From: a virus | Virus record (IMG/VR): IMGVR_UViG_3300009169_000024 | Coordinates: 1 to 62,874 of that record | Direction: 5' to 3' (one strand) | DNA: 62,874 bases | Part shown: positions 1 through 62,874 of the stretch, one piece after another | Layout of the letters: every line of letters starts with the position of its first letter | Numbering within the stretch: the first letter of the stretch is position 1 | The notes under the pieces: model-generated | Told to the model about the DNA's origin: nothing | Seen by the model: only the letters and a program-made list of their open reading frames with translations | Database searches by the model: none | Translations under genes and position numbers: made by a program

Positions 1-47
1 GGGTTGAACGGCTCCCGAATTCGCCGGACCCTTCCCTCGTCTCTCAT
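1..47 (-). CDS. Start of a protein running off the left edge (partial)
   Basis: Only 15 codons are visible (MRDEGRVRRIREPFN) before the window ends. The ATG is preceded by an excellent ribosome binding site, AGGAGG followed by six bases, which is the main support. Both that site and the ATG lie inside the 3' arm of the long hairpin at 39-90, so translation should depend on that structure opening. Function unknown. A chance ATG behind a hairpin is the alternative. Confidence 0.4.
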   Translation of the reverse strand, partial: MRDEGRVRRIREPFN

Positions 48-117
48 CCTGCACCTCCTCGACGAAGTCTCGGAGGTGCAGGTGAGAGACGGGGTGGCCA
101 GCCCCACTGCACCTCCC
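39..117 (-). promoter_or_regulatory. Three-armed leader hairpin hiding an SD and start codon
   Basis: Read as minus-strand RNA, the sequence GGAGGTGCAG (from 107-116) is followed by its complement CTGCACCTCC (from 72-81) and then by a second GGAGGTGCAG (from 49-58). The middle arm can pair with either outer copy. The 3' pairing is stronger: it extends outward through GTCTCTCA/TGAGAGAC (39-46 with 83-90, one bulge at 47) and inward by GAC/GTC around TTC. The 3' arm contains the SD and ATG of the partial gene at 47. The 5' arm starts about 20 bases after the stop of the 81-residue gene. No U-run follows, so it is not a plain terminator. Confidence 0.6.
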
Positions 118-136
118 GGCCATAGACCGCGCACGG

Positions 137-382
137 TCAGCCTGTGGCTGACTCACGCGCCGTCTCCTGCTCGAACACCACCGACTGCCACTCGACCAGC
201 CGATCCTCGACCTCCGCGCCATCCGGCTCTGCCGGATTCACGGGCGGGTCGGGAGCGACCAACGCCACGGCATCGTCGATGAATCGCCGCCAGTCCATCG
301 GCTCCCCGCGCCGCTCTGCCGCACGCCGAGCCGCATCCATGAGCGCAAGCCTCAATTCCGCCAAACCGACCACGTTCGCCAT
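137..382 (-). CDS. Hypothetical protein, 81 aa
   Basis: A small leftward gene with a clear binding site (GGAGGTG, six bases before ATG). The N-terminal half is a basic, Ala/Arg-rich probable helix (MANVVGLAELRLALMDAAR), followed by WRRFIDDAVAL, a DPPVNPAEP segment and an acidic tail. No known family is recognised. It is the only gene transcribed leftward out of the divergent control region, and its 5' leader is the 51-base inverted repeat at 393-443, so it may control itself or be controlled there. Downstream comes the hairpin at 39-117. Confidence 0.6.
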   Translation of the reverse strand: MANVVGLAELRLALMDAARRAAERRGEPMDWRRFIDDAVALVAPDPPVNPAEPDGAEVEDRLVEWQSVVFEQETARESATG

Positions 383-392
383 GCTGCACCTC

Positions 393-443
393 CTGCCCCT
401 ATTCCGTAGGGGACACTACGTGTCACCCTACGGATAGGGGCAG
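393..443. repeat. 51-base imperfect inverted repeat
   Basis: The left arm begins CTGCCCCTATTCCGTAGGG and the right arm, read on the other strand, begins CTGCCCCTATCCGTAGGG. They differ by one inserted base each, and converge on GACAC-TAC-GTGTC at the centre (412-424). It lies directly upstream of the SD of the 81-residue gene, so it forms either an operator or a hairpin in that gene's 5' leader. Confidence 0.75.
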
Positions 444-497
444 AAGTGCCAAAACGACATGCCAACCGCGCGCAGATCCGCACGGGGTTGGAGAGGT

Positions 498-534
498 GTT
501 ACCTTCTCGTAACGTGTCGTTACCAAATCGTAAC
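498..534. promoter_or_regulatory. Cluster 1 of phased GTTAC/GTAAC boxes
   Basis: Four boxes alternate in orientation: GTTAC at 498, GTAAC at 509, GTTAC at 519 and GTAAC at 530. Start-to-start distances are 11, 10 and 11 bases, one helical turn each, so all face the same side of the DNA. Boxes two and three form the 15-base palindrome GTAACG-TGT-CGTTAC (509-523). The same pentamer is clustered at the initiator promoter and inside the initiator gene, suggesting one protein binds all three. Confidence 0.7.
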
Positions 535-537
535 GTG

Positions 538-558
538 ACGTGTTGCAGAGCAACACGT
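538..558. repeat. 9-base-arm hairpin
   Basis: ACGTGTTGC and GCAACACGT are perfect complements separated by AGA. The element follows the last phased box by four bases. It has no adjacent T-tract, so an operator or structural role is more likely than termination. Confidence 0.6.
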
Positions 559-684
559 TCGCGTGCCATGGGTGGGGAGTCGCACGCGAGGCGGAGCCTT
601 GACGCACTCCGGCCTGCCCACACATGCGCGTAGCCGCCGAAGGCGGCAGGTTGACATAATAGACCTTCTCGGACACTGGCCCCG

Positions 685-709
685 TAAGTCCTTACGTAGT
701 AAGGACTTA
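685..709. repeat. 25-base perfect palindrome
   Basis: TAAGTCCTTAC and GTAAGGACTTA are exact complements around GTA. Eleven-base perfect arms are very unlikely by chance and the AT content stands out from the GC-rich surroundings. It lies 225 bases upstream of the rightward promoter and is a good candidate binding site for a dimeric protein. It may also extrude as a cruciform. Confidence 0.75.
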
Positions 710-933
710 GAATCGGGCTGGACAGCGGCAAGGGCCATGCGAGCCGCCCAGCGGGCCTCCAGGGGCGGGGCGGCGGGCAGGCGCAAGCACGTACGGGGGG
801 AGGCGCTTCCGCGACCCTCCCGCCCTCGCCTCTTCTATCGTGGTGCAGTTTCCTGGCGAAACGAATTCTGGGGTGAGGAGCCTTTGCACCTGGGGCTAGT
901 CGGCTATGTCGGCATGCCGACGTTGGTGGGGGC

Positions 934-962
934 TTGACAGCTAGAGATAGAGGGTCTAGGAT
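934..962 (+). promoter_or_regulatory. Sigma-70-like promoter of the replication operon
   Basis: TTGACA at 934-939 is a consensus -35 box. TAGGAT at 957-962 lies exactly 17 bases downstream and matches the -10 consensus at four of six positions including both ends. Transcription would start near 969, overlapping the AGGAGGT binding site of the helix-turn-helix gene, so its leader would be very short. Confidence 0.75.
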
Positions 963-982
963 GAGACAGGAGGTAGATTCCA

Positions 983-1324
983 ATGGACAGATCAAAGCTA
1001 AGGATGGAGCATGAAATGGGTTACCACGTCCGTGGGGCAGATCATCCTCGGGCCAAACTGACGAAGGAGGATGTTGTTGACATCATCAACTGCCACTGCC
1101 AGGGCTACTCAACCGCGTCGGTTGCAAGAGCCTTGGGCATTTCCGCCACCCAGGTTCGCTCCATTCTGATTGGCGAATCATGGGGATGGTTCACTGGGAT
1201 TCGAGTTGACAGGCCAGTTCTCCAGCACCCCGAGAATGCACGGGAGCTGTTCTATGGTCCACACGCTCCGCTTGCCGCCTATAAGAATCGGGGAGCGGCG
1301 GAAGCTGGCGGTCCCAATGACTGA
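983..1324 (+). CDS. Helix-turn-helix DNA-binding protein, 113 aa
   Basis: The central segment, AKLTKEDVVDIINC then GYSTASVARALGISATQV then RSILIGESWGWF (about residues 24-72), has the spacing of a helix-turn-helix of the kind found in phage regulators and at the ends of homing endonucleases (HAKLT..., then IA..lGvs...V..I..g..W). No nuclease motif follows, so it is probably a stand-alone DNA binder. It has an AGGAGGT binding site eight bases before ATG. It sits between box cluster 1 and box cluster 2, so it is a candidate for binding the GTTAC boxes. It could be a degenerate homing endonuclease remnant instead. Confidence 0.75.
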   Translation: MDRSKLRMEHEMGYHVRGADHPRAKLTKEDVVDIINCHCQGYSTASVARALGISATQVRSILIGESWGWFTGIRVDRPVLQHPENARELFYGPHAPLAAYKNRGAAEAGGPND

Positions 1325-1337
1325 GCGCTGGGCTCCG

Positions 1338-1419
1338 TTGACAGCCGCTGTAACCTGTAGTAACCTCTCGTGGGTTACAGGTAGTTACTGGAGGTAAACC
1401 GTGGGTTACGCGAAGTTAT
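1338..1419 (+). promoter_or_regulatory. Initiator promoter with phased GTTAC box cluster 2
   Basis: TTGACA at 1338-1343 and TAACCT at 1361-1366 are 17 bases apart and form a plausible promoter with a weak -10. GTAAC boxes at 1350 and 1360 lie on the spacer and -10. GTTAC boxes follow at 1374, 1384 and 1405, with near-matches GTAAAC at 1394 and GTTAT at 1415, so steps of about 10 bases continue through the SD and into the first codons. Binding here would block both RNA polymerase and ribosome, which fits autoregulation by the initiator. Confidence 0.65.
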
Positions 1420-2267
1420 GGCGTCGGCTGTTGACCTCTTCGATCAACGACTGCGAGGTGGAGACTCGGTGGTTCTGGATCTGTCTTCTGGCGGCGATGG
1501 ATGCACACGGGGTGGTGAACGGGACTCCGGCTGCGTTGGCGAGGGCGGCAAATCTTCCGTTGGAGTCAGTGGAGAAGGCGTTGGAGGAGTTTCAGGCACC
1601 GGACCTCAATTCGCACAGTCAGGAGTTTGAGGGGAGGCGGTTGCAGCGGCTTGAGGGGAACGACTGGCTGATTCTGAACGCGGAGAAGTATCGGAGGATG
1701 CAGAGTGAGGAGGAGGCAAGGGAGAAGACGAGGGAGAAGGTGGCTCGGTGGAGGCAGAAGCAGAGGGAGTTAGGTGTAACCGACTGTAACCAAGATGTAA
1801 CTCCAGGTAACGAAAGTAACCACAAGAGAGAAGTAAGAAGTGAGAAGGGAGAAGTGGATACATCTTCGTCGTCGGAATCCGACGACCTGGGTGTGGACAG
1901 GCCGGATACTGTTCCACTTCGGGACATTAAGATGGTGGTTGAGGCTTACCACGCGGCGATTGCCGGAACGAGGCTGCCGCAGGTGAAGGCGCTTTCTGAT
2001 AGTCGGAAGCGCGTGATTGCTGCGCGGATTCGCGAGCATGGGCTCAAGGATGTCATCAAGGCGATGTCGTGGATTCAGCGTTCGGCATTTCTGCGTGGGG
2101 AGACGGGCAGGGACGGCTGGCCGGGGGCGACGATTGACTGGATCATGGGGCCACGGAACTTCATCAAGGTGATTGAGGGGAACTACGCGGACAAGAAGGG
2201 CGCTGATCCGCTGGCTTCTTTCAACGAGACGTTCGACAGGTTGGCTGGAGGGCAAGATGGCAGCTGA
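1401..2267 (+). CDS. Phage replication initiator (lambda-O/DnaD-like), 288 aa
   Basis: The start is GTG behind GGAGGT. Residues 1-100 (MGYAKLWRRLLTSSINDCEV, TRWFWICLLAAMDAHGVV, LARAANLPLESVEKALEEF, WLILNAEKYRRM) look like the winged-helix N-terminus of phage replisome organisers. A charged coiled stretch follows (EEEAREKTREKVARWRQKQREL), then a variable linker encoded by the origin-like iterons, then a C-terminal domain (about 175-285) likely to contact the helicase. It overlaps the helicase gene by 11 bases, matching the initiator-helicase gene pairs of lambdoid phages. The gene carrying its own origin also follows the lambda O pattern. Confidence 0.8.
   Translation: MGYAKLWRRLLTSSINDCEVETRWFWICLLAAMDAHGVVNGTPAALARAANLPLESVEKALEEFQAPDLNSHSQEFEGRRLQRLEGNDWLILNAEKYRRMQSEEEAREKTREKVARWRQKQRELGVTDCNQDVTPGNESNHKREVRSEKGEVDTSSSSESDDLGVDRPDTVPLRDIKMVVEAYHAAIAGTRLPQVKALSDSRKRVIAARIREHGLKDVIKAMSWIQRSAFLRGETGRDGWPGATIDWIMGPRNFIKVIEGNYADKKGADPLASFNETFDRLAGGQDGS
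1776..1886. other. Candidate replication origin inside the initiator gene
   Basis: Five GTAAC repeats in one orientation start at 1776, 1786, 1797, 1807 and 1816, about one helical turn apart. They are followed by a purine-rich run of G/A (1824-1857) and then a perfect palindrome, GTCGTCGGA-A-TCCGACGAC (1868-1886). Iterons, then an asymmetric easily melted stretch, then a palindrome is the arrangement of the lambda origin within gene O. The encoded protein here is an Asn/Asp/Val-rich linker, which tolerates such DNA constraints. Melting and binding were not tested. Confidence 0.65.
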
Positions 2268-3588
2268 GTGGGAGGATCACGACCTGGAGATGGAGAAGGC
2301 GGTGCTGGGGGCGGCGTTGCGGGACAAGGTGGCGCTCCTGGAGGCGGTTGACCTCCTGAAGCCCACGGACTTCTACGTCGAGGCGCACCGGACGATCTTC
2401 GAGTACATGGAGTGGTTCGTGGAGGAGGGCAGGCCGGTTGACACTCTCCTGCTCGGCAGGGCCATGAGGGAAGCTGGGGAGCTTGCTGGTGGGATCACGG
2501 CTCTTCTGAGTGAGGCTGAGGAGGCGGTGCCGGATGTCGCGAACGTCCGCTACTACGCGGAGAAGGTGCGCGACCTGGCGATTCGCCGGGGGCTGGCGCT
2601 GCTGGTCCGTGATGCCGACCCTCGCCACTCCTCCGCCAGCACCGACGACCTGATCGACGGGCTCTCGTCTGGGCTGGTCGAACTCTCGGGGGCCAGGGCG
2701 TCCGACATGGTGCGGATTGGGGAAGTGGCGAGCGGGGTTGTTTCCGACGCGATTGCCGTTGCGGCTGGCGAGGCGAAGAGCGTTGTGGTCAGGACCGGGA
2801 TCGAGGCGCTCGACAACCTGGTGTTCATGCGCCACGGGCAGCTCATCGTCCTGGCCGGTGCCACCTCCAGCGGGAAGTCGTCGCTGGCCCTGCAGATTGC
2901 CGACAACGTGGCGAGGGCTGGCGGGACCGTCGTCTACTTCTCCCCGGAGATGAGCCGTGAGGAGCTGGCGACGCGGGAGCTGTCCGAGCGCACCGGCTTC
3001 TACATGACGGCAATCGAGCGCGGCACCACCCTCGACAGCTCCGCTCAGGACAGGCTGAGCTGGGCCAGCCGTGACCTCGCCGGGCTCCCCCTGTGGGTGG
3101 ATGACTCGCCCGGCCTCACGCCCATGGAGATCAGGGCGAGGTCGAGACTGGTCCAGCTGCGGCATGGGCTAGACCTCGTGGTCGTGGACTACCTGCAGAT
3201 CGTCAAACCGACAACCAGGAACCGCAGCCGCGAGCAGGAGGTCGCAGAAATCTCCCGCGACCTCAAGCTCACAGCCCGTTACCTGAGAGTCCCCATGCTC
3301 GTCTGCGCCCAGCTGTCCCGCAAGCACGTCGATGAGCACCGCGAGCCCCACCTCCAAGACCTCAGAGAGAGCGGGGCCATCGAAAACGACGCCGACACCG
3401 TGCTCATGCTCTACCGGCCTGACCGAGAGAGCCCGCGAACCCTGATCTATGACCGGAAACAGCGCCAAGGCCCGCTCGGAACCCTCACCGCCATGTTCGA
3501 CCCCGTCAGAATGCGCTTCAACAACACCACGAGAGGAGAAGGCGGCAACGAGGGCGCTCGCCAACCGAGCAATCGCCGCCAAACCTAG
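2257..3588 (+). CDS. dnaB: Replicative DNA helicase, DnaB family, 443 aa
   Basis: This unwinds the fork ahead of the polymerase as a hexamer. An N-terminal helical domain (LEMEKAVLGAALRDK, residues 9-23; about 1-110) resembles the DnaB primase-binding domain. The RecA-like core has Walker A GATSSGKS (201-208), Walker B LVVVDYLQI (307-315), the AQLSRK motif (351-356) and an ESGAIENDADTVLMLYRP segment near 371-388. Length is typical of the family. An ATG further upstream exists, but the ATG at 2257 has GGAG seven bases ahead, starts at a natural domain edge and overlaps the initiator stop by 11 bases. The host is presumably expected to supply polymerase, as none is seen. Confidence 0.95.
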   Translation: MAAEWEDHDLEMEKAVLGAALRDKVALLEAVDLLKPTDFYVEAHRTIFEYMEWFVEEGRPVDTLLLGRAMREAGELAGGITALLSEAEEAVPDVANVRYYAEKVRDLAIRRGLALLVRDADPRHSSASTDDLIDGLSSGLVELSGARASDMVRIGEVASGVVSDAIAVAAGEAKSVVVRTGIEALDNLVFMRHGQLIVLAGATSSGKSSLALQIADNVARAGGTVVYFSPEMSREELATRELSERTGFYMTAIERGTTLDSSAQDRLSWASRDLAGLPLWVDDSPGLTPMEIRARSRLVQLRHGLDLVVVDYLQIVKPTTRNRSREQEVAEISRDLKLTARYLRVPMLVCAQLSRKHVDEHREPHLQDLRESGAIENDADTVLMLYRPDRESPRTLIYDRKQRQGPLGTLTAMFDPVRMRFNNTTRGEGGNEGARQPSNRRQT

Positions 3589-3755
3589 CCTTTCCCCACG
3601 TCCTCGCCCTTTGGTGGCGGCTTGGGAGGGCTGGTTTTCGTCTGTGGGTGCTGCGATCTAAGGAATTCACGCTCTGCGTTGAGCTTTTCCAGCGACTGCT
3701 TGATTCTCTGGCCTGAGAGGCGTCTTTTCTTTCGCAACTCGGACCCCCCTTTCCC
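3589..3755. other. Convergent intergenic gap
   Basis: The rightward replication operon and leftward operon meet here. No ORF with a binding site is seen. A weak hairpin, GCCTGAGAGGC at 3709-3719, is followed by the T-rich CGTCTTTTCTTT and may contribute to termination of the rightward transcript. Confidence 0.5.
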
Positions 3756-3784
3756 CTAAGTGCTTGATTCTGAAGGGGAAGTTT
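3751..3784 (+). terminator. Probable terminator of the replication operon
   Basis: TTCCCCT (3751-3757) pairs with AGGGGAA (3774-3780) across a 16-base loop and is followed directly by GTTTTGG on the plus strand. The loop is long, so strength is uncertain. The position, between convergent operons, fits. It overlaps the last codons of the leftward gene at 3756. Confidence 0.45.
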
Positions 3785-4100
3785 TGGTAAACAGGGGGTT
3801 TTCGGGCTCGGAGCCCGGCAGGGGGAGGCGGTGGGTGAGGCGGTAGAAGATGTTTCGGCTCAGGTAGATGCGCACATCCAGCCACTCATGCTGGAGGAAG
3901 GCGAGTTCCTTCACAATCCTGATGATTTCGGCGTCCTGGGCGGCGTTCTTCTTCCCCTGGTCGAGGATCTTGGTCTCGGCGTTGGCGAAGAAGGAGTCGG
4001 CCTTGTCGATGGTGGTCTTCAAGGCGGCTTCCAGGTTGGAAAGGCGGTCAGGAATCTTGGCCTTGGCCTCGGCAATCTGGCGGGCGAGGTGCTGACTCAT
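3756..4100 (-). CDS. Hypothetical helical protein, 114 aa
   Basis: Last gene of the leftward left-arm operon. It begins MSQHLARQIAEAKAKIP behind GGAGGAG, and its ATG overlaps the preceding stop as ATGA. Residues 1-80 are helical and coiled-coil-like (LSNLEAALKTTIDKADSFF, AETKILDQGKKNAAQDAEII). The C-terminus is aromatic and basic (WLDVRIYLSRNIFYRLTHR) and ends in a disordered Pro/Ser tail. A longer reading frame upstream has shadow-like composition and is rejected. Function unknown. Confidence 0.7.
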   Translation of the reverse strand: MSQHLARQIAEAKAKIPDRLSNLEAALKTTIDKADSFFANAETKILDQGKKNAAQDAEIIRIVKELAFLQHEWLDVRIYLSRNIFYRLTHRLPLPGSEPENPLFTKTSPSESST

Positions 4101-4315
4101 GCGGGCTCCTCCACTTCCAGGCTGTACTTGACGGCGAAGGCGAGCTTGTTGGCGTGGTCGGTCTTGAAGTCTCCGAAGCGCTCCAGGTAGCTCCCGACGG
4201 TGCGGTTGTAGGCGGCGATGGCGTCCTTCTTGGCCAGCTTCATCGTGATCGGGCGGTAGGTGAAGGTGTGGTTGGTGGTGGGGCGCTCCAGGATGATCCA
4301 GCCGGTCTCTTTCAT
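4097..4315 (-). CDS. Hypothetical protein, 72 aa
   Basis: Begins MKETGWIILERPTTNHTF behind GGAGGAAG. It overlaps both neighbours by four bases (ATGA), so it is translated with them. A mixed beta/alpha small domain (TYRPITMKLAKKDAIAAYNR, YLERFGDF) ends in an acidic tail. No recognised family. Confidence 0.75.
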   Translation of the reverse strand: MKETGWIILERPTTNHTFTYRPITMKLAKKDAIAAYNRTVGSYLERFGDFKTDHANKLAFAVKYSLEVEEPA

Positions 4316-4596
4316 GTCGCTTCCTCCAAAGTAATGGGTTCAGACTCCCAAGCAATGGGCTCAGGGTTGTACGTCATGGATGTCGAGAGGGCCACGTAGA
4401 CGTTGTCGATGTGTCTCCCAAGAAGGTAGTGCAGCATCTCTTCGAGGAGCTTGGCCGTTTGCGCGTCGGTGGGGCTGTTGGGGATGACGCTGAAGATGTG
4501 GTCCGGGATCTCCTCGTAGATGACGGCTGGGTCGAGACCCCAGGCGATCAGAGTCGCCCCGAACAGGGACATGAAGGTGCGGCGGCCAATCTTCAT
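4312..4596 (-). CDS. Small protein with RR leader and tail-fibre-like segment, 94 aa
   Basis: The start MKIGRRTFMSLFGATLIAWG has a twin arginine followed by a hydrophobic run, resembling a Tat-type or membrane-anchor signal. The C-terminal HIDNVYVALSTSMTYNPEP recalls the VYVALSTS opening of a widespread phage tail-fibre/decoration family also seen at 24633. An ATG five codons upstream is possible, but the chosen ATG overlaps the previous stop as ATGA, the rule in this operon. Whether it is exported or virion-bound is unknown. Confidence 0.65.
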   Translation of the reverse strand: MKIGRRTFMSLFGATLIAWGLDPAVIYEEIPDHIFSVIPNSPTDAQTAKLLEEMLHYLLGRHIDNVYVALSTSMTYNPEPIAWESEPITLEEAT

Positions 4597-4970
4597 CTCG
4601 ACCCCGCCCATCGCAGCAGGCTCTTGTAGACGGGGATGGGGCGGGCGTGGCAGAGGCCGCGTTGGCTCTTGATGTAGCGGTCGGTCTTGATGCAGAACTG
4701 CCCGATGGCTGCTTTCATCACCGCGCCCCAGGCGCGTGGCTCGCGTGGTTCTTCGAGCCCCATCTGCATCGCGTACCAGTGTACAGCGTCAGTCGTGAAC
4801 TCGTCCCGTTCGAGGCAGACGCCCCTCACCACGTCCAGGGCCTGGTCGATCCAGTCGCCAGCGCCGTGGGCGACGCGGGCGATGGCGTCGTCGCGGAGCT
4901 GCTCCGGGGTGGCGAGGTCGAACAGTGGGCGCTGCTCGGGCTGATGATCGCGGGTCTCGTCGTCCCTCAT
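4593..4970 (-). CDS. Conserved phage protein, winged-helix-like, 125 aa
   Basis: The segment FTTDAVHWYAMQMG, EPRAWGAVMKAAIGQF, TDRYIKSQRGLCHARPIPVY (about 57-118) matches my memory of a small phage family in which FTTDDVW..., PRALGAVMR..., and CHARP..VW recur. Those proteins are thought to carry a winged-helix-like fold, and a role in DNA binding is plausible but unproven. GGAGGAG precedes the ATG. The N-terminal 40 residues are acidic and probably helical. Confidence 0.75.
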   Translation of the reverse strand: MRDDETRDHQPEQRPLFDLATPEQLRDDAIARVAHGAGDWIDQALDVVRGVCLERDEFTTDAVHWYAMQMGLEEPREPRAWGAVMKAAIGQFCIKTDRYIKSQRGLCHARPIPVYKSLLRWAGSR

Positions 4971-5179
4971 GTCTCCTCCCCTTCTTCCTTCCGTTCCAGG
5001 CGGCGGTTGGCCTGCCAGATGACCAGCTTCCTGGCATAGCGGCAGGCCAGCTTCACGTCCCGCAGCTTCTCCCCCGTCCAGTCGGGCGGGATGAAGCCGG
5101 AGGCGATCTGGTTCTCGGTCCTGTTGACGATGATCCCCAGCCCTCTCAACACCCGGCAGCCGATCCCTGGCCTACGCAT
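4967..5179 (-). CDS. Hypothetical basic protein, 70 aa
   Basis: MRRPGIGCRVLRGLGIIVNR followed by TENQIASGFIPPDWTGEKL and a strongly basic helix (YARKLVIWQANRRLERKEE). The ATG lies within the end of the upstream gene (8-base overlap) and the stop overlaps the next start. A longer upstream extension is Ser/Pro/Arg-rich shadow sequence and is rejected. The basic C-terminus suggests nucleic-acid or protein binding. Confidence 0.65.
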   Translation of the reverse strand: MRRPGIGCRVLRGLGIIVNRTENQIASGFIPPDWTGEKLRDVKLACRYARKLVIWQANRRLERKEEGEET

Positions 5180-5624
5180 CGTCCTGCTCCCCGATGATGT
5201 CGATGTCCAGGTCGAACGTGGCGGTGTCACGCATGGCGATGTAGGGTGGGTTCTCCCAGTTGTTGAACCTGCCCTTCGCCACCAGGTGGCCGGTCTCCTC
5301 ATCGTAGACCCGGTATCTGTCCACCAACCCCCAGTTCCCCTCGGCTCGGGGGAACTCGGCCCGCAGCCTGGTGGTGCCGAGCGGCTGGATCTTCCCGTTC
5401 CAGGACTCGGCCAGGACACGGCGGTAGCCCCGGCCCGAGACCTCAGCCTCTCCGTGCAGCAGCGCCACCCGCAGGCGGGTGTTCTCCCAAGCCCCCCCGG
5501 TTCCTGCTACCGCGTAGCCCTTGGCCGGAACCTCCGGTGCCATCTCCCTGGCGAACCCGAGCTTCGCCGCAATCGGCAGCGCCGCCAGCAGCCCGAACAG
5601 CCCTCTACGTGTCGTCCTGCTCAT
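5172..5624 (-). CDS. RR-leader protein with tail-fibre-like beta domain, 150 aa
   Basis: It opens with MSRTTRRGLFGLLAALPIAA, a twin-arginine plus hydrophobic leader much like that of the gene at 4312. The body (about 45-145) contains NTRLRVALLHG, EVSGRGYRRVLAESW, EFPRAEGNWGLVDRYRVYD and GHLVAKGRF, the order of motifs seen in short phage tail/decoration proteins (VSLF..., GYARQ..W, FP.A...W..V..f.i.d). RBS GGTGGAGGG is strong. A virion-like fold placed in an early-type operon is unexpected. Confidence 0.7.
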   Translation of the reverse strand: MSRTTRRGLFGLLAALPIAAKLGFAREMAPEVPAKGYAVAGTGGAWENTRLRVALLHGEAEVSGRGYRRVLAESWNGKIQPLGTTRLRAEFPRAEGNWGLVDRYRVYDEETGHLVAKGRFNNWENPPYIAMRDTATFDLDIDIIGEQDDA

Positions 5625-5856
5625 CGTTTCCCTCCACCAGCTTCAGGTCGCCCTGCAGCTGCATCTTTACTCGCTTGGCCAGGATCTCCCCCGTCACCCT
5701 GCTCAGGATCTCCCGCATCGTCTCGTAGTCCTTCCAGGGCAGCAGCGCCCAGGCCCCGTCCTCGGCGGGCGTCACGTACTCCGTGACCTCCAGCGGGAAG
5801 GGGTGTCCGTACAGCGGCCTGGCTTGCAGGTTCACTCTTCTTGCCTCACTACTCAT
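5605..5856 (-). CDS. Hypothetical protein, 83 aa
   Basis: MSSEARRVNLQARPLYGHPF followed by a short beta region (LEVTEYVTPAEDGAWALLP) and a helical C-terminus (YETMREILSRVTGEILAKR). It overlaps the RR-leader gene downstream by 20 bases, so the two are likely co-translated. Its own binding site is AAGGTGG. No family recognised. Confidence 0.7.
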   Translation of the reverse strand: MSSEARRVNLQARPLYGHPFPLEVTEYVTPAEDGAWALLPWKDYETMREILSRVTGEILAKRVKMQLQGDLKLVEGNDEQDDT

Positions 5857-6142
5857 CGCCCACCACCTTCCTTCCTTCTTCGGCCAGCAGGCCCAACAGC
5901 GCCATAGCTTGGGCGGCTGGCAAACGCACCCTGATGTACTCGCGCAGCCGCCCGATCTCCTCCCTGGCGTCCTCTAACAGCTCGCTCGTGACTTCCGTGC
6001 TGTCATCTTCGAGCCGCTCCAGGATGTCCCTCTTTCCGTCAACCCTCATTTTCCCCTCCATCCACTTCACGATTGGTCCCAGGTCCGGGTACAGCCGGTG
6101 CAGGTACTCGCGATCCGTCTCGCCGGGTTCCCTCTCACTCAT
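5849..6142 (-). CDS. Hypothetical acidic helical protein, 97 aa
   Basis: Highly charged and helical: MSEREPGETDREYLHRLYP, MRVDGKRDILERLEDDSTEV, EEIGRLREYIRVRLPAAQAM. Probably a soluble coiled-coil-forming protein. RBS is GGGAGATGAG. It overlaps the following gene by eight bases. Function unknown. Confidence 0.7.
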   Translation of the reverse strand: MSEREPGETDREYLHRLYPDLGPIVKWMEGKMRVDGKRDILERLEDDSTEVTSELLEDAREEIGRLREYIRVRLPAAQAMALLGLLAEEGRKVVGDE

Positions 6143-6145
6143 CTC

Positions 6146-6268
6146 TCATCTCCCGCCGATCAGCTCCAGGGACAGCGTCTTCACCATCCACCACGAGATC
6201 ACCGCGAAGACCACCACGTAGGCGATGAAGACGAGAACCCAGAGCGCCGAGAAGAACCGCTTACTCAT
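6146..6268 (-). CDS. Single-pass membrane miniprotein, 40 aa
   Basis: Short basic N-terminus (MSKRFF), one transmembrane segment (SALWVLVFIAYVVVFAVISW) and a short tail ending LIGGR. The SD is GGAGGAGAAGG, and it overlaps the upstream gene by eight bases. Phage early operons often carry such peptides that alter the host membrane or block superinfection, but nothing in the sequence assigns a role. Confidence 0.7.
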   Translation of the reverse strand: MSKRFFSALWVLVFIAYVVVFAVISWWMVKTLSLELIGGR

Positions 6269-6623
6269 CCTTCTCCTCCAGCAACGGGTGGGGGATGATG
6301 CAGAATGTTCCGTAGGCGGTCTTGATCTCTTGCATTCCCATCGCCTTGAGCGTCCGCTCGTGTTCCTCCGGCGTCATCCCCACGACCGTTTCCGCGATCC
6401 GCTTGAGCATCGCTTCCCACTCCCAGTCCTCGGAGGCTGGGATCAGGCCGTCGTCGATGATCCGCTGGATGCAGTTGCAGATGTCCCGCCTTCCGTTCTC
6501 GGTTTCGTCCTCCCATGAGACTTGGATCTCGGAGCCGTAGAAGCCCCACTCCCGGTTGATCTCCTGGATGTGCTTGTGCCAGGCACGGGCGATCTTCTCG
6601 ACGTACTGCTCGGTGTCACTCAT
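6261..6623 (-). CDS. Hypothetical protein, 120 aa
   Basis: Trp-rich and acidic: EKIARAWHKHIQEINREWGF, QVSWEDETENGRRDICNCI, WEWEAMLKRIAETVVGM. Probably helical and soluble, with two close cysteines (DICNCIQ). It starts at the first copy of the GAGGTGAAGCCATGAGT junction repeat, marking the downstream end of the amplified gene family, but does not itself carry the EVKP tail. Function unknown. Confidence 0.7.
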   Translation of the reverse strand: MSDTEQYVEKIARAWHKHIQEINREWGFYGSEIQVSWEDETENGRRDICNCIQRIIDDGLIPASEDWEWEAMLKRIAETVVGMTPEEHERTLKAMGMQEIKTAYGTFCIIPHPLLEEKDE

Positions 6624-6847
6624 GGCTTCACCTCACCATCCAGGGCGCGGAGGGCATCGCTCATTGCGTTGAGGCAGTCAGCGTCAGTTGGGTGTTCTCC
6701 GGGGAGCGGGTTGCCAAGTCCACGGATGTCCCATCTCTTTGCAACCTCCCGCGCCGCGTCCACCACCGCTTGTAGGCGCTTGTTCTCGGCCTCCTGCTTG
6801 TAGATTGTGCCGATCAGGTCACGCAGCTTGTCCACCGGATCACTCAT
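6620..6847 (-). CDS. EVKP-family protein 1, 75 aa
   Basis: Member of a local family that shares the coiled segment NKRLQAVVDAAREVAKRW and the C-terminus ALRALDGEVKP. N-terminus MSDPVDKLRDLIGTIYKQEA is also helical. The codons for the EVKP end form the SD (GAGGTGA) of the next gene, and the stop overlaps its ATG. Probably a small oligomeric coiled-coil protein; the role is unknown. Confidence 0.75.
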   Translation of the reverse strand: MSDPVDKLRDLIGTIYKQEAENKRLQAVVDAAREVAKRWDIRGLGNPLPGEHPTDADCLNAMSDALRALDGEVKP

Positions 6848-7155
6848 GGCTTCACCTCACCGTCCAGGGCGCGGAGGATCTCTCGCGCCGTCTCGACGGC
6901 TTCATGCCGCCGGTGAGAGATGATCTCCCAGCACCTCTCCCGCGCCGCGTCCACCACCGCTTGCGCCGCCTTCCACTTCTCCTCATACATCTGAGCGAAG
7001 GTTACAAGCCCCGCCCTGGCGCTGTTGGCCTTGTCCAGCTCCGCTTGCAGGCGCTCGATCTCGTCAGCCGCCCATATCATGTCCTGTTGCACCAGTACGC
7101 CGACCACATTTCTGGAGCATCGACGGAGCCGGTCAAGTCGGTTCTGGTCACTCAT
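6844..7155 (-). CDS. EVKP-family protein 2, 103 aa
   Basis: Longest family member. It has an N-terminal DRLRRCSRNVVGVLVQQDM, a coiled segment ADEIERLQAELDKANSARAG and the family core KAAQAVVDAARERCWEI, ending ILRALDGEVKP. Compared with its neighbours it has an extra heptad-like stretch in the middle. Both ends lie in copies of the junction repeat. Confidence 0.75.
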   Translation of the reverse strand: MSDQNRLDRLRRCSRNVVGVLVQQDMIWAADEIERLQAELDKANSARAGLVTFAQMYEEKWKAAQAVVDAARERCWEIISHRRHEAVETAREILRALDGEVKP

Positions 7156-7352
7156 GGCTTCACCTCACCCGCTCGGTTCGGACGACTCCAAACTCCTTGC
7201 CCGTAGCAGAACTCATTGAACTGGTCGAGCCGGATCGCTCCGCATGCCTCACAACGCCATACGCGCACGGTGTCACTCTCGACAACAGATGGCTTCCGGC
7301 GAAGCCACAGTCCCTCGACAACCACAATCCTGCGCTTGTGGTTGCAACTCAT
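7152..7352 (-). CDS. Zinc-ribbon protein with EVKP end, 66 aa
   Basis: Lacks the RLQAVVDAAR coil and instead has two cysteine pairs around a beta region: a lone Cys at MSCNHKRRIVVVEG and CEACGAIRLDQFNEFC. It still ends AGEVKP because its 3' end is the shared junction repeat, showing that the junction travels separately from the gene body. Likely metal-binding; function unknown. Confidence 0.7.
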   Translation of the reverse strand: MSCNHKRRIVVVEGLWLRRKPSVVESDTVRVWRCEACGAIRLDQFNEFCYGQGVWSRPNRAGEVKP

Positions 7353-7594
7353 GGCTTCACCTCACCGTCCAGGGCACGAAGGATGTCATCTGCTGTATCC
7401 CTCACCTCTTCCATAATCCTCTGGGCGTTGATGACCTCAAGACACGCCTCCCGCGCCGCGTCCAGCACCGCTTGCAGGCGCTCGATCTCGGATTGTGCGT
7501 GCTCACGAGCGTCCCGGTGTCCATCAAAGTACCCAACGCTATATCGGTCATTGTCGCCAGCGTCGTCCAATAGCCGTTTCACGATTTCACTCAT
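7349..7594 (-). CDS. EVKP-family protein 3, 81 aa
   Basis: MSEIVKRLLDDAGDNDRYSV, then REHAQSEIERLQAVLDAARE and ILRALDGEVKP. It is closest in layout to members 1 and 2. The whole protein is predicted helical by composition. ATGA overlaps occur at both ends. Confidence 0.75.
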   Translation of the reverse strand: MSEIVKRLLDDAGDNDRYSVGYFDGHRDAREHAQSEIERLQAVLDAAREACLEVINAQRIMEEVRDTADDILRALDGEVKP

Positions 7595-7899
7595 GGCTTC
7601 ACCTCACCGTCCAGCCGTCCCCTTCCGTTGCAACGCTGGCACTGGCGCTCCCCGGACTCATCCAGCCCGCTTCCGTCGCATAGCGGGCATGGCTTCACCT
7701 CACCGTCTAGGGCGCGGATGGCGATGCACAGATCGCAGGTGCAGTCGTCCCCGGCGCACATATAGGGTCGCGCCGCGTCCACTACCGCTTGTAGGCGCTC
7801 CCACTCCTCCCACGGCACGATGGCGAACGGCCCGCCGCTGTCGTAGAGCAGCACCTCCTCGTCGTGGCCGGTCAGGTAGGCGCGTCGAACGTCACTCAT
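7591..7899 (-). CDS. Fused EVKP protein with zinc-knuckle extension, 102 aa
   Basis: MSDVRRAYLTGHDEEVLLYD and WEEWERLQAVVDAARPYMCA lead to AIRALDGEVKP, but here translation continues into CPLCDGSGLDESGERQCQRC-NGRG and ends again in LDGEVKP. The internal junction repeat (7688) reads GCCATGC where the others read GCCATGA, so the stop was lost and two units fused. CxxCxGxG pairs are DnaJ-type zinc knuckles. RBS GGGTGG; the upstream ATG in this frame belongs to shadow sequence. Confidence 0.75.
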   Translation of the reverse strand: MSDVRRAYLTGHDEEVLLYDSGGPFAIVPWEEWERLQAVVDAARPYMCAGDDCTCDLCIAIRALDGEVKPCPLCDGSGLDESGERQCQRCNGRGRLDGEVKP

Positions 7900-8054
7900 G
7901 GACCACCCTTCCCTTTCATCATCGCTCTCCAGTCCTTGTCGCTGACGAGCCCACTGATTCCCCACAGGAACTTGCCGGTGCGCTGATGGTAGGCGAGGCG
8001 CACGCGCTGGCTCCTCTTGCCTGCCCAGTAGATTGGGTACTGCCACCACTTCAT
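7896..8054 (-). CDS. Hypothetical small basic protein, 52 aa
   Basis: MKWWQYPIYWAGKRSQRVRL, then AYHQRTGKFLWGISGLVSDK and a basic tail KGKGGP. The GGAGGTGA binding site is strong and the stop overlaps the next ATG as ATGA. Rich in Trp/Tyr and Lys/Arg, so it could associate with nucleic acid or membrane. No family recognised. Confidence 0.65.
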   Translation of the reverse strand: MKWWQYPIYWAGKRSQRVRLAYHQRTGKFLWGISGLVSDKDWRAMMKGKGGP

Positions 8055-8057
8055 GGC

Positions 8058-8558
8058 TCACCTCCCCCTGTAGCCGCAGCGATCCAGCCAGCGGAGGAAG
8101 CGCTGCCAGAGGCTCGGACGGTAGGTGATGGCGGCGACTTCCTCGCGGAACTCCGCGACGGCTTCGCTCACGCTCTTTTGCTTGGGTTCCATGCCGAGCC
8201 CAAACAGGAGCGTCATCTCCATCTGGGTGAGCTGCTGCTGGAGCTGCAGGCTCTGTCTCGCTCCCTCCCCCGGATCATCGAAGCGGAGGATGGCGTTCGA
8301 GCCGCAGTTCTTGCAGCGCTCCGGCTTCTCCTCGAAGCGGGAGCCGCAGTGGTCGCACTTCCACATCTCGATCTGCTGCATCCCTTGAAGCCCTGCGGGC
8401 CAGGAAGGGGTCATGCCCTGATTCTGCCAGAGCCCTGCGTACTGGTTCATCTGCTGCTGCGTGTTGCCTGGGTAGATTCCGCCGAAGCCTCCGTAGGGAT
8501 ACTCGCCGTAGAAGGAACCTGGGATGGGCCAGCGGTGATAGGCGTCCATGCTACCCAT
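8058..8558 (-). CDS. Zinc-ribbon protein with Gly/Tyr/Gln-rich N-terminus, about 166 aa
   Basis: Residues 1-55 are low in complexity (GSFYGEYPYGGFGGIYPGNT, QQQMNQYAGLWQ). A rubredoxin-type zinc ribbon follows, WKCDHCGSRFEEKPERCKNC. The C-terminal half is helical (ARQSLQLQQQLTQMEMTLL, EAVAEFREEVAAITY, WQRFLRWLDRCG). Two starts compete: the ATG at 8558, used here because it overlaps the previous stop, and one three codons later. Neither has a strong SD, so coupling is likely. Function unknown. Confidence 0.65.
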   Translation of the reverse strand: MGSMDAYHRWPIPGSFYGEYPYGGFGGIYPGNTQQQMNQYAGLWQNQGMTPSWPAGLQGMQQIEMWKCDHCGSRFEEKPERCKNCGSNAILRFDDPGEGARQSLQLQQQLTQMEMTLLFGLGMEPKQKSVSEAVAEFREEVAAITYRPSLWQRFLRWLDRCGYRGR

Positions 8559-8787
8559 TGCCGTTGACATCCACGACAGGCGGGGTGCGGAGCGGGAGGA
8601 TCTTGTTCCACAGCTTGTTCGGGATTGCCACGCTGTGGTGGTCCGCATTGAAGTCCCACTCGTCGTAGCACTGCGCTACCTCGCGGAGCAGGCCGCGCAG
8701 CGCTTCCGTCTCACACTTCTCGCAGTGTTCCGCGTGACCGTTCTTGTGCTCCTTGCACGCAGCGTAGGTATTGATGTGCTCACTCAT
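8551..8787 (-). CDS. Hypothetical His/Cys-rich protein, 78 aa
   Basis: The N-terminus is a likely zinc site: YAACKEHKNGHAEHCEKCET. A helical and aromatic remainder follows (LRGLLREVAQCYDEWDF, IPNKLWNKILPLRTPP). The site AAGGAAAGAAGG precedes the ATG. The cluster of Cys and His in one short loop suggests a treble-clef or B-box-like knuckle, but spacing does not fit a named family. Confidence 0.7.
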   Translation of the reverse strand: MSEHINTYAACKEHKNGHAEHCEKCETEALRGLLREVAQCYDEWDFNADHHSVAIPNKLWNKILPLRTPPVVDVNGNG

Positions 8788-8822
8788 GCCTTCTTTCCTT
8801 TCAAGTCGAACGGTTTACTCAT
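8784..8822 (-). CDS. Candidate 12-residue peptide gene
   Basis: MSKPFDLKGKKA has its own GGGAGG site and starts inside the last codons of the FmdB-like gene. Its stop overlaps the next ATG as ATGA. It may be a real micropeptide, or simply a means of carrying terminating ribosomes across the 27-base gap between two larger genes. Confidence 0.4.
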   Translation of the reverse strand: MSKPFDLKGKKA

Positions 8823-9111
8823 CATCCTCCCACGAGGGGTCGTAGGTCTCAGACCAATCGTCAAACGATCCGCTGCCCTTGGGAGCTGCGAAGTCCTCGA
8901 TGCCGAGCGCGGTGACGGTGTCGTCGTAGAGGTGCTGGTAGGGAGTCCCCTTGCGCTCCACGCTCTTGACCTTCGCCGGGGAAATGATGCGGGCAGCCGG
9001 GAACGCGCAGAGCGGGCAGGGGGCAGGATCTCGCGGACTGAGTGGCTGGGCGACGTAGAAGACCTCGAACCGATGGCCGCAGCTGGGGCAGAGGTACTCA
9101 TAGATCGGCAT
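8815..9111 (-). CDS. FmdB-like zinc-ribbon protein, 98 aa
   Basis: MPIYEYLCPSCGHRFEVFY is the signature opening of FmdB/CxxC_CxxC_SSSS zinc ribbons, and the second cysteine pair follows as CPLCAFPAARIISP. Such proteins are putative regulators in bacteria and are common in phages, with no settled activity. The tail is acidic and Trp-rich (FDDWSETYDPSWEDDE). GGAGG lies seven bases before ATG. Longer upstream frames are shadows. Confidence 0.85.
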   Translation of the reverse strand: MPIYEYLCPSCGHRFEVFYVAQPLSPRDPAPCPLCAFPAARIISPAKVKSVERKGTPYQHLYDDTVTALGIEDFAAPKGSGSFDDWSETYDPSWEDDE

Positions 9112-9385
9112 CGTCAGCCTCCGGCTCCCAGTCCGTCTTCGGGATTCCAATCCCCGCCCGCTCCAGATCCATCCAGCGGTCCATGGCCTCCTGCCAGAGC
9201 GCCTTGGCGAACGGGACCATCGGACACTTCGGCTCGTGGAGCACCCCGTCGATGGTCTCTTCGACTTCCTTGCATGTGCAGATGGGCAGCTGGTGGCTGT
9301 CCCTTGCAATCTCCAACAGCCTGGATGCTTCCTCTCGCACTCCGGGGTTCTGCCACAGGTAACGCCCTACCAATCCACGGCTCAT
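9098..9385 (-). CDS. Hypothetical protein, 95 aa
   Basis: Starts MSRGLVGRYLWQNPGVREEA behind GGGAGGTG. It has a Cys-rich middle (LPICTCKEVEETIDGVL, EPKCPMVPFAK) and a helical WQEAMDRWMDLERAG segment. Cys-x-Cys plus a later Cys may bind metal. It overlaps the FmdB-like gene by 14 bases. Confidence 0.7.
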   Translation of the reverse strand: MSRGLVGRYLWQNPGVREEASRLLEIARDSHQLPICTCKEVEETIDGVLHEPKCPMVPFAKALWQEAMDRWMDLERAGIGIPKTDWEPEADDADL

Positions 9386-9438
9386 CGGCACCTCCCGAAC
9401 CTCACGTCCTGGCGCGGGTCCGACATCGAAACTTCCAT
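9382..9438 (-). CDS. 18-residue leader peptide of the left-arm operon
   Basis: MEVSMSDPRQDVRFGRCR is preceded by a strong AAAGGAGAAAGAG site, and its stop overlaps the first full gene as ATGA. As the first reading frame after the promoter region it could couple translation into the operon or act as an attenuator-style leader. No run of a single amino acid is present, so classical attenuation is not indicated. Confidence 0.5.
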   Translation of the reverse strand: MEVSMSDPRQDVRFGRCR

Positions 9439-9458
9439 ACTCTTTCTCCTTTATGGCC

Positions 9459-9541
9459 TACTCGGGTTTACCACAGGGGGCCGGGCCGGTCAAGCTCCAG
9501 CCCGGCTCTCCCCTCGCAAAGCTCGGGGGAGAGCTGGGCTG
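9459..9541 (-). promoter_or_regulatory. Leftward promoter region with a 16-base-arm hairpin
   Basis: CAGCCCGGCTCTCCCC (9498-9513) pairs with GGGGGAGAGCTGGGCTG (9525-9541) with one mismatch. On the minus strand the loop reads GAGCTTTGCGA, with a CTTTG apex as in other leader hairpins of this phage. A weak leftward promoter may follow: TTGACC (minus strand of 9488-9493) then 17 bases then TAAACC (9465-9470). If that promoter is right, the hairpin is upstream DNA rather than transcribed leader. No T-tract adjoins it. Confidence 0.45.
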
Positions 9542-9563
9542 TAAAAGAGCGCGATTTTAGGGA

Positions 9564-9592
9564 TTGACCCTTGACACGTTGTGGCCTACGAT
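9564..9592 (+). promoter_or_regulatory. Rightward promoter for the two winged-helix genes
   Basis: TTGACC (9564-9569) is followed after 17 bases by TACGAT (9587-9592), matching four of six -10 positions. A second TTGACA overlaps at 9571 but has no properly spaced -10. It drives the genes at 9627 and 9856. Confidence 0.6.
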
Positions 9593-9626
9593 CAATGGTG
9601 ACACTCGCCAGAAAGAGAGAAGGCGC

Positions 9627-9881
9627 ATGAAAGGGCTACGCAAAGTCACGGATCGGCAGATTTTACTCAAGATCAACGCTCTCAGCCCGGCGCGGATGTC
9701 AACGCTCGCCAGCGAGCTTGGGGTCACACGACAGGCAATGTCCTACCGGCTGCAGCGCCTGGAGCGGCTCAGAAAAGTGAGCCGAACGAAGGGCAACAAG
9801 TCCATCAGGGAGCCTGACCTGTGGCGCTTGTGCGGAGATAAGGAGCTACCGAAAAATGGCGGACCTATGGGCAACCGATAG
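9627..9881 (+). CDS. Winged helix-turn-helix regulator, 84 aa
   Basis: TDRQILLKINALSPARMSTL then ASELGVTRQAMSYRLQRLER (about 8-48) is a MarR/Lrp-type winged helix: a helix, a turn at LGVT and a recognition helix. A basic wing follows (KVSRTKGNKS). The ATG with GAGAAGG is preferred over a start 63 bases upstream that would lie in the promoter. It sits just before the late promoter with its perfect palindrome at 10297-10313, making it a candidate late-gene regulator. Confidence 0.8.
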   Translation: MKGLRKVTDRQILLKINALSPARMSTLASELGVTRQAMSYRLQRLERLRKVSRTKGNKSIREPDLWRLCGDKELPKNGGPMGNR

Positions 9882-10290
9882 CGGACGGGCGGCAATGGCC
9901 GACTACTTCGAGCGCCTGACCCGCGCTCCCTCTGGCGTTTACAGCGCCCTGCTGTTCCTCCACGAGAACCCCCAGGACTTCACGGAGCACTGGGCGCTCC
10001 TCACCAAAACCACGAAGCGCCCCAAGTGGGAGCGCCTGGCCAACGACGGTTTCATCAAGTACCACTACTCCAAGAGGCGGCGCAAGGCCAAACCTCTCTA
10101 CACCCTGGCCGATGAGAACGTGACCTGGCTCCTGATCGAGGTGCTGCAGCTTATCCTCCGCAGAATTGAGAAGGAACGCGCCTCCGCCAGGGCACTCCTC
10201 CGCTACGCATCGTCCGGTCCAGAAAAGGGGGAATTCGAGCAGACTCTCGTTTTTTCCCCAAGGCCAAGAGATTGGACCGGACTCGGCTGA
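9856..10290 (+). CDS. Probable DNA-binding protein with winged-helix-like region, 144 aa
   Basis: FERLTRAPSGVYSALLFLHE, DFTEHWALLTKTTKRPKWER, LANDGFIKYHYSKRRRKAKP suggest a winged helix with a basic wing (about 18-82). A leucine-rich helix follows (VTWLLIEVLQLILRRIEKER), which could dimerise. It overlaps the previous gene by 26 bases with an AAGGAG site. The tandem arrangement suggests both act on the adjacent promoters. No exact family recognised. Confidence 0.65.
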   Translation: MADLWATDSGRAAMADYFERLTRAPSGVYSALLFLHENPQDFTEHWALLTKTTKRPKWERLANDGFIKYHYSKRRRKAKPLYTLADENVTWLLIEVLQLILRRIEKERASARALLRYASSGPEKGEFEQTLVFSPRPRDWTGLG

Positions 10291-10296
10291 CGGGTT

Positions 10297-10331
10297 GCCC
10301 ATTGACAATGGGCTATCTCCAAGCCTATGTT
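10297..10331 (+). promoter_or_regulatory. Late promoter with palindromic operator
   Basis: TTGACA (10302-10307) and TATGTT (10326-10331), 18 bases apart, form a good promoter. The -35 box is embedded in a perfect 17-base palindrome, GCCCATTG-A-CAATGGGC (10297-10313). A dimeric protein bound there would directly block or recruit RNA polymerase. It precedes terS and is the only clear promoter ahead of the 38-kb structural block. Confidence 0.75.
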
Positions 10332-10485
10332 TAGGATGACTTGAAGCTCCTAGCGAGGCCGGACCCCCTCGCGACCGCCGCTCTGGTACGCTGACTGGCA
10401 GTGATGAGCATGGAGCCAGGCAACCGACCGAATCCGCCCCAGTGCGCGGAGCGGCCAGCGGTGTCATGGACGCGGAGGGACCGGC

Positions 10486-11211
10486 ATGAATGACCCCGAT
10501 GGGAAGAAGCTCGCGCTCGCCCTTGGCTTCATGGACGATGAAAGCCTCGACCAGGTGCTGCAGACGCACCCCACGGTCCAGGCTTACATGGCCGGAGCCG
10601 TCACCTTCACTGAGGCCATGTTCATCGAGGAGTACCTGAGCAACGGCTTCAACCACGCAGCTGCGATGAGGTCGGTTGAGGCCAGGGCGCTCCAGCTCCA
10701 GGCGTATGAGCGCGTCGGGCGCTTCCTGATGAAGAAGGCGGTCGTCCGCCGACTGCTCGCAAGGCGACTCGCTGAGCAGGCCCTGGCGGCTGACGAAGTG
10801 CTGGCGCAGCTCGCCAGCGTGGCTACCGCCTCAATGGAAGACTTCGTTGATGTCAGGCCGGTGACGGACCCGGTGACCGAGCAGGAGATGTGGATCGCCG
10901 TTCCTGACATCAGGAAGGCAAGGGACTCCGGCAAGCTCCACCTGGCCAAAGAGTTGACCTATGACAAAGAAGGCACCGTCAAGATCAAGCTCCGCGATGC
11001 CGACAAGGCGCTCGACATGCTGGCGAAACACCTCGGCCTGTTCGAGCTGGACAACCTCCAGAAGGTGCCGACCGAGATTGCAGAGCTTCTGAAGCTGTCC
11101 GCCGCCGAGAAGAAAGAGCGGCTGTCCGAGTACCGCAACATGATGGAATGGAGTCAGCCGAGTGAGGGGAACCTTCCTCCCAGCACAGACGAAGCAGCTC
11201 CTGAAGAGTGA
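10486..11211 (+). CDS. terS: Terminase small subunit, 241 aa
   Basis: This recognises phage DNA and hands it to the large subunit for packaging. FTEAMFIEEYLSNGFNHAAA then RLAEQALAADEVLAQLASVA then LRDADKALDMLAKHLGLFE (near 168-186) follow the Terminase_2-type layout: an N-terminal DNA-binding helix pair, a central helical oligomerisation part and the KLHDK..AL..LgkHLGlF signature. It immediately precedes the large subunit and overlaps it by 50 bases. The N-terminal helix-turn-helix is less regular than usual. Confidence 0.88.
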   Translation: MNDPDGKKLALALGFMDDESLDQVLQTHPTVQAYMAGAVTFTEAMFIEEYLSNGFNHAAAMRSVEARALQLQAYERVGRFLMKKAVVRRLLARRLAEQALAADEVLAQLASVATASMEDFVDVRPVTDPVTEQEMWIAVPDIRKARDSGKLHLAKELTYDKEGTVKIKLRDADKALDMLAKHLGLFELDNLQKVPTEIAELLKLSAAEKKERLSEYRNMMEWSQPSEGNLPPSTDEAAPEE

Positions 11212-11914
11212 GGGCGACGAAACCCTCGCCCTCGTTGCTATGCAGCAGGAGCTGGATGAGGCTTTCTCGAAGGACTGCTGGAGATGGATGTGCTCGTGCG
11301 TCTTCACCGTTGACGAAGCCCAGTTCGGAATGCGCGGCGCAGCCAAGATCCGCCCCTGGCCGCAGCACCTACAGTATCTGCGCGAGGTGCTTGCGGTCCT
11401 CCTCAGTGAGCCGCTCGTCATGATCCCCAAGTCCCGCCGCGTCATGGTGTCCTGGCTCGTCGCCGCGTATTTCGTCTGGGTTGCCAGGTATCAGGACCAC
11501 GCGGCTCTGTTCTGGCAGTCAGAAACCGAGAAGAAGGCGGCGTACATCGTGGATCAGCGCTGCCACTTCATCGAGACCCACATCAAACCACCGGAGTTCC
11601 GGCGCAGGATCACCACGATCAAGACGAAGGACTCCCTCATCGGCCAGATGAACTACCCGAACGGGAGCTACATCTGGGCGGTGCCTCAGGGCGGCGACGT
11701 GCTGCGCACCTACACGGCGACGAAGGTGATGATGGACGAGTGCGAGTTCCAGCCGCAGGCCCCTGGCGCGGTGAGAGCCCTCCTGCCCATGGTCGAGAAG
11801 GGCTCGCAGGCGATCCTCGTCTCGTCCTCGAACGGCCCCATCGGCGTGATGGCAGAGATGTGCAACGCAATTGGCTTTTCTAATTGGTCTGACATCAGTA
11901 GGATAGCGAACTAG
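11162..11914 (+). CDS. terL: Terminase large subunit, ATPase half, 250 aa
   Basis: N-terminal motor of the packaging enzyme. PLVMIPKSRRVMVSWLVAAY (about 84-103) is the variant Walker A, KVMMDECEF (188-196) the Walker B with catalytic Glu, and AILVSSSNGPIGVMAEMC (215-232) the coupling motif. The protein stops 18 residues after that motif, where intact large subunits continue into the nuclease. The last 16 codons (AIGFSNWSDISRIAN) are visibly AT-richer than the gene. GTG start with GGAG eight bases ahead; no better start exists. The nuclease half is a separate gene at 12485, in the same frame. Confidence 0.88.
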   Translation: MRGTFLPAQTKQLLKSEGDETLALVAMQQELDEAFSKDCWRWMCSCVFTVDEAQFGMRGAAKIRPWPQHLQYLREVLAVLLSEPLVMIPKSRRVMVSWLVAAYFVWVARYQDHAALFWQSETEKKAAYIVDQRCHFIETHIKPPEFRRRITTIKTKDSLIGQMNYPNGSYIWAVPQGGDVLRTYTATKVMMDECEFQPQAPGAVRALLPMVEKGSQAILVSSSNGPIGVMAEMCNAIGFSNWSDISRIAN

Positions 11915-11923
11915 GAGGTGAGC

Positions 11924-12484
11924 ATGCCAATCCCCAGCAGAGGCCAGCTCGGCCAGATGGCCAACCCACAGTTCCAAGACCCGGCCCAGGCCAGAAACCT
12001 CGCCGGATTCCCGGCAGGGGCGAAGCCGAAGCCGATGCCGCCGCAGGGTGGTTTTGCCCGCCCGCAGGGGCCGGGACTCCCGCCGCCGCAGCCCGGCATG
12101 CCCGGCATGGGTCCGAGCGGCCAGATCCCGCCAGGGATGACACCGGGCTCGCAGTACGGTAACGCCCGCGAGGTGCTTTTCAACAACCTCTTCACCCAGC
12201 CAGCGCAGAACATGCGCGGACCGCAGCCTGGACAGATCGGGCCGCTGCAGCGTCTCGGAGGGCAGCCAGGGCAGAAGCCCATGCAGCCCATGCCTGGCAC
12301 GCTGACAGCTGCCGGTCAGCCGCAGCCCTGGCAGCCATACGCTGGCCAGCCCCCGCAGGCAGGTCCGTCGAGGGTGCCGCCTGGGATGCCGCAGGGACCG
12401 CAGCAGAAGCCTCCTGGTCAGGGAGGTAACCAGATGCCCAACCTCGGGACGGTTCCTCCTGGTGGCCTGGGTGGCGGGAAGTAG
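11924..12484 (+). CDS. Pro/Gly/Gln-rich protein inserted between terminase halves, 186 aa
   Basis: Almost entirely low complexity: GQLGQMANPQFQDPAQARNL, GLPPPQPGMPGMGPSGQIPP, QPQPWQPYAGQPPQAGPSRV. Only GNAREVLFNNLFTQPAQNMR near the middle looks like an ordered helix. The SD AGGAGGT fits the ATG at 11924; an in-frame GTG two codons earlier is too close. It ends TAG directly abutting the ATG of the nuclease half. Similar composition occurs in the virion genes at 34751 and 35327, so a structural or disordered linker role is plausible. Its frame equals that of both terminase halves. Confidence 0.75.
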   Translation: MPIPSRGQLGQMANPQFQDPAQARNLAGFPAGAKPKPMPPQGGFARPQGPGLPPPQPGMPGMGPSGQIPPGMTPGSQYGNAREVLFNNLFTQPAQNMRGPQPGQIGPLQRLGGQPGQKPMQPMPGTLTAAGQPQPWQPYAGQPPQAGPSRVPPGMPQGPQQKPPGQGGNQMPNLGTVPPGGLGGGK

Positions 12485-13396
12485 ATGCCAGCACTCCCCC
12501 CAGTCCGCGTCCTGGAAAGCCCAAAGGGCTGGAAGATCGTTCCGGTCCACTACTCCATGGACCCGGAGAAGGACGTGGAATGGGTCGCCCACATGAAGCG
12601 CAGGGGCGACATCGACGACTGGGAGAAAGAGATGGAGATCAACTTCTCGTCAGTCGCTGGCGTGCGTTGCTTCGAGGCATTCTCCCTCCTGGCCAACACC
12701 GTGGACGAGGCCATCTACGAGCCGGTGCTGCCTCTCCGGCTGACCTGCGACTTCAACGTCGATCCCATGGCATGGCTCGTCTGCCAGATCAACAACAACA
12801 AGCTCTACGTGTTGCGCGAAATCTGGTCCTCGCCCGGCAGCGTCGTCGAGAACTGCGAGAAGTTCCTCAACGACTACGGCGACCACTACGGCGAAGTCTT
12901 CGTCTATGGTGACGCCTCGGGGAACGCCAGGTCGCAGAGAGACCAGCGCTCGAACTACGACGAGATCGCGCTCCAGCTGATGAACCGCCCGTTCAAGCTG
13001 CGCATGCGCGTCCCATCGAAGAACGCGAGCAACATCAATTCGGTCAGGGCTGTCAACCGCAGGCTCAAGGACCAATGGGGCAACCCCATGATCTTCATGG
13101 ATAGAGCCCACTGCAAGAACCTCCTGCTTGACCTGTCGCAGGTCGTCTGGCAGGAGGGCGAATCGAAGTCGATCAAGAAGACGCGGAACCGGGAAGACCC
13201 CTACTTCTACCGTGGCCATGCCGCCGATGCGCTCTGCGCCCTCGTCCACCGGGAATGGCCGACGAGGACGGAACGCTCGGCTGCTGAAGAGAAGCGCGAC
13301 GAAGACGAGATCAACGAGAAGAAGCGCGAGAGCGGCAGGGGCAACAAGAAGATGAAGCCGCGCAAGCCAAAGATCCGCGCTGCCTTTCCAGACTAG
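12485..13396 (+). CDS. terL: Terminase large subunit, nuclease half, 303 aa
   Basis: This cuts DNA during packaging. GWKIVPVHYSMDPEKDVEWV and WEKEMEINFSSVAGVRCFEAF (about 15-64) are the linker segment usually continuous with the ATPase. The RNase H-like nuclease follows with Asp-bearing strands LTCDFNVDPMAWLV (86-99), VFVYGDASGNAR (138-149) and GHAADALCALV (243-253). Catalytic acidic residues appear intact. The tail is Lys/Arg-rich. The start ATG touches the previous stop, with only a weak GGCGGGAAG site, so coupling is likely. Together the halves total 553 residues, the normal size of one large subunit. Confidence 0.88.
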   Translation: MPALPPVRVLESPKGWKIVPVHYSMDPEKDVEWVAHMKRRGDIDDWEKEMEINFSSVAGVRCFEAFSLLANTVDEAIYEPVLPLRLTCDFNVDPMAWLVCQINNNKLYVLREIWSSPGSVVENCEKFLNDYGDHYGEVFVYGDASGNARSQRDQRSNYDEIALQLMNRPFKLRMRVPSKNASNINSVRAVNRRLKDQWGNPMIFMDRAHCKNLLLDLSQVVWQEGESKSIKKTRNREDPYFYRGHAADALCALVHREWPTRTERSAAEEKRDEDEINEKKRESGRGNKKMKPRKPKIRAAFPD

Positions 13397-13404
13397 GAGA
13401 CACT

Positions 13405-13797
13405 ATGCCGACTCATGCACTCGCGGGCATCCTCGGATCGAAGGCTGGCCTCCACGGGCTACTGAACAAGACGACAGCTTCGTTCTTCCGCATCGCGGCT
13501 GCGGGGACGACGAGCGCTGAGATCCCATGCTCTGGGTACAAGCTCACCGCCCTGCTGGTTCCAGACAACTTCACCGGGGCGGCGCTCACCCTCCACGGCA
13601 AGGTGAGGTCCGACCAGAGCCTGAAGCCCGTCTACCAGTGGGTCGGCGGGACGAGGACTCAGGTGAAGCTGACGGATGTGGCGTCTGGCAACATCCTCTG
13701 GTTCCCTGAGCCCATCGAGGGCTTCTACAGCTTGGCCCTTGAAGCCGCGAGCCAGACCTACTCAATCGTCATCGTCCCCCGTTTCGCCAAGTGCTGA
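13405..13797 (+). CDS. Small structural-type protein, paralog A, 130 aa
   Basis: Beta-rich and lacking charged helices: YKLTALLVPDNFTGAALTLH, KVRSDQSLKPVYQWVGGTRT, GNILWFPEPIEGFYSLAL. The core is repeated in the next gene (GKVR.DQ..KPVY.W.G.TRTQ.KLT.VA.G..LWF..PI.G), so the two arose by duplication. Position between terminase and portal suggests a capsid decoration or head protein. GGAG site present. A 25-residue N-terminal helix is unique to this copy. Confidence 0.7.
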   Translation: MPTHALAGILGSKAGLHGLLNKTTASFFRIAAAGTTSAEIPCSGYKLTALLVPDNFTGAALTLHGKVRSDQSLKPVYQWVGGTRTQVKLTDVASGNILWFPEPIEGFYSLALEAASQTYSIVIVPRFAKC

Positions 13798-13805
13798 GGT
13801 GAGAC

Positions 13806-14144
13806 ATGGCTAACAGAGATGAAGTCTTCACAGCACCAGGCGGCGGGACCACAACCAACGAAATCGCCGTTGGCAGCGACGCTCTCTACACCCTCCAGAT
13901 CCCGGCATCAGGGATGGAGGGGACCAACGTCGCCGTCTACGGGAAGGTGCGGGCGGACCAGGCCGCAGTGAAGCCGGTCTACTCCTGGTCAGGCACGACC
14001 AGGACGCAGATCAAGTTGACCGGGGTCGCGGCTGGCGATCTGCTCTGGTTCCCGACGCCAATCGACGGCCTCCACAGCATCGCGCTTGTGGTGGACTCCC
14101 AGACCGGAGACTCGATTATCACTCCGAGCTGGAGATCGGTGTAA
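13806..14144 (+). CDS. Small structural-type protein, paralog B, 112 aa
   Basis: Shares the central domain of its neighbour: NVAVYGKVRADQAAVKPVYS, TTRTQIKLTGVAAGDLLWFP, TPIDGLHSIALVVDSQTGDS. The N-terminus is short and Gly/Thr-rich. It starts eight bases after paralog A stops, with GAGGTGAG ahead. Divergence between the copies outside the core suggests distinct partners. Confidence 0.7.
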   Translation: MANRDEVFTAPGGGTTTNEIAVGSDALYTLQIPASGMEGTNVAVYGKVRADQAAVKPVYSWSGTTRTQIKLTGVAAGDLLWFPTPIDGLHSIALVVDSQTGDSIITPSWRSV

Positions 14145-14147
14145 CCC

Positions 14148-16172
14148 ATGGCAGCCGTAGAGCCAGAAGACACGCAAACGCTCGAAGTTGACATCGAGTC
14201 CATCAGCGTCGTCGAAAGGCCGCTGGAGGAGAAGCTCGATTACGAGGACGGGAAGGAACTCCACACCAAGATCCTCGACAAGCTGATTGCGCGGCGGGAC
14301 TACTCCGTCGAGCACTGCGAGGAGCGGTATGAGGAGTGGGACCGGGTCAGGAAACACCTCAAGCTATACATCGACCTGAAGGCCAAGGCCCGCCTGGGCG
14401 ACAAGACCTCCGATGAGTCAGCGCGTGAGATGCCGTTCCAGAGATCCGTCGCGATCCCGGTCTCCTACGCCAACCTGCATGTGCTGCTGACGCAGATGTC
14501 GTCGATCTTCACGGCCCGCAACCCGATGATCCAGCTGTCCGGGCGCGGACCCGAGGATGTCTTCCGGGCGAAGATGATGGAAGTGCTCCTCGCCTACGAC
14601 AACCAGCAGACCAAGGCGTTCAGCGCTCTCTACTCGATGTTCCAGGACGCCCTGGCATTCGGAACCGGCATCACCTACGACTCCTGGGAAATCGAGAGCG
14701 GAGCCAAGTTCGAGTACCAGCCACTGGCGGTGCCAGGCGTTCCTGCAGAACTGCTCACGGCCTACCTCGGCCCGCTCGCCTACACGCCCATCCGAACGAT
14801 TGGTGTGCGCCGCGAGTACAACCGCTGGAAGCCGGTTGACCCCTACAAGTTCCGGCCTGACCCGCGTGTCGCCTTCTGGAATCTGCAGGACGGCGAGTTC
14901 TGCGGCCATGCCTACGAGGTGGGCTACAACGCGCTGAAGAAGAAGGAGGCCCCGTTCGGCCCCTACTTCAACCTCAGCCACATCCCGAAGTTCGCGAAGA
15001 ACATGGACAGCCGCCACGAGAAACGCGGCACGGACGGCATGAACGAAAGCTCGTTCAACCTGATGAGCCGGGACGAGAAGGACCGTGGCTACTTCGCCGC
15101 CGAAACTATGGTGGTGGAGCTGATCCCGAAGGACTGGGGAATCTCCGACGACGACTTCCCGATGAAGTATGTCTTCACCTGGATCGACGACGAGGTCATC
15201 ATCAGGGCGCACGAGCTGCCCAACGTCCACCAGCAGTTCCCGTACTCGGTAGCTGAGAGCGACCCCGATTTCCACTCGACCTGGAGCCCTGGCATCATCG
15301 AGCTGATCGAGCCGATGCAGCGCTACATCAACTGGCTCTTCAACAGTCACATCGAGAACATCACCTCGGTCCTCAACAACCAGTGGGTCTACTCGCCGCG
15401 CTTCATCGAGCGCAATGACCTGGAGTACGGCGGGCCTGGCGAGCACATCCGGTTGAAGAACGAGGCCGTTGAGATGATGCTCTCCGGCGAGATCGCAGAT
15501 GTCCGGCAGTTCTTCTTCCAGGTGCCGATCCAGGACGTGACCGGCCCGAGCTACATGAATGCAGTGCAGTACCTCTACCAGATGGTGCAGCTGCTGTCCG
15601 GGGCAAACGACCCCATGTCTGGCATCCAGCTGCCCACCGAGCGCAGCGCGACGGAGATCCACACAATCACGGCCAAGGCGAGCGACCGGCTTGCGATCCT
15701 GGCCAAGCTCAGCGACGAGAACGCGATCCAGCCGCTCATCCAGCGCTCCATTCTCAACCGGCAGCAGTTCACCCAGATGGCGCAGTATTACCGCATCCTC
15801 GGGGAGTTCGCCCAAGAGTACGGGATGGACTCCATCTTCGTGGAAATGCAGGACTTGCAGGGCGAGTTCGACTACATCCCGATCAGTGGGATCATGCCGG
15901 AAGACCCGGCCAGGTCGGCGCAGGCGTGGTCGCAGATCATGGCATCAGCCGCCCAGAACCCGGCCCTGCAGCAGCCCGGCCCCGATGGTAGACAGCTCGA
16001 CTTCCGCAAGGTTTTCGACACCATCGCCCAGAAGATGGGGATCACAAACATCGGGCGCTACTACATGGACGTGCAGGTTGTCCCCGACGAAGAGGCCATG
16101 GCTCAGGAGCAGGCCGGAAACTTCCTTCCCGTGCAAGCTCCTGGCAATGCTATGCTTCCGGCAGGAGGATAG
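14148..16172 (+). CDS. Portal protein, 674 aa
   Basis: Forms the dodecameric ring through which DNA enters and leaves the head. Supporting features: correct position after terminase, length typical of podovirus head-tail connectors, an N-terminal acidic region, then PFQRSVAIPVSYANLHVLLT, SIFTARNPMIQLSGRGPEDV, FSALYSMFQDALAFGTGITY, TWSPGIIELIEPMQRYINWL (clip/stem region) and PMSGIQLPTERSATEIHTIT (about 487-506), followed by a helical C-terminal wing and a Gln/Ala/Pro-rich tail. Motif order matches P22/N4-like portals rather than HK97 types; this is by eye. Confidence 0.85.
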   Translation: MAAVEPEDTQTLEVDIESISVVERPLEEKLDYEDGKELHTKILDKLIARRDYSVEHCEERYEEWDRVRKHLKLYIDLKAKARLGDKTSDESAREMPFQRSVAIPVSYANLHVLLTQMSSIFTARNPMIQLSGRGPEDVFRAKMMEVLLAYDNQQTKAFSALYSMFQDALAFGTGITYDSWEIESGAKFEYQPLAVPGVPAELLTAYLGPLAYTPIRTIGVRREYNRWKPVDPYKFRPDPRVAFWNLQDGEFCGHAYEVGYNALKKKEAPFGPYFNLSHIPKFAKNMDSRHEKRGTDGMNESSFNLMSRDEKDRGYFAAETMVVELIPKDWGISDDDFPMKYVFTWIDDEVIIRAHELPNVHQQFPYSVAESDPDFHSTWSPGIIELIEPMQRYINWLFNSHIENITSVLNNQWVYSPRFIERNDLEYGGPGEHIRLKNEAVEMMLSGEIADVRQFFFQVPIQDVTGPSYMNAVQYLYQMVQLLSGANDPMSGIQLPTERSATEIHTITAKASDRLAILAKLSDENAIQPLIQRSILNRQQFTQMAQYYRILGEFAQEYGMDSIFVEMQDLQGEFDYIPISGIMPEDPARSAQAWSQIMASAAQNPALQQPGPDGRQLDFRKVFDTIAQKMGITNIGRYYMDVQVVPDEEAMAQEQAGNFLPVQAPGNAMLPAGG

Positions 16173-16174
16173 CG

Positions 16175-16573
16175 ATGGCACAATATCCAGCTCGGCTCGA
16201 AACGAGACTGGAAGAGAAGGAGAGGGAGTTCGACCTGCTCGACCAGGTCTACCCTCGCGCCCTCGCTCGCGTCCAGGGGAAAGACGAGGAGTGGGAAGCT
16301 AAGAAGAAGGCAATCGAGGTGAAGATCGCAAGATCCATCCTCCTCTACAAGTTCGACGACCCCCCTCACAAGGCAGTTGCCATTCTCGCCCAGCTTCAGT
16401 CTGAGTGCAGGGAACTGCTGCAGCCACAGAAGATAGTCGACGACTGGCAAGAAGTCAGGCGTGAGCTGAACTTCCTCCATCAAGAGGTGGAGAAGCAGAA
16501 GGAGACGATGACCCGCGCAGAAAAAGCCTACACCCAAGAGACTGACAGGTGGAGGAATCGTGCGATCAGCTAA
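16175..16573 (+). CDS. Coiled-coil protein after portal, 132 aa
   Basis: Nearly all helical with heptad-like spacing: TRLEEKEREFDLLDQVYPRA, WQEVRRELNFLHQEVEKQKE. It has a strong AGGAGG site and starts two bases after the portal stop. Its place between portal and scaffold suggests an assembly or scaffold-accessory role, but no homolog is recognised. Confidence 0.65.
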   Translation: MAQYPARLETRLEEKEREFDLLDQVYPRALARVQGKDEEWEAKKKAIEVKIARSILLYKFDDPPHKAVAILAQLQSECRELLQPQKIVDDWQEVRRELNFLHQEVEKQKETMTRAEKAYTQETDRWRNRAIS

Positions 16574-16598
16574 ACCGCTCCGCCCGGAGTACGGGAGC

Positions 16599-16691
16599 AT
16601 GGGCCACGTGGGAGCCGGGAGCCACGACCCGAAGGTTGCCCTAGCCAACCTCATCACAGGAGCTAGTGGGAGATACCATGGCACGCGATGA
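16599..16691 (+). CDS. Possible 30-residue peptide
   Basis: MGHVGAGSHDPKVALANLIT then GASGRYHGTR fills the only gap before the scaffold gene and ends TGA, overlapping it by 14 bases. The nearest good SD (GGAG) is about 13 bases upstream of ATG, so initiation would be weak. The sequence reads like a peptide rather than a shadow, but support is thin. Confidence 0.3.
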   Translation: MGHVGAGSHDPKVALANLITGASGRYHGTR

Positions 16692-17883
16692 CGAGTACAT
16701 GAAAGTGGACGACGAAGACGGTGACCGTCTTCAAGTAGATCAGAAGGGCTTCGACGCAGCTCTCGACATCTCTCGTGACGCTGGGGACTCGCGGCCAAGG
16801 GTTGCTGATGACAGTAAGGCTGATCGGCAATCGGAGCGAGCAACCGCACCAGAGTCCGAGCCCGAAGGCGAGAGGGACCGCCCTCCCAAGCGACAGGCGC
16901 AGGAGGTCGCAGAAGAAGCGAGCGCGGAAGAGCAAGAACAAGAGCCTGCAGAGAAAACGGCGGAGGGTGAAGTAGAGCCGGTTCCAGAGGAGCCGACCTA
17001 CACCCTCCCCGGCGGCATCAAGGTGAAGGCGTCCGAGCTGTTCAAGGACCACGAGAAAGTGCAGAAGCTGGTCACGCAAGCGAACCAGATGACGCACTAC
17101 CAGAAGCTCGCGGACGAACGCAAGGAAGCCTTGGCCGGAGCGGAAGCGCAACAGAAATCAATCTACGAGCAGTGGATCGAGATGAAGCTGAACGAGGAGA
17201 TGCGAGCGGCACAGGCCCAGCAGCCCCGTCCAGCGCCAATCCAGCGTCCGCCTGCTGCGCAGATCAAGAGCGCTTTCATGCCGTACATCACCGAACTGCA
17301 GAAGGCGGGGCGCATCAGCGAGGATCACGTGGCGGAGGACAGCGGCTTGCTCGCTGAGTACCTCTACGACCAGATGAGCCTGCGCAACGCCCTCGACCAG
17401 CAGTTGACTGCCTACGAGACGCGAATCATGCAGCTCGAACAGCAGCTCGGCCCAGTGCAGACCACCGTTCAAGCGGAACGCGCTCTCAACTTCGAGCGTA
17501 CCGTCCAGCACCAGCTGGCAGGGACTCCAGGCTACGAAGACTTTGCTGATGAGGCGAAATGGGAGCAGCTCAAGGCGTACATAGGCCAGGAGATTGCAGC
17601 CGCAGGCTACGACGAACACGGAAATCCAAACCTGCGCGTGAAGTTTGATGCCAACCGCATGCGGACCTTCGCTGATGCCCTCATGGCACCATCCATGAGA
17701 GCCGCATTGGCTAGTCGGCGGGGCGAGCTTGAGACCAGGCAGAAGTCCGAGGTCAAGCGTTCCGCAGGCGAGGCGGCTGGGACCGGAAGGCTACCCAAAA
17801 AGAAGCCGCAAGGGGCAAAGACTCCAGAGGAGATGGCGATGGATTTCAGTGGCCAGACTGTCGTCAGGAAGGCGACTGGCTAG
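16678..17883 (+). CDS. Capsid scaffold-type protein, 401 aa
   Basis: Directly precedes the major capsid gene. Residues 1-110 are very acidic and disordered (ESEPEGERDRPPKRQAQEVA, EASAEEQEQEPAEKTAEGEV). A helical and coiled middle follows (ASELFKDHEKVQKLVTQANQ, RNALDQQLTAYETRIMQLEQ), then a basic C-terminus with KKKPQGAKTPEEMAMDF that could bind capsid subunits. This is the usual makeup of scaffolding proteins. The GTG four codons upstream lacks spacing; the ATG with GGGAG is chosen. Confidence 0.75.
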   Translation: MARDDEYMKVDDEDGDRLQVDQKGFDAALDISRDAGDSRPRVADDSKADRQSERATAPESEPEGERDRPPKRQAQEVAEEASAEEQEQEPAEKTAEGEVEPVPEEPTYTLPGGIKVKASELFKDHEKVQKLVTQANQMTHYQKLADERKEALAGAEAQQKSIYEQWIEMKLNEEMRAAQAQQPRPAPIQRPPAAQIKSAFMPYITELQKAGRISEDHVAEDSGLLAEYLYDQMSLRNALDQQLTAYETRIMQLEQQLGPVQTTVQAERALNFERTVQHQLAGTPGYEDFADEAKWEQLKAYIGQEIAAAGYDEHGNPNLRVKFDANRMRTFADALMAPSMRAALASRRGELETRQKSEVKRSAGEAAGTGRLPKKKPQGAKTPEEMAMDFSGQTVVRKATG

Positions 17884-17936
17884 CCGTGACCTATAGCTGA
17901 GCGCTGCTCCCTCCGAAGAACTGGAGGGAACTGAAA

Positions 17937-19169
17937 ATGGCAGCGTCACTTGGAATGCTCGGAATCGGCAGTTTTTCTGCCGACGTAGCTCCGGGCAACT
18001 TTCGGGAAGCGATTCTCCGCGAGTACCCGCAGGGGGGCGCGGTCTTCACAATGATCCTCGGCATGCTCCCCTCGGAGAGCGTGAACTCGCGGAAGTTCAC
18101 CTGGTTCGAGCAGGGGCTGCCCCAGCAGCGGTTCGCCGTGGCCGGTTCGCATGCGGCGGACGCAACCACCATCATCCTCGATCAGGCCGTCCCGATCACC
18201 AACACCACCCCCGCCTACAGCTTCAAGACCGGCCACCTGGTGCGGGTCGAGAGCACTGGCGAGATCATGCTCGTGGTCGGCAAGACCATCTCGCATCCGA
18301 CCTATGAGCTGACCGTCGTCCGTGGCATCGGCAACAGCACCGTCGGCTACATCATCGCGGACCACGGCATCATCACCATCGTCGGCCACGCCGATCAGGA
18401 AGGTGCGGACACGCCGACCGCTCTCAACTACGCTCCGACCGAGGAGTGGAACTACATCCAGACCATCCGAACCGCTCTCGACCTGACCGATGACGCCGCG
18501 CAGGAATACTACCGAACCGGCGACATCATGAAGAACGAGAAGTTCGACAAGGCCATGGACCACGCGCTGGATCAGGAGCGTGCGTTCCTGTGGGGCAAGA
18601 GGGAGTCGGTGCTCGTCTCGACCGGCGACTTCACCTCTGGCGGAACCGGCCTGAATCACCGCATGATGGGCGGGCTCTGGAACTTCCTCGGGGCCAGCTA
18701 CTCGACCGACTTCAGCACCACCGGCCTGACCAAGACCGGGTTCAACAACTTCCTGAAGCCGATCTACACCGTGCAGAACGGCTCCATGAACAAGGCCGCG
18801 TTCTGTGGCGCGACCTTCCTGCAGGCGATCAACGACTACGCCGAGCAGAACTCGGCCATCCAGACCGAGCCCGGCGACAAGACCTATGGTCTGACCATCC
18901 GGTCGCTGCACCACCCCTGGGGCGAGCTGAAGCTCATCCCGCACCCGCTCTTCTCCGAGCACGAGGACTGGTCGAAGATGGCCGTCATCGTTGACCTGAA
19001 GAACGTGAAGTACCGCTTCCTGCGGAATCGGGACACCCGCTTCCTGCTGGAGCGGCAGGGCAACGGTGAAGACCGCGTGACCCACGAGTTCATGACCAAG
19101 TGCAGCCTGGAGCTGCGCTTCAAGCGGACCCACGGTATCGCCTACGGCGTCAGCGAGTACGTCGCGTAG
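17937..19169 (+). CDS. Major capsid protein, 410 aa
   Basis: Forms the icosahedral shell. Placement after scaffold, a strong GGAGGGA site and motifs ANFREAILREYP-like opening (GNFREAILREYPQGGAVFTM), AAQEYYRTGDIMKNEKFDKA, HALDQERAFLWGKRESV (about 204-220), MMGGLWNFLG and RRLFLLERQG-type C-terminal strands (RFLRNRDTRFLLERQGNG) fit the DUF5309/SU10-like capsid group with an HK97 fold. No N-terminal protease-cleaved delta domain is evident. A terminator-like hairpin follows. Confidence 0.88.
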   Translation: MAASLGMLGIGSFSADVAPGNFREAILREYPQGGAVFTMILGMLPSESVNSRKFTWFEQGLPQQRFAVAGSHAADATTIILDQAVPITNTTPAYSFKTGHLVRVESTGEIMLVVGKTISHPTYELTVVRGIGNSTVGYIIADHGIITIVGHADQEGADTPTALNYAPTEEWNYIQTIRTALDLTDDAAQEYYRTGDIMKNEKFDKAMDHALDQERAFLWGKRESVLVSTGDFTSGGTGLNHRMMGGLWNFLGASYSTDFSTTGLTKTGFNNFLKPIYTVQNGSMNKAAFCGATFLQAINDYAEQNSAIQTEPGDKTYGLTIRSLHHPWGELKLIPHPLFSEHEDWSKMAVIVDLKNVKYRFLRNRDTRFLLERQGNGEDRVTHEFMTKCSLELRFKRTHGIAYGVSEYVA

Positions 19170-19190
19170 CGAAGACCGGCCAACAATCCA

Positions 19191-19224
19191 CTGGGGGAGC
19201 TAACCACTCCCCCAGGGGGATTTT
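19191..19224 (+). terminator. Hairpin after the capsid gene, probable partial terminator
   Basis: CTGGGGGAG (19191-19199) and CTCCCCCAG (19207-19215) are perfect complements with a seven-base loop. GGGGA then TTTT follows, so the T-run is displaced by five bases. Read-through must occur because no promoter is seen for the tail genes. A leaky terminator would keep capsid output above tail output. Confidence 0.65.
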
Positions 19225-19238
19225 GAAAGGACTGACCA

Positions 19239-19574
19239 ATGCCTTCCACGGTTCACACCTTCACCGCCAAGCGGCGCTTCCCGGCCATCAAGGGCGGCTA
19301 TCGCTCAGGCATCATCATCTTCACTCCGGGAGCGGTCTACGCCGCAGACGGCTTCGACATCACCGCTGCCAACCTCGGCCTCAACAGGATCTTCGGCTTC
19401 ATCCCGCCCGCGTTCGTTCAGGGTGCGACCGAGGAGTGCGTCACCGAGGTGACCTACACCAGCGATACTGCGATCAAGCTCAAGATGAGGACCATCGCGG
19501 CTGGTGCCGAGCTGACCGCCAGCTCGGACGATCTCGACGGCGTGCCGATCCGCTGCTTGTACTGGGGGACGTAA
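19239..19574 (+). CDS. Head-associated protein, tandem paralog 1, 111 aa
   Basis: TVHTFTAKRRFPAIKGGYRS, DGFDITAANLGLNRIFGFIP, PAFVQGATEECVTEVTYTSD, AIKLKMRTIAAGAE and a final IRCLYWGT. It is all-beta by composition, and the next gene is a clear duplicate. Position after the capsid suggests decoration or a capsid-stabilising role. AAAGGA lies seven bases upstream of ATG. Confidence 0.75.
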   Translation: MPSTVHTFTAKRRFPAIKGGYRSGIIIFTPGAVYAADGFDITAANLGLNRIFGFIPPAFVQGATEECVTEVTYTSDTAIKLKMRTIAAGAELTASSDDLDGVPIRCLYWGT

Positions 19575-19897
19575 TGGCGCACACCTTCACGTCCAAGCGT
19601 AGGTTCCCGAAGATCAAGGGCGGCTTCCGCCACGGCATCGTGGACATCACATTCGTGGACAACTACGCGGCTGGAGGTTTCGACATCACGCCAGCGGACC
19701 TCAAGCTCGACCGCATCTACTTCTTCGCTCCCCCGGCTTTCATCCAGGGGGCCACAGAAGAGTGCATGACGGAAGTCACCTACACGAGCGACACGGCCAT
19801 CAAGTTGAAGCTGCGCACCATTGCGCTCGGCGCTGAGAACGCAACTGCCGCCGACTTCGCTGGCGTCACAATCCGGTGCAGGTACTGGGGGGAGTGA
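19574..19897 (+). CDS. Head-associated protein, tandem paralog 2, 107 aa
   Basis: Closely parallels its neighbour: HTFTSKRRFPKIKGGFRHGI, AGGFDITPADLKLDRIYFF, PPAFIQGATEECMTEVTYTS, ending IRCRYWGE. About two thirds of positions agree by eye. Start overlaps the previous stop as TAATG. An upstream extension in the same frame is a shadow of the capsid gene and is rejected. Confidence 0.75.
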   Translation: MAHTFTSKRRFPKIKGGFRHGIVDITFVDNYAAGGFDITPADLKLDRIYFFAPPAFIQGATEECMTEVTYTSDTAIKLKLRTIALGAENATAADFAGVTIRCRYWGE

Positions 19898-20379
19898 TGG
19901 TAGGAAGACGCTTCCGGCACATCCTGTGGCCGAATTTCAACCTCGGCGGGATCATCCAGTTCGAGGATGGATACTGGCCTCCGACTGAAGACCCGCCCTG
20001 CGCAGACCCTGGGCTCTGCTCATTCGTGGAGAAAGCCCCTCTCTTCGGGACCTACCTCGTCGAGTGCGGCCAGGAGGACTCTTCGACGCAAGAGACTGTC
20101 ATCCGTGACAACGCAACCATGATCGCGAAGGCAGAGGAAGCTCTGGCGAGGATGATGGTTCGCGGCCTCCCGCCAGCAGATGAAGCCTCGGCCCCGCCAG
20201 CCCCAGAGGCGGTGGACGAGTCCAGGCTGCCGTCACCAGGCGAGGTCAAGCGCATGAACAAGACCGAGCTGGCCGTTCTTGGCGAGCGGCTTGGGATCGC
20301 GGACGAGGACTTCAACAGCGGCACGAGGCCAGATCAGATCAAGGCCGTCCTGGGCGAGATCCAGGCCATCGAGGAGTAG
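19897..20379 (+). CDS. Virion-region protein with SAP/Rho-N-like C-terminus, 160 aa
   Basis: The N-terminal half (RRFRHILWPNFNLGGIIQFE, GLCSFVEKAPLFGTYLVECG) is of unknown fold. After an Ala/Pro linker, residues 112-160 (LPSPGEVKRMNKTELAVLGE, RPDQIKAVLGEIQ) resemble the small helical SAP, HeH or Rho-N modules that bind nucleic acid and often end phage head proteins. ATG overlaps the previous stop as TGATG; an earlier ATG is inside the previous gene. Confidence 0.65.
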   Translation: MVGRRFRHILWPNFNLGGIIQFEDGYWPPTEDPPCADPGLCSFVEKAPLFGTYLVECGQEDSSTQETVIRDNATMIAKAEEALARMMVRGLPPADEASAPPAPEAVDESRLPSPGEVKRMNKTELAVLGERLGIADEDFNSGTRPDQIKAVLGEIQAIEE

Positions 20380-20382
20380 GCG

Positions 20383-21030
20383 ATGTCCACCGCTGCCGAG
20401 ATCATCACCAGAGTCCGCAGCTGGTCTACCTCCCAGGACACCGCAGTCCTCTCAAACACCGAGATCCTGGCGATTATGAACGACCTAGCTCGGGAGGCTG
20501 TGGACGAGAACGACATCTGGTTCTGCTTCGGCAGCGGAACGACCACAATCACAGCAGGAAGCCGGGCGGCGGACCTCCCAGAGAGGCTCGCCCGCCCGGT
20601 CACTGCCTACGTCACCAGCGGGACGAGCCGCTCCTTCTACTCCCTGCTCAGCTATGAGGAGTACAAGGCCAGGTTCCTCGACCCGGACGACGACGATGTC
20701 TGGGAGGATGTCGGGCCGTTCTACATGATCTATGGCACGGAGATTTGGCTCGGCCCGCTCCCGACCGCGACGGCGACCCTCGCCGTTGACGGGCTCTACT
20801 ACGAGCCGGATCTCAACCTGACCTCCAGCCCGACCAACGAGTTCACCGACCGTGCGGAGAGCTACCTGCTCTTCGCCACGCTGGAGCGGCTGACCAAGTT
20901 CAAGTTCGAGGAGGAGACCAGGCTCGGACTCTTCGAGAAGGAAAAGAACAAAGCGCTGAATCGGATCAGGGCGGCTGGCGATCTGCAGAGCAACCTCGCC
21001 CGCAGGGTCAAGTCGAGGAGGAAGGGCTGA
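20383..21030 (+). CDS. Head-tail adaptor protein, 215 aa
   Basis: AAEIITRVRSWSTSQDTAVL, TEILAIMNDLAREAVDENDI, a beta midsection ending YEPDLNLTSSPTNEFTDRAE, then YLLFATLERLTKFKFEEETR and a basic tail. This pattern (N-terminal helices, a Pro-rich beta region and a helical C-terminus with AL/LLF...L..F) is shared by adaptors that join portal to tail in P22/T7-type phages. Placement two genes after the capsid paralogs supports it. Confidence 0.7.
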   Translation: MSTAAEIITRVRSWSTSQDTAVLSNTEILAIMNDLAREAVDENDIWFCFGSGTTTITAGSRAADLPERLARPVTAYVTSGTSRSFYSLLSYEEYKARFLDPDDDDVWEDVGPFYMIYGTEIWLGPLPTATATLAVDGLYYEPDLNLTSSPTNEFTDRAESYLLFATLERLTKFKFEEETRLGLFEKEKNKALNRIRAAGDLQSNLARRVKSRRKG

Positions 21031-22064
21031 TGTCAAATCCGACTGACAGATTCGTCACCAACCGGATGTCCGATTCGACGGACCTGAGCGATGTTGATGA
21101 TGGTGTGAACGGGCTCGAATCGGCGATCCGCACCACCTTCCAACTTCCTGCGGACACAGCCGTCACGCCGATGTCTGTTGATGCGGACAGCCAGATCACA
21201 GTCAACAGCGGGCTCCGCATTGGGACTGGCCAGTTCGCCGCTTCCATCGTTCAGAGCATCCCAGAGTCAGGGCAAGTGAATGAGCTGGCCACCGTGGATG
21301 CCATCAGGAGCTACGTCTTGGCGCATGCTGGCGGGGGAGGCGGGGGCGGGTTTGAGTTCAGCGCCGGTCAAGAATACGGGTCGCTCTGGGTCAGCAGCAC
21401 TCTCGGGTTGGGAGTCGGCTTCCCGGCTTATTGGCAGATCGTATCTCGGGCTCCGAGTGGCGGAGAGTCAACCCTCTCAGTTGACACCGCGACCACTCCG
21501 ACATCCTTCACTTCGATCCCGTGGACGCATACGCTGCGTGAGCATCCATGGCTCACAGCGCACACAGCTTCGCGCCCGGTTCAGACGCAGCTTGCCCCCT
21601 CGATGTTCAGCTTTCCGTGCGTCGGGCTTTGGCACATCGAGCTTGTCATGGCGGTGCCAAACTTCAACGGCGTCGATTGGTATCCGCTGCAATGGATGGT
21701 AGACGCTGGACCGCCCAATCTCTACCTCCAGCCAGCCTGGACGGCGATGCTCGTGAAGCTCGGGAGCCCAGACGCGGTTCTCGACATTTGCGTGTCACCC
21801 CACCAGGGGTCAGTGCATCAGACGAGCCTTAGCATCCCGAACTGTGTGCTGCAGGCGGTCCAATCTCCGCCAGTCAACGGTGGGTACGCCAAAGCCCCAG
21901 TCGCGATGTTCGACCACAGCCTGCACCTGAACAGAACCTTCTACGTTGAGGATGTGGAGGATCTCTACGAGATCCAGGTCCAGCAGATGAGCGGCGGAAC
22001 AGTCACGCTCGAAAACGACCACCTCAGGATGGTTCTCCGTCACATCCCGACGAACGGTGGCTAG
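21030..22064 (+). CDS. Probable tail/fibre structural protein, 344 aa
   Basis: Residues 1-100 contain a fibre-like repeat region (SDSTDLSDVDDGVNGLESAI, TPMSVDADSQITVNSGL) ending in a seven-glycine hinge (AHAGGGGGGGFEF). The C-terminal 230 residues are beta-rich with no recognised domain. The gene starts at ATG overlapping the adaptor stop. A head fibre or tail-attached protein is most likely. Confidence 0.6.
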   Translation: MSNPTDRFVTNRMSDSTDLSDVDDGVNGLESAIRTTFQLPADTAVTPMSVDADSQITVNSGLRIGTGQFAASIVQSIPESGQVNELATVDAIRSYVLAHAGGGGGGGFEFSAGQEYGSLWVSSTLGLGVGFPAYWQIVSRAPSGGESTLSVDTATTPTSFTSIPWTHTLREHPWLTAHTASRPVQTQLAPSMFSFPCVGLWHIELVMAVPNFNGVDWYPLQWMVDAGPPNLYLQPAWTAMLVKLGSPDAVLDICVSPHQGSVHQTSLSIPNCVLQAVQSPPVNGGYAKAPVAMFDHSLHLNRTFYVEDVEDLYEIQVQQMSGGTVTLENDHLRMVLRHIPTNGG

Positions 22065-22066
22065 CC

Positions 22067-24238
22067 ATGGCAAGTAGCGCCAGGAAGTTCATCTACCCGA
22101 TCCCGACGAATGGGGTCATCCAGCATGAGCACCCTCGCCATGTCGGGCTCCAGGGGCTGGTGGATGGCGCGAACTGGCTGTACTCGGAGGGCGAGTTTCG
22201 GACTCGTGGCGGCGTTGGCGTCATCGGCATGGAGGGAGTGGCTGGAGTCAACCTGCTGACGGAGGCGCTATCCGACGCTGAGCTACAGGATGCAGAGGAC
22301 GCCTGGTCCGCCTACGCCGCACCGCACACGATCACCTGTACCCCGAGCTACCACTACTTCCACGACAAGGCGTTTCGCATCGACTGGCTCATCGGGACTG
22401 GCGGAGTCCAGACGCTCCACAACCAGATGCAGGTGTCCGGCAACACGACCTACACGTTCTCTTTCTGGTATCTCATTCCGGCACGCCTGAACGAGGATGA
22501 ATTCTATCTGCGCGAGTACGACGAGGACGATGTCCTAGTTACGTCTCACCTGATCTCCGGTCTTGTTGGCATGTTTGAGCCTCCGTACTTCACGGAATGG
22601 ATCAGGCCGAACATCACAGTCACAACAGACCCAACCACGAGGTTCCTCTGCCTCGACATCTACCACCGCTGGGACCAGGCATCGTCCTGCCAGATCATCG
22701 ACGGGATGATGCTCTCTGAGGGAGCCGTCCTCCTCGACTGGGAGATCGGCATCGGCACCATCCGAACGGTGACGTTCGGCAATCGCCCACTCGGGTTCTA
22801 CCAGCTCGACAAGTACAGCCAGAGCGGAGTTGACGCAAATGCCCTCTACATGGCCTCGGACCAGAGCTTTTTTGAGTTCGACCAGGGGCTGGGTTCGTTT
22901 TCCAACGTGGGGGATTGGCCAGCGCCTGGAGAGCCGGAGAACCTCGTAGTCTTCCGTGGATTTGACCTTGCCGGGGTGACGCAAGTCCTGGCCGTCAATG
23001 GGCAGGCTGGCTGTGGGCTCATGTACAAGACCCCCGGTGACAACTTCCAGAGGATGGAGACCTCCGAAACTGGCTATGGCTACCCGATACGAGCGAAGGC
23101 GATGGCTATTGCCGGGGATCGCGTCCTGCTCGGTAATGCGCAGATGTTCAACATAGGCGGCGGTGACGGTCTCCACTACTGGGACGGTGTCTACTACTCA
23201 CTCTCTGTCCTGGAGGGTGGCTTCTCTCACGCAGAAGCCTGGAGCGATGGCAGACTCATCCGCCTGGCTGATACCCCAGGCGAGATCGTGGCGATGCAGG
23301 AGATGGGAGCGCTGATGGTCGCCGTCTACAAGACGGACGCCATCTACGTGCTCTCAGTCCAGTCCGGCCTCTACCCGTTCCGCCCTGAGCTGCGCTCTGC
23401 TGGCATTTCCGGCCCGGCTTCTCCGAAGGCCGTGACGGCCCTCAACGACAACCTGCACGTCTACCTCGCCCGCAACGCCGGGCTGTACATCTTCGACGGC
23501 TCTGCCCCGCGCTCGCTCGGCAACCACATCCAGGATTACCTGCGCCAGAAGATCGACCTCAACAAGATCGAGCGCTCCTTTCTGTTCTTCGACAATCGGC
23601 GCGAAGAGCTGTGGGTCTTCTATCCAGCCGTGGGCGCATCCGGGGTGATCTTCAGAGCCATCATGGTCTCCATGAGCCGAGAGGGCTTCCCGATGTGGCC
23701 GATGGAGTGGGGCCGCAACTCCTTCGACTTCACGGCTGGCATCGCGGGGTTGGTTGAGCGAGACGTGACGCTGGGGCAGCTGGCCGGGAACACCCTCGGG
23801 GATATGGCTGGGATTACGCTCGGGTCATTCACGACGGCTGGGCCATACATCATCCTCGGCAACAGCGACGGCATGATCTACACCCTACAGACTCACGCGG
23901 CTGACCTTGGGGTAGGCTTCCGCGCCTTCTTCGAGACCGGGACCACCGACCTCGAAGAGCCAGCCAAGCTGAAGACGATCATCGAGGAGCAGCATCTCGT
24001 CAGCTCGCTCGCCTCTGATACCTGCACGGTGACAATCAAGTTCACAACCCATGGCAGTAAGGTTGGCCTGGATGTCGCTGGCGGCAAGAGTTTCCAAGCG
24101 GCGCTCAGCGAGGGGCCGTACACCACCGAGCACCGCGTCACCGGGCGCGAGTTCTCCCACCTCTTCGAGGTTCAAGCAACTGACAGGACAACCTACGCGG
24201 GCTCGATTGCGGCGTACCGGGTGCGCGGCGCGAGATAG
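22067..24238 (+). CDS. Propeller-type tail hub/stabilisation protein, 723 aa
   Basis: The ends of the protein (RKFIYPIPTNGVIQHEHPRH...; then HYWDGVYYSLSVLEGGFSHA, AMQEMGALMVAVYKTDAIYV, LNDNLHVYLARNAGLYIFDG) match the layout of P22 gp10-like tail accessory factors, a beta-propeller closing the tail. Between about 70 and 225 lies an apparent insert with NTTYTFSFWYLIPARLNEDE and TRFLCLDIYHRW, resembling a jelly-roll carbohydrate-binding module. The C-terminal domain (TGTTDLEEPAKLKTIIEEQH) is beta. RBS is weak (GGTGG), only two bases after the previous stop. Confidence 0.72.
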   Translation: MASSARKFIYPIPTNGVIQHEHPRHVGLQGLVDGANWLYSEGEFRTRGGVGVIGMEGVAGVNLLTEALSDAELQDAEDAWSAYAAPHTITCTPSYHYFHDKAFRIDWLIGTGGVQTLHNQMQVSGNTTYTFSFWYLIPARLNEDEFYLREYDEDDVLVTSHLISGLVGMFEPPYFTEWIRPNITVTTDPTTRFLCLDIYHRWDQASSCQIIDGMMLSEGAVLLDWEIGIGTIRTVTFGNRPLGFYQLDKYSQSGVDANALYMASDQSFFEFDQGLGSFSNVGDWPAPGEPENLVVFRGFDLAGVTQVLAVNGQAGCGLMYKTPGDNFQRMETSETGYGYPIRAKAMAIAGDRVLLGNAQMFNIGGGDGLHYWDGVYYSLSVLEGGFSHAEAWSDGRLIRLADTPGEIVAMQEMGALMVAVYKTDAIYVLSVQSGLYPFRPELRSAGISGPASPKAVTALNDNLHVYLARNAGLYIFDGSAPRSLGNHIQDYLRQKIDLNKIERSFLFFDNRREELWVFYPAVGASGVIFRAIMVSMSREGFPMWPMEWGRNSFDFTAGIAGLVERDVTLGQLAGNTLGDMAGITLGSFTTAGPYIILGNSDGMIYTLQTHAADLGVGFRAFFETGTTDLEEPAKLKTIIEEQHLVSSLASDTCTVTIKFTTHGSKVGLDVAGGKSFQAALSEGPYTTEHRVTGREFSHLFEVQATDRTTYAGSIAAYRVRGAR

Positions 24239-24246
24239 GAGGGCAG

Positions 24247-24615
24247 ATGGCAAAATCAGTAGACAACGACGTGCTGGACGGTGCGCTCAACATCGTGAAG
24301 AACAACTGCAACCTGATGACGGTCTGCAACGCGCAGCCGACCAGCAGGACGGAGGCGGTCACCACCTACGCGCTGGCCGATGTCGCCATGGACAGCGGCG
24401 ACTTCACCGTCGCGGACGGCGACTCCAGCGGGCGCAAGCTGACGGTCGCGGCGCAGACCGGAGTCGCGGTGGACGTGAGCGGGACCGCCACGCACGTCGC
24501 GCTGGTGGACGGCACGCGCCTGCTCTACGTGACGACTTGCACATCACAGGCTCTAACGAGCGGCAACACTGTCGATTTTCCGGCTTGGAAGATCGAAATC
24601 GCTGACCCGAGCTAA
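24247..24615 (+). CDS. Conserved phage tail-region protein, 122 aa
   Basis: NDVLDGALNIVKNNCNLMTV, CNAQPTSRTEAVTTYALADV, SGRKLTVAAQTGVAVDVSGT, THVALVDGTRLLYVTTC and AWKIEIADPS form a pattern I recognise from many phages, where it lies beside tail fibre genes. Function is not established; a small structural or assembly protein is likely. GGAGGGC site. Confidence 0.75.
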   Translation: MAKSVDNDVLDGALNIVKNNCNLMTVCNAQPTSRTEAVTTYALADVAMDSGDFTVADGDSSGRKLTVAAQTGVAVDVSGTATHVALVDGTRLLYVTTCTSQALTSGNTVDFPAWKIEIADPS

Positions 24616-24632
24616 CCGAGGAGGATACAGAG

Positions 24633-25022
24633 ATGGCTGATTTCACGAATGCGTTGGAAGAGCTGGTACTCGACTGGGCGTTCACGACCGGATCGCCCAC
24701 GCGCCCGACTGCGTGGTGGGTGTCGCTGTTCACGACCACGCCGACTGCCGACGACGGCACGGGCGGCACGGAGTGCAGCAACTCGGGCTACGCTCGCCAG
24801 AGTGTGAGCTGGACCCGCACGAGCCAGACGATGAATCCGACCGCGACCGTGACCTTCGGCCCCGCCACCGAGGCGTGGACCCAGGTGGTCGGCTTCGGAA
24901 TCCACAGCCTCGTCACTGGTGGCACGCTGTACGCCTTCGAGACGCTGACCACTCCCAGGACACTCGGCAACGGCGACTCGGCCCAGTTCGCGACGACTGA
25001 CCTGTCGATCACCATCGACTAG
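24633..25022 (+). CDS. Conserved short tail-fibre-type protein, 129 aa
   Basis: FTNALEELVLDWAFTTGSPT, AWWVSLFTTTPTADDGTGGT, GYARQSVSWTRTSQ, VTFGPATEAWTQVVGFGIHS and SAQFATTDLSITID match a widely distributed short beta-sandwich family near phage fibre genes. The left-arm genes at 4312 and 5172 share parts of this pattern. GAGGAGG site. Confidence 0.78.
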   Translation: MADFTNALEELVLDWAFTTGSPTRPTAWWVSLFTTTPTADDGTGGTECSNSGYARQSVSWTRTSQTMNPTATVTFGPATEAWTQVVGFGIHSLVTGGTLYAFETLTTPRTLGNGDSAQFATTDLSITID

Positions 25023-25030
25023 GCGGGGCC

Positions 25031-25246
25031 ATGGTCCCGCACCGTTGCCCGGTCTGTGACGGGTCTGGGCGCATTGTTGACCTGAGTCTGACCTCAGGTG
25101 GTGGCCCGTGCCATGCCTGCAGTGGGACCGGCATTGTCTGGGAGCCTGACGGTTACCAGACGTGCCGGTGTCCTCTGTGCCAGCCCAAGATCCAGCCCTC
25201 AGACATGCCCTGGCACACGACGACCTGGTCGCCGGATACCACGTAG
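25031..25246 (+). CDS. DnaJ-type zinc-knuckle protein, 71 aa
   Basis: Two CxxCxGxG knuckles (CPVCDGSGRIVDL and CHACSGTGIVWEP) and CRCPLCQPK form a DnaJ-like zinc domain without J domain. It could assist folding of the adjoining large fibre proteins, which is inference from position. The SD (GGCGGGG) is weak and the gene starts nine bases after the previous stop. Confidence 0.65.
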   Translation: MVPHRCPVCDGSGRIVDLSLTSGGGPCHACSGTGIVWEPDGYQTCRCPLCQPKIQPSDMPWHTTTWSPDTT

Positions 25247-25256
25247 GAGATGAATC

Positions 25257-27167
25257 ATGGCAACCCGCTTGAAAACAGTAGAGTTCTGGTTTCCTTCCGG
25301 CACGACCGCGAACGACAACACCGACACGGCCCTGACCCAGATCACGGTCTACCTGCCGGAGAACTCCAAGGTTTTCAAGTCGGTGGTGCTGGAGATTGTC
25401 GCTCACGACCGGAACACCACGCTGGGGGATCTGGTGCGTCGGCAGTGCTCGCTCCAGTTAGCGTCGGCTGGTTACTCGACGGTGAACAACACGAACACAC
25501 TCGGAGACGACGGCGCCCAGATCTATGTCCAGTTCAGCGGGGACTACACCTCGTATTTCACGACGAACTGGACAGGGACGTCGATGACGTGCGACGCCAG
25601 TGTGTTGATTGACGACGACACCACATCTGCACTCACGCCATCGTTCGTCAACATCTCGGCGCGGTTGCTCATCACCTACGAGTACGACGCGACGACGACG
25701 ACCCACATCAAGACCGTCCGCATTCCATTGGACTGCCCTGTCGGGGCGATGGGGACGAGTAAGCCGTCTGCCGTTGCGACCATCCCTGCTCTCGACACTG
25801 AGTTGCCAGAGTCGAGTAAGACCTTTCGTCAAACGACCCTCATCCTCCAAGGTAACGACGTCGGCGCATCCACTGACCTGACGTTCAATATGCAGATCGA
25901 CAGCAACACCGCCTACGCCAGCTACGCCTACGAGCACAACTCAAGCTATGGGGCCATGATCCGAATGAACGATACCCAGTCGTTCACCACGAACTCGACC
26001 CACAGCTTCTACGTCTGGTGCTCGTCGGCAGTCGGGAATCATATGCAGGCGTGGCTCGTCGTGACCTACGAGTTCGATTCGACTGCGGCCAGCGATGTGT
26101 TCGTCTCGACCATGCTGCCGCTGACTGACGGGAAGGATTTCGGTGGAACAACCTCGGGCGACTACAACAGGATGACCTCGGATTTGTGGATCGAGGAAGC
26201 CGCAACGATCACAACCAAACAGATCGCAGCCTACCTGTTCTGGGTAGAAGATTACCTCACGGCTGGACTCTACGCCAGAGTCGGGACCGGATCATTCGTA
26301 GCCTACACGGACGCTTCCGGTGCGGCATACAAGGGAACGAGAACCATGATGGTCCGCAACGACTCCGCGCACACCCTGGCGCGGGGCAAGAACACGATCA
26401 TCGTGGACACCTACGCCACTGACGCTTACCGAGTTGGTCCCGGGCTGCAGGGATTCGTTCTCGTCAACTACACCTGTGCAAAGCCGTCCGGTGGACACGG
26501 CTCCGAGAACCATACGATCCAGTGGGTGCTCAGGCCAACCGGAACCGCCGACAACGATGATGGGACCAACAAACGGTATGGTGTGTCCGCGACCGCCATC
26601 ACGATCCCCGAGACAAGCTACTTCATCAGCAACGTGGGGCTGGAGATAATTCGGACCTTATCGGCTCCAGGGTTCGGTATACCCTACGGATGCATGCCGA
26701 CCTCCGTTGAGAGGCTGGCCGGAGAGGGAGGGCACGACTGGGAGGTGCTGCATCATGGCCTGGGCTCATTCTCTGGTGGGCAGGGGATCTACTACGAATA
26801 CGGTTCTTGCCCGTTGGTATTCAAGCGATACCCGAGTGACCCAGAGTCGAGTCGCCTCGACATCGAAACGGCTCGGGTGTACCGAGTAGTGATGCAGTTT
26901 GCCACGTTCCCGTTCTGGCAGCTGTCCGCACTCCTCACCTACCACGCGATCACCTTCACCGTCTCCGGGACGATCAGCGGCTCGGACGCTGGAACCGTGA
27001 ACCTCGCCCTGAATCGGTACTCCGACAACGAGCCCCTGCTGACCACGTCGAGGTCTGGTGACGGGGCGTACTCGTTCACTTGGTACGACAACGTGGACTC
27101 TGTCTACGTCTCAGCCTACGAAGATGCCACGCACACAGGGAGATCTGCGAACGGAACGGCGAGCTGA
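25257..27167 (+). CDS. Large beta-repeat tail protein, 636 aa
   Basis: Built of four similar beta domains, each closing with a hydrophobic strand and tyrosine: ARLLITYEYD, AWLVVTYEFD, GFVLVNYTCA and ALLTYHAI. Each domain contains a TxxLPE-S-K-type edge strand (ITVYLPENSKVFKSVVLEIV; LDTELPESSKTFRQTTLIL). The last 75 residues (ITFTVSGTISGSDAGTVNLA...) look like a separate carboxypeptidase-regulatory-type sandwich. It is probably part of the tail fibre complex or a head fibre. RBS AGGAGATG. Confidence 0.65.
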   Translation: MATRLKTVEFWFPSGTTANDNTDTALTQITVYLPENSKVFKSVVLEIVAHDRNTTLGDLVRRQCSLQLASAGYSTVNNTNTLGDDGAQIYVQFSGDYTSYFTTNWTGTSMTCDASVLIDDDTTSALTPSFVNISARLLITYEYDATTTTHIKTVRIPLDCPVGAMGTSKPSAVATIPALDTELPESSKTFRQTTLILQGNDVGASTDLTFNMQIDSNTAYASYAYEHNSSYGAMIRMNDTQSFTTNSTHSFYVWCSSAVGNHMQAWLVVTYEFDSTAASDVFVSTMLPLTDGKDFGGTTSGDYNRMTSDLWIEEAATITTKQIAAYLFWVEDYLTAGLYARVGTGSFVAYTDASGAAYKGTRTMMVRNDSAHTLARGKNTIIVDTYATDAYRVGPGLQGFVLVNYTCAKPSGGHGSENHTIQWVLRPTGTADNDDGTNKRYGVSATAITIPETSYFISNVGLEIIRTLSAPGFGIPYGCMPTSVERLAGEGGHDWEVLHHGLGSFSGGQGIYYEYGSCPLVFKRYPSDPESSRLDIETARVYRVVMQFATFPFWQLSALLTYHAITFTVSGTISGSDAGTVNLALNRYSDNEPLLTTSRSGDGAYSFTWYDNVDSVYVSAYEDATHTGRSANGTAS

Positions 27168-27180
27168 AGTGAGGTAGCGA

Positions 27181-30100
27181 GTGGCGGCACCGTCCTACAT
27201 TGGCAACGGCGGCATCGCCGCATCCGATAACTCGGCAACTGTAGCTGTCCCTTACCCGTCGCTTCAAGCCAATGACATCCTGATCCTCCAACTGCTGTCC
27301 GCTGGCAGCGGCAGTGACACGCACCAGACTCCTTCCGGATTTACTGAGATCCTCGCCCAAACAAATCAAAGCACGAACATGGACGTGTCGTTCTGGTGGA
27401 AGCGTGCGGTTGGCACAGAATCCGGCAACCTGACCTGCACCCGTAGCCTGTCCAATGACGCTTTCTTCGGCATCATGTCGTGCTGGCGCGGGGCGGTCAC
27501 GAGCGGAACACCGTTCAACGCTGCCGCCTCAATCGTGACCGGTCGCAGTGCCTCCGCGTCGTCGTCCGCGATCACGCCAAGCTACGACTACTCCCGCATC
27601 ATCTGCCTCCTAAGCGTTGAGGACAACCTCGGGAACGGCACGTTTGCCGGCGGCAACTACGCTGAGAACTTCGACCTCTCTACCAGTACTGGCGACGATG
27701 CCGAGTTTAGCGCGTGCTCGTTCGCCCAAACGACCGCTGCTGAAGAAGCGGCCAGGACCTCGACAATTGGCGGCACAGACTCATGGGCCACCTGCACGCT
27801 GGCGCTGTGGAGTGGAACTGGCACAACGCAATCTCTCGCTGGGTCCATAGGAGCAACCGCTTCCGTCACTGGGGATCTCAAGGTCAAGCGCAAGCTCGCC
27901 GGAACAATCGGGGGAACTTCCGCGCTCAGTGGCAACCTCAAAGGCTACTGGCCACGGCTCGGGGACTGGCGTTGGTATGCAGACTCGACCTCCCCCGACA
28001 CGCCGCTCGCCGACGAGAACGCCCTCTACACGACGACCTCTCTTTCTACAATCCTTCGCCTTCGGACGGAGATCGTCATCGAGGGCGGGAAGGGGACATC
28101 CACCCCTGGGACCATCATCATTGAGTATTCCACCAATCTAACCAATTGGTATGAACTCGGATCAACTGCCCATTGGGACTGGGCTGATGGAGCAAATGAC
28201 GATCAAGAGAAAATGGATGGCTATCTCGTAGCCGACAGCGGCAGTAGGTTCGGCTATTTTCACGAGAGCAAGGTTGAGTACACCGACTACCCGAGCGATG
28301 GGGCTGTCACCGAAGAAGACTTTGCTATCGCCCCGACCTCAAACGTCACCACCAACACGACCTACTACTTCCGCATCACCGGCTACTTTGGGGCAACCCC
28401 GGTTCCCAAGGCGACCTACGGGGCCGGGACGTACCCGCAGGCGAAGGTAACTCTGGGGACGACCTACAGCCTGGCTGGGAGCATTGCGGCAAAGGCTGCG
28501 GTAGCTGGGGATCTCTTTGCTGACCACGTTGAGTTTGCCGTCGATCTGACATCTCCTGGATCTACGTTCTCCATCAGTCTCGGCGTAGCAACGTGGAGTC
28601 TCGCCGGGAGCATCGCAGCTCAGGCGGCCCTCTCTGGGGACGTGAAGGTAACGAGGAAACTCGCGGGTTCCATCGCCGCGCAGTCCACCCTCTCGGCTGA
28701 CGCATGGATTCTGCCGCCGCTCCCGTCTGGAATGGTGGCTTGGTTTGATGCGAGTAACTCTGCCAACACGGTAGATGGATCATCCGTGGCATCGTGGCCC
28801 GACCGCTCGGGTAGTGGGAACAATGCGACACAAGCCACTGAATCGAAGCAGCCAACTTTCAGGACTGGCGTCGTCAACGGCAGGCCAGTTATTCGCTTTG
28901 ATGGTGGCGACAGGCTTCAGACCGCCGCTTTTAGTTCCGCGCTTGCCCAGCCAAATACGGTTTTCTTCGTCGCCATGGATACTGGCGAGCAAATTTCTGA
29001 GTACATCACCGACGGGCTGACCACTGATGCCCGTCACGCAATCCTTCTCGGCGGCACGGGAACTAGGACCATATACGCCTACGCTGGGTCATTGCCATCG
29101 CCCGGCGAATGGGGATCTATCGCGTCGTTTCATATTCTCTCCGTGGTATTTGCCACAACGTCATCCGACATTAGACGCGATGGAAATTACATAGCAGAGG
29201 CTCAGTCAGTCGGGACAAATGCCCTCGACGGTTTGACGGTCGGCGCTAGGTTCAGTGATGAGGAGTGGTTCAGCGGAGACATTGCCGAGATCATAGTGTT
29301 CGACAGCGAGTTGTCGCTCGCCAACATCATGGTGGTCGAGGAGTACCTCTCGTCCAAGTACGGGATAGGACTCACCCACGAAATGGCCGGGGCAGTCGCC
29401 GCCCAGTCCGCCCTTGCTGGCGACCTCACCGTCATCGAAGGTAGCACGACCTGGGATCTCGCTGGGAGTGTTGCGGCACAGGTGGCGCTCGCTGGCAACG
29501 CAAAGGTAACGAGGAAACTCGCAGGTAGCATCGCCGCAGCGTCAACCGTTACCGGCAATCTGGAACTCACTGAGGCTCTCTGGAGTCTGCAGGGCGCAGC
29601 CGCTGCTCAGTCCACGGTCAGTGGGGATGCCAAGGTCACGAGGAAACTCGCGGGGGCAATCGCTGCCCAGTCTGCTCTCTCCGGCAACCTCCAGAAGACT
29701 GAAGCGCTCTGGAGTCTAGCCGGTGCGATAGCTGCTCAGTCAGCCCTGGCTGGCAACCTGGAGGTACAGCACAAGACCTGGGATCTCGCTGGCGCAATTG
29801 CCGCCGCATCTGCGCTGACTGGCGATCTCGTCAGCACCGAACCCTGGCAGAACATCGTCCTCTATACACCAGGGTCCGCCTTCAACATTCTTCTCAGCGA
29901 AGGGGCGTTCACCCTTTCCGGTCACATCTCAGCGACCAGCGCACTCGTCGGGGATCTCGAAGTTGAGCACACGCCCATCACCTTCGACCTGGCTGGCACC
30001 ATAGGGGCACAGTCTGCAGTCGCCGGGAATCTACGAATCCCGATGACGTACTACGTCGCGATGGGAGGGACCGCCGCCAATAAGGAGGCAGCAACTGGGC

Positions 30101-33100
30101 CAGAGACTGATCTCTCAAAGTGCATGTCGAACTACTACAACAACGACACGGCGGCCTACGATCCTGGCGATACCGTGTTCGTCACCGGATACGGAGGGAC
30201 CATCGACTACCTCTCCTTCAGGGGAGGGTCATCAAGCGGTCGCGTCAACTACGTCGGGAGTACGAACTATCCAGCCATTGTAGACGGCGCACGAGTCACA
30301 ACCGGTTGGACAAACTACTCAGGGAACATCTGGCAAAAGACCGGGATCACTTGGCATCCTCAGCAGCTATGGATAAATGGGACCTATGGCGACCGGAAGA
30401 CCAGCATCGGGAATTGCGTAAACGAGTTCGATTGGTTCTACGACGAAGCTGCCGATACGATCTACCTCTATGCGGCGAGCGATCCAGACACGCTCTACAC
30501 CAACCCCGGCGTTGAAGTGCCGGAACAGTACGCACCGGCTGGTCCCGGAAGTTACGTCAACGTTGACAACATCACTATTAGGCGCGGCTGTCAGAATGGT
30601 TGCTTCGGATGGAATGTTTCGCACGTCAAATTCACAAACTGCACGTTTGAGTGGTCCTGGTGGAACGGTCTTGGCATACAAGGAGATGCCAGCACCATCA
30701 CTTACGACATCGTCGTTGAGGACTGCGTCGCTCGCTTCAACGGTAACCAGGGGTTATCGTTCCCGTCAATTCAGAAGCAGGTTGGGATCGTCATCCGACG
30801 CTGCAAGGCATATCAGAACGGGACTTTCCAGTTTGCAGATCCACGCTGGGGCGACGACATGCTCTACAGCGGTGGGATCAAGATTTGGAACTATGCCGAG
30901 GACTGCATCATTGAGGATTGCGAGGTCTACAGCAACGGTCCTTCCACGCTCGGGTCGAATTCTCTCTGGTTCGGACAGGGCATCTGGTTAGATGGGGCAA
31001 TCTCGTCCGCAGGCCACGAGAACATCGTGCGTCACAACAGGGTCTATGACAACCACGGGGTCGCGCTGTACTGCGAGCTGACGACCTACTCAATCTGGCA
31101 CAACAACGTCTGCTACGACAACGCCAAGGAGCCGGACACCGGCAACTGGTGCAATGCCTCCATCCGGTGCGATGCCAGAGAGAGCATGCAGTCGAGCCAC
31201 AACAAGTTCTACAACAACACCCTCGTCGGCGGGCAGCACGGCATCGCGACGATGGTGACAGACACGACCGGCGAGGTGAGCTACAACGAATTCAAGAACA
31301 ACATTATCATCGGGACAAACAGCGCAAAGATCAAGGCGACCAACGGTGGCGACAACATCACCTACGGCCACGACAATGTCTACAGCCACAACTGCCTCGG
31401 AGCAGAGGCCACCGGGTTCGTCATCTGGACGACGGCCAAAGACACCTACGACGCCTGGGAGACGGCCTACGGCGGTACAACCAACAGCATCGAAGCTGAC
31501 CCGGTCTTCGAGGATGACGCGAATGACAAATACTGGCTCGCCCCATCCTCCCCCTGCAAGAACGCCGGTCTTGATCTTGGTGACGCCTTTGAGGATGGTC
31601 TCCACTACCCGTCCACCTGGCCCGATGGGGTTGTCACACTAGACCAGGATAGTTACGGCTCCGCCTGGGAGGTCGGAGCATACGTCTACGTTGGGCAGCT
31701 AGCTGGAGCCATCGCCGCTCAATCCGCCCTGACGGGCAACCTGGAGATCAGCGAAGACCTCGTCCTCCAGGGTCAGATCGCTGCGCAGTCGAGCTTGACT
31801 GGTGCCATCAAGCTCACTCAGAAGCTCGCTGGCACCATCGCGGCGCAGAGCAGCCTGGTAGGTGAGGCGAAGATTACGCGGCAACTGGCGGGTTCAGTTG
31901 CGGCGCAATCGTCGCTGACCGGCACGCTCAAGCTGCAGCAGAAACTGGCCGGTGCGGTTGCTGCGCAGTCGGCTCTGGCGGGCGACCTCGGCATCACGGA
32001 AGGAGTCTGGAATCTTGCCGGGACGGTCTCTTCCCTCTCCTCACTCAGTGGCGCACTGAAGCTCCAGCAGCGACTACAAGGGGCCGTCTCGGCATTCTCT
32101 TCCCTCGTCGGCAATCTCCAGGTTCAGCACGCCACATGGGATCTGAATGGTGAAATCTACGCCAGGACGGCTGGGATCGAGGGCGATCTCCGAGTCATCC
32201 GCAAGCTGGTTGGCGCAGAAATCTTCGAGAAGTTCGACGCGATAGCGACTCTCCAGATCGTCCATGCCGTCTGGAATCTTCAGGGGTTGATCTTTGAAGA
32301 TGTGGTGCTGGTAAAGGGCGGCCTGCTTGTCAAGCGGAAGCTGACTGGTGCCATCGCCGCTCAGAGTGCGCTGACCGGCAACCTCCAGTCCACAGAGGCA
32401 GCCTGGAGCCTGGCCGGGTCCGTCGCTGCGCAGGTCACGCTTACCGGCAACCTGGTCAACCTGAGCGACATCCCGAAGCTCCTCCACCCGCACAATAGCT
32501 GGATCAACGTCTACAGCGAGCCGGTCACGCTGACCGAGATCCCTGTCCTGGTCGTCTCGAACGGGCTCCACTACCACTACGCGAGCAGCGTCTACGTCCA
32601 CCAGCAGCTGGTCGTCAGCGATGCTAGTCACTCGCATACGATCCAGAATGTCACGTTTGCCCTCGCTGAAGACGCGCTCGCCATCCTGAGTTCTGCTCAC
32701 GCTCTCACCAGCGAGGAGGTTGACCTCCTCAACTCGCTGCTGATCGCGAACGCCCGCCACTACCACTCGGTGATGAACGTCAACATCCCCTATGGCCCGA
32801 CAGCCAAGGAGGGGATGGGGCTCGTGGATGCTCTCTTCGCGCTCAACGCGACGATGAAGCTCCCGCCGTATCCGATGCACCAGAACGAGCTGCTCAAGTT
32901 CTGCCAGCAGCTCTACTGGCAGCTGCAGACCAACTACATCCCGCAGACCGACCGCATCGAGAACATGACGATGGTCGGCCTTGATGAGCAGCGCCCTGAC
33001 CCGGTTGGCCTCCGGCAGATGTTCTTCGCCACCGACACTGCTACGCTCTACATCGACGTGAAGACAAGCGAAGACAAGGCAGAGTGGTTCTCCATCGCGG

Positions 33101-33501
33101 CAGGGGCAGGGACGAACGAGATCCACGAGGAGACGCTAAGCCAAAATGGTGTAGCTAAATCTCTGTTCTGGTTCCAGGGCATAGGGCGATCTCACGGCTG
33201 CATTCTGAATTACTGGGCTCAAGTGCTGAGCACCGACAATTACGAGGTTGGGGAAACCGGGGCTGTCGCGTTCACGGTTGACTATACCAACAACCTAATC
33301 AGCGTCAGCAAGCTAGGGAGTCCAGCCGTTGTCGCGGCTGGGGGTCTGTCAGCGAGCTTCGTATTTGGTGCTTTTGAATCTGGGTACGGTCATGTGGTGA
33401 CGGTGACACCAACCCTGAGTGGCGGGACATTCGACCATGGGACGATTCACTACTCGCCGTGGTTTGGCAACCTGAGCGAAGTACAGTACGAGGGGTATTG
33501 A
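27181..33501 (+). CDS. Giant tail fibre/spike, LamG-like and beta-helix domains, 2,106 aa
   Basis: Adhesin candidate that contacts the host. Residues 1-215: N-terminal beta domain. Residues 515-730: LPSGMVAWFDASNSANTVDG, WPDRSGSGNNAT, NGRPVIRFDGGDRL, a LamG/concanavalin-type sandwich. Residues about 955-1500: right-handed beta-helix with INRHN/NNV-type turns (HENIVRHNRVYDNHGVALYC, NEFKNNIIIGTNSAKIKATN) ending PSSPCKNAGLDLGDAFEDGL, as in polysaccharide lyases, so it may degrade capsule. Blocks of a short repeat LAGSIAAQSALSGNLKV separate these. Residues 1860-2106 hold a conserved tip (LLKFCQQLYWQLQTNYIPQT). GTG start with GAGGTAG. Confidence 0.8.
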   Translation: MAAPSYIGNGGIAASDNSATVAVPYPSLQANDILILQLLSAGSGSDTHQTPSGFTEILAQTNQSTNMDVSFWWKRAVGTESGNLTCTRSLSNDAFFGIMSCWRGAVTSGTPFNAAASIVTGRSASASSSAITPSYDYSRIICLLSVEDNLGNGTFAGGNYAENFDLSTSTGDDAEFSACSFAQTTAAEEAARTSTIGGTDSWATCTLALWSGTGTTQSLAGSIGATASVTGDLKVKRKLAGTIGGTSALSGNLKGYWPRLGDWRWYADSTSPDTPLADENALYTTTSLSTILRLRTEIVIEGGKGTSTPGTIIIEYSTNLTNWYELGSTAHWDWADGANDDQEKMDGYLVADSGSRFGYFHESKVEYTDYPSDGAVTEEDFAIAPTSNVTTNTTYYFRITGYFGATPVPKATYGAGTYPQAKVTLGTTYSLAGSIAAKAAVAGDLFADHVEFAVDLTSPGSTFSISLGVATWSLAGSIAAQAALSGDVKVTRKLAGSIAAQSTLSADAWILPPLPSGMVAWFDASNSANTVDGSSVASWPDRSGSGNNATQATESKQPTFRTGVVNGRPVIRFDGGDRLQTAAFSSALAQPNTVFFVAMDTGEQISEYITDGLTTDARHAILLGGTGTRTIYAYAGSLPSPGEWGSIASFHILSVVFATTSSDIRRDGNYIAEAQSVGTNALDGLTVGARFSDEEWFSGDIAEIIVFDSELSLANIMVVEEYLSSKYGIGLTHEMAGAVAAQSALAGDLTVIEGSTTWDLAGSVAAQVALAGNAKVTRKLAGSIAAASTVTGNLELTEALWSLQGAAAAQSTVSGDAKVTRKLAGAIAAQSALSGNLQKTEALWSLAGAIAAQSALAGNLEVQHKTWDLAGAIAAASALTGDLVSTEPWQNIVLYTPGSAFNILLSEGAFTLSGHISATSALVGDLEVEHTPITFDLAGTIGAQSAVAGNLRIPMTYYVAMGGTAANKEAATGPETDLSKCMSNYYNNDTAAYDPGDTVFVTGYGGTIDYLSFRGGSSSGRVNYVGSTNYPAIVDGARVTTGWTNYSGNIWQKTGITWHPQQLWINGTYGDRKTSIGNCVNEFDWFYDEAADTIYLYAASDPDTLYTNPGVEVPEQYAPAGPGSYVNVDNITIRRGCQNGCFGWNVSHVKFTNCTFEWSWWNGLGIQGDASTITYDIVVEDCVARFNGNQGLSFPSIQKQVGIVIRRCKAYQNGTFQFADPRWGDDMLYSGGIKIWNYAEDCIIEDCEVYSNGPSTLGSNSLWFGQGIWLDGAISSAGHENIVRHNRVYDNHGVALYCELTTYSIWHNNVCYDNAKEPDTGNWCNASIRCDARESMQSSHNKFYNNTLVGGQHGIATMVTDTTGEVSYNEFKNNIIIGTNSAKIKATNGGDNITYGHDNVYSHNCLGAEATGFVIWTTAKDTYDAWETAYGGTTNSIEADPVFEDDANDKYWLAPSSPCKNAGLDLGDAFEDGLHYPSTWPDGVVTLDQDSYGSAWEVGAYVYVGQLAGAIAAQSALTGNLEISEDLVLQGQIAAQSSLTGAIKLTQKLAGTIAAQSSLVGEAKITRQLAGSVAAQSSLTGTLKLQQKLAGAVAAQSALAGDLGITEGVWNLAGTVSSLSSLSGALKLQQRLQGAVSAFSSLVGNLQVQHATWDLNGEIYARTAGIEGDLRVIRKLVGAEIFEKFDAIATLQIVHAVWNLQGLIFEDVVLVKGGLLVKRKLTGAIAAQSALTGNLQSTEAAWSLAGSVAAQVTLTGNLVNLSDIPKLLHPHNSWINVYSEPVTLTEIPVLVVSNGLHYHYASSVYVHQQLVVSDASHSHTIQNVTFALAEDALAILSSAHALTSEEVDLLNSLLIANARHYHSVMNVNIPYGPTAKEGMGLVDALFALNATMKLPPYPMHQNELLKFCQQLYWQLQTNYIPQTDRIENMTMVGLDEQRPDPVGLRQMFFATDTATLYIDVKTSEDKAEWFSIAAGAGTNEIHEETLSQNGVAKSLFWFQGIGRSHGCILNYWAQVLSTDNYEVGETGAVAFTVDYTNNLISVSKLGSPAVVAAGGLSASFVFGAFESGYGHVVTVTPTLSGGTFDHGTIHYSPWFGNLSEVQYEGY
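27832..32455 (+). repeat. About two dozen copies of a short fibre repeat in four blocks
   Basis: The unit L-(A/S)-G-(S/A/T)-(I/V)-A-A-Q-S-(A/S/T)-L-(S/T/A)-G-(N/D)-L, often followed by KVTRK or EALWS, occurs in blocks at roughly 27832-27950, 28465-28700, 29384-30040 and 31697-32455. Units are 20-28 residues apart. Degenerate copies near 32145-32340 (LNGEIYARTAGIEGDL, LQGLIFEDVVLVKGGL) show decay. It probably forms a repetitive beta or beta-alpha stalk between globular domains. Confidence 0.85.
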
Positions 33502-33534
33502 GGCGACCCCATGTGCAAAGAACGGAGGGCGACG

Positions 33535-33882
33535 GTGGCGAAGACGGAGCTGAATGGGAATGGGAATGGTGGGCCAAAGACCGTGTGGAGTCTAAACCTC
33601 ACCACGGCGCAGCTCGTGCTCGGGAATATCACCAAGTTCATTGGGGTGGTCGCGATTGTGTACGGCATGGTGAACTGGTCGGCTGGCAACGTCTTCAACA
33701 AGGAACTAGAGCGGTTCCACAAGGAAGCCATCCCGCAGATCGAGCGCATGATCGACTCCCGTGTTGCCCTTCAGGATGCTCTTGCAGCAGCCTCGCTTGC
33801 AGAAAGGCTCGACGAGATCAACCAGCGGCTTGCCAGAATCGAAGGGACGCTCGGCAGGGCGGAAGTGAGAGACTTACACTAA
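33535..33882 (+). CDS. Single-pass membrane protein with coiled coil, 115 aa
   Basis: After a Gly/Asn-rich N-terminus there is one transmembrane segment (NITKFIGVVAIVYGMVNW, about 28-45), then a long coiled region (LERFHKEAIPQIERMIDSRV, AAASLAERLDEINQRLARIE). This topology fits a spanin, holin partner or other lysis accessory beside the M15 peptidase. GTG with GGAGGG is chosen; an ATG eight codons upstream (33511) with GAGGCGA is an alternative. Confidence 0.6.
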   Translation: MAKTELNGNGNGGPKTVWSLNLTTAQLVLGNITKFIGVVAIVYGMVNWSAGNVFNKELERFHKEAIPQIERMIDSRVALQDALAAASLAERLDEINQRLARIEGTLGRAEVRDLH

Positions 33883-33901
33883 TGGACGCCTGGAGGTAAC
33901 C

Positions 33902-34264
33902 ATGGGTGATCTGACCAAGAACTTCGACCGCGTCGAGTTCGCCTGCAAGTGCGGCTGCGGGTTCGACGGCATCAAGCAACACCACGTCGAGATGCTCCAG
34001 CAGGTCCGTGACGAGGTCGGCTTCCCGATGCCGATCACCTCCGGCTGCCGATGCCTCACGCACAACACGACGGTCGGCGGGGTGCCGGACTCCTCCCACA
34101 TGCGGGGGGAGGCGAGCGACGTGACCTGCCTCGACAGCGAGCGCCGCTTCAAGCTGGTCATGGCGGCGCTGAAGGCAGGCTTCACCCGCATCGGCATCGG
34201 GAAGACGTTCGTCCACATGGACAGAGACCCGTTCTTGCCGCAGCCGAGATTGTGGCTCTACTGA
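33902..34264 (+). CDS. M15-family peptidase, probable endolysin, 120 aa
   Basis: Cleaves peptidoglycan cross-links to release progeny. The zinc site is intact: SSHMRGEASDV gives His66 and Asp73, and FVHMD gives His105 and Asp107 (HxxxxxxD...HxD of the M15_3 group). Other conserved parts are CKCGCGFDGIKQ and MPITSGCRCLTHN. It has no signal peptide, so export needs the holin at 48348. Length is normal for the compact family. GGAGGTAA site. Confidence 0.88.
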   Translation: MGDLTKNFDRVEFACKCGCGFDGIKQHHVEMLQQVRDEVGFPMPITSGCRCLTHNTTVGGVPDSSHMRGEASDVTCLDSERRFKLVMAALKAGFTRIGIGKTFVHMDRDPFLPQPRLWLY

Positions 34265-34749
34265 TGCTCCACGCAGAAGTCGTCCACGCCAGCAAGGGGA
34301 ACTGCCACCTGTACGGGACGCAATTCCTCGACCGAGCCGTCAACTTCATCATCAGCTACGACTGCGGCGGAGACCCCGAGTTCCTCTGGCACGAGCTGAG
34401 CAACGACATGCGGTCCAACCCACCATGGAAGCTCTGCATCGTCGGCATCGACGATGACACGGGCGAGGTCTGCGGCCATCTCCTCGCAGAGCTGCAGGCC
34501 CAGTACGGCATCAGGCAGGTCATGATTACTCAGCTTGAGATCACGCATCCCTCGGCGGACATGCGCCGCCAGATGCTGGAAGCGGACTGGCACCTCGTGG
34601 AGGATTGGGCGCGAGCCAACCAGGCCAAGTTCATCAAGTGCTGGGCGATGAACGAGAAGGTCGCCAAGGCGTTCGAGAAGTACGGATTCAAGCCGAAAGG
34701 CGTCACCGTGATGGAGCTGCCCCTGCGGCTCCCAGACAAGGAGGAATGA
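34264..34749 (+). CDS. GNAT-like acetyltransferase in the virion region, 161 aa
   Basis: WKLCIVGIDDDTGEVCGHLL, YGIRQVMITQLEITHPSADM, WHLVEDWARANQAKFIKCWA and AKAFEKYGFKPKGVTVMEL (about 55-155) have the beta-alpha order of GNAT acetyltransferases, ending in the usual kYGFk....mel segment. The acetyl-CoA loop is not a clean R/QxxGxG/A, so activity is uncertain. Such genes are common beside podovirus ejection proteins. ATG overlaps the endolysin stop as TGATG; longer upstream reading frame is shadow. Confidence 0.6.
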   Translation: MLHAEVVHASKGNCHLYGTQFLDRAVNFIISYDCGGDPEFLWHELSNDMRSNPPWKLCIVGIDDDTGEVCGHLLAELQAQYGIRQVMITQLEITHPSADMRRQMLEADWHLVEDWARANQAKFIKCWAMNEKVAKAFEKYGFKPKGVTVMELPLRLPDKEE

Positions 34750-34750
34750 C

Positions 34751-35317
34751 ATGGGCGGCGGAAGTTCCCACAGCACAACCAATCCGACAATCCCCCCGCA
34801 GCTGAGTGGACTCTACTCGCTGATCGGGAGGGAGCTGTCCGGTTCCATCGGAGACATGCCGCTCTCGAACTACTACGAGATGGACCCGAGGCAGTATGCC
34901 GGGATGAGTGAGGCAGAGATGGCAGCCCTCGGCATGGCCCCTGGCATGCTGAATGCGAGCCCCTCGGCGCAGGCGGCGTTCAACATGGCGTCCAACCTCG
35001 GCAACCTGCGGACCTGGGGCGGGTCGGACTTGGCCGGGGTCGGCGGACTCTCGCCCTTCTCCGGCCCTTCGCCGGTCCAGCTCGGAGGGTTTGGCGGAGG
35101 GCAGGGCGGCCAGCCCCCAGGGGCCAGCCCGCAGCCCTCCGGTGGCGGTGGGATGCCGCCAGTCAACCAGGGATTCGGCTTCGCCGGGTCAGCCTACCAG
35201 GGCGGGCAGGCACCTCCGCCGCAGGCTCCACAAGGCTCCGGGTCTCAACTGGTCCAGCAGCGGCGGCTGCCAATGCCGTTCCAGGCGGCAGTCCCTGCGG
35301 CCTCGGCCTCCAGTTAG
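34751..35317 (+). CDS. Gly/Pro-rich virion-region protein, 188 aa
   Basis: Residues 1-90 have an ordered part (LSGLYSLIGRELSGSIGDMP, EAEMAALGMAPGMLNASPSA), and the rest is disordered (GGFGGGQGGQPPGASPQPSG). The opening MGGGSSHSTTNPTIPPQ resembles short N-termini of internal virion proteins. It starts two bases after the GNAT gene with GGAGG. Its composition parallels the gene inserted in terL. Confidence 0.65.
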   Translation: MGGGSSHSTTNPTIPPQLSGLYSLIGRELSGSIGDMPLSNYYEMDPRQYAGMSEAEMAALGMAPGMLNASPSAQAAFNMASNLGNLRTWGGSDLAGVGGLSPFSGPSPVQLGGFGGGQGGQPPGASPQPSGGGGMPPVNQGFGFAGSAYQGGQAPPPQAPQGSGSQLVQQRRLPMPFQAAVPAASASS

Positions 35318-35326
35318 GAGACGGCC

Positions 35327-36394
35327 ATGGCACGCAAGCGCCTGCGGATTGATGAGGGCGGCGGCGGTGCCGGTGGCAGCGGGGGTGGTGGAGGTGCCGC
35401 TGGCACCAGCGGTAGCACCGGCAACCTTGGGAAGCCGCAGCCAGCGGTCGTGACGAATGACGGGAGCGGACAAATGCCAGGACAAGTTACACCACAGCCA
35501 ATCCCCCAGACCGACATGCAGTTCCAGCATCCGGGTGGCTACACCGGCTCCGAAATGCCCTGGAACTACCCCGGCTCTGAGGCTCAGATGGGGCAGACGC
35601 CATCCTCCTACGGGGTCGGTGGCAGCTCCGTCATCCCCAGTGCGCAACAGTACGCCCAGCAGTTCGGGCAGGGGCTCATGGGCGATCTTCCTGGCCGGGA
35701 AGCCAACCCTCTGCAGTCCATGGACTTTGCCAACCACCCGGCCCTGCAGTCGGCAATGGAAGCCTTCAAGCAGACGACGCTGCCGACCATCTCCAACGCA
35801 ATGTCAGCAGCGGGGCTCGGGCGCTCGGGGGCCGCAGGGGCCGCAATCTCACAAGGCCAGGCACAGATGGCACTCCCGGTGATGCAGCAGCTCATGGACC
35901 TGGAGATGCAGGGCATGGGGCTCGGGGTGCAGCAGCGCGGACAGGACATCGGGGCGCTGCAGAACCAGCTTGGGCTGGGCATGCAGGCCCGTGGGCAGGA
36001 TGTCGGGGCTCTGCTCCAGGGCAGGGGCCAGGACATCGAGAGCATGCTCGGCGGCAGGGGCCAGGATCTCCAGGCCAGGGGCCAGACCCTGGATGCGCTC
36101 CTGGCGCAGTCCGGCCAGGGCCTCCAGGCAAGAGGCCAGGACATCGGGGCGATGCAGGCCGGGATGGGCGGGATGCTGCAGGGCGACCAGCAGGCGATGC
36201 AGCGATACCAGGCGGCGCTCGACGCCATGTCTGGGCTCGGCGGGACGCAGCGTTCCATCGAGGATGCCCGGCTCGGGGCCGAGTACGGCGAGCAAGAGCG
36301 GCAGTACGGGCTGGCCCGCGACCTTCTCTTCGGGCCGCTCGGGCAGCTGACACAGCAGGTCGGCAGCAGGACGACTCAGAGCGGAGGGAAGTAG
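35327..36394 (+). CDS. Internal virion/DNA ejection-type protein, 355 aa
   Basis: Disordered Gly-rich N-terminus (1-60), then LQSMDFANHPALQSAMEAF, NAMSAAGLGRSGAAGAAISQ (a segment common in phage pilot proteins) and a long helical tract built on the repeat RGQDIGALQ (seven variants between about 200 and 290). It ends with TQQVGSRTTQSGG. Probably ejected with DNA. TAGGAGAC site. Confidence 0.7.
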   Translation: MARKRLRIDEGGGGAGGSGGGGGAAGTSGSTGNLGKPQPAVVTNDGSGQMPGQVTPQPIPQTDMQFQHPGGYTGSEMPWNYPGSEAQMGQTPSSYGVGGSSVIPSAQQYAQQFGQGLMGDLPGREANPLQSMDFANHPALQSAMEAFKQTTLPTISNAMSAAGLGRSGAAGAAISQGQAQMALPVMQQLMDLEMQGMGLGVQQRGQDIGALQNQLGLGMQARGQDVGALLQGRGQDIESMLGGRGQDLQARGQTLDALLAQSGQGLQARGQDIGAMQAGMGGMLQGDQQAMQRYQAALDAMSGLGGTQRSIEDARLGAEYGEQERQYGLARDLLFGPLGQLTQQVGSRTTQSGGK

Positions 36395-36396
36395 CC

Positions 36397-37029
36397 ATGG
36401 CCATGTGGTGGGAGATTGCAAAGGTAGCGGTCCCCATCGCAGCCGGGGTGGTGGGGACTCCAGCAGCGGGGGTTGCTGTCTCTGCCGCCATGCAGGGCGC
36501 GGATGCGCGGGCCAAGGGCGGCTCCTGGTCTGACGCTGGCAAGGCCGCACTGATCGGCGGCGGGCTGAGTGCGGCGACTGCAGGCATGGGCGGCGGGGCT
36601 GCTGGGGCCGGGCAGGCGATGGGCCAGGCTGCTGGCGCGGGGGCCGGGCAGGCCATGAGCAAGGCCGCTCAGGAAGCTCTCGCCCGTGAGCTGGCCGCGC
36701 AGACCGGAGAGCAGTTTGCAACCAACCTCGGCACTCAACTCGGGGCCGAGGGCATGAACCTCGGCGCTCAGCAGATGATCGTGCAGAGCGCAGCCGAAGC
36801 CGCCAAGACGCAGGGCATCACGTCAGCCGCTCAGGCACAGGCCGACAAGCTCCAGAAGTACGGCAACTACGCCACCGAAGCCAGCGATCTGCTGAAGGAG
36901 TTCCGTGGCGGGACGCAGCAGATGCTCGGACCTCAACAGCAGCAGGGCGGGCAGCAGTGGGTGCCGACAAGCAGCCAGATGTTCCCCTATCCCTACGACC
37001 AATACTTCCGCAGTGAGCCGAGGTACTAG
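36397..37029 (+). CDS. Ala/Gly-rich membrane-active ejection protein, 210 aa
   Basis: Starts with hydrophobic helices (IAKVAVPIAAGVVGTPAAGV), then an Ala/Gly tract (AATAGMGGGAAGAGQAMGQA) of the kind that inserts in membranes, then amphipathic helices (LARELAAQTGEQFATNLGTQ) and a Gln-rich tail. It likely helps form the conduit across the host envelope together with neighbours. GGAGGGA site. Confidence 0.65.
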   Translation: MAMWWEIAKVAVPIAAGVVGTPAAGVAVSAAMQGADARAKGGSWSDAGKAALIGGGLSAATAGMGGGAAGAGQAMGQAAGAGAGQAMSKAAQEALARELAAQTGEQFATNLGTQLGAEGMNLGAQQMIVQSAAEAAKTQGITSAAQAQADKLQKYGNYATEASDLLKEFRGGTQQMLGPQQQQGGQQWVPTSSQMFPYPYDQYFRSEPRY

Positions 37030-37038
37030 GAGACAACT

Positions 37039-38235
37039 ATGGCCGAGGAACAGAAGAAGAAGCGGAGCAGGTTCGGGGAAGAGTTCCACGAGCTGTTTCC
37101 CCAGCTCATTTTGCCAGCAGCCCTCGGCCTGATCTCGTCGTACAACCCGCAGGCCACCGCTGGCGTGCGCACGGGTCTCGCCGCTGCTGACCTGTTCTCT
37201 GATCTGCGGGAGCGGAAGCGGCAGCAAGCCTTGGAAGAGACAGCCTCAGCTGGGATGACGGATTGGATTGAGCGAAGGAGAGAGGCCACTGCCAGGGCTG
37301 AGGACGATCTGCGGACAGCGAAGGGGACGGAAAACCTCGTTGCCACGTTGGAGAACACCGGGAAGTCTAGGCCGGGCGGGGCCACAATTGCAGTTGCCTT
37401 CCCGCCCGGATCGACAGAGCGGGAGCAGGCCGACCAAGTTCCCTACTTCCATGAGGCCGTTCAGCTTCCACAAGCCGGGGGCGCAGCATCGCTGCCTGCG
37501 TTCGCTGGCCTTGAGCCGTTCGGCAACCTGGTGAACGAGCCGATGGGCCAGGAGCTGCTGCCGATTGCCAAGGAGCAGGCGGATGTCAGCGAGATGCAGC
37601 CCAGCTATGACTTCCTCGACATCATGGGGGCGCAGTCCATCCTCAACCCTGCCGCTGCGGCGAGCCAGGCTGGCTGGTGGCAGTACCAGGAACAGGGACA
37701 CATGAACGAGATGGAGCGCATGATCGGGCAGTACCATCTCATGGACCTGAGCGACGCTTCGCGGCACCACCTGAAGACCGCCGAGATCAAGCTGAGAGCT
37801 GGCGAGCGAGTCGCAGCGGAGCGCGAGCTGGCGCTGATCCACCCCCCGAAGCCGGTTGTGTACGGCGGCGGGGCGCTCGTTCCCAAGTCTGTAGAGAAGG
37901 ACTACACGCTGTACCCAACCCCGCCGAGTGCTGGCGGACGCGCCGGGGTGAACGCTTACCTGAGCGAGCCAATGGAGAAGTGGACAGACGCACAACTGGA
38001 CCGCTTCATCATCACCCAGACGAAAGATGCCGCCGCCATCGAAAAGAACATTGGTGATACAAACGAAGAGGTAGTGCAACAGACATGGGCATTGCTCACT
38101 GAAGCGCTGGCTGAGCGCGAGCGGCGTCGCCGGCCAGCCGGTGGTGTTGTGCAGCCGCCGCCTCCTCCTCCTCCTCGCGGCACCACTACGACGCAGCCGC
38201 CGTCGGACATCCCGGCAGAGTTCCTGGGAGGGTGA
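37039..38235 (+). CDS. Internal virion protein, 398 aa
   Basis: Basic start (MAEEQKKKRSRFGEEFHEL), a helical hydrophobic stretch LFPQLILPAALGLISS, a coiled tract (RERKRQQALEETASAGMTDW), a middle without known domain, and a C-terminus of eight prolines followed by RGTTTTQPPSD. It is located between two probable ejection proteins and overlaps the giant gene's SD. Role inferred from position. Confidence 0.65.
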   Translation: MAEEQKKKRSRFGEEFHELFPQLILPAALGLISSYNPQATAGVRTGLAAADLFSDLRERKRQQALEETASAGMTDWIERRREATARAEDDLRTAKGTENLVATLENTGKSRPGGATIAVAFPPGSTEREQADQVPYFHEAVQLPQAGGAASLPAFAGLEPFGNLVNEPMGQELLPIAKEQADVSEMQPSYDFLDIMGAQSILNPAAAASQAGWWQYQEQGHMNEMERMIGQYHLMDLSDASRHHLKTAEIKLRAGERVAAERELALIHPPKPVVYGGGALVPKSVEKDYTLYPTPPSAGGRAGVNAYLSEPMEKWTDAQLDRFIITQTKDAAAIEKNIGDTNEEVVQQTWALLTEALAERERRRRPAGGVVQPPPPPPPRGTTTTQPPSDIPAEFLGG

Positions 38236-38237
38236 CG

Positions 38238-41200
38238 ATGCCAGCCCCGCTTCCTCCGGCCCCCGGCTTCACCGATCCGCAGCAGACTGGCACGACCGAG
38301 GAAGACTGGCTGTACTTCAAATCGCCGGAGTACACGGAGCTGCCGCTGCCGCAGAAGCTCGCGGCGTTCAACAAGGTGGCGAGGCGGAGCAACACCTACG
38401 CCACCATGCCGTGGGGTGACAGGGAGAAGCTGCGCACCAAGGTTCTCGGAGTCAACAACACCTTCGATGTCTTCAAGCACGAGTCCTTCCAAACCCTGGA
38501 GACCGTGGACCAGAACGATCTCTTCAACAGCTACGTCCAGGGGTCTCCGACATGGGAGGGGCTCGACACTGAGAAGAAGCAGAAGGCTCGCGCCAAGTGG
38601 GTGCCTGCCTTCGCCGCTGGTCAGAAGCAGCAGAAGATCCAGGAGACGCTACGGGCTGGCATCGAGCGTCAGAACACGCTCCCTGGCATAGACATCGAGA
38701 TGCCCAAGAGCCTGCAGCCGCAGGTCGAGGCAGAGCCGTCCGCAGAGGAGTTCGAGCGCCGGGTCTACTACGCCTCCATCGGGCGCAGCATCGACGAGGA
38801 GGGGAACCTCAACATCCCGCGCCGTGGGGCGGAGCCGGTCCAAGTTCCAGCCTACGTCTTCGCCATGCCTGGGATGTCGGTAGCTGAGCAGCAGGGGATG
38901 GGCGATGCCGTCGTCCAGCAGCTGAACGACCCGGAGGTGTCCCGCTGGTGGGAGTTCACCAAGCGGCAGCAGAAGGCTCTCGCCTCGAATCCTGAGTTCA
39001 AGCCGGAGGATCTGAGCGCCTTGGAGAGAGCTGGGAAAGGTCTCACTGCCGGGATGGCGCGGATGGCTTCGACGCCCGTGACTGCCTGGTCGATGATGCA
39101 GGCCGCTCACGGCATGCCGAAGGCGGCAGAGGAGACCACAAAGAAGGCCCAGAAGATCAGCGGGGTGATGGCAGAGGGCGGCTATCGTCCGCTCCGAATG
39201 TCCGACTACTCCGGTGGCGATGTCGCAGGCTGGACGACGGCTCTCTTGGAAGGTGTTGCCACCACTCTGCCGACAACCGCCGCTGCGGCTACCGTCGGAG
39301 CCGTGACTGGCGGCATGGGAGCGCCGCCACTTCTTGGCAGCATGGCCGCTGGAGCAGCGCTCGAAATCCCGATGATCTACCAGGATGTGTACGAGGCCAC
39401 CGGCAAACTGGAACCTGGGCTGGCCTTCGGACTCGGAGCGGTTGCCGGAGCGCTTGAAGGCATTGGTGCCGGGGGGATGGCGAAGCGCATGATGGCAGCT
39501 GGCGTCCCGCGCAGCGCCATCAGCAGGGCGCTCGTGAAGATGGCGAGTGGCAAAGAGCTGCTCAAGGACATGGGCCAAGAGTCTCTGACTGAATTCGCGC
39601 AGACATTCCCAGAGGCGCTGGCCATGGCCATCGCAGAAGACCCCACCATGAAGATGGACTTCGAGACTGCCAAGGCGTTTGTGGCGAAGACAGCGCCGGA
39701 GGCAGCCGAGTCCGGGGTCACCGGGTTCTTCACCCCGCTCGCCATCTCCGGCCCGGCGATGATAAGGCAGGACATCCGGGCGCGTCAGCCTCTGCCAATC
39801 GACCAGGCTGAGGTGGACGCTGTTGCCAGGGCCAGCATGAGGCCGACCGGACAGGGCCAGCTCATCATCGACACGGAGGAAGTCGGCGGGGTCCGCGCTC
39901 CCTCGATCCCAGGTGCCGCCCTCGGGCCGGAGGCGATGGAAGCGGGCCGAGCCAGGGCCGCTGCAGAGCAAGGGGCGTACCGCGAGCAGGTCACCGCCGA
40001 GGACGCAGCGCAGGCCCAGGCCGACATCGACGCCTACCGGGAGCGGGCCAGGGCCAGGGGGGCCGAGGAGCCGGAGGTCCAGCTCAACGAGCGGATGAAC
40101 ACGCTCGGGCCGGATGACCAGGCGCAGGTACGGGACCGCACCACCGAGCTGATGGCGCAGATGCGGGCGAGGTTCGTTGAGCAGTTCGGGGAGGAGCGCG
40201 TCACCCCAGCCATCGAGCAGAACATCACCCGTCGAGCCTGGGACCAGGCGCTCACCGAGATGAACGCGCAGCCTGCCCCTCGGCCTGAAGTCGTCGGCCC
40301 GACCGGCGAGTCGCTGACTGCCCCAGAGCCGCTGCCTGCTGGCCCTGTGATCGTGCCTGGCCGGGTGCAGGATGAACGCCTGGCGGAAGAGACAGCGCAG
40401 CGTAGGGCGGCTCAGGTGCGGGGCATGGCGGCGCAGCAGATCGTTGATGACTACCGCGCCCGTGGTGCCTTCCCGCGCATCCCGATGGTGATTGCCGGGG
40501 AGCGCAAGCGCGAGTCGGAGGAGATGGGCAACCAGATCCTCGACAAGCTCAACCGGGACGACACGCTGCAGCTGGGCCTGGCGGACCTGAAGGTGCTCGG
40601 AGACCAGTACGAGGATGCACTCCAGCATTACCTCAACCTGAACGCTCAGCGGCAGGCCAGAGACCGAGAGATAGACGCCCAGATGGATAGACTCATCGAC
40701 CAGATTGACAGGACGGTGATCGGGTCGAAGCGCCAAGTTGCCCTGCAGCAGGAGATTGACAACCTCCACAAATCATATCTTGACGAGACGTTCAATGAGA
40801 CCGAGGAGGAGGCAGACGCCAGGGAGCGGCTGAGCCTGATCGAGGATGCGCATGCGCACATCATGGATCGCCTCACCCCTGACATGACGCCTCACCTTGC
40901 CGACAACCTCAACCGCATCGCGCAGGGATCGCTGCGCTGGGCGTCGAGGGTCTACGAGGCCAACGGCATGACCACGGCTGCGACCGTGGCGGGCCTCATG
41001 GCTGACAGCCCGCAGAACATCCGAGGCATCTCCGAGCAGACGATCAACGAGATCATCGAGGAGGCTCGCGGCATCGCGCAGGAGGGCATCGAGGAAGACC
41101 AGCGGATGGCCAATCCGCGCAAGCTGAAGAACTCCCAGTGGAAGAAGCTCGCAATGGAAGCCACGACTGCGCCCGAGGTTGCGGCGCTGCGGCGGGAGTA

Positions 41201-44200
41201 CATGGCGGCACCGAAGCGTGGGCAGCAGGGGCGCTATGACCAGGGTCTGCTCAACTTCTTCAACGAGCGGATGCTGGAGCTTCCACTGCGGACGGCGGCA
41301 GAGACCGAGGAACTCATCAGGGACGAGACGGGAGTCACCCGAGAACGCACTGAAGAAACTGAAGAAATTGAGGAAACTGGGGCGGAGCTACCTTCCGAAG
41401 AAGCGGCGGCGGCGGTCGATGAGGTGGTCCAACCTGAGCAAGAAATTGAAACCGCAAAGGAAGGTACTCCGCCCGGTCCTACTACCACGACGACGGTCCC
41501 GCCGACCGTCTTCACCACGACCACTACCACCGAAGGGGCTCGCCCCGGCAAGCGAGCCAGGAGGAAGCAGAACCGAGCGCGGTCATTCTGGGAGAGCAAG
41601 CTGAACGCGGCGAAGACGCCGGAGGCGGTCGAGGCTCTCCGCGAGCAGATGCCAGACAACCTCCCCGGTGACACGGCGCAACAGATGTTCGACCAGCGCA
41701 TGGCTGACGTGACGAAGACTCAGCCGCCAGCTCCGAAGCGGAGGGGCCGCGCCAAGCGTGCGGCAGCCCCGGCAGTTGAGCCAGCCCCGGTCGCAGCAGA
41801 GGAGCCAGCCGCAGCACCCGAGGCCGAGGCCGAGCCGGAGGTTGTCGAAGAAGCCCCCAAAAAGCCAGCCAAGAAGAAGGGCAAGAAGCACAACACCCGC
41901 AAGCCGTCCGCTCCTCGGCAGGCAGCGCCGACTCCGCAGGCCCCGCCGAAGCCGAAGGGCAAGACCTCTCGTCGCTTCGTCCGCGCCATCGAGAACGCAG
42001 ATCGGGAGTCCGACCTGTCCAACGTCATGGTCGTCTACCTGCAGAAGGTGGCGGAGGGGAAGAGGGACGAGGCCGTCTTCCACGCATACGAGGTCAGGGC
42101 TCGACAGCTGCACAACGACGCTCGGTACGGGAAGGTCGGCCTTGTCCAGGAATCGGAGCCACTGACGGAGCCGCTCAACCCGGCGAAGATCAAGGGGCTC
42201 CAGGTCGGCAGGCCGGGGGAGGCAGTGACAGCTCCGCGCTTGCCACTGACGCCTACTGGAGAGCGGCGTGGTCCGCGAGCCCCCATCCCACTTGAGCGCC
42301 CGAGCCCGGAGTTCCTCCGCACGAGGTTTGCGCAGCTCCAGAAGGAGATGGCTGAAGTTCTGGCCAGGATCGAGGACCGCCTGGATGCGATCAACGAGTC
42401 CGAGATGCTCGGCCCAACGGCCAAGGTGGCGGCGCATGAAGCCCTGATGGACATGACCGGCCCGCACTGGGCGCTCTACCGCAAGCTGAACGCCCGGCGC
42501 ATTAGGGCCGCAAAGCTGCTGTCCGATGCTCTCGTCGAGGACGGCGGCGTCTCGTTGATTGGGCAGGAGCTGGCGAAGGACGGCGATGCCCGCTACCTGA
42601 AGCTGGCCGAGCTGGCCCAGGTGCTACGGGACAACAGGTGGGAGACGCTGCGCATCGTCTACGTGGACGCCAACGGCATCATCATGGACATTGCGTCGCA
42701 GACCGTGCGAGCCCCTGGTGGAGCGCCCCTGATCCCATACCCGAGCGATGCCAAGCGGGCGCGGCAGGGTGACAAGGCTCCTGATCTGTATAGTGGCATC
42801 GGGAAGAAGTGGGCGGACGACATCCGCAAGAAGGCCAAGCGACTCGGCGCTTCAGGGGTTTACTTCGTCCACAACCATCCGCACTCAGAGACGAATAACC
42901 TGATGTCTACTCCAGACATCTCGGCAACCGTTCTCGTCCATGACGATCTGCTCGGTGATCTCCTCATTGGCCACGTGCTCATCAACGACCGCGTCGGGCA
43001 GTACATCCCTGGTGATATTTCTCAGATGGCTGGCCTACAGAAGGACTGGCCAACTGCAGAGAAGCTCAGCCGCCTCCGGCAGCTTGTCGTCTCTTACGAC
43101 TTGCGGGATTCAGTCGAGCGAGTCCCTCCCAAGCAGGGCAAGGGGCCTGGCTTTGGTGTCGCGGTCGAAGGTTACACGCTCGCCCCGACTGTCAAAGAGG
43201 ATGGGACGCCGCTGGCCTTTGACGATCCAGACGAAGCCAATGACTTCTGGGAGGACAGAGGGCTCACGCTCGGGGAAATCGCGAAGGATCTGGAACAGGC
43301 AGGGATGGATGACGAACATCTCTGGGTCGTCTTCACCGCCTTCGTAATCAAGGATGGGGAGAACGTCGAGGAGACTCTCCACGCCGTGCCATTCAGGAGA
43401 GAGGCATTCAGCTTTGAGCCGCTCGCTGCGGACTGGTCAGGCGACACCATGGCGGCAGAGTCGCAGGCTGACGCATTGGCCGGGACAATCCGTGGAATGG
43501 CTCGTGACCTCGGGGCGCATGGCGCTATCGTTGTCGGCATGAGCAACATGGACGAGGAACTCCTGGATGTCCTCGGCAACTACTACAGAACCGGGCTCAT
43601 CACTGATGTCTACTTCCTGGATGCCCCGGATGCTACAGCCTCATCGCTGGGCGGTGGATTTGCCGAAGGTGGACAGATGGGCAGGGCTGGACACATCCCG
43701 GCCTTGATGGTTGGCGCGTCTGGCAGAGGGATACCAACCCCACCGACCGGCCCCGGCTGGGCGACCAGAGGGGCGGCAGCGCCACCGGCTGCGCCTGCCG
43801 CCCCGGCTGCGCCCGCAGCACCAGCGGCCCCCGCAGCTCAGCCTGCGCCCGCCGCCCCCGGCACGGCCCCTACCGTCACGCGGGGTCAGGGTCTCCGTGA
43901 TCTGGCTGGTCTGCCCAGGCTCGGGGCTGACCGCACGCTGGCCGACCGCTTCCTCCACCGCATCTTCCGCAAGGGTCCGCAGGGTTGGGAGAGCCCGCTG
44001 CGAGCCAAGGTCATGCGCACCCTGCGCGACCAGTTCAACATCCACGGCGGGGACATCCCGAAGGGCGTGGCCAGGCTGCTCGAAGAGCGCGAGTATGCGA
44101 AGGAGCATGCCCGCCTCGACAGCCGGGCGACGCAGGCCAGGCTGACCAACGTCATCAACAACCTCAAGCAGGCCGGGCATGCCGAGGAGCAAGTCCGAGA

Positions 44201-47200
44201 TGCGATCAGGATGGTGACGGAGGGGACGATGACACCGGGCGAGCTGGCCACTCGGCTCGACGTGCCGATGGACAACCCGCTCATCAGGGTGCTGGAGGGA
44301 ATTCACCAGGAGCACCTCGACTGGCAGCAGGCGATAGCGAACTGGAGAGGCATGAGCCCTGAGTTGAAGCAGACCATCGAGGAGCAGGTCTACTACCAGA
44401 CCCGCTTCTACCAGCGGTGGCTGCTCGGTGACTACTTCATCCCAAACGACGCCGATTTCCAGCAGGCCCGGCAGGTGATGGAGGACGACCTGGTGGAGGA
44501 GATCAACCAGGTCATGCGCAGGGCTGGTGATCTGCGGGGCATCCGCCAGCCGGTGGATGTCGCCGCCTACCTGGAGACCGGCGACGACACCTTGCTCGCC
44601 AACCTGTCTGCCAGCAGGCAAGCCTCGATCCGTGGCTTGCGCAACCACTACATGCAGCTGGCCGACCTGGTACATGGCATCCAGCGTGGTCCGAACAACA
44701 CCTACCAGGCGATCCTGGATCTCGGTGAGATCCACGACGTGGCGCTCAAGGCGGTCAACTCCTACCTCCAGCAGGACCCGGTTGGGCCGGAGACCACGAG
44801 CGGAGTCGGCACCTCGAACTTCATCCACCGCAAGCTGACCGAGGCGTTCCGCAAGCTCTACGGCGAGGTGGTGGACCCGACCTACCGGGAACCGGCGACC
44901 GTCGAGGTTCAGCAGAACATCCTCGCCACCATGGTCCTGATGGAGAAGCTCTTCCAAGAGGGGGCGAACGCTGGCTGGTGGACAACCCGACGCAGCGGCA
45001 CGCACTCGATCCAGCTCGGCAGCGAGACCAACCGCCGTGACCAGCTGCGCTACGGCCCCATGGCTGGGAAGTGGGTGACGCCAGGCATAGCGAAGTCGCT
45101 TGAGTCCAAGATGCCGAGCAACAGCCTGGCATCCAAGCTCGCCTCCATCCTCTGGCTCGGGCCGCAGGCCGGGATGCGGGCGACCAAGCTGCTGTGGGCC
45201 AAGACGATTGGCAGGAATGCGGCGACCTCAGTCTTCGGCCAGGCGCTCAGTGCTGGCGATCTCTACTACGAGGGGTTCTGGAGCCACCTCGCGGATGGCA
45301 TTGCCATCGCATGGAAGGCCAACCCCCTCGCCAACATCGGGCCGGATGTCACGCTCCACGGAATCAAGCCGGGGCAGAAGAACGTCTGGGCCATGGACAA
45401 GGTGGCGGAGGCTGCGAAGGAAGGCTACTACTCGCACAAGGCACAGTCCCTATCGCATGGTGTGAGGGCCATCATCGAGAGCCCGCTGTTCTCACCCTTC
45501 GGGCTCAGCGGCAAGATGAAGAACTTCCTCCAGCATGCGATGGAGGCATACGCGCTGATCGACTTCCCGGTGAAGTACGCCGCCTACAAGACCCACCTCG
45601 AAGAGTATGAGAAGGCGAAAGTCCCAACGGAGAAGGCGAAGGCCGGGGCCAGGGACTGGGTGGCGAGGCACTACCAGAACCGGCACCGTGGCCCGAAGGC
45701 GATAGACACCATAGCCCTGGTGCCTGGGGCCGACTACGTGGGCTACACCTACGACAGCGGCAGGATGCTGGCAAACGGGGCGCACACCGCCATCACGCAT
45801 GCGTTCAAGGGCGACCCCGTGATGCCGAACAAGGAGATCAACCTCCGGCCACTGGTCGGGTTCCTCAGCGCCAGGCTCATGCCGCTCGCCGCTCTCGGTG
45901 GTGGCAACTGGCTCTACAACACGGCGTTCCGCCCGATGCTCACCGATGCCTGGTCCGGCTTCGCATCCCAGACCGAGGGCGCAGGCAAGATGGCGGACGA
46001 GATCCTCAGCTACTTCTTCCCGCATGACGACGAGGACAAGGAGAAGAAGGTCGTCAAGCGCACGCCGCTGACGAACGAGGAGATGGTTGCCTTCCGCAAG
46101 TTCATGCCTGACTTCGACGCCAACATGAACACGCTGGCCTGGAAGACGGAGTATGAGGACGGCACGTTCGATGTCAGCTACACAGCCATGAACGGCAACA
46201 CAGCCTTCCCGGTGGAGGAGTGGATCTCGGGCGCGTTGCAGACTTCCATGGAAGGCGGCACCCCGTTCTGGAAGGCGCTGCTCAACAACATGGCGCAGAA
46301 CCTCGGGCCTGGCATGTACCTGCAGGAGCAGTGGGAACTGTGGACTGGGCAGGATACCGCGTTCGATGTTGACCGGGAGGGCATCGGGGAGCTGATCGGC
46401 TCCCGCATGGCTGGCCACCCGAACAAGGAAGAGGGCCGGATTGCGAAGGAGCGGATGTCTCACTTCCTCATCAACGTGATGACCGGGCAGCTGGGGCCGA
46501 CCATCCAGTACACCGCCGACTACGTGAAGCGGCAGAAGCTCGGGCAGAAGGCGCAGCCCAGCAGCATGATCGCGCCGAAGTCGCTGCATGATGTGCGGCA
46601 GAAGTTCACCCGGTTCGTCCGCACCTACCACTACGACAAGGACGACCTCACCCGGCTGCTGAGCTACCAGGTTGCTCCGCTCGCTGAGGACATCCACACC
46701 AACAAGTACAACGCCGGGGCGCAGAAGCGTGCCGAGGTGGACCGTGGGGTCGCCACTCAGGAGGACATCGCTCGCTCCATCTCCGGGCGCAAGGAGCTGG
46801 CTCGGGACCGCATGAAGGCCCACGAGCTGGTCCGCGCCTTCAGGAGCCTGCCTGCCACCAAGGAGATCGACGACAGGCGGCTGGCCCTCACGCTACAGGC
46901 AGCCGGGGCTAAGAAGCGGGCACCCTTCAGCACCGAAGAGGCGATGGCGATTGTCACCGGGGAGTTCGACAAGCTGAAGCCGTGGGAATCGCAGGCGAAG
47001 CCGACCTACGCTGGCACTGGCGAGGACGTGGCGGTCAAGTACATGGAGGAGAACTGGGGCCACATCAGCTACTCAGAGTTGCAGAAGCTGATGATCGAGC
47101 AGGGCTACAAGGTGGAGCCGGACATCAGGAAGTTCAAGGACTGGGCGAAGGACAAGTATGCGAAGTGGAAGAAGGTTGGAAAGACGTTTGGGGAAGAGGA

Positions 47201-47204
47201 GTGA
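38238..47204 (+). CDS. Giant internal/ejected virion protein with JAMM-like domain, 2,988 aa
   Basis: Probably packaged and injected, as in N4/T7-type phages. Residues 333-415 are hydrophobic and glycine-rich (TAAAATVGAVTGGMGAPPLL, GLAFGLGAVAGALEGIGAGG), suited to membrane channel formation. A long coiled region follows. Residues 1160-1260 are Ala/Pro/Lys-rich linker. Residues 1470-1640 hold a RadC/JAMM-type metalloprotease motif VHNHP (His1545, His1547), then Ser1557 and Asp1560. An Ala-Pro repeat (1850-1880) precedes a mainly helical C-terminal 1,100 residues. ATG at 38238 has GGGAGGG; the GTG two codons earlier is too close. Confidence 0.78.
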   Translation: MPAPLPPAPGFTDPQQTGTTEEDWLYFKSPEYTELPLPQKLAAFNKVARRSNTYATMPWGDREKLRTKVLGVNNTFDVFKHESFQTLETVDQNDLFNSYVQGSPTWEGLDTEKKQKARAKWVPAFAAGQKQQKIQETLRAGIERQNTLPGIDIEMPKSLQPQVEAEPSAEEFERRVYYASIGRSIDEEGNLNIPRRGAEPVQVPAYVFAMPGMSVAEQQGMGDAVVQQLNDPEVSRWWEFTKRQQKALASNPEFKPEDLSALERAGKGLTAGMARMASTPVTAWSMMQAAHGMPKAAEETTKKAQKISGVMAEGGYRPLRMSDYSGGDVAGWTTALLEGVATTLPTTAAAATVGAVTGGMGAPPLLGSMAAGAALEIPMIYQDVYEATGKLEPGLAFGLGAVAGALEGIGAGGMAKRMMAAGVPRSAISRALVKMASGKELLKDMGQESLTEFAQTFPEALAMAIAEDPTMKMDFETAKAFVAKTAPEAAESGVTGFFTPLAISGPAMIRQDIRARQPLPIDQAEVDAVARASMRPTGQGQLIIDTEEVGGVRAPSIPGAALGPEAMEAGRARAAAEQGAYREQVTAEDAAQAQADIDAYRERARARGAEEPEVQLNERMNTLGPDDQAQVRDRTTELMAQMRARFVEQFGEERVTPAIEQNITRRAWDQALTEMNAQPAPRPEVVGPTGESLTAPEPLPAGPVIVPGRVQDERLAEETAQRRAAQVRGMAAQQIVDDYRARGAFPRIPMVIAGERKRESEEMGNQILDKLNRDDTLQLGLADLKVLGDQYEDALQHYLNLNAQRQARDREIDAQMDRLIDQIDRTVIGSKRQVALQQEIDNLHKSYLDETFNETEEEADARERLSLIEDAHAHIMDRLTPDMTPHLADNLNRIAQGSLRWASRVYEANGMTTAATVAGLMADSPQNIRGISEQTINEIIEEARGIAQEGIEEDQRMANPRKLKNSQWKKLAMEATTAPEVAALRREYMAAPKRGQQGRYDQGLLNFFNERMLELPLRTAAETEELIRDETGVTRERTEETEEIEETGAELPSEEAAAAVDEVVQPEQEIETAKEGTPPGPTTTTTVPPTVFTTTTTTEGARPGKRARRKQNRARSFWESKLNAAKTPEAVEALREQMPDNLPGDTAQQMFDQRMADVTKTQPPAPKRRGRAKRAAAPAVEPAPVAAEEPAAAPEAEAEPEVVEEAPKKPAKKKGKKHNTRKPSAPRQAAPTPQAPPKPKGKTSRRFVRAIENADRESDLSNVMVVYLQKVAEGKRDEAVFHAYEVRARQLHNDARYGKVGLVQESEPLTEPLNPAKIKGLQVGRPGEAVTAPRLPLTPTGERRGPRAPIPLERPSPEFLRTRFAQLQKEMAEVLARIEDRLDAINESEMLGPTAKVAAHEALMDMTGPHWALYRKLNARRIRAAKLLSDALVEDGGVSLIGQELAKDGDARYLKLAELAQVLRDNRWETLRIVYVDANGIIMDIASQTVRAPGGAPLIPYPSDAKRARQGDKAPDLYSGIGKKWADDIRKKAKRLGASGVYFVHNHPHSETNNLMSTPDISATVLVHDDLLGDLLIGHVLINDRVGQYIPGDISQMAGLQKDWPTAEKLSRLRQLVVSYDLRDSVERVPPKQGKGPGFGVAVEGYTLAPTVKEDGTPLAFDDPDEANDFWEDRGLTLGEIAKDLEQAGMDDEHLWVVFTAFVIKDGENVEETLHAVPFRREAFSFEPLAADWSGDTMAAESQADALAGTIRGMARDLGAHGAIVVGMSNMDEELLDVLGNYYRTGLITDVYFLDAPDATASSLGGGFAEGGQMGRAGHIPALMVGASGRGIPTPPTGPGWATRGAAAPPAAPAAPAAPAAPAAPAAQPAPAAPGTAPTVTRGQGLRDLAGLPRLGADRTLADRFLHRIFRKGPQGWESPLRAKVMRTLRDQFNIHGGDIPKGVARLLEEREYAKEHARLDSRATQARLTNVINNLKQAGHAEEQVRDAIRMVTEGTMTPGELATRLDVPMDNPLIRVLEGIHQEHLDWQQAIANWRGMSPELKQTIEEQVYYQTRFYQRWLLGDYFIPNDADFQQARQVMEDDLVEEINQVMRRAGDLRGIRQPVDVAAYLETGDDTLLANLSASRQASIRGLRNHYMQLADLVHGIQRGPNNTYQAILDLGEIHDVALKAVNSYLQQDPVGPETTSGVGTSNFIHRKLTEAFRKLYGEVVDPTYREPATVEVQQNILATMVLMEKLFQEGANAGWWTTRRSGTHSIQLGSETNRRDQLRYGPMAGKWVTPGIAKSLESKMPSNSLASKLASILWLGPQAGMRATKLLWAKTIGRNAATSVFGQALSAGDLYYEGFWSHLADGIAIAWKANPLANIGPDVTLHGIKPGQKNVWAMDKVAEAAKEGYYSHKAQSLSHGVRAIIESPLFSPFGLSGKMKNFLQHAMEAYALIDFPVKYAAYKTHLEEYEKAKVPTEKAKAGARDWVARHYQNRHRGPKAIDTIALVPGADYVGYTYDSGRMLANGAHTAITHAFKGDPVMPNKEINLRPLVGFLSARLMPLAALGGGNWLYNTAFRPMLTDAWSGFASQTEGAGKMADEILSYFFPHDDEDKEKKVVKRTPLTNEEMVAFRKFMPDFDANMNTLAWKTEYEDGTFDVSYTAMNGNTAFPVEEWISGALQTSMEGGTPFWKALLNNMAQNLGPGMYLQEQWELWTGQDTAFDVDREGIGELIGSRMAGHPNKEEGRIAKERMSHFLINVMTGQLGPTIQYTADYVKRQKLGQKAQPSSMIAPKSLHDVRQKFTRFVRTYHYDKDDLTRLLSYQVAPLAEDIHTNKYNAGAQKRAEVDRGVATQEDIARSISGRKELARDRMKAHELVRAFRSLPATKEIDDRRLALTLQAAGAKKRAPFSTEEAMAIVTGEFDKLKPWESQAKPTYAGTGEDVAVKYMEENWGHISYSELQKLMIEQGYKVEPDIRKFKDWAKDKYAKWKKVGKTFGEEE

Positions 47205-47220
47205 TAGGCTGTGCCGGAAG

Positions 47221-47649
47221 ATGAGACCCAAGCTGGCGCTCTTCCTGCTGGCATGTTCCCTGGCCTGGACAGCCGGAGCCGTCACGCCCACGCCAACCCG
47301 CACCCCAACCAGGACGCGCACGCCGACCCGAACCAGGACGCCTACCATCACGCAGACGCGCACTGTGACCCCGACGCCCACGCCGACTCCGACCTGGCCG
47401 ATTGTGTGCGAGACGCCCGTGTTCAAGGGCAACGACCTGATCGAGGTGAGGGTGCAGTACCAGCACCAGCAGACACAGACGCCGGTCCCCTACGTTGTGA
47501 AGATTGGGCCGCTGCACTTCGAGGACGATGGCAACGCAGTGATCCGTGCTGAAGGGCACCCGAGTGAGTGCATCTGGAGATTCCACATCGTCTTTCGGGA
47601 TGGTCTCGAAAGCGGTGACGCTTCGCAATGGTCTTCGACTGCTCCATAG
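47221..47649 (+). CDS. Thr-Pro-rich lipoprotein candidate, 142 aa
   Basis: MRPKLALFLLACSLAWTAGA has a basic start, hydrophobic core and LLAC, a lipobox-like cleavage site; cleavage after AGA by ordinary signal peptidase is the alternative. Residues 23-58 are a Thr-Pro/Arg repeat (TPTRTPTRTRTPTRTRTPT), a stiff spacer. The remainder is a small beta domain. It may be an outer-membrane spanin-type component or a surface-exclusion lipoprotein. The SD is poor (GGAAG adjacent to ATG); the start is chosen from the signal peptide. Confidence 0.55.
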   Translation: MRPKLALFLLACSLAWTAGAVTPTPTRTPTRTRTPTRTRTPTITQTRTVTPTPTPTPTWPIVCETPVFKGNDLIEVRVQYQHQQTQTPVPYVVKIGPLHFEDDGNAVIRAEGHPSECIWRFHIVFRDGLESGDASQWSSTAP

Positions 47650-47660
47650 GAGGAGGCATC

Positions 47661-48296
47661 ATGGCAACCGATCCGCCCGAGTATCTGCCCTACTTCTACG
47701 CCTACAACGACCTGCTCTTCAAGCTCGGTGAAGCCTACCGCAGGGTTGGAGAGCATATTGCCGAGCGCAAGTACGTCTACCACAGGGGGACGTTCTACCT
47801 CGATGCGGCCCTCGCCATCGAGACGCTGCTCGCTCTGGAGTTCCAGCCCCTGATGGAGTGCAACTACAACTGGGAGTGGTGGGCGACCGAGATGCGCAAG
47901 CACGGCGAAGAGCTGGGCGAGGATGCCCCCTATGCCATGGTTCTGCCAGGCCCCTACGGCGGCGAGTGGCATGACTACCCCGACCTGACCAACCACACCG
48001 ACAAGATGGTCTCGCTGATGACCGGCGTGTACCGCAGCGAGGACGAGGACTCCGATGTCGGCGGGCTCGGCACCGTCACCCCGGCTGAGTGCGTCAAGCT
48101 CACGCACAGGTTCTGCCGCTACTGGCTGTGGCAGTTCTGCAGCGAAGACCTGCGGGGCTACAAGGTGCCGTGGCCGTGGCTGAAGGCAGTGACCGACGAG
48201 CTGCAGCAGATGTACCGCAAGATGGGCGAGGCTGACAGGGCCGGTTCCTCCGGCACGCCGGGCGGTCCCATCCCACCCATCAGCTGGCCTGGCTAG
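47661..48296 (+). CDS. Hypothetical late protein, 211 aa
   Basis: Trp/Tyr-rich soluble protein: PPEYLPYFYAYNDLLFKLGE, HRGTFYLDAALAIETLLALE, CNYNWEWWATEMRKHGEELG, RFCRYWLWQFCSEDLRGYKV. AGGAGGAGG precedes the ATG. It lies between the lipoprotein candidate and holin, so it may act in late infection or be a virion part. No family recognised. Confidence 0.7.
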   Translation: MATDPPEYLPYFYAYNDLLFKLGEAYRRVGEHIAERKYVYHRGTFYLDAALAIETLLALEFQPLMECNYNWEWWATEMRKHGEELGEDAPYAMVLPGPYGGEWHDYPDLTNHTDKMVSLMTGVYRSEDEDSDVGGLGTVTPAECVKLTHRFCRYWLWQFCSEDLRGYKVPWPWLKAVTDELQQMYRKMGEADRAGSSGTPGGPIPPISWPG

Positions 48297-48305
48297 GAGA
48301 CCGCC

Positions 48306-48344
48306 ATGCCATGCGGTGGTCGCAAGAAGAAGAAGAGGAAGTGA
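48306..48344 (+). CDS. 12-residue basic peptide MPCGGRKKKKRK
   Basis: Preceded by TAGGAGACCGCC, the same strong SD used by neighbouring virion genes, and followed by TGA four bases before the holin ATG. MPCGGK/R-type lysine-rich peptides recur in phage genomes in my experience. Whether the peptide or only its translation matters is unknown. Confidence 0.5.
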   Translation: MPCGGRKKKKRK

Positions 48345-48347
48345 GCC

Positions 48348-48962
48348 ATGTCGAAGTTCACTGATGCCCTGAAAGGGCTCGGGAAGAAGCCCTGGTTCCA
48401 GACCCTGAAGAAGGTGGCACCAACAGTTGCAGGCGGGCTGGTCGGTGGCCCTTTCGCGGGCGTGGCGGTGAGCGTCCTACAGTCCGTGTTGGGCGTGGAT
48501 GGCGATCCAAACGATCCTGGCACGCTCGACCAGATCAGCGAGATCGTGGCAAGCGGCAACCCTGATGCGCTCCTCAAGCTCAAGCAGGCCGAGCAGCAGT
48601 TCATCGAGAACATGAAGAAGCTCGATTTGCAGGAGCAGGATCTCTACTTGCAGGACGTGTCGAGCGCCAGGGAGCGGGAGAAGGTGGTGCGGGACAAGAC
48701 ACCGACCATCCTGTCCTACCTCGCGGTTGGGTTGTGGCTGTTCATCCTCTTCGCCATCTTCTTCCTGCCCGACCTGGAGATTGTCCAGAGCAGGGAGCAG
48801 CGCGACGTGCTGCTCTACCTGCTCGGCGTGACGCAGAGCCTGGTCGTGACGGCGTACTCCTACTACCTCGGCTCCAGCCGGGGGTCGCTCTCGAAGACGG
48901 AGGCGATGGTCGCGCAGCTCAGGTATGGGCCAGCCCCAGATCAAAACGGTGCCGAGAAGTAG
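48348..48962 (+). CDS. Holin, 3TM family, 204 aa
   Basis: VAPTVAGGLVGGPFAGVAVS (about 24-43), then the charged helix ALLKLKQAEQQFIENMKKLD, SAREREKV, and two hydrophobic spans (LSYLAVGLWLFILFAIFFLP; VLLYLLGVTQSLVVTAYSYY). This is the layout of the three-transmembrane holins that lyse cells or release gene-transfer particles. It would let the M15 peptidase through the inner membrane. Last gene of the late operon. Confidence 0.85.
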   Translation: MSKFTDALKGLGKKPWFQTLKKVAPTVAGGLVGGPFAGVAVSVLQSVLGVDGDPNDPGTLDQISEIVASGNPDALLKLKQAEQQFIENMKKLDLQEQDLYLQDVSSAREREKVVRDKTPTILSYLAVGLWLFILFAIFFLPDLEIVQSREQRDVLLYLLGVTQSLVVTAYSYYLGSSRGSLSKTEAMVAQLRYGPAPDQNGAEK

Positions 48963-48992
48963 CGCCAGCCCCTTCGCGCACAAAACGGCACT

Positions 48993-49022
48993 AGCCCCCG
49001 GACCCCCTCCGGGGGCTTCTTT
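48993..49022 (+). terminator. Strong intrinsic terminator of the late operon
   Basis: AGCCCCCGGA and TCCGGGGGCT form a perfect 10-base stem with a five-C loop, followed by TCTTT. It lies 30 bases after the holin stop. Confidence 0.9.
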
Positions 49023-49037
49023 CCCAGGGAGACAACG

Positions 49038-49065
49038 AAAGGCCCCGGATCTCTCCGGGGCCTTT
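49038..49065. terminator. Bidirectional intrinsic terminator
   Basis: AAAGGCCCCGGA and TCCGGGGCCTTT are perfect 12-base arms around TCTC. T-rich sequence follows on the plus strand and A-rich sequence precedes it, so it can act on both the late operon and the leftward operon that ends at 49111. Confidence 0.88.
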
Positions 49066-49110
49066 GTCTTCACTGCCGTCACAGCGAAGACAGGTTGAAA
49101 GAAGGCGGGA

Positions 49111-50298
49111 TCAGTCTACCATGGCCTTCTTGCTGGCCGATTCCCACTGGGTCACCATGTCTGACCAGTCCTTCAGGAACTTGGCCTTGCCCTCCTCGCC
49201 ATGGATGGAGCCGGGGCCGTCCATCCCGCCCTGCCCGGCAGCCAGGCGCTCCATGACCTTGACGGCGAAGCTCTCCGCCTGGCCAGACCGGACTGCCCGC
49301 TGCAGCAGCTGCTGCCACTCGAAGGTGAACGCTTCACTGCCGGGCGTCTCTCCGAACAATGCCCCGTTGCCAGACTGCCCGGCTTCCTGCGCCCCCCGCC
49401 CCGCCCTTGCGTCTGCCGGAGGCGGCTGTGTGGTGGGGGGCTCCCCAGCCCTGGGCGATCCTGGGGCCTTCTGGCGCGTCTTCTTGAGGCGTGCTTTCGC
49501 GGACTCGTTCTCATCTGAGAAGTAGTCGTCCACCTTGGACATGCCATCCCGCAGGGAGTTGAAGATGCGGGTCAGCTCCAGCAGCTGGACCTCGTCGATG
49601 GCCTCGGCCTTCTTGCCGAAGCGGGCCTCGATCATGGTCTGGCTGACCTCGACTTCCTTGAAGCGCTCCAGCATGGCCTTGATCCTGTCCTTCAGGGGCT
49701 TCCCGCTGCCGCCCTTGAGGGTCGCCTCACAGGTGGTGAGCGCTGACTCCTGCACGTCACCGGGGATGAGGGACAGGATGCAGGCCCGGATGCGCCGGGC
49801 TGCCAGGTTGGCGATCATCTCGTAGATGTCCCTCGGATCGGTGAGCCGCTGCATCCCGCCGCTCTTGCTGTAGCGGATGTGCTTCGCATGGAACACCCTC
49901 TCCTGCAGGGTGTTGGTCTCCATGTCGATGGCATACGCCTGGACCTCGGAGACCCCGGCCCCTTGGGACAGCTCCCTGAAGCCGAAGCGGATGTTGCCCC
50001 AGTGTCTGGCCATCGTCTCGGCCATCCTGATCGAGGCCCCGCGCACCGTTGCTCCGCCCCTGCTGTAGCTGTACTCGGCCACCTGGGCCAGGGACGGGCG
50101 CTTGCACGCCTCGACGATCCGGCGCTCAGCTTCCAGCTCGTTGCGCGGGAAGCGCTTGGCCACAATGAACTGGGCCTGCGCTTCCTGCACAGCCCGGCTC
50201 TCCTCGATTCTGGTGATGGCCGCAGTCTGGCTGTCCTGCTGCACCTCGCCGTCCTCGAAGATGGTGATGGGACTCGCCGTTCTGATCTCGTCGTTCAT
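49111..50298 (-). CDS. Probable single-strand annealing/recombination protein, 395 aa
   Basis: AQAQFIVAKRFPRNELEAER, CKRPSLAQVAEYSYSRGGAT, SIRMAETMARHWGNIRFGFR, DMETNTLQERVFHAKHIRYS and DPRDIYEMIANLAARRIRAC (residues 40-195) form a conserved phage family that I associate with recombination modules. The gene for a YqaJ-type exonuclease lies just upstream in the same operon, the usual SynExo pairing. Residues 280-340 are a disordered Pro/Ala linker. Annealing activity is inferred from context. ATG overlaps the previous stop as ATGA. Confidence 0.7.
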   Translation of the reverse strand: MNDEIRTASPITIFEDGEVQQDSQTAAITRIEESRAVQEAQAQFIVAKRFPRNELEAERRIVEACKRPSLAQVAEYSYSRGGATVRGASIRMAETMARHWGNIRFGFRELSQGAGVSEVQAYAIDMETNTLQERVFHAKHIRYSKSGGMQRLTDPRDIYEMIANLAARRIRACILSLIPGDVQESALTTCEATLKGGSGKPLKDRIKAMLERFKEVEVSQTMIEARFGKKAEAIDEVQLLELTRIFNSLRDGMSKVDDYFSDENESAKARLKKTRQKAPGSPRAGEPPTTQPPPADARAGRGAQEAGQSGNGALFGETPGSEAFTFEWQQLLQRAVRSGQAESFAVKVMERLAAGQGGMDGPGSIHGEEGKAKFLKDWSDMVTQWESASKKAMVD

Positions 50299-50516
50299 TT
50301 GCCCAGCTCCTTCTCGAAGAGGTTGGTCAGGGCAGTCTTCAGCACTGCGGACTGCGTGATGGGCGGGACGATGATGTTGCTGTCCCGCAGCTTGGACTGC
50401 ATGTGTGCCTGCAGGTCATGCAGCATCGCCATCTCGATCTCGTTGAGGTACAGGGCCACGACGGTTCGGCCCTTCTTCCACTTCGCCACCGCTGTCACTT
50501 TCTTCTGTCTCGGCAT
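50295..50516 (-). CDS. Small basic DNA-binding candidate, 73 aa
   Basis: Basic start (MPRQKKVTAVAKWKKGRT), a beta strand VVALYLNEIEMAML, then two helices (DLQAHMQSKLRD; QSAVLKTALTNLFEKELG). A short strand followed by two helices is the ribbon-helix-helix plan. It sits between the exonuclease and annealing genes and may be their regulator. AAGGAGG site. Confidence 0.65.
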   Translation of the reverse strand: MPRQKKVTAVAKWKKGRTVVALYLNEIEMAMLHDLQAHMQSKLRDSNIIVPPITQSAVLKTALTNLFEKELGK

Positions 50517-50529
50517 GATGTGCCTCCTT

Positions 50530-51501
50530 TCAGTAGACCCTGAAGAACTCGTAGGACAACTCGTTCACATACGCCTCGTACACCTCTGGCTTCTCGGCCT
50601 GCAACTTCTTCGTATCCAGTACCTTGCGGCTCGCCATCTTCCAGATGATGGGCCGGTCTCCAACCTTCACCTTGCGCTGCTGGCCGAGGTGCTCCTTGAT
50701 CTTCCTGGTGTTCTCGTCGAGCAGCTCCTCGTTCTCTTTCGTCATCTCCTGGAGGGAGTCCCGGTCGGTGACGAGGCCAGCCAGGTATGGGTCTTCGATC
50801 TCCTCCGTCTCGGATGCGATGGTGGCATCCACGAGCGCCTCGCCGTGGCAGGTCCACCGGAACTCGCAGGTCTGGCAGCGCTTGTCGGAGGACATGAGCT
50901 TGAAGGGGGCTGGCCCCTCCTGCACCTCACGCATGAAGGTCTCCCCGACCTCACGCATGAGCTTCAGCGCCGCCTCGTCCCGATCCACGAACTGGATGAA
51001 CAGCCGCCAGTAGACGGGCTCAAGGCAGGCGTAGAGCCCCCACTTGAAGCCGGTCAGCCCGAGGTAGTGCTGGACCTGGAGCTTCTCGGTGTCGGGGATG
51101 CCCGTCTTCGTCAGCTTCTGGAACGGGAACGGTCCCTTGGTCTTGAACTCAGCGACCCCACTCCCTTCCTTCCCTGGGACGCAGCCCCGCTTGACCACCC
51201 GGTCGATGTTGCCGATCCACCAGCTGGGGATGTCGGGCGGTCGCTTGGCATTCTTGTTGTGGCGTCGGAAGAAGAAGCCGTGTGCCTCCTCAACTTCTTC
51301 AGCCACAATGGCTTCCAGCTTGTGGCCTCGCTTCATCGCCCCGGTGTAGCGGCGAGGGAAGTCCAGCTCGGTGCCTCGCTTCTCGTACCAGAGCCTGCGG
51401 GCGCAGCCGTAGGGCTCCAGCCCGAGCACGTCGCCCCACTCGCTGCCCCCTATCCCGGCCCGCCTTCTCTCGTGCCAGTCTTCGCTGTGCGCATCTGTCA
51501 T
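50530..51501 (-). CDS. YqaJ/Cas4-like exonuclease with Fe-S-type cysteines, 323 aa
   Basis: PD-(D/E)XK nuclease: RRAGIGGSEWGDVLGLEPYG (13-32), IGNIDRVV, AEFKTKG with the ExK pair, and LQVQHYLGLTG (helix with Gln). It additionally has Cys33 (PYGCARRLW) and a C-terminal C-x2-C-x5-C (KRCQTCEFRWTCHG), the four-cysteine arrangement that holds an iron-sulphur cluster in Cas4/AddB proteins. It probably resects DNA ends to feed the annealing protein. No CRISPR array or other Cas gene is near. Start chosen at ATG overlapping the previous gene. Confidence 0.82.
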   Translation of the reverse strand: MTDAHSEDWHERRRAGIGGSEWGDVLGLEPYGCARRLWYEKRGTELDFPRRYTGAMKRGHKLEAIVAEEVEEAHGFFFRRHNKNAKRPPDIPSWWIGNIDRVVKRGCVPGKEGSGVAEFKTKGPFPFQKLTKTGIPDTEKLQVQHYLGLTGFKWGLYACLEPVYWRLFIQFVDRDEAALKLMREVGETFMREVQEGPAPFKLMSSDKRCQTCEFRWTCHGEALVDATIASETEEIEDPYLAGLVTDRDSLQEMTKENEELLDENTRKIKEHLGQQRKVKVGDRPIIWKMASRKVLDTKKLQAEKPEVYEAYVNELSYEFFRVY

Positions 51502-51752
51502 GCCTTCTCCCCCTTGAGGATTGAGTCGCTGATGTCCAGCTTCCCGACGACCTCACCGCCGTACCCATCCTGGTCGGCACCCCTGACGATGGGGATCTCC
51601 CCGGTCACGGTGGCAGCCCTGGGCTCTGCCGCTGCCTGCTCGTCAGCCCTCGCAATCTCAACCTCCAGGCGCTTGAGGCTGAGCGTCGCACGTTCGAGAT
51701 GCCAGCGCAGCTGCTCTGCCATCTCGGCCACCCTCACCATCTTCTCGTCCAT
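51498..51752 (-). CDS. Hypothetical helical protein, 84 aa
   Basis: MDEKMVRVAEMAEQLRWHLE, RATLSLKRLEVEIARADEQA is a long amphipathic helix, followed by an acidic beta-like tail (GEIPIVRGADQDGYGGEVVG). It overlaps the exonuclease gene by four bases with GGAAGGGAG ahead. Possible partner of the recombination proteins. Longer frame upstream rejected as Cys/Trp/Arg-rich shadow. Confidence 0.65.
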   Translation of the reverse strand: MDEKMVRVAEMAEQLRWHLERATLSLKRLEVEIARADEQAAAEPRAATVTGEIPIVRGADQDGYGGEVVGKLDISDSILKGEKA

Positions 51753-51753
51753 G

Positions 51754-52020
51754 TCACACTCCCTTCCTGGACTTCTCCAGCTGATCCAAGTTCTTGGGCA
51801 GGTCAGGCACGTTGATCGGCAGCCAGTACCCCAGGCACCCAGTCTCACCCTTGAGCGTGGTGCGCAGCGTCCTGGCCCTGACGCCGTAAGTCCCTGTGTA
51901 CTCTATGTTTACAAGCAGCAGTCTCGGGAACACGTCGATCTCTTTGTTGATCGGATAGCCGTAGAACCAGTAGAGCCCCGGCCTGGCTGGCCATTGGTTC
52001 GACCACTCACCTTGCGCCAT
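51754..52020 (-). CDS. Hypothetical protein, 88 aa
   Basis: MAQGEWSNQWPARPGLYWFY, then YPINKEIDVFPRLLLVNIEY and CLGYWLPINVPDLP. The pattern 'W..RPGLYWF.G' with a late 'W.PI..P..P' recurs in small phage proteins known to me only as hypothetical. It overlaps the XRE gene by 14 bases. Confidence 0.7.
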   Translation of the reverse strand: MAQGEWSNQWPARPGLYWFYGYPINKEIDVFPRLLLVNIEYTGTYGVRARTLRTTLKGETGCLGYWLPINVPDLPKNLDQLEKSRKGV

Positions 52021-52246
52021 GGAACTGCTCCGATGGCCAGACCTCCTCAACCGTAGTGCCTAGCGCCATGGCTATCCTGACGGCGGTCCCGAGCTTTGGC
52101 TCGGACATGCCGCTCCTGATGTTGAGCAGGCCCTGGTGGCTCATGCCAACGGCCTTCTCCAAGCCACGCACTGTGTGGGAGTACCGCTTGTTCATTCGGT
52201 TTGCTCTCAGGTAGTCGTCGATGTTACAGGTGAGGATTGTGTTCAT
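52007..52246 (-). CDS. XRE-family repressor-like regulator, 79 aa
   Basis: NKRYSHTVRGLEKAVGMSHQ, GLLNIRSGMSEPKLGTAVRI, AMALGTTVEEVWPSEQF is a complete XRE/Cro-type five-helix domain (about 18-72); helix 2-turn-3 is GLEKAVGMSHQGLLNIRSG. No C-terminal dimerisation domain, so Cro-sized. Its own promoter carries an inverted repeat downstream of the -10 (52259-52274), suggesting autoregulation. First gene of the recombination operon. RBS poor. Confidence 0.85.
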   Translation of the reverse strand: MNTILTCNIDDYLRANRMNKRYSHTVRGLEKAVGMSHQGLLNIRSGMSEPKLGTAVRIAMALGTTVEEVWPSEQFHGAR

Positions 52247-52258
52247 GTCAGCAGCCTA

Positions 52259-52305
52259 GCACACTTGATTGTGCAACTCTACTTGACGCTTGCGCAGCCT
52301 GTCAA
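52259..52305 (-). promoter_or_regulatory. Leftward promoter and operator of the recombination operon
   Basis: On the minus strand TTGACA (52300-52305) and TAGAGT (52276-52281) are 18 bases apart. GCACA-CTTGAT-TGTGC (52259-52274) lies over the expected start site. A second symmetric pair, CTTGAC/GTCAAG (52282-52287, 52301-52306), brackets the spacer. Together they form a plausible repressor-controlled promoter. Confidence 0.65.
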
Positions 52306-52793
52306 GCCCTCATTTCCAACAGCTGCCTGACCCAGCTAAACAGCTGACCTGATTCGACATCCTCCCACTCGCACTCGATCACGTCGAAGCCCCAGATACG
52401 GGCGAGGTTGTTCTTCAAGATGTCTCTGCGCCTGCCCTCGATGGAGTGGTGGGCTCCACCGTAGCTGAGCTTCCCATCCGGGCCTGTTCGCATGCAGCCC
52501 TTCCCGCCTTGGATGTCGATCAAGAGGCGCAGCACTGGGATGGCCACGTCGAATCTGAACTTCCGACCTGGGATTGCCGGGTACTCCAGGTACATCACGT
52601 GGCTGTCCGTGTCCATGCCCTTCTTCCACGTCCCTCCGAAAGCGATGCCGAGTTCTCGCCTGGCCTCCTCGATGAAGACGAGCAGGGCCAGCTTCTTCTT
52701 GCGCTCCGATCCGTCCGTCCTCTTCGGCTGGGCAGGGGGGCATGCCCCCGGAACCAGGCGGCGGTACTCATCGAGTGTGATGTGGTCGCTCAT
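52302..52793 (-). CDS. Restriction-endonuclease-like nuclease, possible Holliday resolvase, 163 aa
   Basis: LEYPAIPGRKFRFDVAIPVL then RLLIDIQGGKGCMRTGPDG then HHSIEGRRRDILKNNLARIW and GFDVIECEWEDV (about 80-150) follow the plan of compact PD-(D/E)XK nucleases: fD-a-P..kl.IeidGG...H....g...D..K.N.a...G..v. The usual Glu of the second motif appears as Asp (LIDIQGG). Could resolve branched phage DNA before packaging. A longer upstream frame is shadow. No clear SD. Confidence 0.7.
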   Translation of the reverse strand: MSDHITLDEYRRLVPGACPPAQPKRTDGSERKKKLALLVFIEEARRELGIAFGGTWKKGMDTDSHVMYLEYPAIPGRKFRFDVAIPVLRLLIDIQGGKGCMRTGPDGKLSYGGAHHSIEGRRRDILKNNLARIWGFDVIECEWEDVESGQLFSWVRQLLEMRA

Positions 52794-52809
52794 GCCACTA
52801 TCGTACCGT

Positions 52810-52838
52810 AGAAAACAGGGGAGGCTAGGACTCCCCCT
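52810..52838 (-). terminator. Leftward intrinsic terminator
   Basis: On the minus strand AGGGGGAG (52831-52838) pairs with CTCCCCT (52817-52823) around a seven-base loop and is followed by GTTTTCT. It sits in a 107-base gap after the gene at 52901, so most right-arm transcription should end here and the downstream nuclease would need read-through or a promoter I cannot identify. Confidence 0.65.
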
Positions 52839-52900
52839 TAGCTGCGTACGTCCCGTCCACGTGGTGACGTGGGTTGATAGTAGGTTGCCTAGCACCTTGG

Positions 52901-53542
52901 CTACCAGCGTTCCTCGTCCTTCACAATCTCCCTGGATTCGATGAGAGGATCGACCTCGGTGTCTTGGATCGTCCCCTGGTAGGGCAGGCCAAGGATCTTC
53001 CTCGCCTTGCGCAGGGCCGGTGGGTACTTGCCCCAGTCCCTGGTGTACAGGCCAGCTGCCAGCGCCATATCCTGGCACTCACGCACCAGGGCATGGAGGG
53101 TTGCTCGAAGCTCGACGTTCTCTCGTGCTGTGGTTGGCAGCGTTCTCACCCTGGCCCCGAGCCCGCCCTCCGTGATGATCTGATCGACTGCGGCGTAGGC
53201 ATCCATCGCCCGCTTCATCATGGAGCGCTGGTCCAGCTTGTGCATCACGCCGTCGATGCACCGATGGACACAAGACCACTCGAACTGGAGCCGCTTGAAC
53301 AGAGTGACCTGTGTCTTCGACGAGACGCCACCAGCCTCCTTCCTGCGGTAGGTCAGGAGCATGGTTGGGTGAGCCCAGATGACCAAGGCCCCACGCAGGA
53401 GCATCTCTGCCCCTGCCCCGAGGTCTCTGCTCTTTGCCTGGTGGGGCGGCAGCTTCCTCTTCTTGATGAAGATGTAGGGCTGGCCCTCGTAGTAGTTGTG
53501 GGGGTAGGCCAGATACCCGCCGACGGTGCCGACGATTCTCAT
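52901..53542 (-). CDS. Hypothetical protein, 213 aa
   Basis: N-terminal beta segment (MRIVGTVGGYLAYPHNYYEG, PYIFIKKRKLPP), central helices (QVTLFKRLQFEWSCVHRCID, VMHKLDQRSMMKRAMDAYAA) and ARENVELRATLHALVRECQD. Basic and possibly nucleic-acid binding. Starts by ATGA overlap with the membrane peptide gene. Not recognised. Confidence 0.7.
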   Translation of the reverse strand: MRIVGTVGGYLAYPHNYYEGQPYIFIKKRKLPPHQAKSRDLGAGAEMLLRGALVIWAHPTMLLTYRRKEAGGVSSKTQVTLFKRLQFEWSCVHRCIDGVMHKLDQRSMMKRAMDAYAAVDQIITEGGLGARVRTLPTTARENVELRATLHALVRECQDMALAAGLYTRDWGKYPPALRKARKILGLPYQGTIQDTEVDPLIESREIVKDEERW

Positions 53543-53622
53543 ACCATGGAGAGGTAGGCAAACAGTGCCGCTGCGGCGAGGAGACCGATCATGGAGACGT
53601 AGTTGCGGACCCGCCTCGTCAT
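53539..53622 (-). CDS. Membrane micropeptide, 27 aa
   Basis: MTRRVRNYVSMIGLLAAAAL then FAYLSMV: a basic head and one hydrophobic helix long enough to span the membrane. GGAGGATG precedes ATG, and ATGA overlaps link it to both neighbours. Together with the 40-residue peptide at 6146 it suggests the phage makes several single-pass membrane peptides. Confidence 0.65.
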   Translation of the reverse strand: MTRRVRNYVSMIGLLAAAALFAYLSMV

Positions 53623-53951
53623 GTCATCCTCCGATCCAGCTCATCGAAGGCATTGTCGCAGACCATGCAGCCGTCCGCCATCGAGAAGGCCCGGCTCACG
53701 CAGTCGAGCACTGCCTTCTTCCCAGCCATTTTCGCCAACGTGAGAGCCAACGCTTCCAGGCACTGCCCATGTCTGGTCTGCATGTCCTCGTCGCGCATCT
53801 CCTCCTCTGTCACCAGCGAGAGGAAGCATTCTTGTGGGTCATCGGGGTCGGTCAGTAGCAGGACGCAGCTCATCCTGACCCCGGCCTGTGCCTGCGAATC
53901 CCTGAGCCAATCCACCACGCTCATGCCATAGACTGCGAGCTTTTCCGTCAT
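53619..53951 (-). CDS. Hypothetical protein, 110 aa
   Basis: MTEKLAVYGMSVVDWLRDSQ, RMSCVLLLTDPDDPQECFLS, HGQCLEALALTLAKMAGKKA and DGCMVCDNAFDELDRRM. A mixed alpha/beta fold with a late CxxC. GAGGAGGACG site, with overlaps at both ends. Function unknown. Confidence 0.7.
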   Translation of the reverse strand: MTEKLAVYGMSVVDWLRDSQAQAGVRMSCVLLLTDPDDPQECFLSLVTEEEMRDEDMQTRHGQCLEALALTLAKMAGKKAVLDCVSRAFSMADGCMVCDNAFDELDRRMT

Positions 53952-54400
53952 GCGTCCTCCTCTTTCTTTGCCAGTTCCCATTCCTCCCAGGTTGAGGCCG
54001 GGACCACCTCGTCCTCTGGCTGTGGCCTCACCATGATGACGCAGAACGGGTACTTCTTCAGCTGGTAGACGGTCCCGCTCGGGCTGTTGCATGCCTTATT
54101 GAACAGGTGGTGCTCCCCCATCTGGAAGCTATCTCCAATGTGCCAGAGCTTGCCGTTGACCAGGTATCTCGGGCTCCGGTTGAGCAGCTCGCTCTTGAGC
54201 GTGACGTTCTTGTCCCCGAAGTGGGCGATGGCTCGAAGCTCCAACCCGAACTCGATGCCGAATACCCCCTTCGGGCTGTGCTCCCAGGCCCAGCGCAGGT
54301 TACGAGGGTTCTCCTCGTTGTCGCTGATAATCAGTGTCGGCTTGACCCTGTCGGCTGCAGTCCAGTACAGGATGCGTGGAAGCTGGATGTAGTCTGTCAT
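53948..54400 (-). CDS. Hypothetical protein, 150 aa
   Basis: YIQLPRILYWTAADRVKPTL, IISDNEENPRNLRWAWEHSP, LLNRSPRYLVNGKLWHIGDS and YPFCVIMVRPQPEDEVVPAS. Beta-rich and aromatic with an acidic C-terminus. GGAGTACC precedes ATG; a longer upstream frame is Arg/Gly-rich shadow. No family recognised. Confidence 0.7.
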   Translation of the reverse strand: MTDYIQLPRILYWTAADRVKPTLIISDNEENPRNLRWAWEHSPKGVFGIEFGLELRAIAHFGDKNVTLKSELLNRSPRYLVNGKLWHIGDSFQMGEHHLFNKACNSPSGTVYQLKKYPFCVIMVRPQPEDEVVPASTWEEWELAKKEEDA

Positions 54401-54684
54401 TGGTACTCCGTTCTGTCCCCGTGCTTGCGCTTCCTCGGTGTCCCGGTCGGAGGGATGGAGCCCCCCTTCCTCGCATCCACAGCGCCAACCATCGCCTGCC
54501 GTTCTGCCTCCTTCCAGTCCCTCCGATACTCCACGGAGTAGGCCCGCATGTACTGTCCGAAGAGATCGGGGTTGTCGAGGAACATGGTGGCGAGGAGGCC
54601 GATCATCATGTCGATGATCTTCTCCATGGGCAGCTCCCATGCCACCGTCTGCGCCAGCTGACGTGCGGTCGTGGCGTCGGTCAT
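54397..54684 (-). CDS. Hypothetical helical protein, 95 aa
   Basis: TTARQLAQTVAWELPMEKII, DMMIGLLATMFLDNPDLFGQ then a basic, disordered tail (GTPRKRKHGDRTEYQ). Two ATGs compete; the second is preferred since GGGAGAAGCC precedes it and it overlaps the previous stop as ATGA. Confidence 0.65.
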   Translation of the reverse strand: MTDATTARQLAQTVAWELPMEKIIDMMIGLLATMFLDNPDLFGQYMRAYSVEYRRDWKEAERQAMVGAVDARKGGSIPPTGTPRKRKHGDRTEYQ

Positions 54685-54881
54685 GGCTTCTCCCATCCGA
54701 GGCGCTTCGAGGCTCCGACTGTGTCAGCACCCTTGGCCAGCTCAGCCATGCGCTCACTCCAGTAGGCTCCCGTCTCTCCCTCGAACCACGGGTCACCAGC
54801 CGGGGCGAAGCGCCAGTGCCGGAGCAACCCCTCGTATGAGAGGCTGTCGATGTGCTTCTTGTTCTTCTCAGTCAGGATCAT
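54681..54881 (-). CDS. Widespread small phage protein, 66 aa
   Basis: EGLLRHWRFAPAGDPWFEG-ETGAYWSERMAELA is a pattern (LL..wRfAp.GDp.F.GE.G.Yf...M) I recognise from many phages of different hosts, always uncharacterised. Ends LGWEKP, whose codons supply the SD of the next gene, echoing the EVKP junctions of the left arm. GGGAGG site. Confidence 0.78.
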   Translation of the reverse strand: MILTEKNKKHIDSLSYEGLLRHWRFAPAGDPWFEGETGAYWSERMAELAKGADTVGASKRLGWEKP

Positions 54882-55236
54882 CGTCTCCCTCCCTCTTCAT
54901 CTGCTCCCGCATCCAGCCGACCAGCCCGCCTCGGCTCTGCCAGTCCAGCACCTTCTCCTCGCTGCCCCAGCAGTCGGAAGGTGCGGAGTTGAACAGCCAT
55001 GCTGCCCACTCCCGCATGTGCTTGGTGTTCGAGTCATCGGCCTGGCCGTAAGCCTTGACCAGATTGTTCTCGAACAGGTAGGTCAGGAAGTGGCCCGCCG
55101 GGGTTCCGAACAGCACGTGCTCCAGCGCCCCATTCATGCAGTGGTTGCGGACGATGTGCTCAGACAGCCGCACCAGCATCCCATGGTCAGCCTTGTCGAA
55201 GTCCTCGATGGTCTTCACCTTGTCCCACTCGATCAT
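54868..55236 (-). CDS. Hypothetical protein, 122 aa
   Basis: MIEWDKVKTIEDFDKADHGM, LVRLSEHIVRNHCMNGALEH, LFENNLVKAYGQADDSNTKH, WAAWLFNSAPSDCWGSE. Helical and Trp-rich. It begins at a stray copy of the GAGGTGAAGCCATG junction. Overlaps the next gene by 14 bases. Unknown role. Confidence 0.7.
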   Translation of the reverse strand: MIEWDKVKTIEDFDKADHGMLVRLSEHIVRNHCMNGALEHVLFGTPAGHFLTYLFENNLVKAYGQADDSNTKHMREWAAWLFNSAPSDCWGSEEKVLDWQSRGGLVGWMREQMKREGDDDPD

Positions 55237-55466
55237 GGCTTCACCTCCGTCGCCTCGTACACTGGGAATCCGATGGACTCTGGGGCGTTCGATCCGCCCG
55301 TCCGGTACACCATGATTCGATCCCTCCCTTCGGCATCCACGTCCAGGTAGACTCTCACGCCGATGCTCCAGCCCCGGAGGTGCGCCGTCAGCCCGGACTT
55401 CGCCGTGCCGCAACGGCTCGCCCCTTCCCCACTGGAGCCCTGTATCGCTCCGAAGAATCTCGCCAT
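55233..55466 (-). CDS. Hypothetical protein ending in EVKP, 77 aa
   Basis: MARFFGAIQGSSGEGASRCG, TAKSGLTAHLRGWSIGVRVY, RDRIMVYRTGGSNAPESIGF, ending ATEVKP. The body (aRTGLtahlRGW..GV.V......g.D.i.vy.TgGSn) resembles a small phage family of beta proteins. The last codons are the junction repeat otherwise found only in the left arm. ATG with GAGGGTGAG preferred over a GTG three codons earlier. Confidence 0.72.
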   Translation of the reverse strand: MARFFGAIQGSSGEGASRCGTAKSGLTAHLRGWSIGVRVYLDVDAEGRDRIMVYRTGGSNAPESIGFPVYEATEVKP

Positions 55467-55471
55467 CTTTC

Positions 55472-55690
55472 TCACCCTCTTTCCTTCACGTCACGTCGCC
55501 AGTCATTGAGGGACGAGCAGCAGCCTTCGCCCATCGCCATGCCTTCATACACCAGCGGGATGTCAGCAAGCAGGCAGCGGTACTGCTGCCCGTCCCAATG
55601 CAGGGCCAGACATCTGCCGGAATCATCCGCTGCCCCGAAGCAACACGGTGCCTTCAGGCAGCAGTAGCCGCAGCCTACGCAGTCAGGCAT
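55472..55690 (-). CDS. Cysteine-rich YkgJ-like metal-binding protein, 72 aa
   Basis: CVGCGYCCLKAPCCFG (residues 4-19), CLALHWDGQQYRCL and GEGCCSSLND give nine cysteines in the CxxCxxCC...C pattern of YkgJ/UPF0153-type zinc or iron-sulphur proteins. Such genes are common in phage early regions without known activity. GGAGAGG site. Confidence 0.72.
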   Translation of the reverse strand: MPDCVGCGYCCLKAPCCFGAADDSGRCLALHWDGQQYRCLLADIPLVYEGMAMGEGCCSSLNDWRRDVKERG

Positions 55691-55919
55691 CGTCCTCTCC
55701 GTCTATCGACAGGTCGAACCATGCCTGCACCTCGGCAGCGCATGGCCCGTTGTCCCACAGGGCGCAGCCGCCGTGGCCGTTCTTGCATGGGAAGGCGTCT
55801 CCCTCGGTCACGTCGTCGATGTACCTCCTGGCATCCTCCTTCTTCCAGCCATGCCAGTGCTGGGTGGAATACCTCGACAGGGAGCCAGCTGCCACGTCGC
55901 CTGCCTTGTGCCATGTCAT
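55683..55919 (-). CDS. Hypothetical protein, 78 aa
   Basis: MTWHKAGDVAAGSLSRYSTQ, HWHGWKKEDARRYIDDVTEG, FPCKNGHGGCALWDNGPCAA. Three cysteines with a His/Gly loop suggest a small metal site. GGAGG lies ahead of ATG, and ATGA overlap links it to the zinc-knuckle gene upstream. Confidence 0.68.
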   Translation of the reverse strand: MTWHKAGDVAAGSLSRYSTQHWHGWKKEDARRYIDDVTEGDAFPCKNGHGGCALWDNGPCAAEVQAWFDLSIDGEDDA

Positions 55920-56278
55920 GCGCCCATCCTCCGCTCCGCTTCCTCGATGGAGCGAAGCTCGGCCATGTCCTGCAGGTAGCGTTCGTACATGCCTGCATGC
56001 TCAGGGTCGCTCTTGTACCAGCGATCCCAGTCGATCTCCCAGACCAGCCGCTCTCCCCTGCACTCGTGGCAGGTCACGTCGTAGACGCCTCGCATGTAGT
56101 CTTCGAGGAAGTCATCGCCAAGTTCAGCCATCTCGCTGGACGTGATGCCGTTGCCGTCGATAGCAGGGTTGGAATGCTCCCCCTTGCCCTGGCAGCGTGG
56201 GCAGACCCCCCAGTTCCCAGGGGGGTAAAGCTCAAGCTCTTCCTCGTCGGTGATGATGCGAACCATCGGATTGCGCAT
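55916..56278 (-). CDS. Zinc-knuckle protein, 120 aa
   Basis: CPRCQGKGEHSNPA and VTCHECRGERLVWE are two CxxCxGx(G/R) knuckles some 40 residues apart, a DnaJ-like pair interrupted by a helical insert (SSEMAELGDDFLEDYMRGVY). The C-terminus is a charged helix. AGGAGGAGCC precedes ATG. It may bind nucleic acid or protein. Confidence 0.72.
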   Translation of the reverse strand: MRNPMVRIITDEEELELYPPGNWGVCPRCQGKGEHSNPAIDGNGITSSEMAELGDDFLEDYMRGVYDVTCHECRGERLVWEIDWDRWYKSDPEHAGMYERYLQDMAELRSIEEAERRMGA

Positions 56279-56286
56279 GGCTCCTC

Positions 56287-56451
56287 CTATTCCAGCAGCT
56301 TCTTGAGTGCGTCGGCCAGGTTGTTGGCATCCTGTACTGTGATCGCCACCGTGTAGTTGCCATCCTCATCCTCGACCATGAGTTCTCCGAAGGTGATGCC
56401 GAGAACGATGGTGATGCTGCCACCTTGCACGAGTTCGATTCTCTGCTCCAT
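56287..56451 (-). CDS. Small beta protein, 54 aa
   Basis: MEQRIELVQGGSITIVLGIT, FGELMVEDEDGNYTVAITVQ, DANNLADALKKLLE: four strands then one helix. GGAGGGAG site, and its SD overlaps the stop of the gene before. Not recognised. Confidence 0.68.
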   Translation of the reverse strand: MEQRIELVQGGSITIVLGITFGELMVEDEDGNYTVAITVQDANNLADALKKLLE

Positions 56452-56453
56452 GG

Positions 56454-56684
56454 CTACTCCCTCCCCGTGATCCAGATGATGGCGTGTTGGATCGGCTCCT
56501 TCCACTGCGGGAAGGCGATGCAGAAGGTGTTCTCGTAGAATTCCTCCGGCCAATCGCTGATCTCCAGCCTCAGATCGTTCTTCGCCTCGAATCTGCCAAC
56601 CTCCCAGCCGAAGTAGTAGTACGCCTGGTGGATGTTCTCGGTGCGGTGCGACACGCCGTCCTTGGTCCTGACGAAGTACACCAT
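56454..56684 (-). CDS. Hypothetical protein, 76 aa
   Basis: MVYFVRTKDGVSHRTENIHQ, AYYYFGWEVGRFEAKNDLRL, WPEEFYENTFCIAFPQWKEP. Compact and aromatic-rich, probably alpha/beta. Strong GGGAGGGAC site. Function unknown. Confidence 0.68.
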   Translation of the reverse strand: MVYFVRTKDGVSHRTENIHQAYYYFGWEVGRFEAKNDLRLEISDWPEEFYENTFCIAFPQWKEPIQHAIIWITGRE

Positions 56685-56687
56685 GGC

Positions 56688-56930
56688 TCAGTCCCTCCCG
56701 AATCCGAGCGGCAGGTCTGCCGCCGCCGCCTCCTCGATGATGTCTGACGCTTCATCGAGCGCCAGCTCCAGAACTGCATCGAGCTTCTCGACGAAGGGGC
56801 TGGAGTCCAGGTTCTCAGGGATGTTGTCCCTCCAATCCTGGTACTCGTCCCTCAGTTCTTGCAGTCTGCTGATCGCATCGGATGCCTCGATGCACGCCTT
56901 CTCCCAACGCTTCGCCCTGCTCTCAGCCAT
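56688..56930 (-). CDS. Hypothetical helical protein, 80 aa
   Basis: MAESRAKRWEKACIEASDAI, SRLQELRDEYQDWRDNIPEN, FVEKLDAVLELALDEASDII. Three amphipathic helices with acidic ends, similar in style to small phage coiled-coil proteins. GGAGGTG site. Confidence 0.7.
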   Translation of the reverse strand: MAESRAKRWEKACIEASDAISRLQELRDEYQDWRDNIPENLDSSPFVEKLDAVLELALDEASDIIEEAAAADLPLGFGRD

Positions 56931-57216
56931 TCGACACCTCCTTCTCTGTTCGCAGCAGCAGATCCCTCGCCGCCTGCTTTTGCATGCACACCGCCTCAGC
57001 CAGGCTCAACCCACAGTTCCGGTGCTGGGCCAGGAACGAAATGGCCAGGCTATCCCACTGACGCAGCGAGATGTTGTTGAGGTGCTCGTCCTGCTCATAC
57101 AGGCGGCGCAGCGCCTCGACGTTCAGCACGTTGACATTCATCGGGCTCTTCTCGTTCCATGCCACGTGGTACTTCTCGTTGAGCGCCCGGTACTTGGCCT
57201 CAAACTCCGGCGTCAT
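56923..57216 (-). CDS. Hypothetical helical protein, 97 aa
   Basis: FEAKYRALNEKYHVAWNEKS, ALRRLYEQDEHLNNISLRQW, LAEAVCMQKQAARDLLLRTE. Basic helices throughout. GGAGGTG site; overlaps the following gene by eight bases. Not recognised. Confidence 0.68.
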   Translation of the reverse strand: MTPEFEAKYRALNEKYHVAWNEKSPMNVNVLNVEALRRLYEQDEHLNNISLRQWDSLAISFLAQHRNCGLSLAEAVCMQKQAARDLLLRTEKEVSNG

Positions 57217-57217
57217 G

Positions 57218-57463
57218 TCACACCTCCTTGCCTTCGGCCTTCGCCTTCTTGAACTGCTCGTCCCACAGATCGCAGAGGTCGATGGTCGCCATCTGTCCGA
57301 ACGCCTGGCCCATCAGAATCCAGAGGATGCGCTTCGCCGTGTCGTCCTTGATCGCATCCCCTCGCTTCTGCTCCCTCACGTAGTCGGCCAATCCCTGAGC
57401 GAAAGGGATCGGGTTGCACGGGAAGCACTCGCTGAACATCGCCAGCTCCAGGTCTGCTCTCAT
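57218..57463 (-). CDS. Hypothetical protein, 81 aa
   Basis: MRADLELAMFSECFPCNPIP, FAQGLADYVREQKRGDAIKD, KRILWILMGQAFGQMATIDL. CxxCxP near the start and helices after. Its binding site GGAGGTGAGGC lies at the end of the long leader hairpin at 57487-57541, whose loop contains the complementary CACCTCC, so translation is probably controlled there. Confidence 0.7.
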   Translation of the reverse strand: MRADLELAMFSECFPCNPIPFAQGLADYVREQKRGDAIKDDTAKRILWILMGQAFGQMATIDLCDLWDEQFKKAKAEGKEV

Positions 57464-57547
57464 GCCTCACCTCCATGGGATTCAGTCTGCCTCGCAGTGG
57501 GAGAGAGAGGAGGTGCAGTGACCCTCTCCCATGCGAGGCAGAACGAA
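57464..57547 (-). promoter_or_regulatory. Long leader hairpin with anti-SD loop
   Basis: CTGCCTCGCAGTGGGAGAG (57487-57505) and CTCTCCCATGCGAGGCAG (57524-57541) pair along 18 bases with one bulge, extended by GATTC/GAATC outside. In the RNA the loop contains CACCTCC, complementary to the SD GGAGGTG of the gene at 57463, and the 5' arm CATGGGA is complementary to TCCCATG just upstream of that SD. The element begins directly after the previous stop. Confidence 0.65.
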
Positions 57548-57871
57548 TCACACTGAGTTCTCTCGATCCATCCAGAGGTACGGGATGCGGTTCACCTCCG
57601 GCGAGAAGTAGCTGTTGCCGGTCTTGCATGTGAACAGGGCGACGACATCCGAGAAGGTGCGGAGCACGCACTTCATGTTGTTCCAGTCGTTGAAGATGTG
57701 AGTGCCGCACTCCCTCACAACCCAGAAGAATGTCTCGTCGTCATCCATCCCATGTACGGATGCCTTGTCATGCCGAGTGAAGTCTTCCTTGTAGTGCGTG
57801 GGCTGGCCGAGCTTCAGCACCTCGATGGTCATCAGTGCGTAGAGGTGATCGCGAACCTGCGGATGGCTCAT
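57548..57871 (-). CDS. Hypothetical protein, 107 aa
   Basis: RDHLYALMTIEVLKLGQPTH, YKEDFTRHDKASVHGMDDDE, FFWVVRECGTHIFNDWNNMK, FSDVVALFTCKTGNSYFSPE. Alpha/beta with several Cys and His. ATG overlaps the previous stop as TGATG with GGAGGTGGAG ahead. Followed by the leader hairpin at 57464. No family recognised. Confidence 0.7.
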   Translation of the reverse strand: MSHPQVRDHLYALMTIEVLKLGQPTHYKEDFTRHDKASVHGMDDDETFFWVVRECGTHIFNDWNNMKCVLRTFSDVVALFTCKTGNSYFSPEVNRIPYLWMDRENSV

Positions 57872-58068
57872 CACTCCACCTCCAGCCCTTCGTTGAGCAG
57901 AACCTGAGCGACACCGGCAGCCATGCGATGATCGACGCAGAGCCGGTAGCGCCCCATCCACTGCCATCCCTCCGTCGCCAGCGTCTCGTCCATCACTCGC
58001 AGTGCGTCCTCGTTCTGCGCTTCGAACACGATGATCGACCCCTCGTTCTCAACCTTGATGTCACACAT
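57871..58068 (-). CDS. Hypothetical protein, 65 aa
   Basis: MCDIKVENEGSIIVFEAQNE, DALRVMDETLATEGWQWMGR, YRLCVDHRMAAGVAQVLLNE. A ferredoxin-like strand-helix-strand-helix order is likely. GGAGGAGGAG site. Unknown role. Confidence 0.68.
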   Translation of the reverse strand: MCDIKVENEGSIIVFEAQNEDALRVMDETLATEGWQWMGRYRLCVDHRMAAGVAQVLLNEGLEVE

Positions 58069-58303
58069 CCTGCTCCTCCTCCTTCATGCCTGGTCCGGGT
58101 GTCATCTTCAGGAAGGTGAGGTTGCCCTTCTTGTCCCAGTCTGCCCACACCGTGGCGACCATCACTCCCTGCCGGTAGAGAATCCATCGGTGCTTGCCCT
58201 GCATGGGGCGGTACTCACGCTGGTAGTATTGCGGCTGGCCCTTGGTCAGCGAGTCGAACAGCTTCCGCAACTGTCGCCGTACTCTCTCCGGCATGTTCAG
58301 CAT
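58061..58303 (-). CDS. Hypothetical basic protein, 80 aa
   Basis: MPERVRRQLRKLFDSLTKGQ, YYQREYRPMQGKHRWILYRQ, GVMVATVWADWDKKGNLTFL. Basic first half followed by a small beta sheet. The SD (GGGGAGAGG) is the end of the 3' arm of the three-armed leader at 58304-58378, so expression should depend on that structure. In-frame GTG upstream lies in the hairpin and is rejected. Confidence 0.7.
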   Translation of the reverse strand: MLNMPERVRRQLRKLFDSLTKGQPQYYQREYRPMQGKHRWILYRQGVMVATVWADWDKKGNLTFLKMTPGPGMKEEEQDV

Positions 58304-58378
58304 GGCCTCTCCCCTCTTTTCTTTCGTCACAAAGTTACGAAAGAAAAGAGGGGAGGAGTCGCCTCCTCCCCTCGTCGA
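58304..58378 (-). promoter_or_regulatory. Three-armed leader element, copy at 58.3 kb
   Basis: In the RNA, GAGGGGAGGA (58348-58357 is its partner; 5' copy from 58364-58373) is followed by loop GGCGAC, then a middle arm TCCTCCCCTCTTTTCTTTCGT, then loop AACTTTGTG, then a 3' arm complementary to the middle arm over 19 perfect bases (58309-58327 with 58337-58355). The 3' arm ends in the SD of the gene at 58303. The 5' arm starts five bases after the previous stop. Middle arm can pair with either side. Confidence 0.75.
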
Positions 58379-58630
58379 TCATCCCCAGTTCTGCAGCCTG
58401 CGGATGAAGCAGTCGCTGCCATGATCGACGTGCCGGATGTTGTACTCGATGCCTCGCTCCTTCAGCACGTCGATGAACAGAGCGGCATCGCAGTCCTCTT
58501 CGAGGAAGACGGCGTTGCCATCCACGTAGCTGAAGCCCGATGGCTTGACGCCGTAGGTCTCCATCATGCGCCGGTCCACTTGGAGCCAGCCATGGCCGGG
58601 GTCGGAATGGAAGGTGAGGGTGAGCATCAT
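58379..58630 (-). CDS. Widespread phage protein, 83 aa
   Basis: DPGHGWLQVDRRMMETYGVK, GFSYVDGNAVFLEEDCDAAL, FIDVLKERGIEYNIRHVDHG. The pattern H(G)HGWL.V......lgi....s.YSY......LEEDCD...F...l is one I recognise from many unrelated phages; it lacks an assigned function. Its stop codon lies five bases upstream of the three-armed leader, so ribosomes finishing here could shift that structure. Confidence 0.78.
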   Translation of the reverse strand: MMLTLTFHSDPGHGWLQVDRRMMETYGVKPSGFSYVDGNAVFLEEDCDAALFIDVLKERGIEYNIRHVDHGSDCFIRRLQNWG

Positions 58631-58863
58631 GGCGCTCCCGCTTCCTGCCTGTCGAGCCTCGCCTCTTCCATGAGTCTCGCTTCCTCATTCTCGGAGAGCG
58701 AGATCAAGGTATTGGCGTGGGTCTTGATGGCCTCTGCTTCAGCGATGATGGCTGAGCAGTCATCCTCGATCAGGCCAGGCCCTGCGTCGAGGATGTCATG
58801 GATCTCGTCCACGCATCGACGCAACCGCCGGGCCTCTGTCCGCAGTCCGCTCTTCGCGCTCAT
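58627..58863 (-). CDS. Hypothetical helical protein, 78 aa
   Basis: EARRLRRCVDEIHDILDAGP, DDCSAIIAEAEAIKTHANTL, NEEARLMEEARLDRQEAGAP. Probably a helical hairpin with coiled-coil character. Starts by TAATG overlap with the gene upstream. Confidence 0.68.
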   Translation of the reverse strand: MSAKSGLRTEARRLRRCVDEIHDILDAGPGLIEDDCSAIIAEAEAIKTHANTLISLSENEEARLMEEARLDRQEAGAP

Positions 58864-59528
58864 TACTTCACCCTCCCTTGGTATGCAGCCTTCACGACGG
58901 CGACCGTGTCATAGTCCTTGGGCGCAGCGTCTGCCACGCGCAGCGGCATGAGCAGCCCGACCAGTTCACCATCCACCTGGAGCTGGATAGGCGCAGCCAC
59001 GTCATGTCGCTTGCACCAATACTCGACGCCAGGGATGAGGTACTCGATCAGCTTCGCCTTGCTCGGGTCGATGGGAACAGGCGGGTCGATCATGCCAGGC
59101 GACGTGAGCAGCACGGCCATCGCCTTGCCAACGCAGACGTTGATCCACTCATCCCTGGTTCCACGCCACAGTTCCGACTTGTCGTTCTTGGCGTTGTCGA
59201 AGATGCGCTCGATACCTTCGAGCCTGACCTTGCCGTTTGCCGCCCCTTCAGTCATGCTCTTGTACGGCGGCTTGCGTTGCAGCGCCGATGCCTTGAGCAG
59301 GATGGTGCCGTCGGTGTACCACCCGCTGCCAGCCGGGGCAGCGTTCCCATCCTGACTCCATGCCTTCCACTTGTCACGCTTGAACTCAGTGAAGCTGATG
59401 CCTGGCTTCGACTCCCGCTCCTCCTCCTGCTCCACCACCTGCGGTGCCGTCGGTTCGTTCGCCATGCCGAGCATCTGCTGCATGCTGCGGATGTCGTTGT
59501 CGATCTGCGCCAGCAATGCCTCACTCAT
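58863..59528 (-). CDS. Hypothetical protein, 221 aa
   Basis: Helical start (LLAQIDNDIRSMQQMLGMAN), acidic linker, then KRDKWKAWSQDGNAAPAGSG, RLEGIERIFDNAKNDKSELW, WINVCVGKAMAVLLTSPGMI and a C-terminal CKRHDVAAPIQLQVDGELVG. Among the longest right-arm genes. No recognised domain; composition is soluble alpha/beta. Confidence 0.7.
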   Translation of the reverse strand: MSEALLAQIDNDIRSMQQMLGMANEPTAPQVVEQEEERESKPGISFTEFKRDKWKAWSQDGNAAPAGSGWYTDGTILLKASALQRKPPYKSMTEGAANGKVRLEGIERIFDNAKNDKSELWRGTRDEWINVCVGKAMAVLLTSPGMIDPPVPIDPSKAKLIEYLIPGVEYWCKRHDVAAPIQLQVDGELVGLLMPLRVADAAPKDYDTVAVVKAAYQGRVK

Positions 59529-59871
59529 TCGATGCCTCCTTGTCCAGCCGATCCATGTCGAGCATGGTCATGTCGTCGAGCCGTCCGTACTCTGCGTAGT
59601 AGACGCAGTCATCGCACACTTCGTAGCCATCCTGCGCTTGCTTCTCGGCCTCGTTCCATCCAGCGCACAGCGTCCTGTTGCCGCCGAGGTATGAGCCGCA
59701 GCATGAGCAGCCAGCGCTTGAGAAGTAGGGCTCTCCATAGATGGAGTCGGGGTCATCCTGTGCGCCGAGGTTGCGGAGCCCTTCCTTCTCGAAGAAGTCT
59801 GCGACTCGCCGCTCATACTCGGCGTACCACTTCGAGTTGCGAGGCATGTCGTCCCACTCATGTGTGTCCAT
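59521..59871 (-). CDS. Conserved phage zinc protein, 116 aa
   Basis: PYFSSAGCSCCGSYLGGNRT, CAGWNEAEKQAQDGYEVCDD, CVYYAEYGR gives a four-to-six cysteine zinc module (about 50-95) in the order 'PCd.C.S.lgG.R......y.vC.DC..y..ng' that I recognise from phages of several hosts. N-terminal helix YAEYERRVADFFEKEGL. Function unknown. ATG overlaps previous stop as TGATG. Confidence 0.75.
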   Translation of the reverse strand: MDTHEWDDMPRNSKWYAEYERRVADFFEKEGLRNLGAQDDPDSIYGEPYFSSAGCSCCGSYLGGNRTLCAGWNEAEKQAQDGYEVCDDCVYYAEYGRLDDMTMLDMDRLDKEASNE

Positions 59872-60281
59872 CACTCGCCTCCCATGTCTGGGATGTGGCC
59901 GAACACTGCGTTGTAGACGCCCGGCTCAATCGCTGCCTTCCTGTACCTGAGCGTCCTCGCCAGCATGTCCTCGTTGGTGATGACCTTGCCGACAGCCTCC
60001 TCCTTCAGCACCACCCACCTGCCAGTGGGATAGGCACCGTTCGCCATGGGAGGCAGGCCAGTGTGGTTCGGGGTGTCCGTCGCCTCGAAGAACTGGATGC
60101 CCTGCGCCATCTGCTCTGCGCACTTGGCGCATGGCTCGTAGCTGACGCATGCCCGGCGTGGTGCCTCGGCGTCGTCCTTCAGCCTGCCCAGCAGCAGCAC
60201 CGTGCCATCGTCCTCGCCGCACCAGAAGCACACTCCGAGCGATGGGTTCACGCCGTGCTTTTGTGACAGTCGGATGCTCAT
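59871..60281 (-). CDS. Conserved phage zinc-ribbon protein, 136 aa
   Basis: MSIRLSQKHGVNPSLGVCFW, CGEDDGTVLLLGRLKDD, YEPCAKCAEQMAQGIQFFE has two cysteine pairs and is a strikingly conserved opening in many phages (SIRLS.KHGvNPs...CfwCGe..gi.LlG). The remainder, about 70 residues, is beta-rich (TGRWVVLKEEAVGKVI). Uncharacterised. GGAGG site. Confidence 0.8.
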   Translation of the reverse strand: MSIRLSQKHGVNPSLGVCFWCGEDDGTVLLLGRLKDDAEAPRRACVSYEPCAKCAEQMAQGIQFFEATDTPNHTGLPPMANGAYPTGRWVVLKEEAVGKVITNEDMLARTLRYRKAAIEPGVYNAVFGHIPDMGGE

Positions 60282-60502
60282 GGCTTGCCTCCTTCTTTCG
60301 GCAGCGTCGGGATGCTGAGATGCCCGCAGTCGTTGCCCTCCTGGTCACTGTCCACCCACACCACCACGCCACCACCCTTCATGCCTGGCTTGGTGAGCAC
60401 CAGCCCGAAGGACTCACCGCTCGGCGTGAGTACCGAATCCGCAATGGTGTAGCCGATCAGCTTCTTCGCCTGCTCCGCTTCCCACTCGGCGTTGTGGCTC
60501 AT
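60278..60502 (-). CDS. Hypothetical protein, 74 aa
   Basis: AEWEAEQAKKLIGYTIADSV, LTPSGESFGLVLTKPGMKGG, VVVWVDSDQEGNDCGHLSI. It follows the small beta fold 'i.g..I......s.dge.fGl.l..p.g....v.v..D.EGNgpG.l' seen in phage proteins of unknown role. Ends GGKP, its codons giving the next SD. Confidence 0.72.
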   Translation of the reverse strand: MSHNAEWEAEQAKKLIGYTIADSVLTPSGESFGLVLTKPGMKGGGVVVWVDSDQEGNDCGHLSIPTLPKEGGKP

Positions 60503-60505
60503 GGC

Positions 60506-60796
60506 TCACCTCCCATCCAGCAGGCCGAGTTGCTCAGCAGCGTAGGCGATACCACCTTCGATGAAGGGAGCGGCGAGACGGATGAATTCGTTGAAGGTTC
60601 CGTCCTCAATCTCCGAGTGGAGGAATGCCTCCTCCAACCTTGACGCTGCCAGCCTGCCGTTCTCGTGGCTACGCAGAGCGACGGCGACAATGCAGTAGAT
60701 GACACCCATCATCGGCTCGTCTCCATCCTCACGGCAGTAGCTGTCGATGTTGCGCTTGTCGAGTTCGCCTCGGAGCATGTGGATGAAGTCGCTCAT
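60506..60796 (-). CDS. Hypothetical helical protein, 96 aa
   Basis: MSDFIHMLRGELDKRNIDSY, MMGVIYCIVAVALRSHENGR, LEEAFLHSEIEDGTFNEFIR, APFIEGGIAYAAEQLGLL. A mostly helical soluble protein with a hydrophobic centre. AAGGAGGGG site. Unknown. Confidence 0.68.
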   Translation of the reverse strand: MSDFIHMLRGELDKRNIDSYCREDGDEPMMGVIYCIVAVALRSHENGRLAASRLEEAFLHSEIEDGTFNEFIRLAAPFIEGGIAYAAEQLGLLDGR

Positions 60797-61032
60797 GTCC
60801 CCTCCTTCACGTCTGCTCTCCAGCCATCCGGCGCTTTGATCTTCTCGATCTCAGCGAACAGCGGGAACAGGCTGTCCCTCAAGTAGCGCATGTCTGAGAT
60901 GTTGCTCTCCTCCCTGTGCGGTGGCTGAACCTCCATCATCGTGTCGATGGCAACGCACAGCGCCTGCCCCATGATGTACTGACCCCTCATCGAGTTGAGA
61001 AACCGGATCGCCGCTTCCCGAGTCTCGTCCAT
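60793..61032 (-). CDS. Conserved phage helical protein, 79 aa
   Basis: EAAIRFLNSMRGQYIMGQAL, CVAIDTMMEVQPPHREESNI, SDMRYLRDSLFPLFAEIEKI. The pattern 'RGqyIigQAL..ai......p...E.SNi.DM..L' recurs in phages, function unknown. Start ATG has AAGGAGG, the end of the leader hairpin. An in-frame ATG at 61113 with its own SD (AAGGAG) would add 27 residues encoded by the hairpin itself; judged regulatory rather than protein-coding. Confidence 0.72.
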   Translation of the reverse strand: MDETREAAIRFLNSMRGQYIMGQALCVAIDTMMEVQPPHREESNISDMRYLRDSLFPLFAEIEKIKAPDGWRADVKEGT

Positions 61033-61116
61033 GCTGCGCCTCCTTTCCCTTCCCTTATCGCTCTCACAAAGTGTGAGCGATAAGGGAAGGGAAGGCCGTC
61101 GCCTTCCCTCCATGCC
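61033..61116 (-). promoter_or_regulatory. Three-armed leader element, copy at 61.05 kb
   Basis: RNA order: GGGAAGGC (61101-61108), loop GACG, complement GCCTTCCC continuing as a 19-base middle arm TTCCCTTCCCTTATCGCTC, loop ACACTTTGTGA, and a perfect 19-base 3' arm (61045-61063 with 61075-61093), then AAAGGAGG of the gene at 61032. Loops GGCGAC and ACTTTGTG match those of the 58.3-kb copy while the stems are entirely different in sequence. Starts eight bases after the upstream stop. Confidence 0.75.
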
Positions 61117-61413
61117 TCACTCCTTCTCAATGTATATCCAGTCGAGGCACTCATGGCAGTAGCCATGATCTGCGATGTGCGTCTTGGCAGCAGCCCCAGT
61201 ATCCACACTGTGGCAGCGAGGACACTCAACCTCCTCCGGGTTGTCCTCTGCCACGTCGAGCATGGCATCGAGCAGATGGATGACGCCTTCAAGCGCCAGC
61301 CATGACTCGCCACCCTGGACGAAGATGCGCTCCAGTTCCAGCAATGCATCCCGCTGCTCCCTGAGCAGGGCAACGTCCACGTTCGGCACGGTGATGGTGA
61401 TGCCTTCACTCAT
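61117..61413 (-). CDS. Hypothetical protein with zinc motif, 98 aa
   Basis: MSEGITITVPNVDVALLREQ, RDALLELERIFVQGGESWLA, then CPRCHSVDTGAAAKTHIADH and CHECLDWI. N-terminal two-thirds is helical; the C-terminal pair of CxxC motifs with His suggests a zinc ribbon. GGAGG site. Followed by the three-armed leader. Confidence 0.72.
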   Translation of the reverse strand: MSEGITITVPNVDVALLREQRDALLELERIFVQGGESWLALEGVIHLLDAMLDVAEDNPEEVECPRCHSVDTGAAAKTHIADHGYCHECLDWIYIEKE

Positions 61414-62170
61414 AGTGGGGCCTCCTCGTCGGGTATCCCTGCCCAGGCTGGAGCTGGATGCGTACCCTGTACTCGCCGTCGCTGTTGGTGTGGTACATGG
61501 ATGGCCGACCCTCGTTGCTGAACTCGCCGCCCTCCAGGAATCGGGCCAGCATGTACGCATCCTGCAGGCATGACACTGGGTACACCCGCTCGATGCTGCC
61601 CACTATGTACCACCAGCCGCCCTCCTCCGGCCCGCCGTATGCCTGGTCCTCCAGGTAGACGTTGACGAACAGCTGAGTCACGCCGTCAGCCATCCGCTCG
61701 GCGCACTCGGGACACAGCGTCACTCGCAATGGCTCGGCATCCATCGGCAGCGCCTTGCTGTACACCTCCCAGGCATGGAAGGTGGGGGTGCCATCGTCGA
61801 GGAAGTAGTCCAGCCAGTCGAACTCTCCGTCGCCCGGCTCCTCCTTGTCATCGGGCCGCTCCTTCAGGCATGCCTCGCAGATGTCGTGCCGCATCATGTG
61901 AGGCATCGAGTACATCAAGTGCCGCTCCCCGATCTTCTCGATCCAGTGCGCAGGCTCGGACTCGATGTCATCGAGCACCACCTCGTTGGCGAATGCCAAC
62001 AGGTTCAGCGCCCCGCTCTCATCCCTGTAGCCCGCCGCTGCCTCGCCGTCGTACCGGATCTCATGCCATGTCTGGCATGCCTGGCACCACCACTCGACCA
62101 CCGTGTCCATGGTGCCGTCGTCGCACAGCCGCACATCCTGGACACCAACCTTGACCTGGTCAATCCTCAT
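61406..62170 (-). CDS. Multi-zinc-motif phage protein, 254 aa
   Basis: CxxC pairs occur at WWCQACQTWHEI (about 28-39), HDICEACLKE (about 95-104) and LCPECAERMADG (about 152-163), with beta regions between them (LRVTLCPECAER; RVRIQLQPGQGYPTR). The repeated 'C..C' plus 'H.w' units look like tandem zinc ribbons. No enzyme motif seen. GGAGGTGAG site; overlaps the previous gene by 11 bases. Confidence 0.7.
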   Translation of the reverse strand: MRIDQVKVGVQDVRLCDDGTMDTVVEWWCQACQTWHEIRYDGEAAAGYRDESGALNLLAFANEVVLDDIESEPAHWIEKIGERHLMYSMPHMMRHDICEACLKERPDDKEEPGDGEFDWLDYFLDDGTPTFHAWEVYSKALPMDAEPLRVTLCPECAERMADGVTQLFVNVYLEDQAYGGPEEGGWWYIVGSIERVYPVSCLQDAYMLARFLEGGEFSNEGRPSMYHTNSDGEYRVRIQLQPGQGYPTRRPHYE

Positions 62171-62399
62171 GACTCACCTCCACAGCAGAGTCGATTCGCT
62201 CCGTGATGTCGATGATGACGAAGCGCAACAGCCGATGCTTGTCCGCCCACTCCCTGTTCATGCGATCCACGCCCGACGCCATGTCTCGGCAGTACCCGAG
62301 ATCCGCAGCCTTGCATGACAGGTCGAGCCACTCCTCGTCCGGGTCGAACGGCATGCCTCGCACTGGACACCACATGGACAGGCTCAGGGGCTCAGGCAT
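62160..62399 (-). CDS. Hypothetical protein, 79 aa
   Basis: MPEPLSLSMWCPVRGMPFDP, LDLSCKAADLGYCRDMASGV, KHRLLRFVIIDITERIDSAV. Three cysteines and a central helix. GGGAGGCGAG site. Ends inside the following gene. Unknown. Confidence 0.66.
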   Translation of the reverse strand: MPEPLSLSMWCPVRGMPFDPDEEWLDLSCKAADLGYCRDMASGVDRMNREWADKHRLLRFVIIDITERIDSAVEVSHED

Positions 62400-62625
62400 T
62401 GCTCGCCTCCCTCTCGACCGCCTTCTCCAGACATGAGGCGGCGTACTCCAGCCGCTTGCACAGATCCTCCAGACTGACGATGGTCTGCCGAATCATCGCC
62501 ACCTTCACGCTGCCATGGAAAGAGCCGACCGAAGTCAGCATCTCGCGCACCCGTTGCAGGTTGTCCTTGCCGTTCGCCGCCGCCGAGTCAGCCCGCTCCT
62601 CATAGACATCAGTCGATCCGCTCAT
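62392..62625 (-). CDS. Hypothetical helical protein, 77 aa
   Basis: YEERADSAAANGKDNLQRVR, EMLTSVGSFHGSVKVAMIRQ, LEDLCKRLEYAASCLEKAVE. Helical, with heptad-like spacing at the C-terminus. GGAGGAGGTG precedes the ATG. A longer in-frame start at 62766 would translate the upstream zinc gene in the wrong frame and is rejected. Confidence 0.66.
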   Translation of the reverse strand: MSGSTDVYEERADSAAANGKDNLQRVREMLTSVGSFHGSVKVAMIRQTIVSLEDLCKRLEYAASCLEKAVEREASNA

Positions 62626-62737
62626 CGAACACCTCCTCCAATTCCTCGAAGTCAGGGTCGCCATACTCGCTCGGCATCTCGACGCCACAGTGACCGCACC
62701 ATTCGGGCGGACCCTCCCAGTAGACATCGCATCCCAC
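62609..62737 (-). CDS. Small CxxC phage protein with unclear start
   Basis: The frame encodes WNIVGCDVYWEGPPEWCGHC then GVEMPSEYGDPDFEELEEVF, which reads as a real protein ('PEWCGHCG.eMP.eYGDPd' is familiar from phages). It remains open upstream to 62797, but contains no ATG before the GTG used here. The only good SD-ATG (GGAGGTCAGGC, ATG at 62766) is one base out of frame. The true N-terminus is probably 10-19 residues longer. Confidence 0.5.
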   Translation of the reverse strand: MGCDVYWEGPPEWCGHCGVEMPSEYGDPDFEELEEVFDERID

Positions 62738-62797
62738 GATGTTCCACTGCGGGTCGCTCCTCTCATGCCTGACCTCCAGTCGATCCGTCCCTTCGGT

Positions 62798-62874
62798 TCA
62801 TCCGTCCCTTCGAGATTCCCGCTCGCTCAGCACGTTCTGGTATTCCTGCACGATGGCCGGGTCGTAGCGCATGA
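62798..62874 (-). CDS. C-terminal end of a gene cut by the right edge
   Basis: MRYDPAIVQEYQNVLSERES then RRDG and a stop. The visible part is a charged helix. The ATG at 62873 may be internal; the gene probably begins beyond the window. If the window ends join, an in-frame stop lies about 15 codons further upstream and this ATG becomes the first possible start. Confidence 0.45.
   Translation of the reverse strand, partial: MRYDPAIVQEYQNVLSERESRRDG

Follow-up and report, generated by a model that had tools for sequence, protein, structure and literature searches.

A repeated three-armed intercistronic element that may gate ribosome binding sites in a phage operon

The window analyzed here is a whole stretch of 62,874 nucleotides of viral DNA (IMG/VR record IMGVR_UViG_3300009169_000024). 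Contig G001, which is 99.9% identical to the window and represents essentially the same phage, extends past the window end; by comparison with this near-identical contig, the window lacks approximately 1.7 kb that would join its last position to position 1, and the full genome is probably ~65 kb long. Between 54.4 and 62.6 kb the window contains 27 leftward genes, among which there are only three gaps longer than 10 nt. All three gaps are filled by long hairpins, while the remaining genes of the operon overlap or abut. For five of the 27 genes the listed first codon is provisional. One of these is the gene that follows the element described next; the other four have ATG candidates near the preceding stop codon, as judged by eye.

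The element at 58304–58378 (minus strand), here referred to as E2, occupies the gap between the TGA stop codon (58379–58381) of the gene at 58379–58630 and the ATG (58301–58303) of a downstream 80-aa gene (58061–58303) with no family match. The start of the downstream gene was listed provisionally, and the ATG at 58303 makes the gap 75 nt long instead of the printed 78. The gap is almost entirely structured. In the leftward mRNA, a 5-nt spacer read from the sequence as TCGAC separates the stop codon from arm A, GAGGGGAGGAG (58363–58373), which is followed by a GCGA tetraloop (58359–58362) that closes the A:A' hairpin by both sequence and folding. Arm A' as a whole is CTCCTCCCCTCTTTTCTTTCGT (58358–58337). 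It consists of a basal part, CTCCTCCCCTC (58348–58358), for which A and the base of A'' are alternative partners and which is identical in the relative described below, and of an upper 5' stem, TTTTCTTTCGT (58337–58347), which is paired in both states and rewritten in the relative. The tip, AACTTTGTG (58328–58336), contains a TTT loop (58333–58331) with one adjoining pairing defect, and leads into arm A'', ACGAAAGAAAAGAGGGGAG (58309–58327). The foot of A'', GAGGGGAG, holds the Shine–Dalgarno sequence (SD; GGAG, or GGGGAG in its longer form) 5 nt from the ATG, the intervening letters being read as AGGCC.

The sequence-only reading of this stretch had described three arms of which A' could pair with only one partner at a time. 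Direct reading bears this out, with the contest limited to the basal pairs. The 19 perfect base pairs it reported between A' and A'' are present, and beyond them an A.G mismatch precedes the 2 bp that close the TTT loop. The A:A' hairpin also stands, with a trivial difference in size: it has 11 bp and a 4-nt GCGA loop, compared to the 10 bp implied by the GGCGAC loop noted earlier. Folded alone, this hairpin has a predicted energy of −23.6 kcal/mol, and the whole element folds at −46.1 kcal/mol (z = −4.0). Among short-loop hairpins, the longest two of the window reach scores of 20 and 19, compared to a best score of 12 in 30 dinucleotide shuffles of the whole window, and the E2 hairpin is far beyond chance expectation. 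When random genomic 28-mers were put before A', a hairpin as strong as A:A' arose in 0.07–0.4% of them.

The same layout, consisting of A, A', a variable stem, a CACTTTGTG tip, A'', SD, and ATG, was found at three loci (E1, E2, and E5) in two phage lineages, amounting to six distinct sequences. The suffix _A designates the lineage of the window and _B the second lineage (e.g., E5_A and E5_B). E1 is the other long hairpin of the window and has the same order of parts as E2; it lies at 61039–61111 on the minus strand, with A at 61111–61101, the contested part of A' at 61096–61089, the CACTTTGTG tip at 61073–61065, the SD AGGAGG at 61044–61039, and the ATG at 61032. E5 lies past the window end, at 14964–15010 of G001. 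The second lineage is represented by IMGVR_UViG_3300009091_000015 and IMGVR_UViG_3300009167_000035, which are roughly 72–97% identical to the window in the aligned segments and contain all three copies at corresponding places.

The tip reads CACTTTGTG in five of the six copies and AACTTTGTG in E2 of the window, and in all six the mRNA carries the TTT strand of the tip. No copy departs from the TTT loop or from the two pairs that close it. A single defect occurs in every copy 2–4 bp from the loop, as a mismatch in the window lineage and as a 5' bulge in the second lineage. Arm A is likewise present in all six copies and can form a hairpin of 8–11 bp with the foot of A', closed by differing loops (GCGA, GCCGA, GACG, CGCGA, UUCG) and including G.U pairs at E1_B and E5_B. 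The ribosome binding site strings are ordinary and differ among copies, and the SD is located inside the stem at E2, whereas at E1 and E5 it lies half within the base of the stem or immediately beyond it. Hiding of the SD by the second A-like arm, as claimed earlier, is predicted to be complete at E2 only. The distance from the upstream stop codon to A, noted earlier as five bases at E2, is 5 nt at both E1 and E2 in both lineages, 11 nt at E5_B, and 22 nt at E5_A.

E1 is kept in both lineages but precedes a different gene in each; the module is thus not bound to a particular downstream gene. Two window genes (60793–61032 and 60506–60796) are missing from the second lineage (around 60503–61032 of the window; around 57913 of contig G003), where E1 leads directly into a homologue of the gene at 60278–60502, the breakpoint being at the SD of the element. 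At E5, the window lineage alone has an 11-codon open reading frame with a strong SD (MWGSTWGIRLA; 14889–14924 of G001, locus L016) between the upstream gene and the element.

Other hairpins in the window adjoin start codons. The third intercistronic gap of the operon spans 84 nt and is taken up by a different kind of long hairpin (57464–57547, minus strand; −54 kcal/mol, z = −4.0), which lacks the CACTTTGTG tip and whose loop, CACCTCC, matches the complement of the hairpin's own SD, GGAGGTG; its counterpart in the second lineage is identical save one loop base. E3 (390–446, minus strand) is a related SD-adjacent hairpin before the ATG at 382, with a different tip in place of CACTTTGTG and with both stem arms rewritten between lineages. 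E4 (49–117, minus strand) is a possible three-armed element, also with a different tip, in which A (GGGAGGTGCAG) is at 117–107, A' at 81–72, A'' at 58–49, and the ATG at 47. An SD-like GGAGG occurs in both A and A'' of E4, and a GTG after A (TTG in the relative) is in frame with the ATG after A'', which suggests two alternative starts. Upstream of the first leftward gene, at 490–545 on the minus strand, there are repeated CACGTTACGA..GGTAAC motifs that are possibly operator sites.

Comparison of the two lineages shows that the stems change on both arms together. At E2, the coding flanks are 92–94% identical and the central part of the stem differs on both sides, reading TTTTCTTTCGTAAC and GTGACGAAAGAAAA in one lineage and TCCTCTGCCCCTCAC and GTGAGGGCAGAGGA in the other. 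Summed over the three loci, there are 12 two-sided changes, 6 paired indels, and no one-sided change between the lineages, and none of 138 stem pairs is a G.U pair. In a hand-made alignment of all six sequences, in which Ns stand in for the tip defect (tips with a bulge and tips with a mismatch are out of register with each other), 99.1% of cells pair, and two-sided changes occur in 15 of the 19 stem pairs with none one-sided. The covariation score of this alignment is 0.835 compared to 0.346 for shuffles, with none of 500 shuffles scoring as high, and sliding the partner by one column reduces pairing to 49%. The between-lineage counts are the stricter evidence, because the alignment is hand-set with placeholders and mixes copies from different loci. 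The sequence-only reading had named in advance a lack of complementary arm changes in related phages as the observation that would speak against it; complementary changes are what the related phages have. The contested base of the stem evolves more slowly than the remainder, with changes in 1 of 21 contested basal pairs versus 15 of 37 uncontested pairs (p = 0.005 by Fisher's exact test), the split between the two classes being assigned by hand from folding and pair counts.

Folding of both alternatives, which had been proposed as a check, yielded two nearly isoenergetic states. A and the base of A'' are mutually exclusive partners for the base of A', while the upper A':A'' stem persists in both states, such that the contest in the predicted structures is limited to 6–8 basal pairs. 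The predicted difference between the states is about 0–3 kcal/mol, which is within model error, and the near-balance arises partly because A and A'' are similar in sequence. Occlusion of the SD is full at E2, partial at E1, and weak or unclear at E5. With A masked, the predicted accessibility of the E2 SD is 0.00 in both lineages, and it rises to 0.51 and 0.34 when A:A' is forced; the corresponding values at E1 are 0.51/0.48 with A masked and 0.97/1.00 with A:A' forced. At E5_A the accessibility is 0.39 with A masked and 0.59 with A:A' forced. At E5_B it is 0.50 with A masked and 0.02 with A:A' forced, where pairing A with A' fails to free the SD because the repetitive stem slips register. In these models, A would keep the SD from being sequestered at E1 and E2 and, less clearly, at E5.

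These observations lead us to conclude that the three-armed element is probably a real control element, and we infer that it acts in RNA and controls translation. Our tentative preference, which we rate near an even chance but below it, is for a bistable structure in the intercistronic mRNA, one that would control access to the downstream gene's ribosome binding site. By three-strand branch migration, A would contend with the base of A'' for pairing to the base of A', with the upper stem and its conserved CACUUUGUG tip remaining folded throughout. Pairing of A' with A would leave the SD strand free, and pairing of A' with A'' would hide the SD (E2) or press it against the foot of a stable stem (E1 and E5). 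Some factor, which could be a tip-binding protein, RNase III, or ribosome traffic, would shift the balance; a tip-binding factor would not do so by itself, because the tip is paired in both states. This notion is consistent with the retention of the whole layout just upstream of the ATG in six of six copies, and with the SD of E1 and E2 being, in both lineages, more open when A:A' is formed than when A is masked. It is weakened by the fact that only two lineages were found and that two-sided changes without G.U pairs are also compatible with template switching in DNA. A wider proposal, which we regard as doubtful, is that the copies form a phage regulon of modular ribosome binding site switches, in which several genes share the same three-strand junction, the constant tip is read by one phage or host factor, and the stems drift by coordinated changes of both arms.

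It is also conceivable, if somewhat unlikely, that the element is an intercistronic RNase III processing or mRNA-stability site. RNase III would cut the A':A'' duplex, after which the A:A' hairpin would form at the 3' end of the upstream fragment and protect it, and the SD would be free at the start of the downstream fragment. This scenario would account for the match between A and the basal part of A', for the location between genes of a polycistronic operon, and for stems of 21–26 bp (about two turns of double-stranded RNA) whose sequence is free to vary. RNase III has been reported to relieve the inhibitory structure of lambda cIII mRNA and to act on intergenic mRNA regions (PMC2777011). 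Removal of the 5' arm in silico opens the E2 SD from ~0.1 to 0.84–0.97; however, it hardly alters the SD at E1_A and E1_B, and the conserved CACTTTGTG tip is left unexplained.

The pattern of stem changes could alternatively be mutational in origin, with the arms of a quasipalindrome of little or no function being rewritten together by template switching during replication, a process reported to create and maintain such stems (PMC8794818). All 18 between-lineage changes are two-sided or paired indels, G.U pairs are absent from the stems, and at E2 the arms are rewritten inside well-conserved flanks, as this explanation would have it. It does not explain why the same 9-nt tip appears at three loci, why A is present in every copy, why the place before SD and ATG is constant, or why the contested base changes more slowly. 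We consider it quite unlikely as a full account; should the structure be functional, template switching may well still be how its mutations arise.

According to the sequence-only reading, a ribosome terminating on the upstream gene could cover A and change which hairpin forms. The 5-nt spacing at E1 and E2 in both lineages fits this mechanism, as does the fully hidden SD of E2 when A is masked. The trigger fails as a general rule, since at the 11- and 22-nt spacings of E5 a terminating ribosome would not reach A. In addition, covering A would favor A':A'' and hide the SD, so that upstream translation would be predicted to repress the next gene, which is the opposite of ordinary coupling. A ribosome trigger is possible for E1 and E2, and we deem a ribosome-linked switch distinctly unlikely as the explanation of the element.

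A DNA-level site, such as an operator, a promoter, or a recombination site with dyad symmetry around CACTTTGTG, appears very unlikely. The persistence of E1 before differing genes would suit such a site, and Cluster O mycobacteriophages contain repeated dyads with TTT spacers, of unknown function there (PMC4351075); but neither a 20-bp covarying stem nor a third arm is required of an operator, shuffles contain at least as many sigma-70-like matches as this region does, and the element always lies directly before an SD in one orientation. An intrinsic terminator or attenuator formed by A:A' and the following TTTTCTTTC is hardly credible, and was rejected as a general function: the site in the window scored as terminator-like, but a clear U-tract exists only in E2 of the window lineage and is not conserved (the relative has TCCTCTGCC in its place, and E1 and E5_B lack it), and a nearby terminator-like hairpin of the same phage (14391–14424 of G001) has T6. 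An RNA thermometer was also rejected, since stems of −32 to −45 kcal/mol were judged too stable to open at growth temperature.

The element appears, from the sequences searched, to be confined to a small group of phages. Scanning viral contigs for the DNA pattern of tip followed by SD returned 44 stretches, and the three-arm form was present only in the three related contigs already found. Relatives recognized by capsid, portal, or helicase (the G004 contig, CRP-810, Kuura, Mel-JY34, and L068–L070) had no start-associated hairpin with a CACTTTGTG tip in the stretches examined, and the element was absent from the examined stretches of phage relatives with capsid identity ≤61%. The match of L081 is limited to a 56-aa stretch and includes no such element, and the bacterial genomes searched contained no relatives. 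None of the protein families of the neighboring genes was informative. Rfam models gave no match at the gathering score in the window, the sub-threshold matches being mostly to miRNA hairpin models.

If the favored reading of a bistable gate is correct, the element would provide compact, reusable control of single genes inside a phage operon whose neighbors otherwise overlap, and would suggest a concrete, testable function for the start-associated repeats of several phage groups. Stem arms that change only together are also a clear case bearing on the evolution of RNA hairpins.

Several known systems share parts of this design. In erm-type translational attenuators, the position of an upstream ribosome selects between an SD-hiding and an SD-freeing pairing; in contrast to these, the present element has three arms, a variable distance to the upstream stop codon, and no evident stalling leader peptide. 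The intercistronic RNase III sites of T7 are hairpins between genes of phage operons that adjoin the next ribosome binding site. They resemble our elements in lying between genes by the following ribosome binding site and differ in having neither a three-arm contest nor a constant tip. The lambda cIII mRNA similarly has two conformations, one of which inhibits translation initiation (for the inhibitory structure, PMC2777011); it is a single 5' leader, whereas here the module is repeated, lies between genes, and has three strands contending at the foot of the stem. Closest among described features are the start-associated and extended start-associated sequences (SAS/ESAS) of Cluster K mycobacteriophages, where arm changes gave the authors little support for mRNA hairpins (PMC3203893); comparable motifs have been described in Microbacterium phages of clusters EF and EG (PMC7302621). 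Like SAS/ESAS, which accompany a subset of small non-structural genes, our elements are repeated and include inverted repeats just upstream of the ribosome binding site and start codon. The conserved 13-bp sequence of the GGGATAGGAGCCC type found at the ribosome binding sites of SAS/ESAS is lacking here, and in place of conserved, non-covarying arms most stem pairs (15/19) covary. The arms of SAS/ESAS are conserved between copies, whereas here the arms vary, their pairing is kept, the tip is constant, and a third arm competes for the base of the stem.
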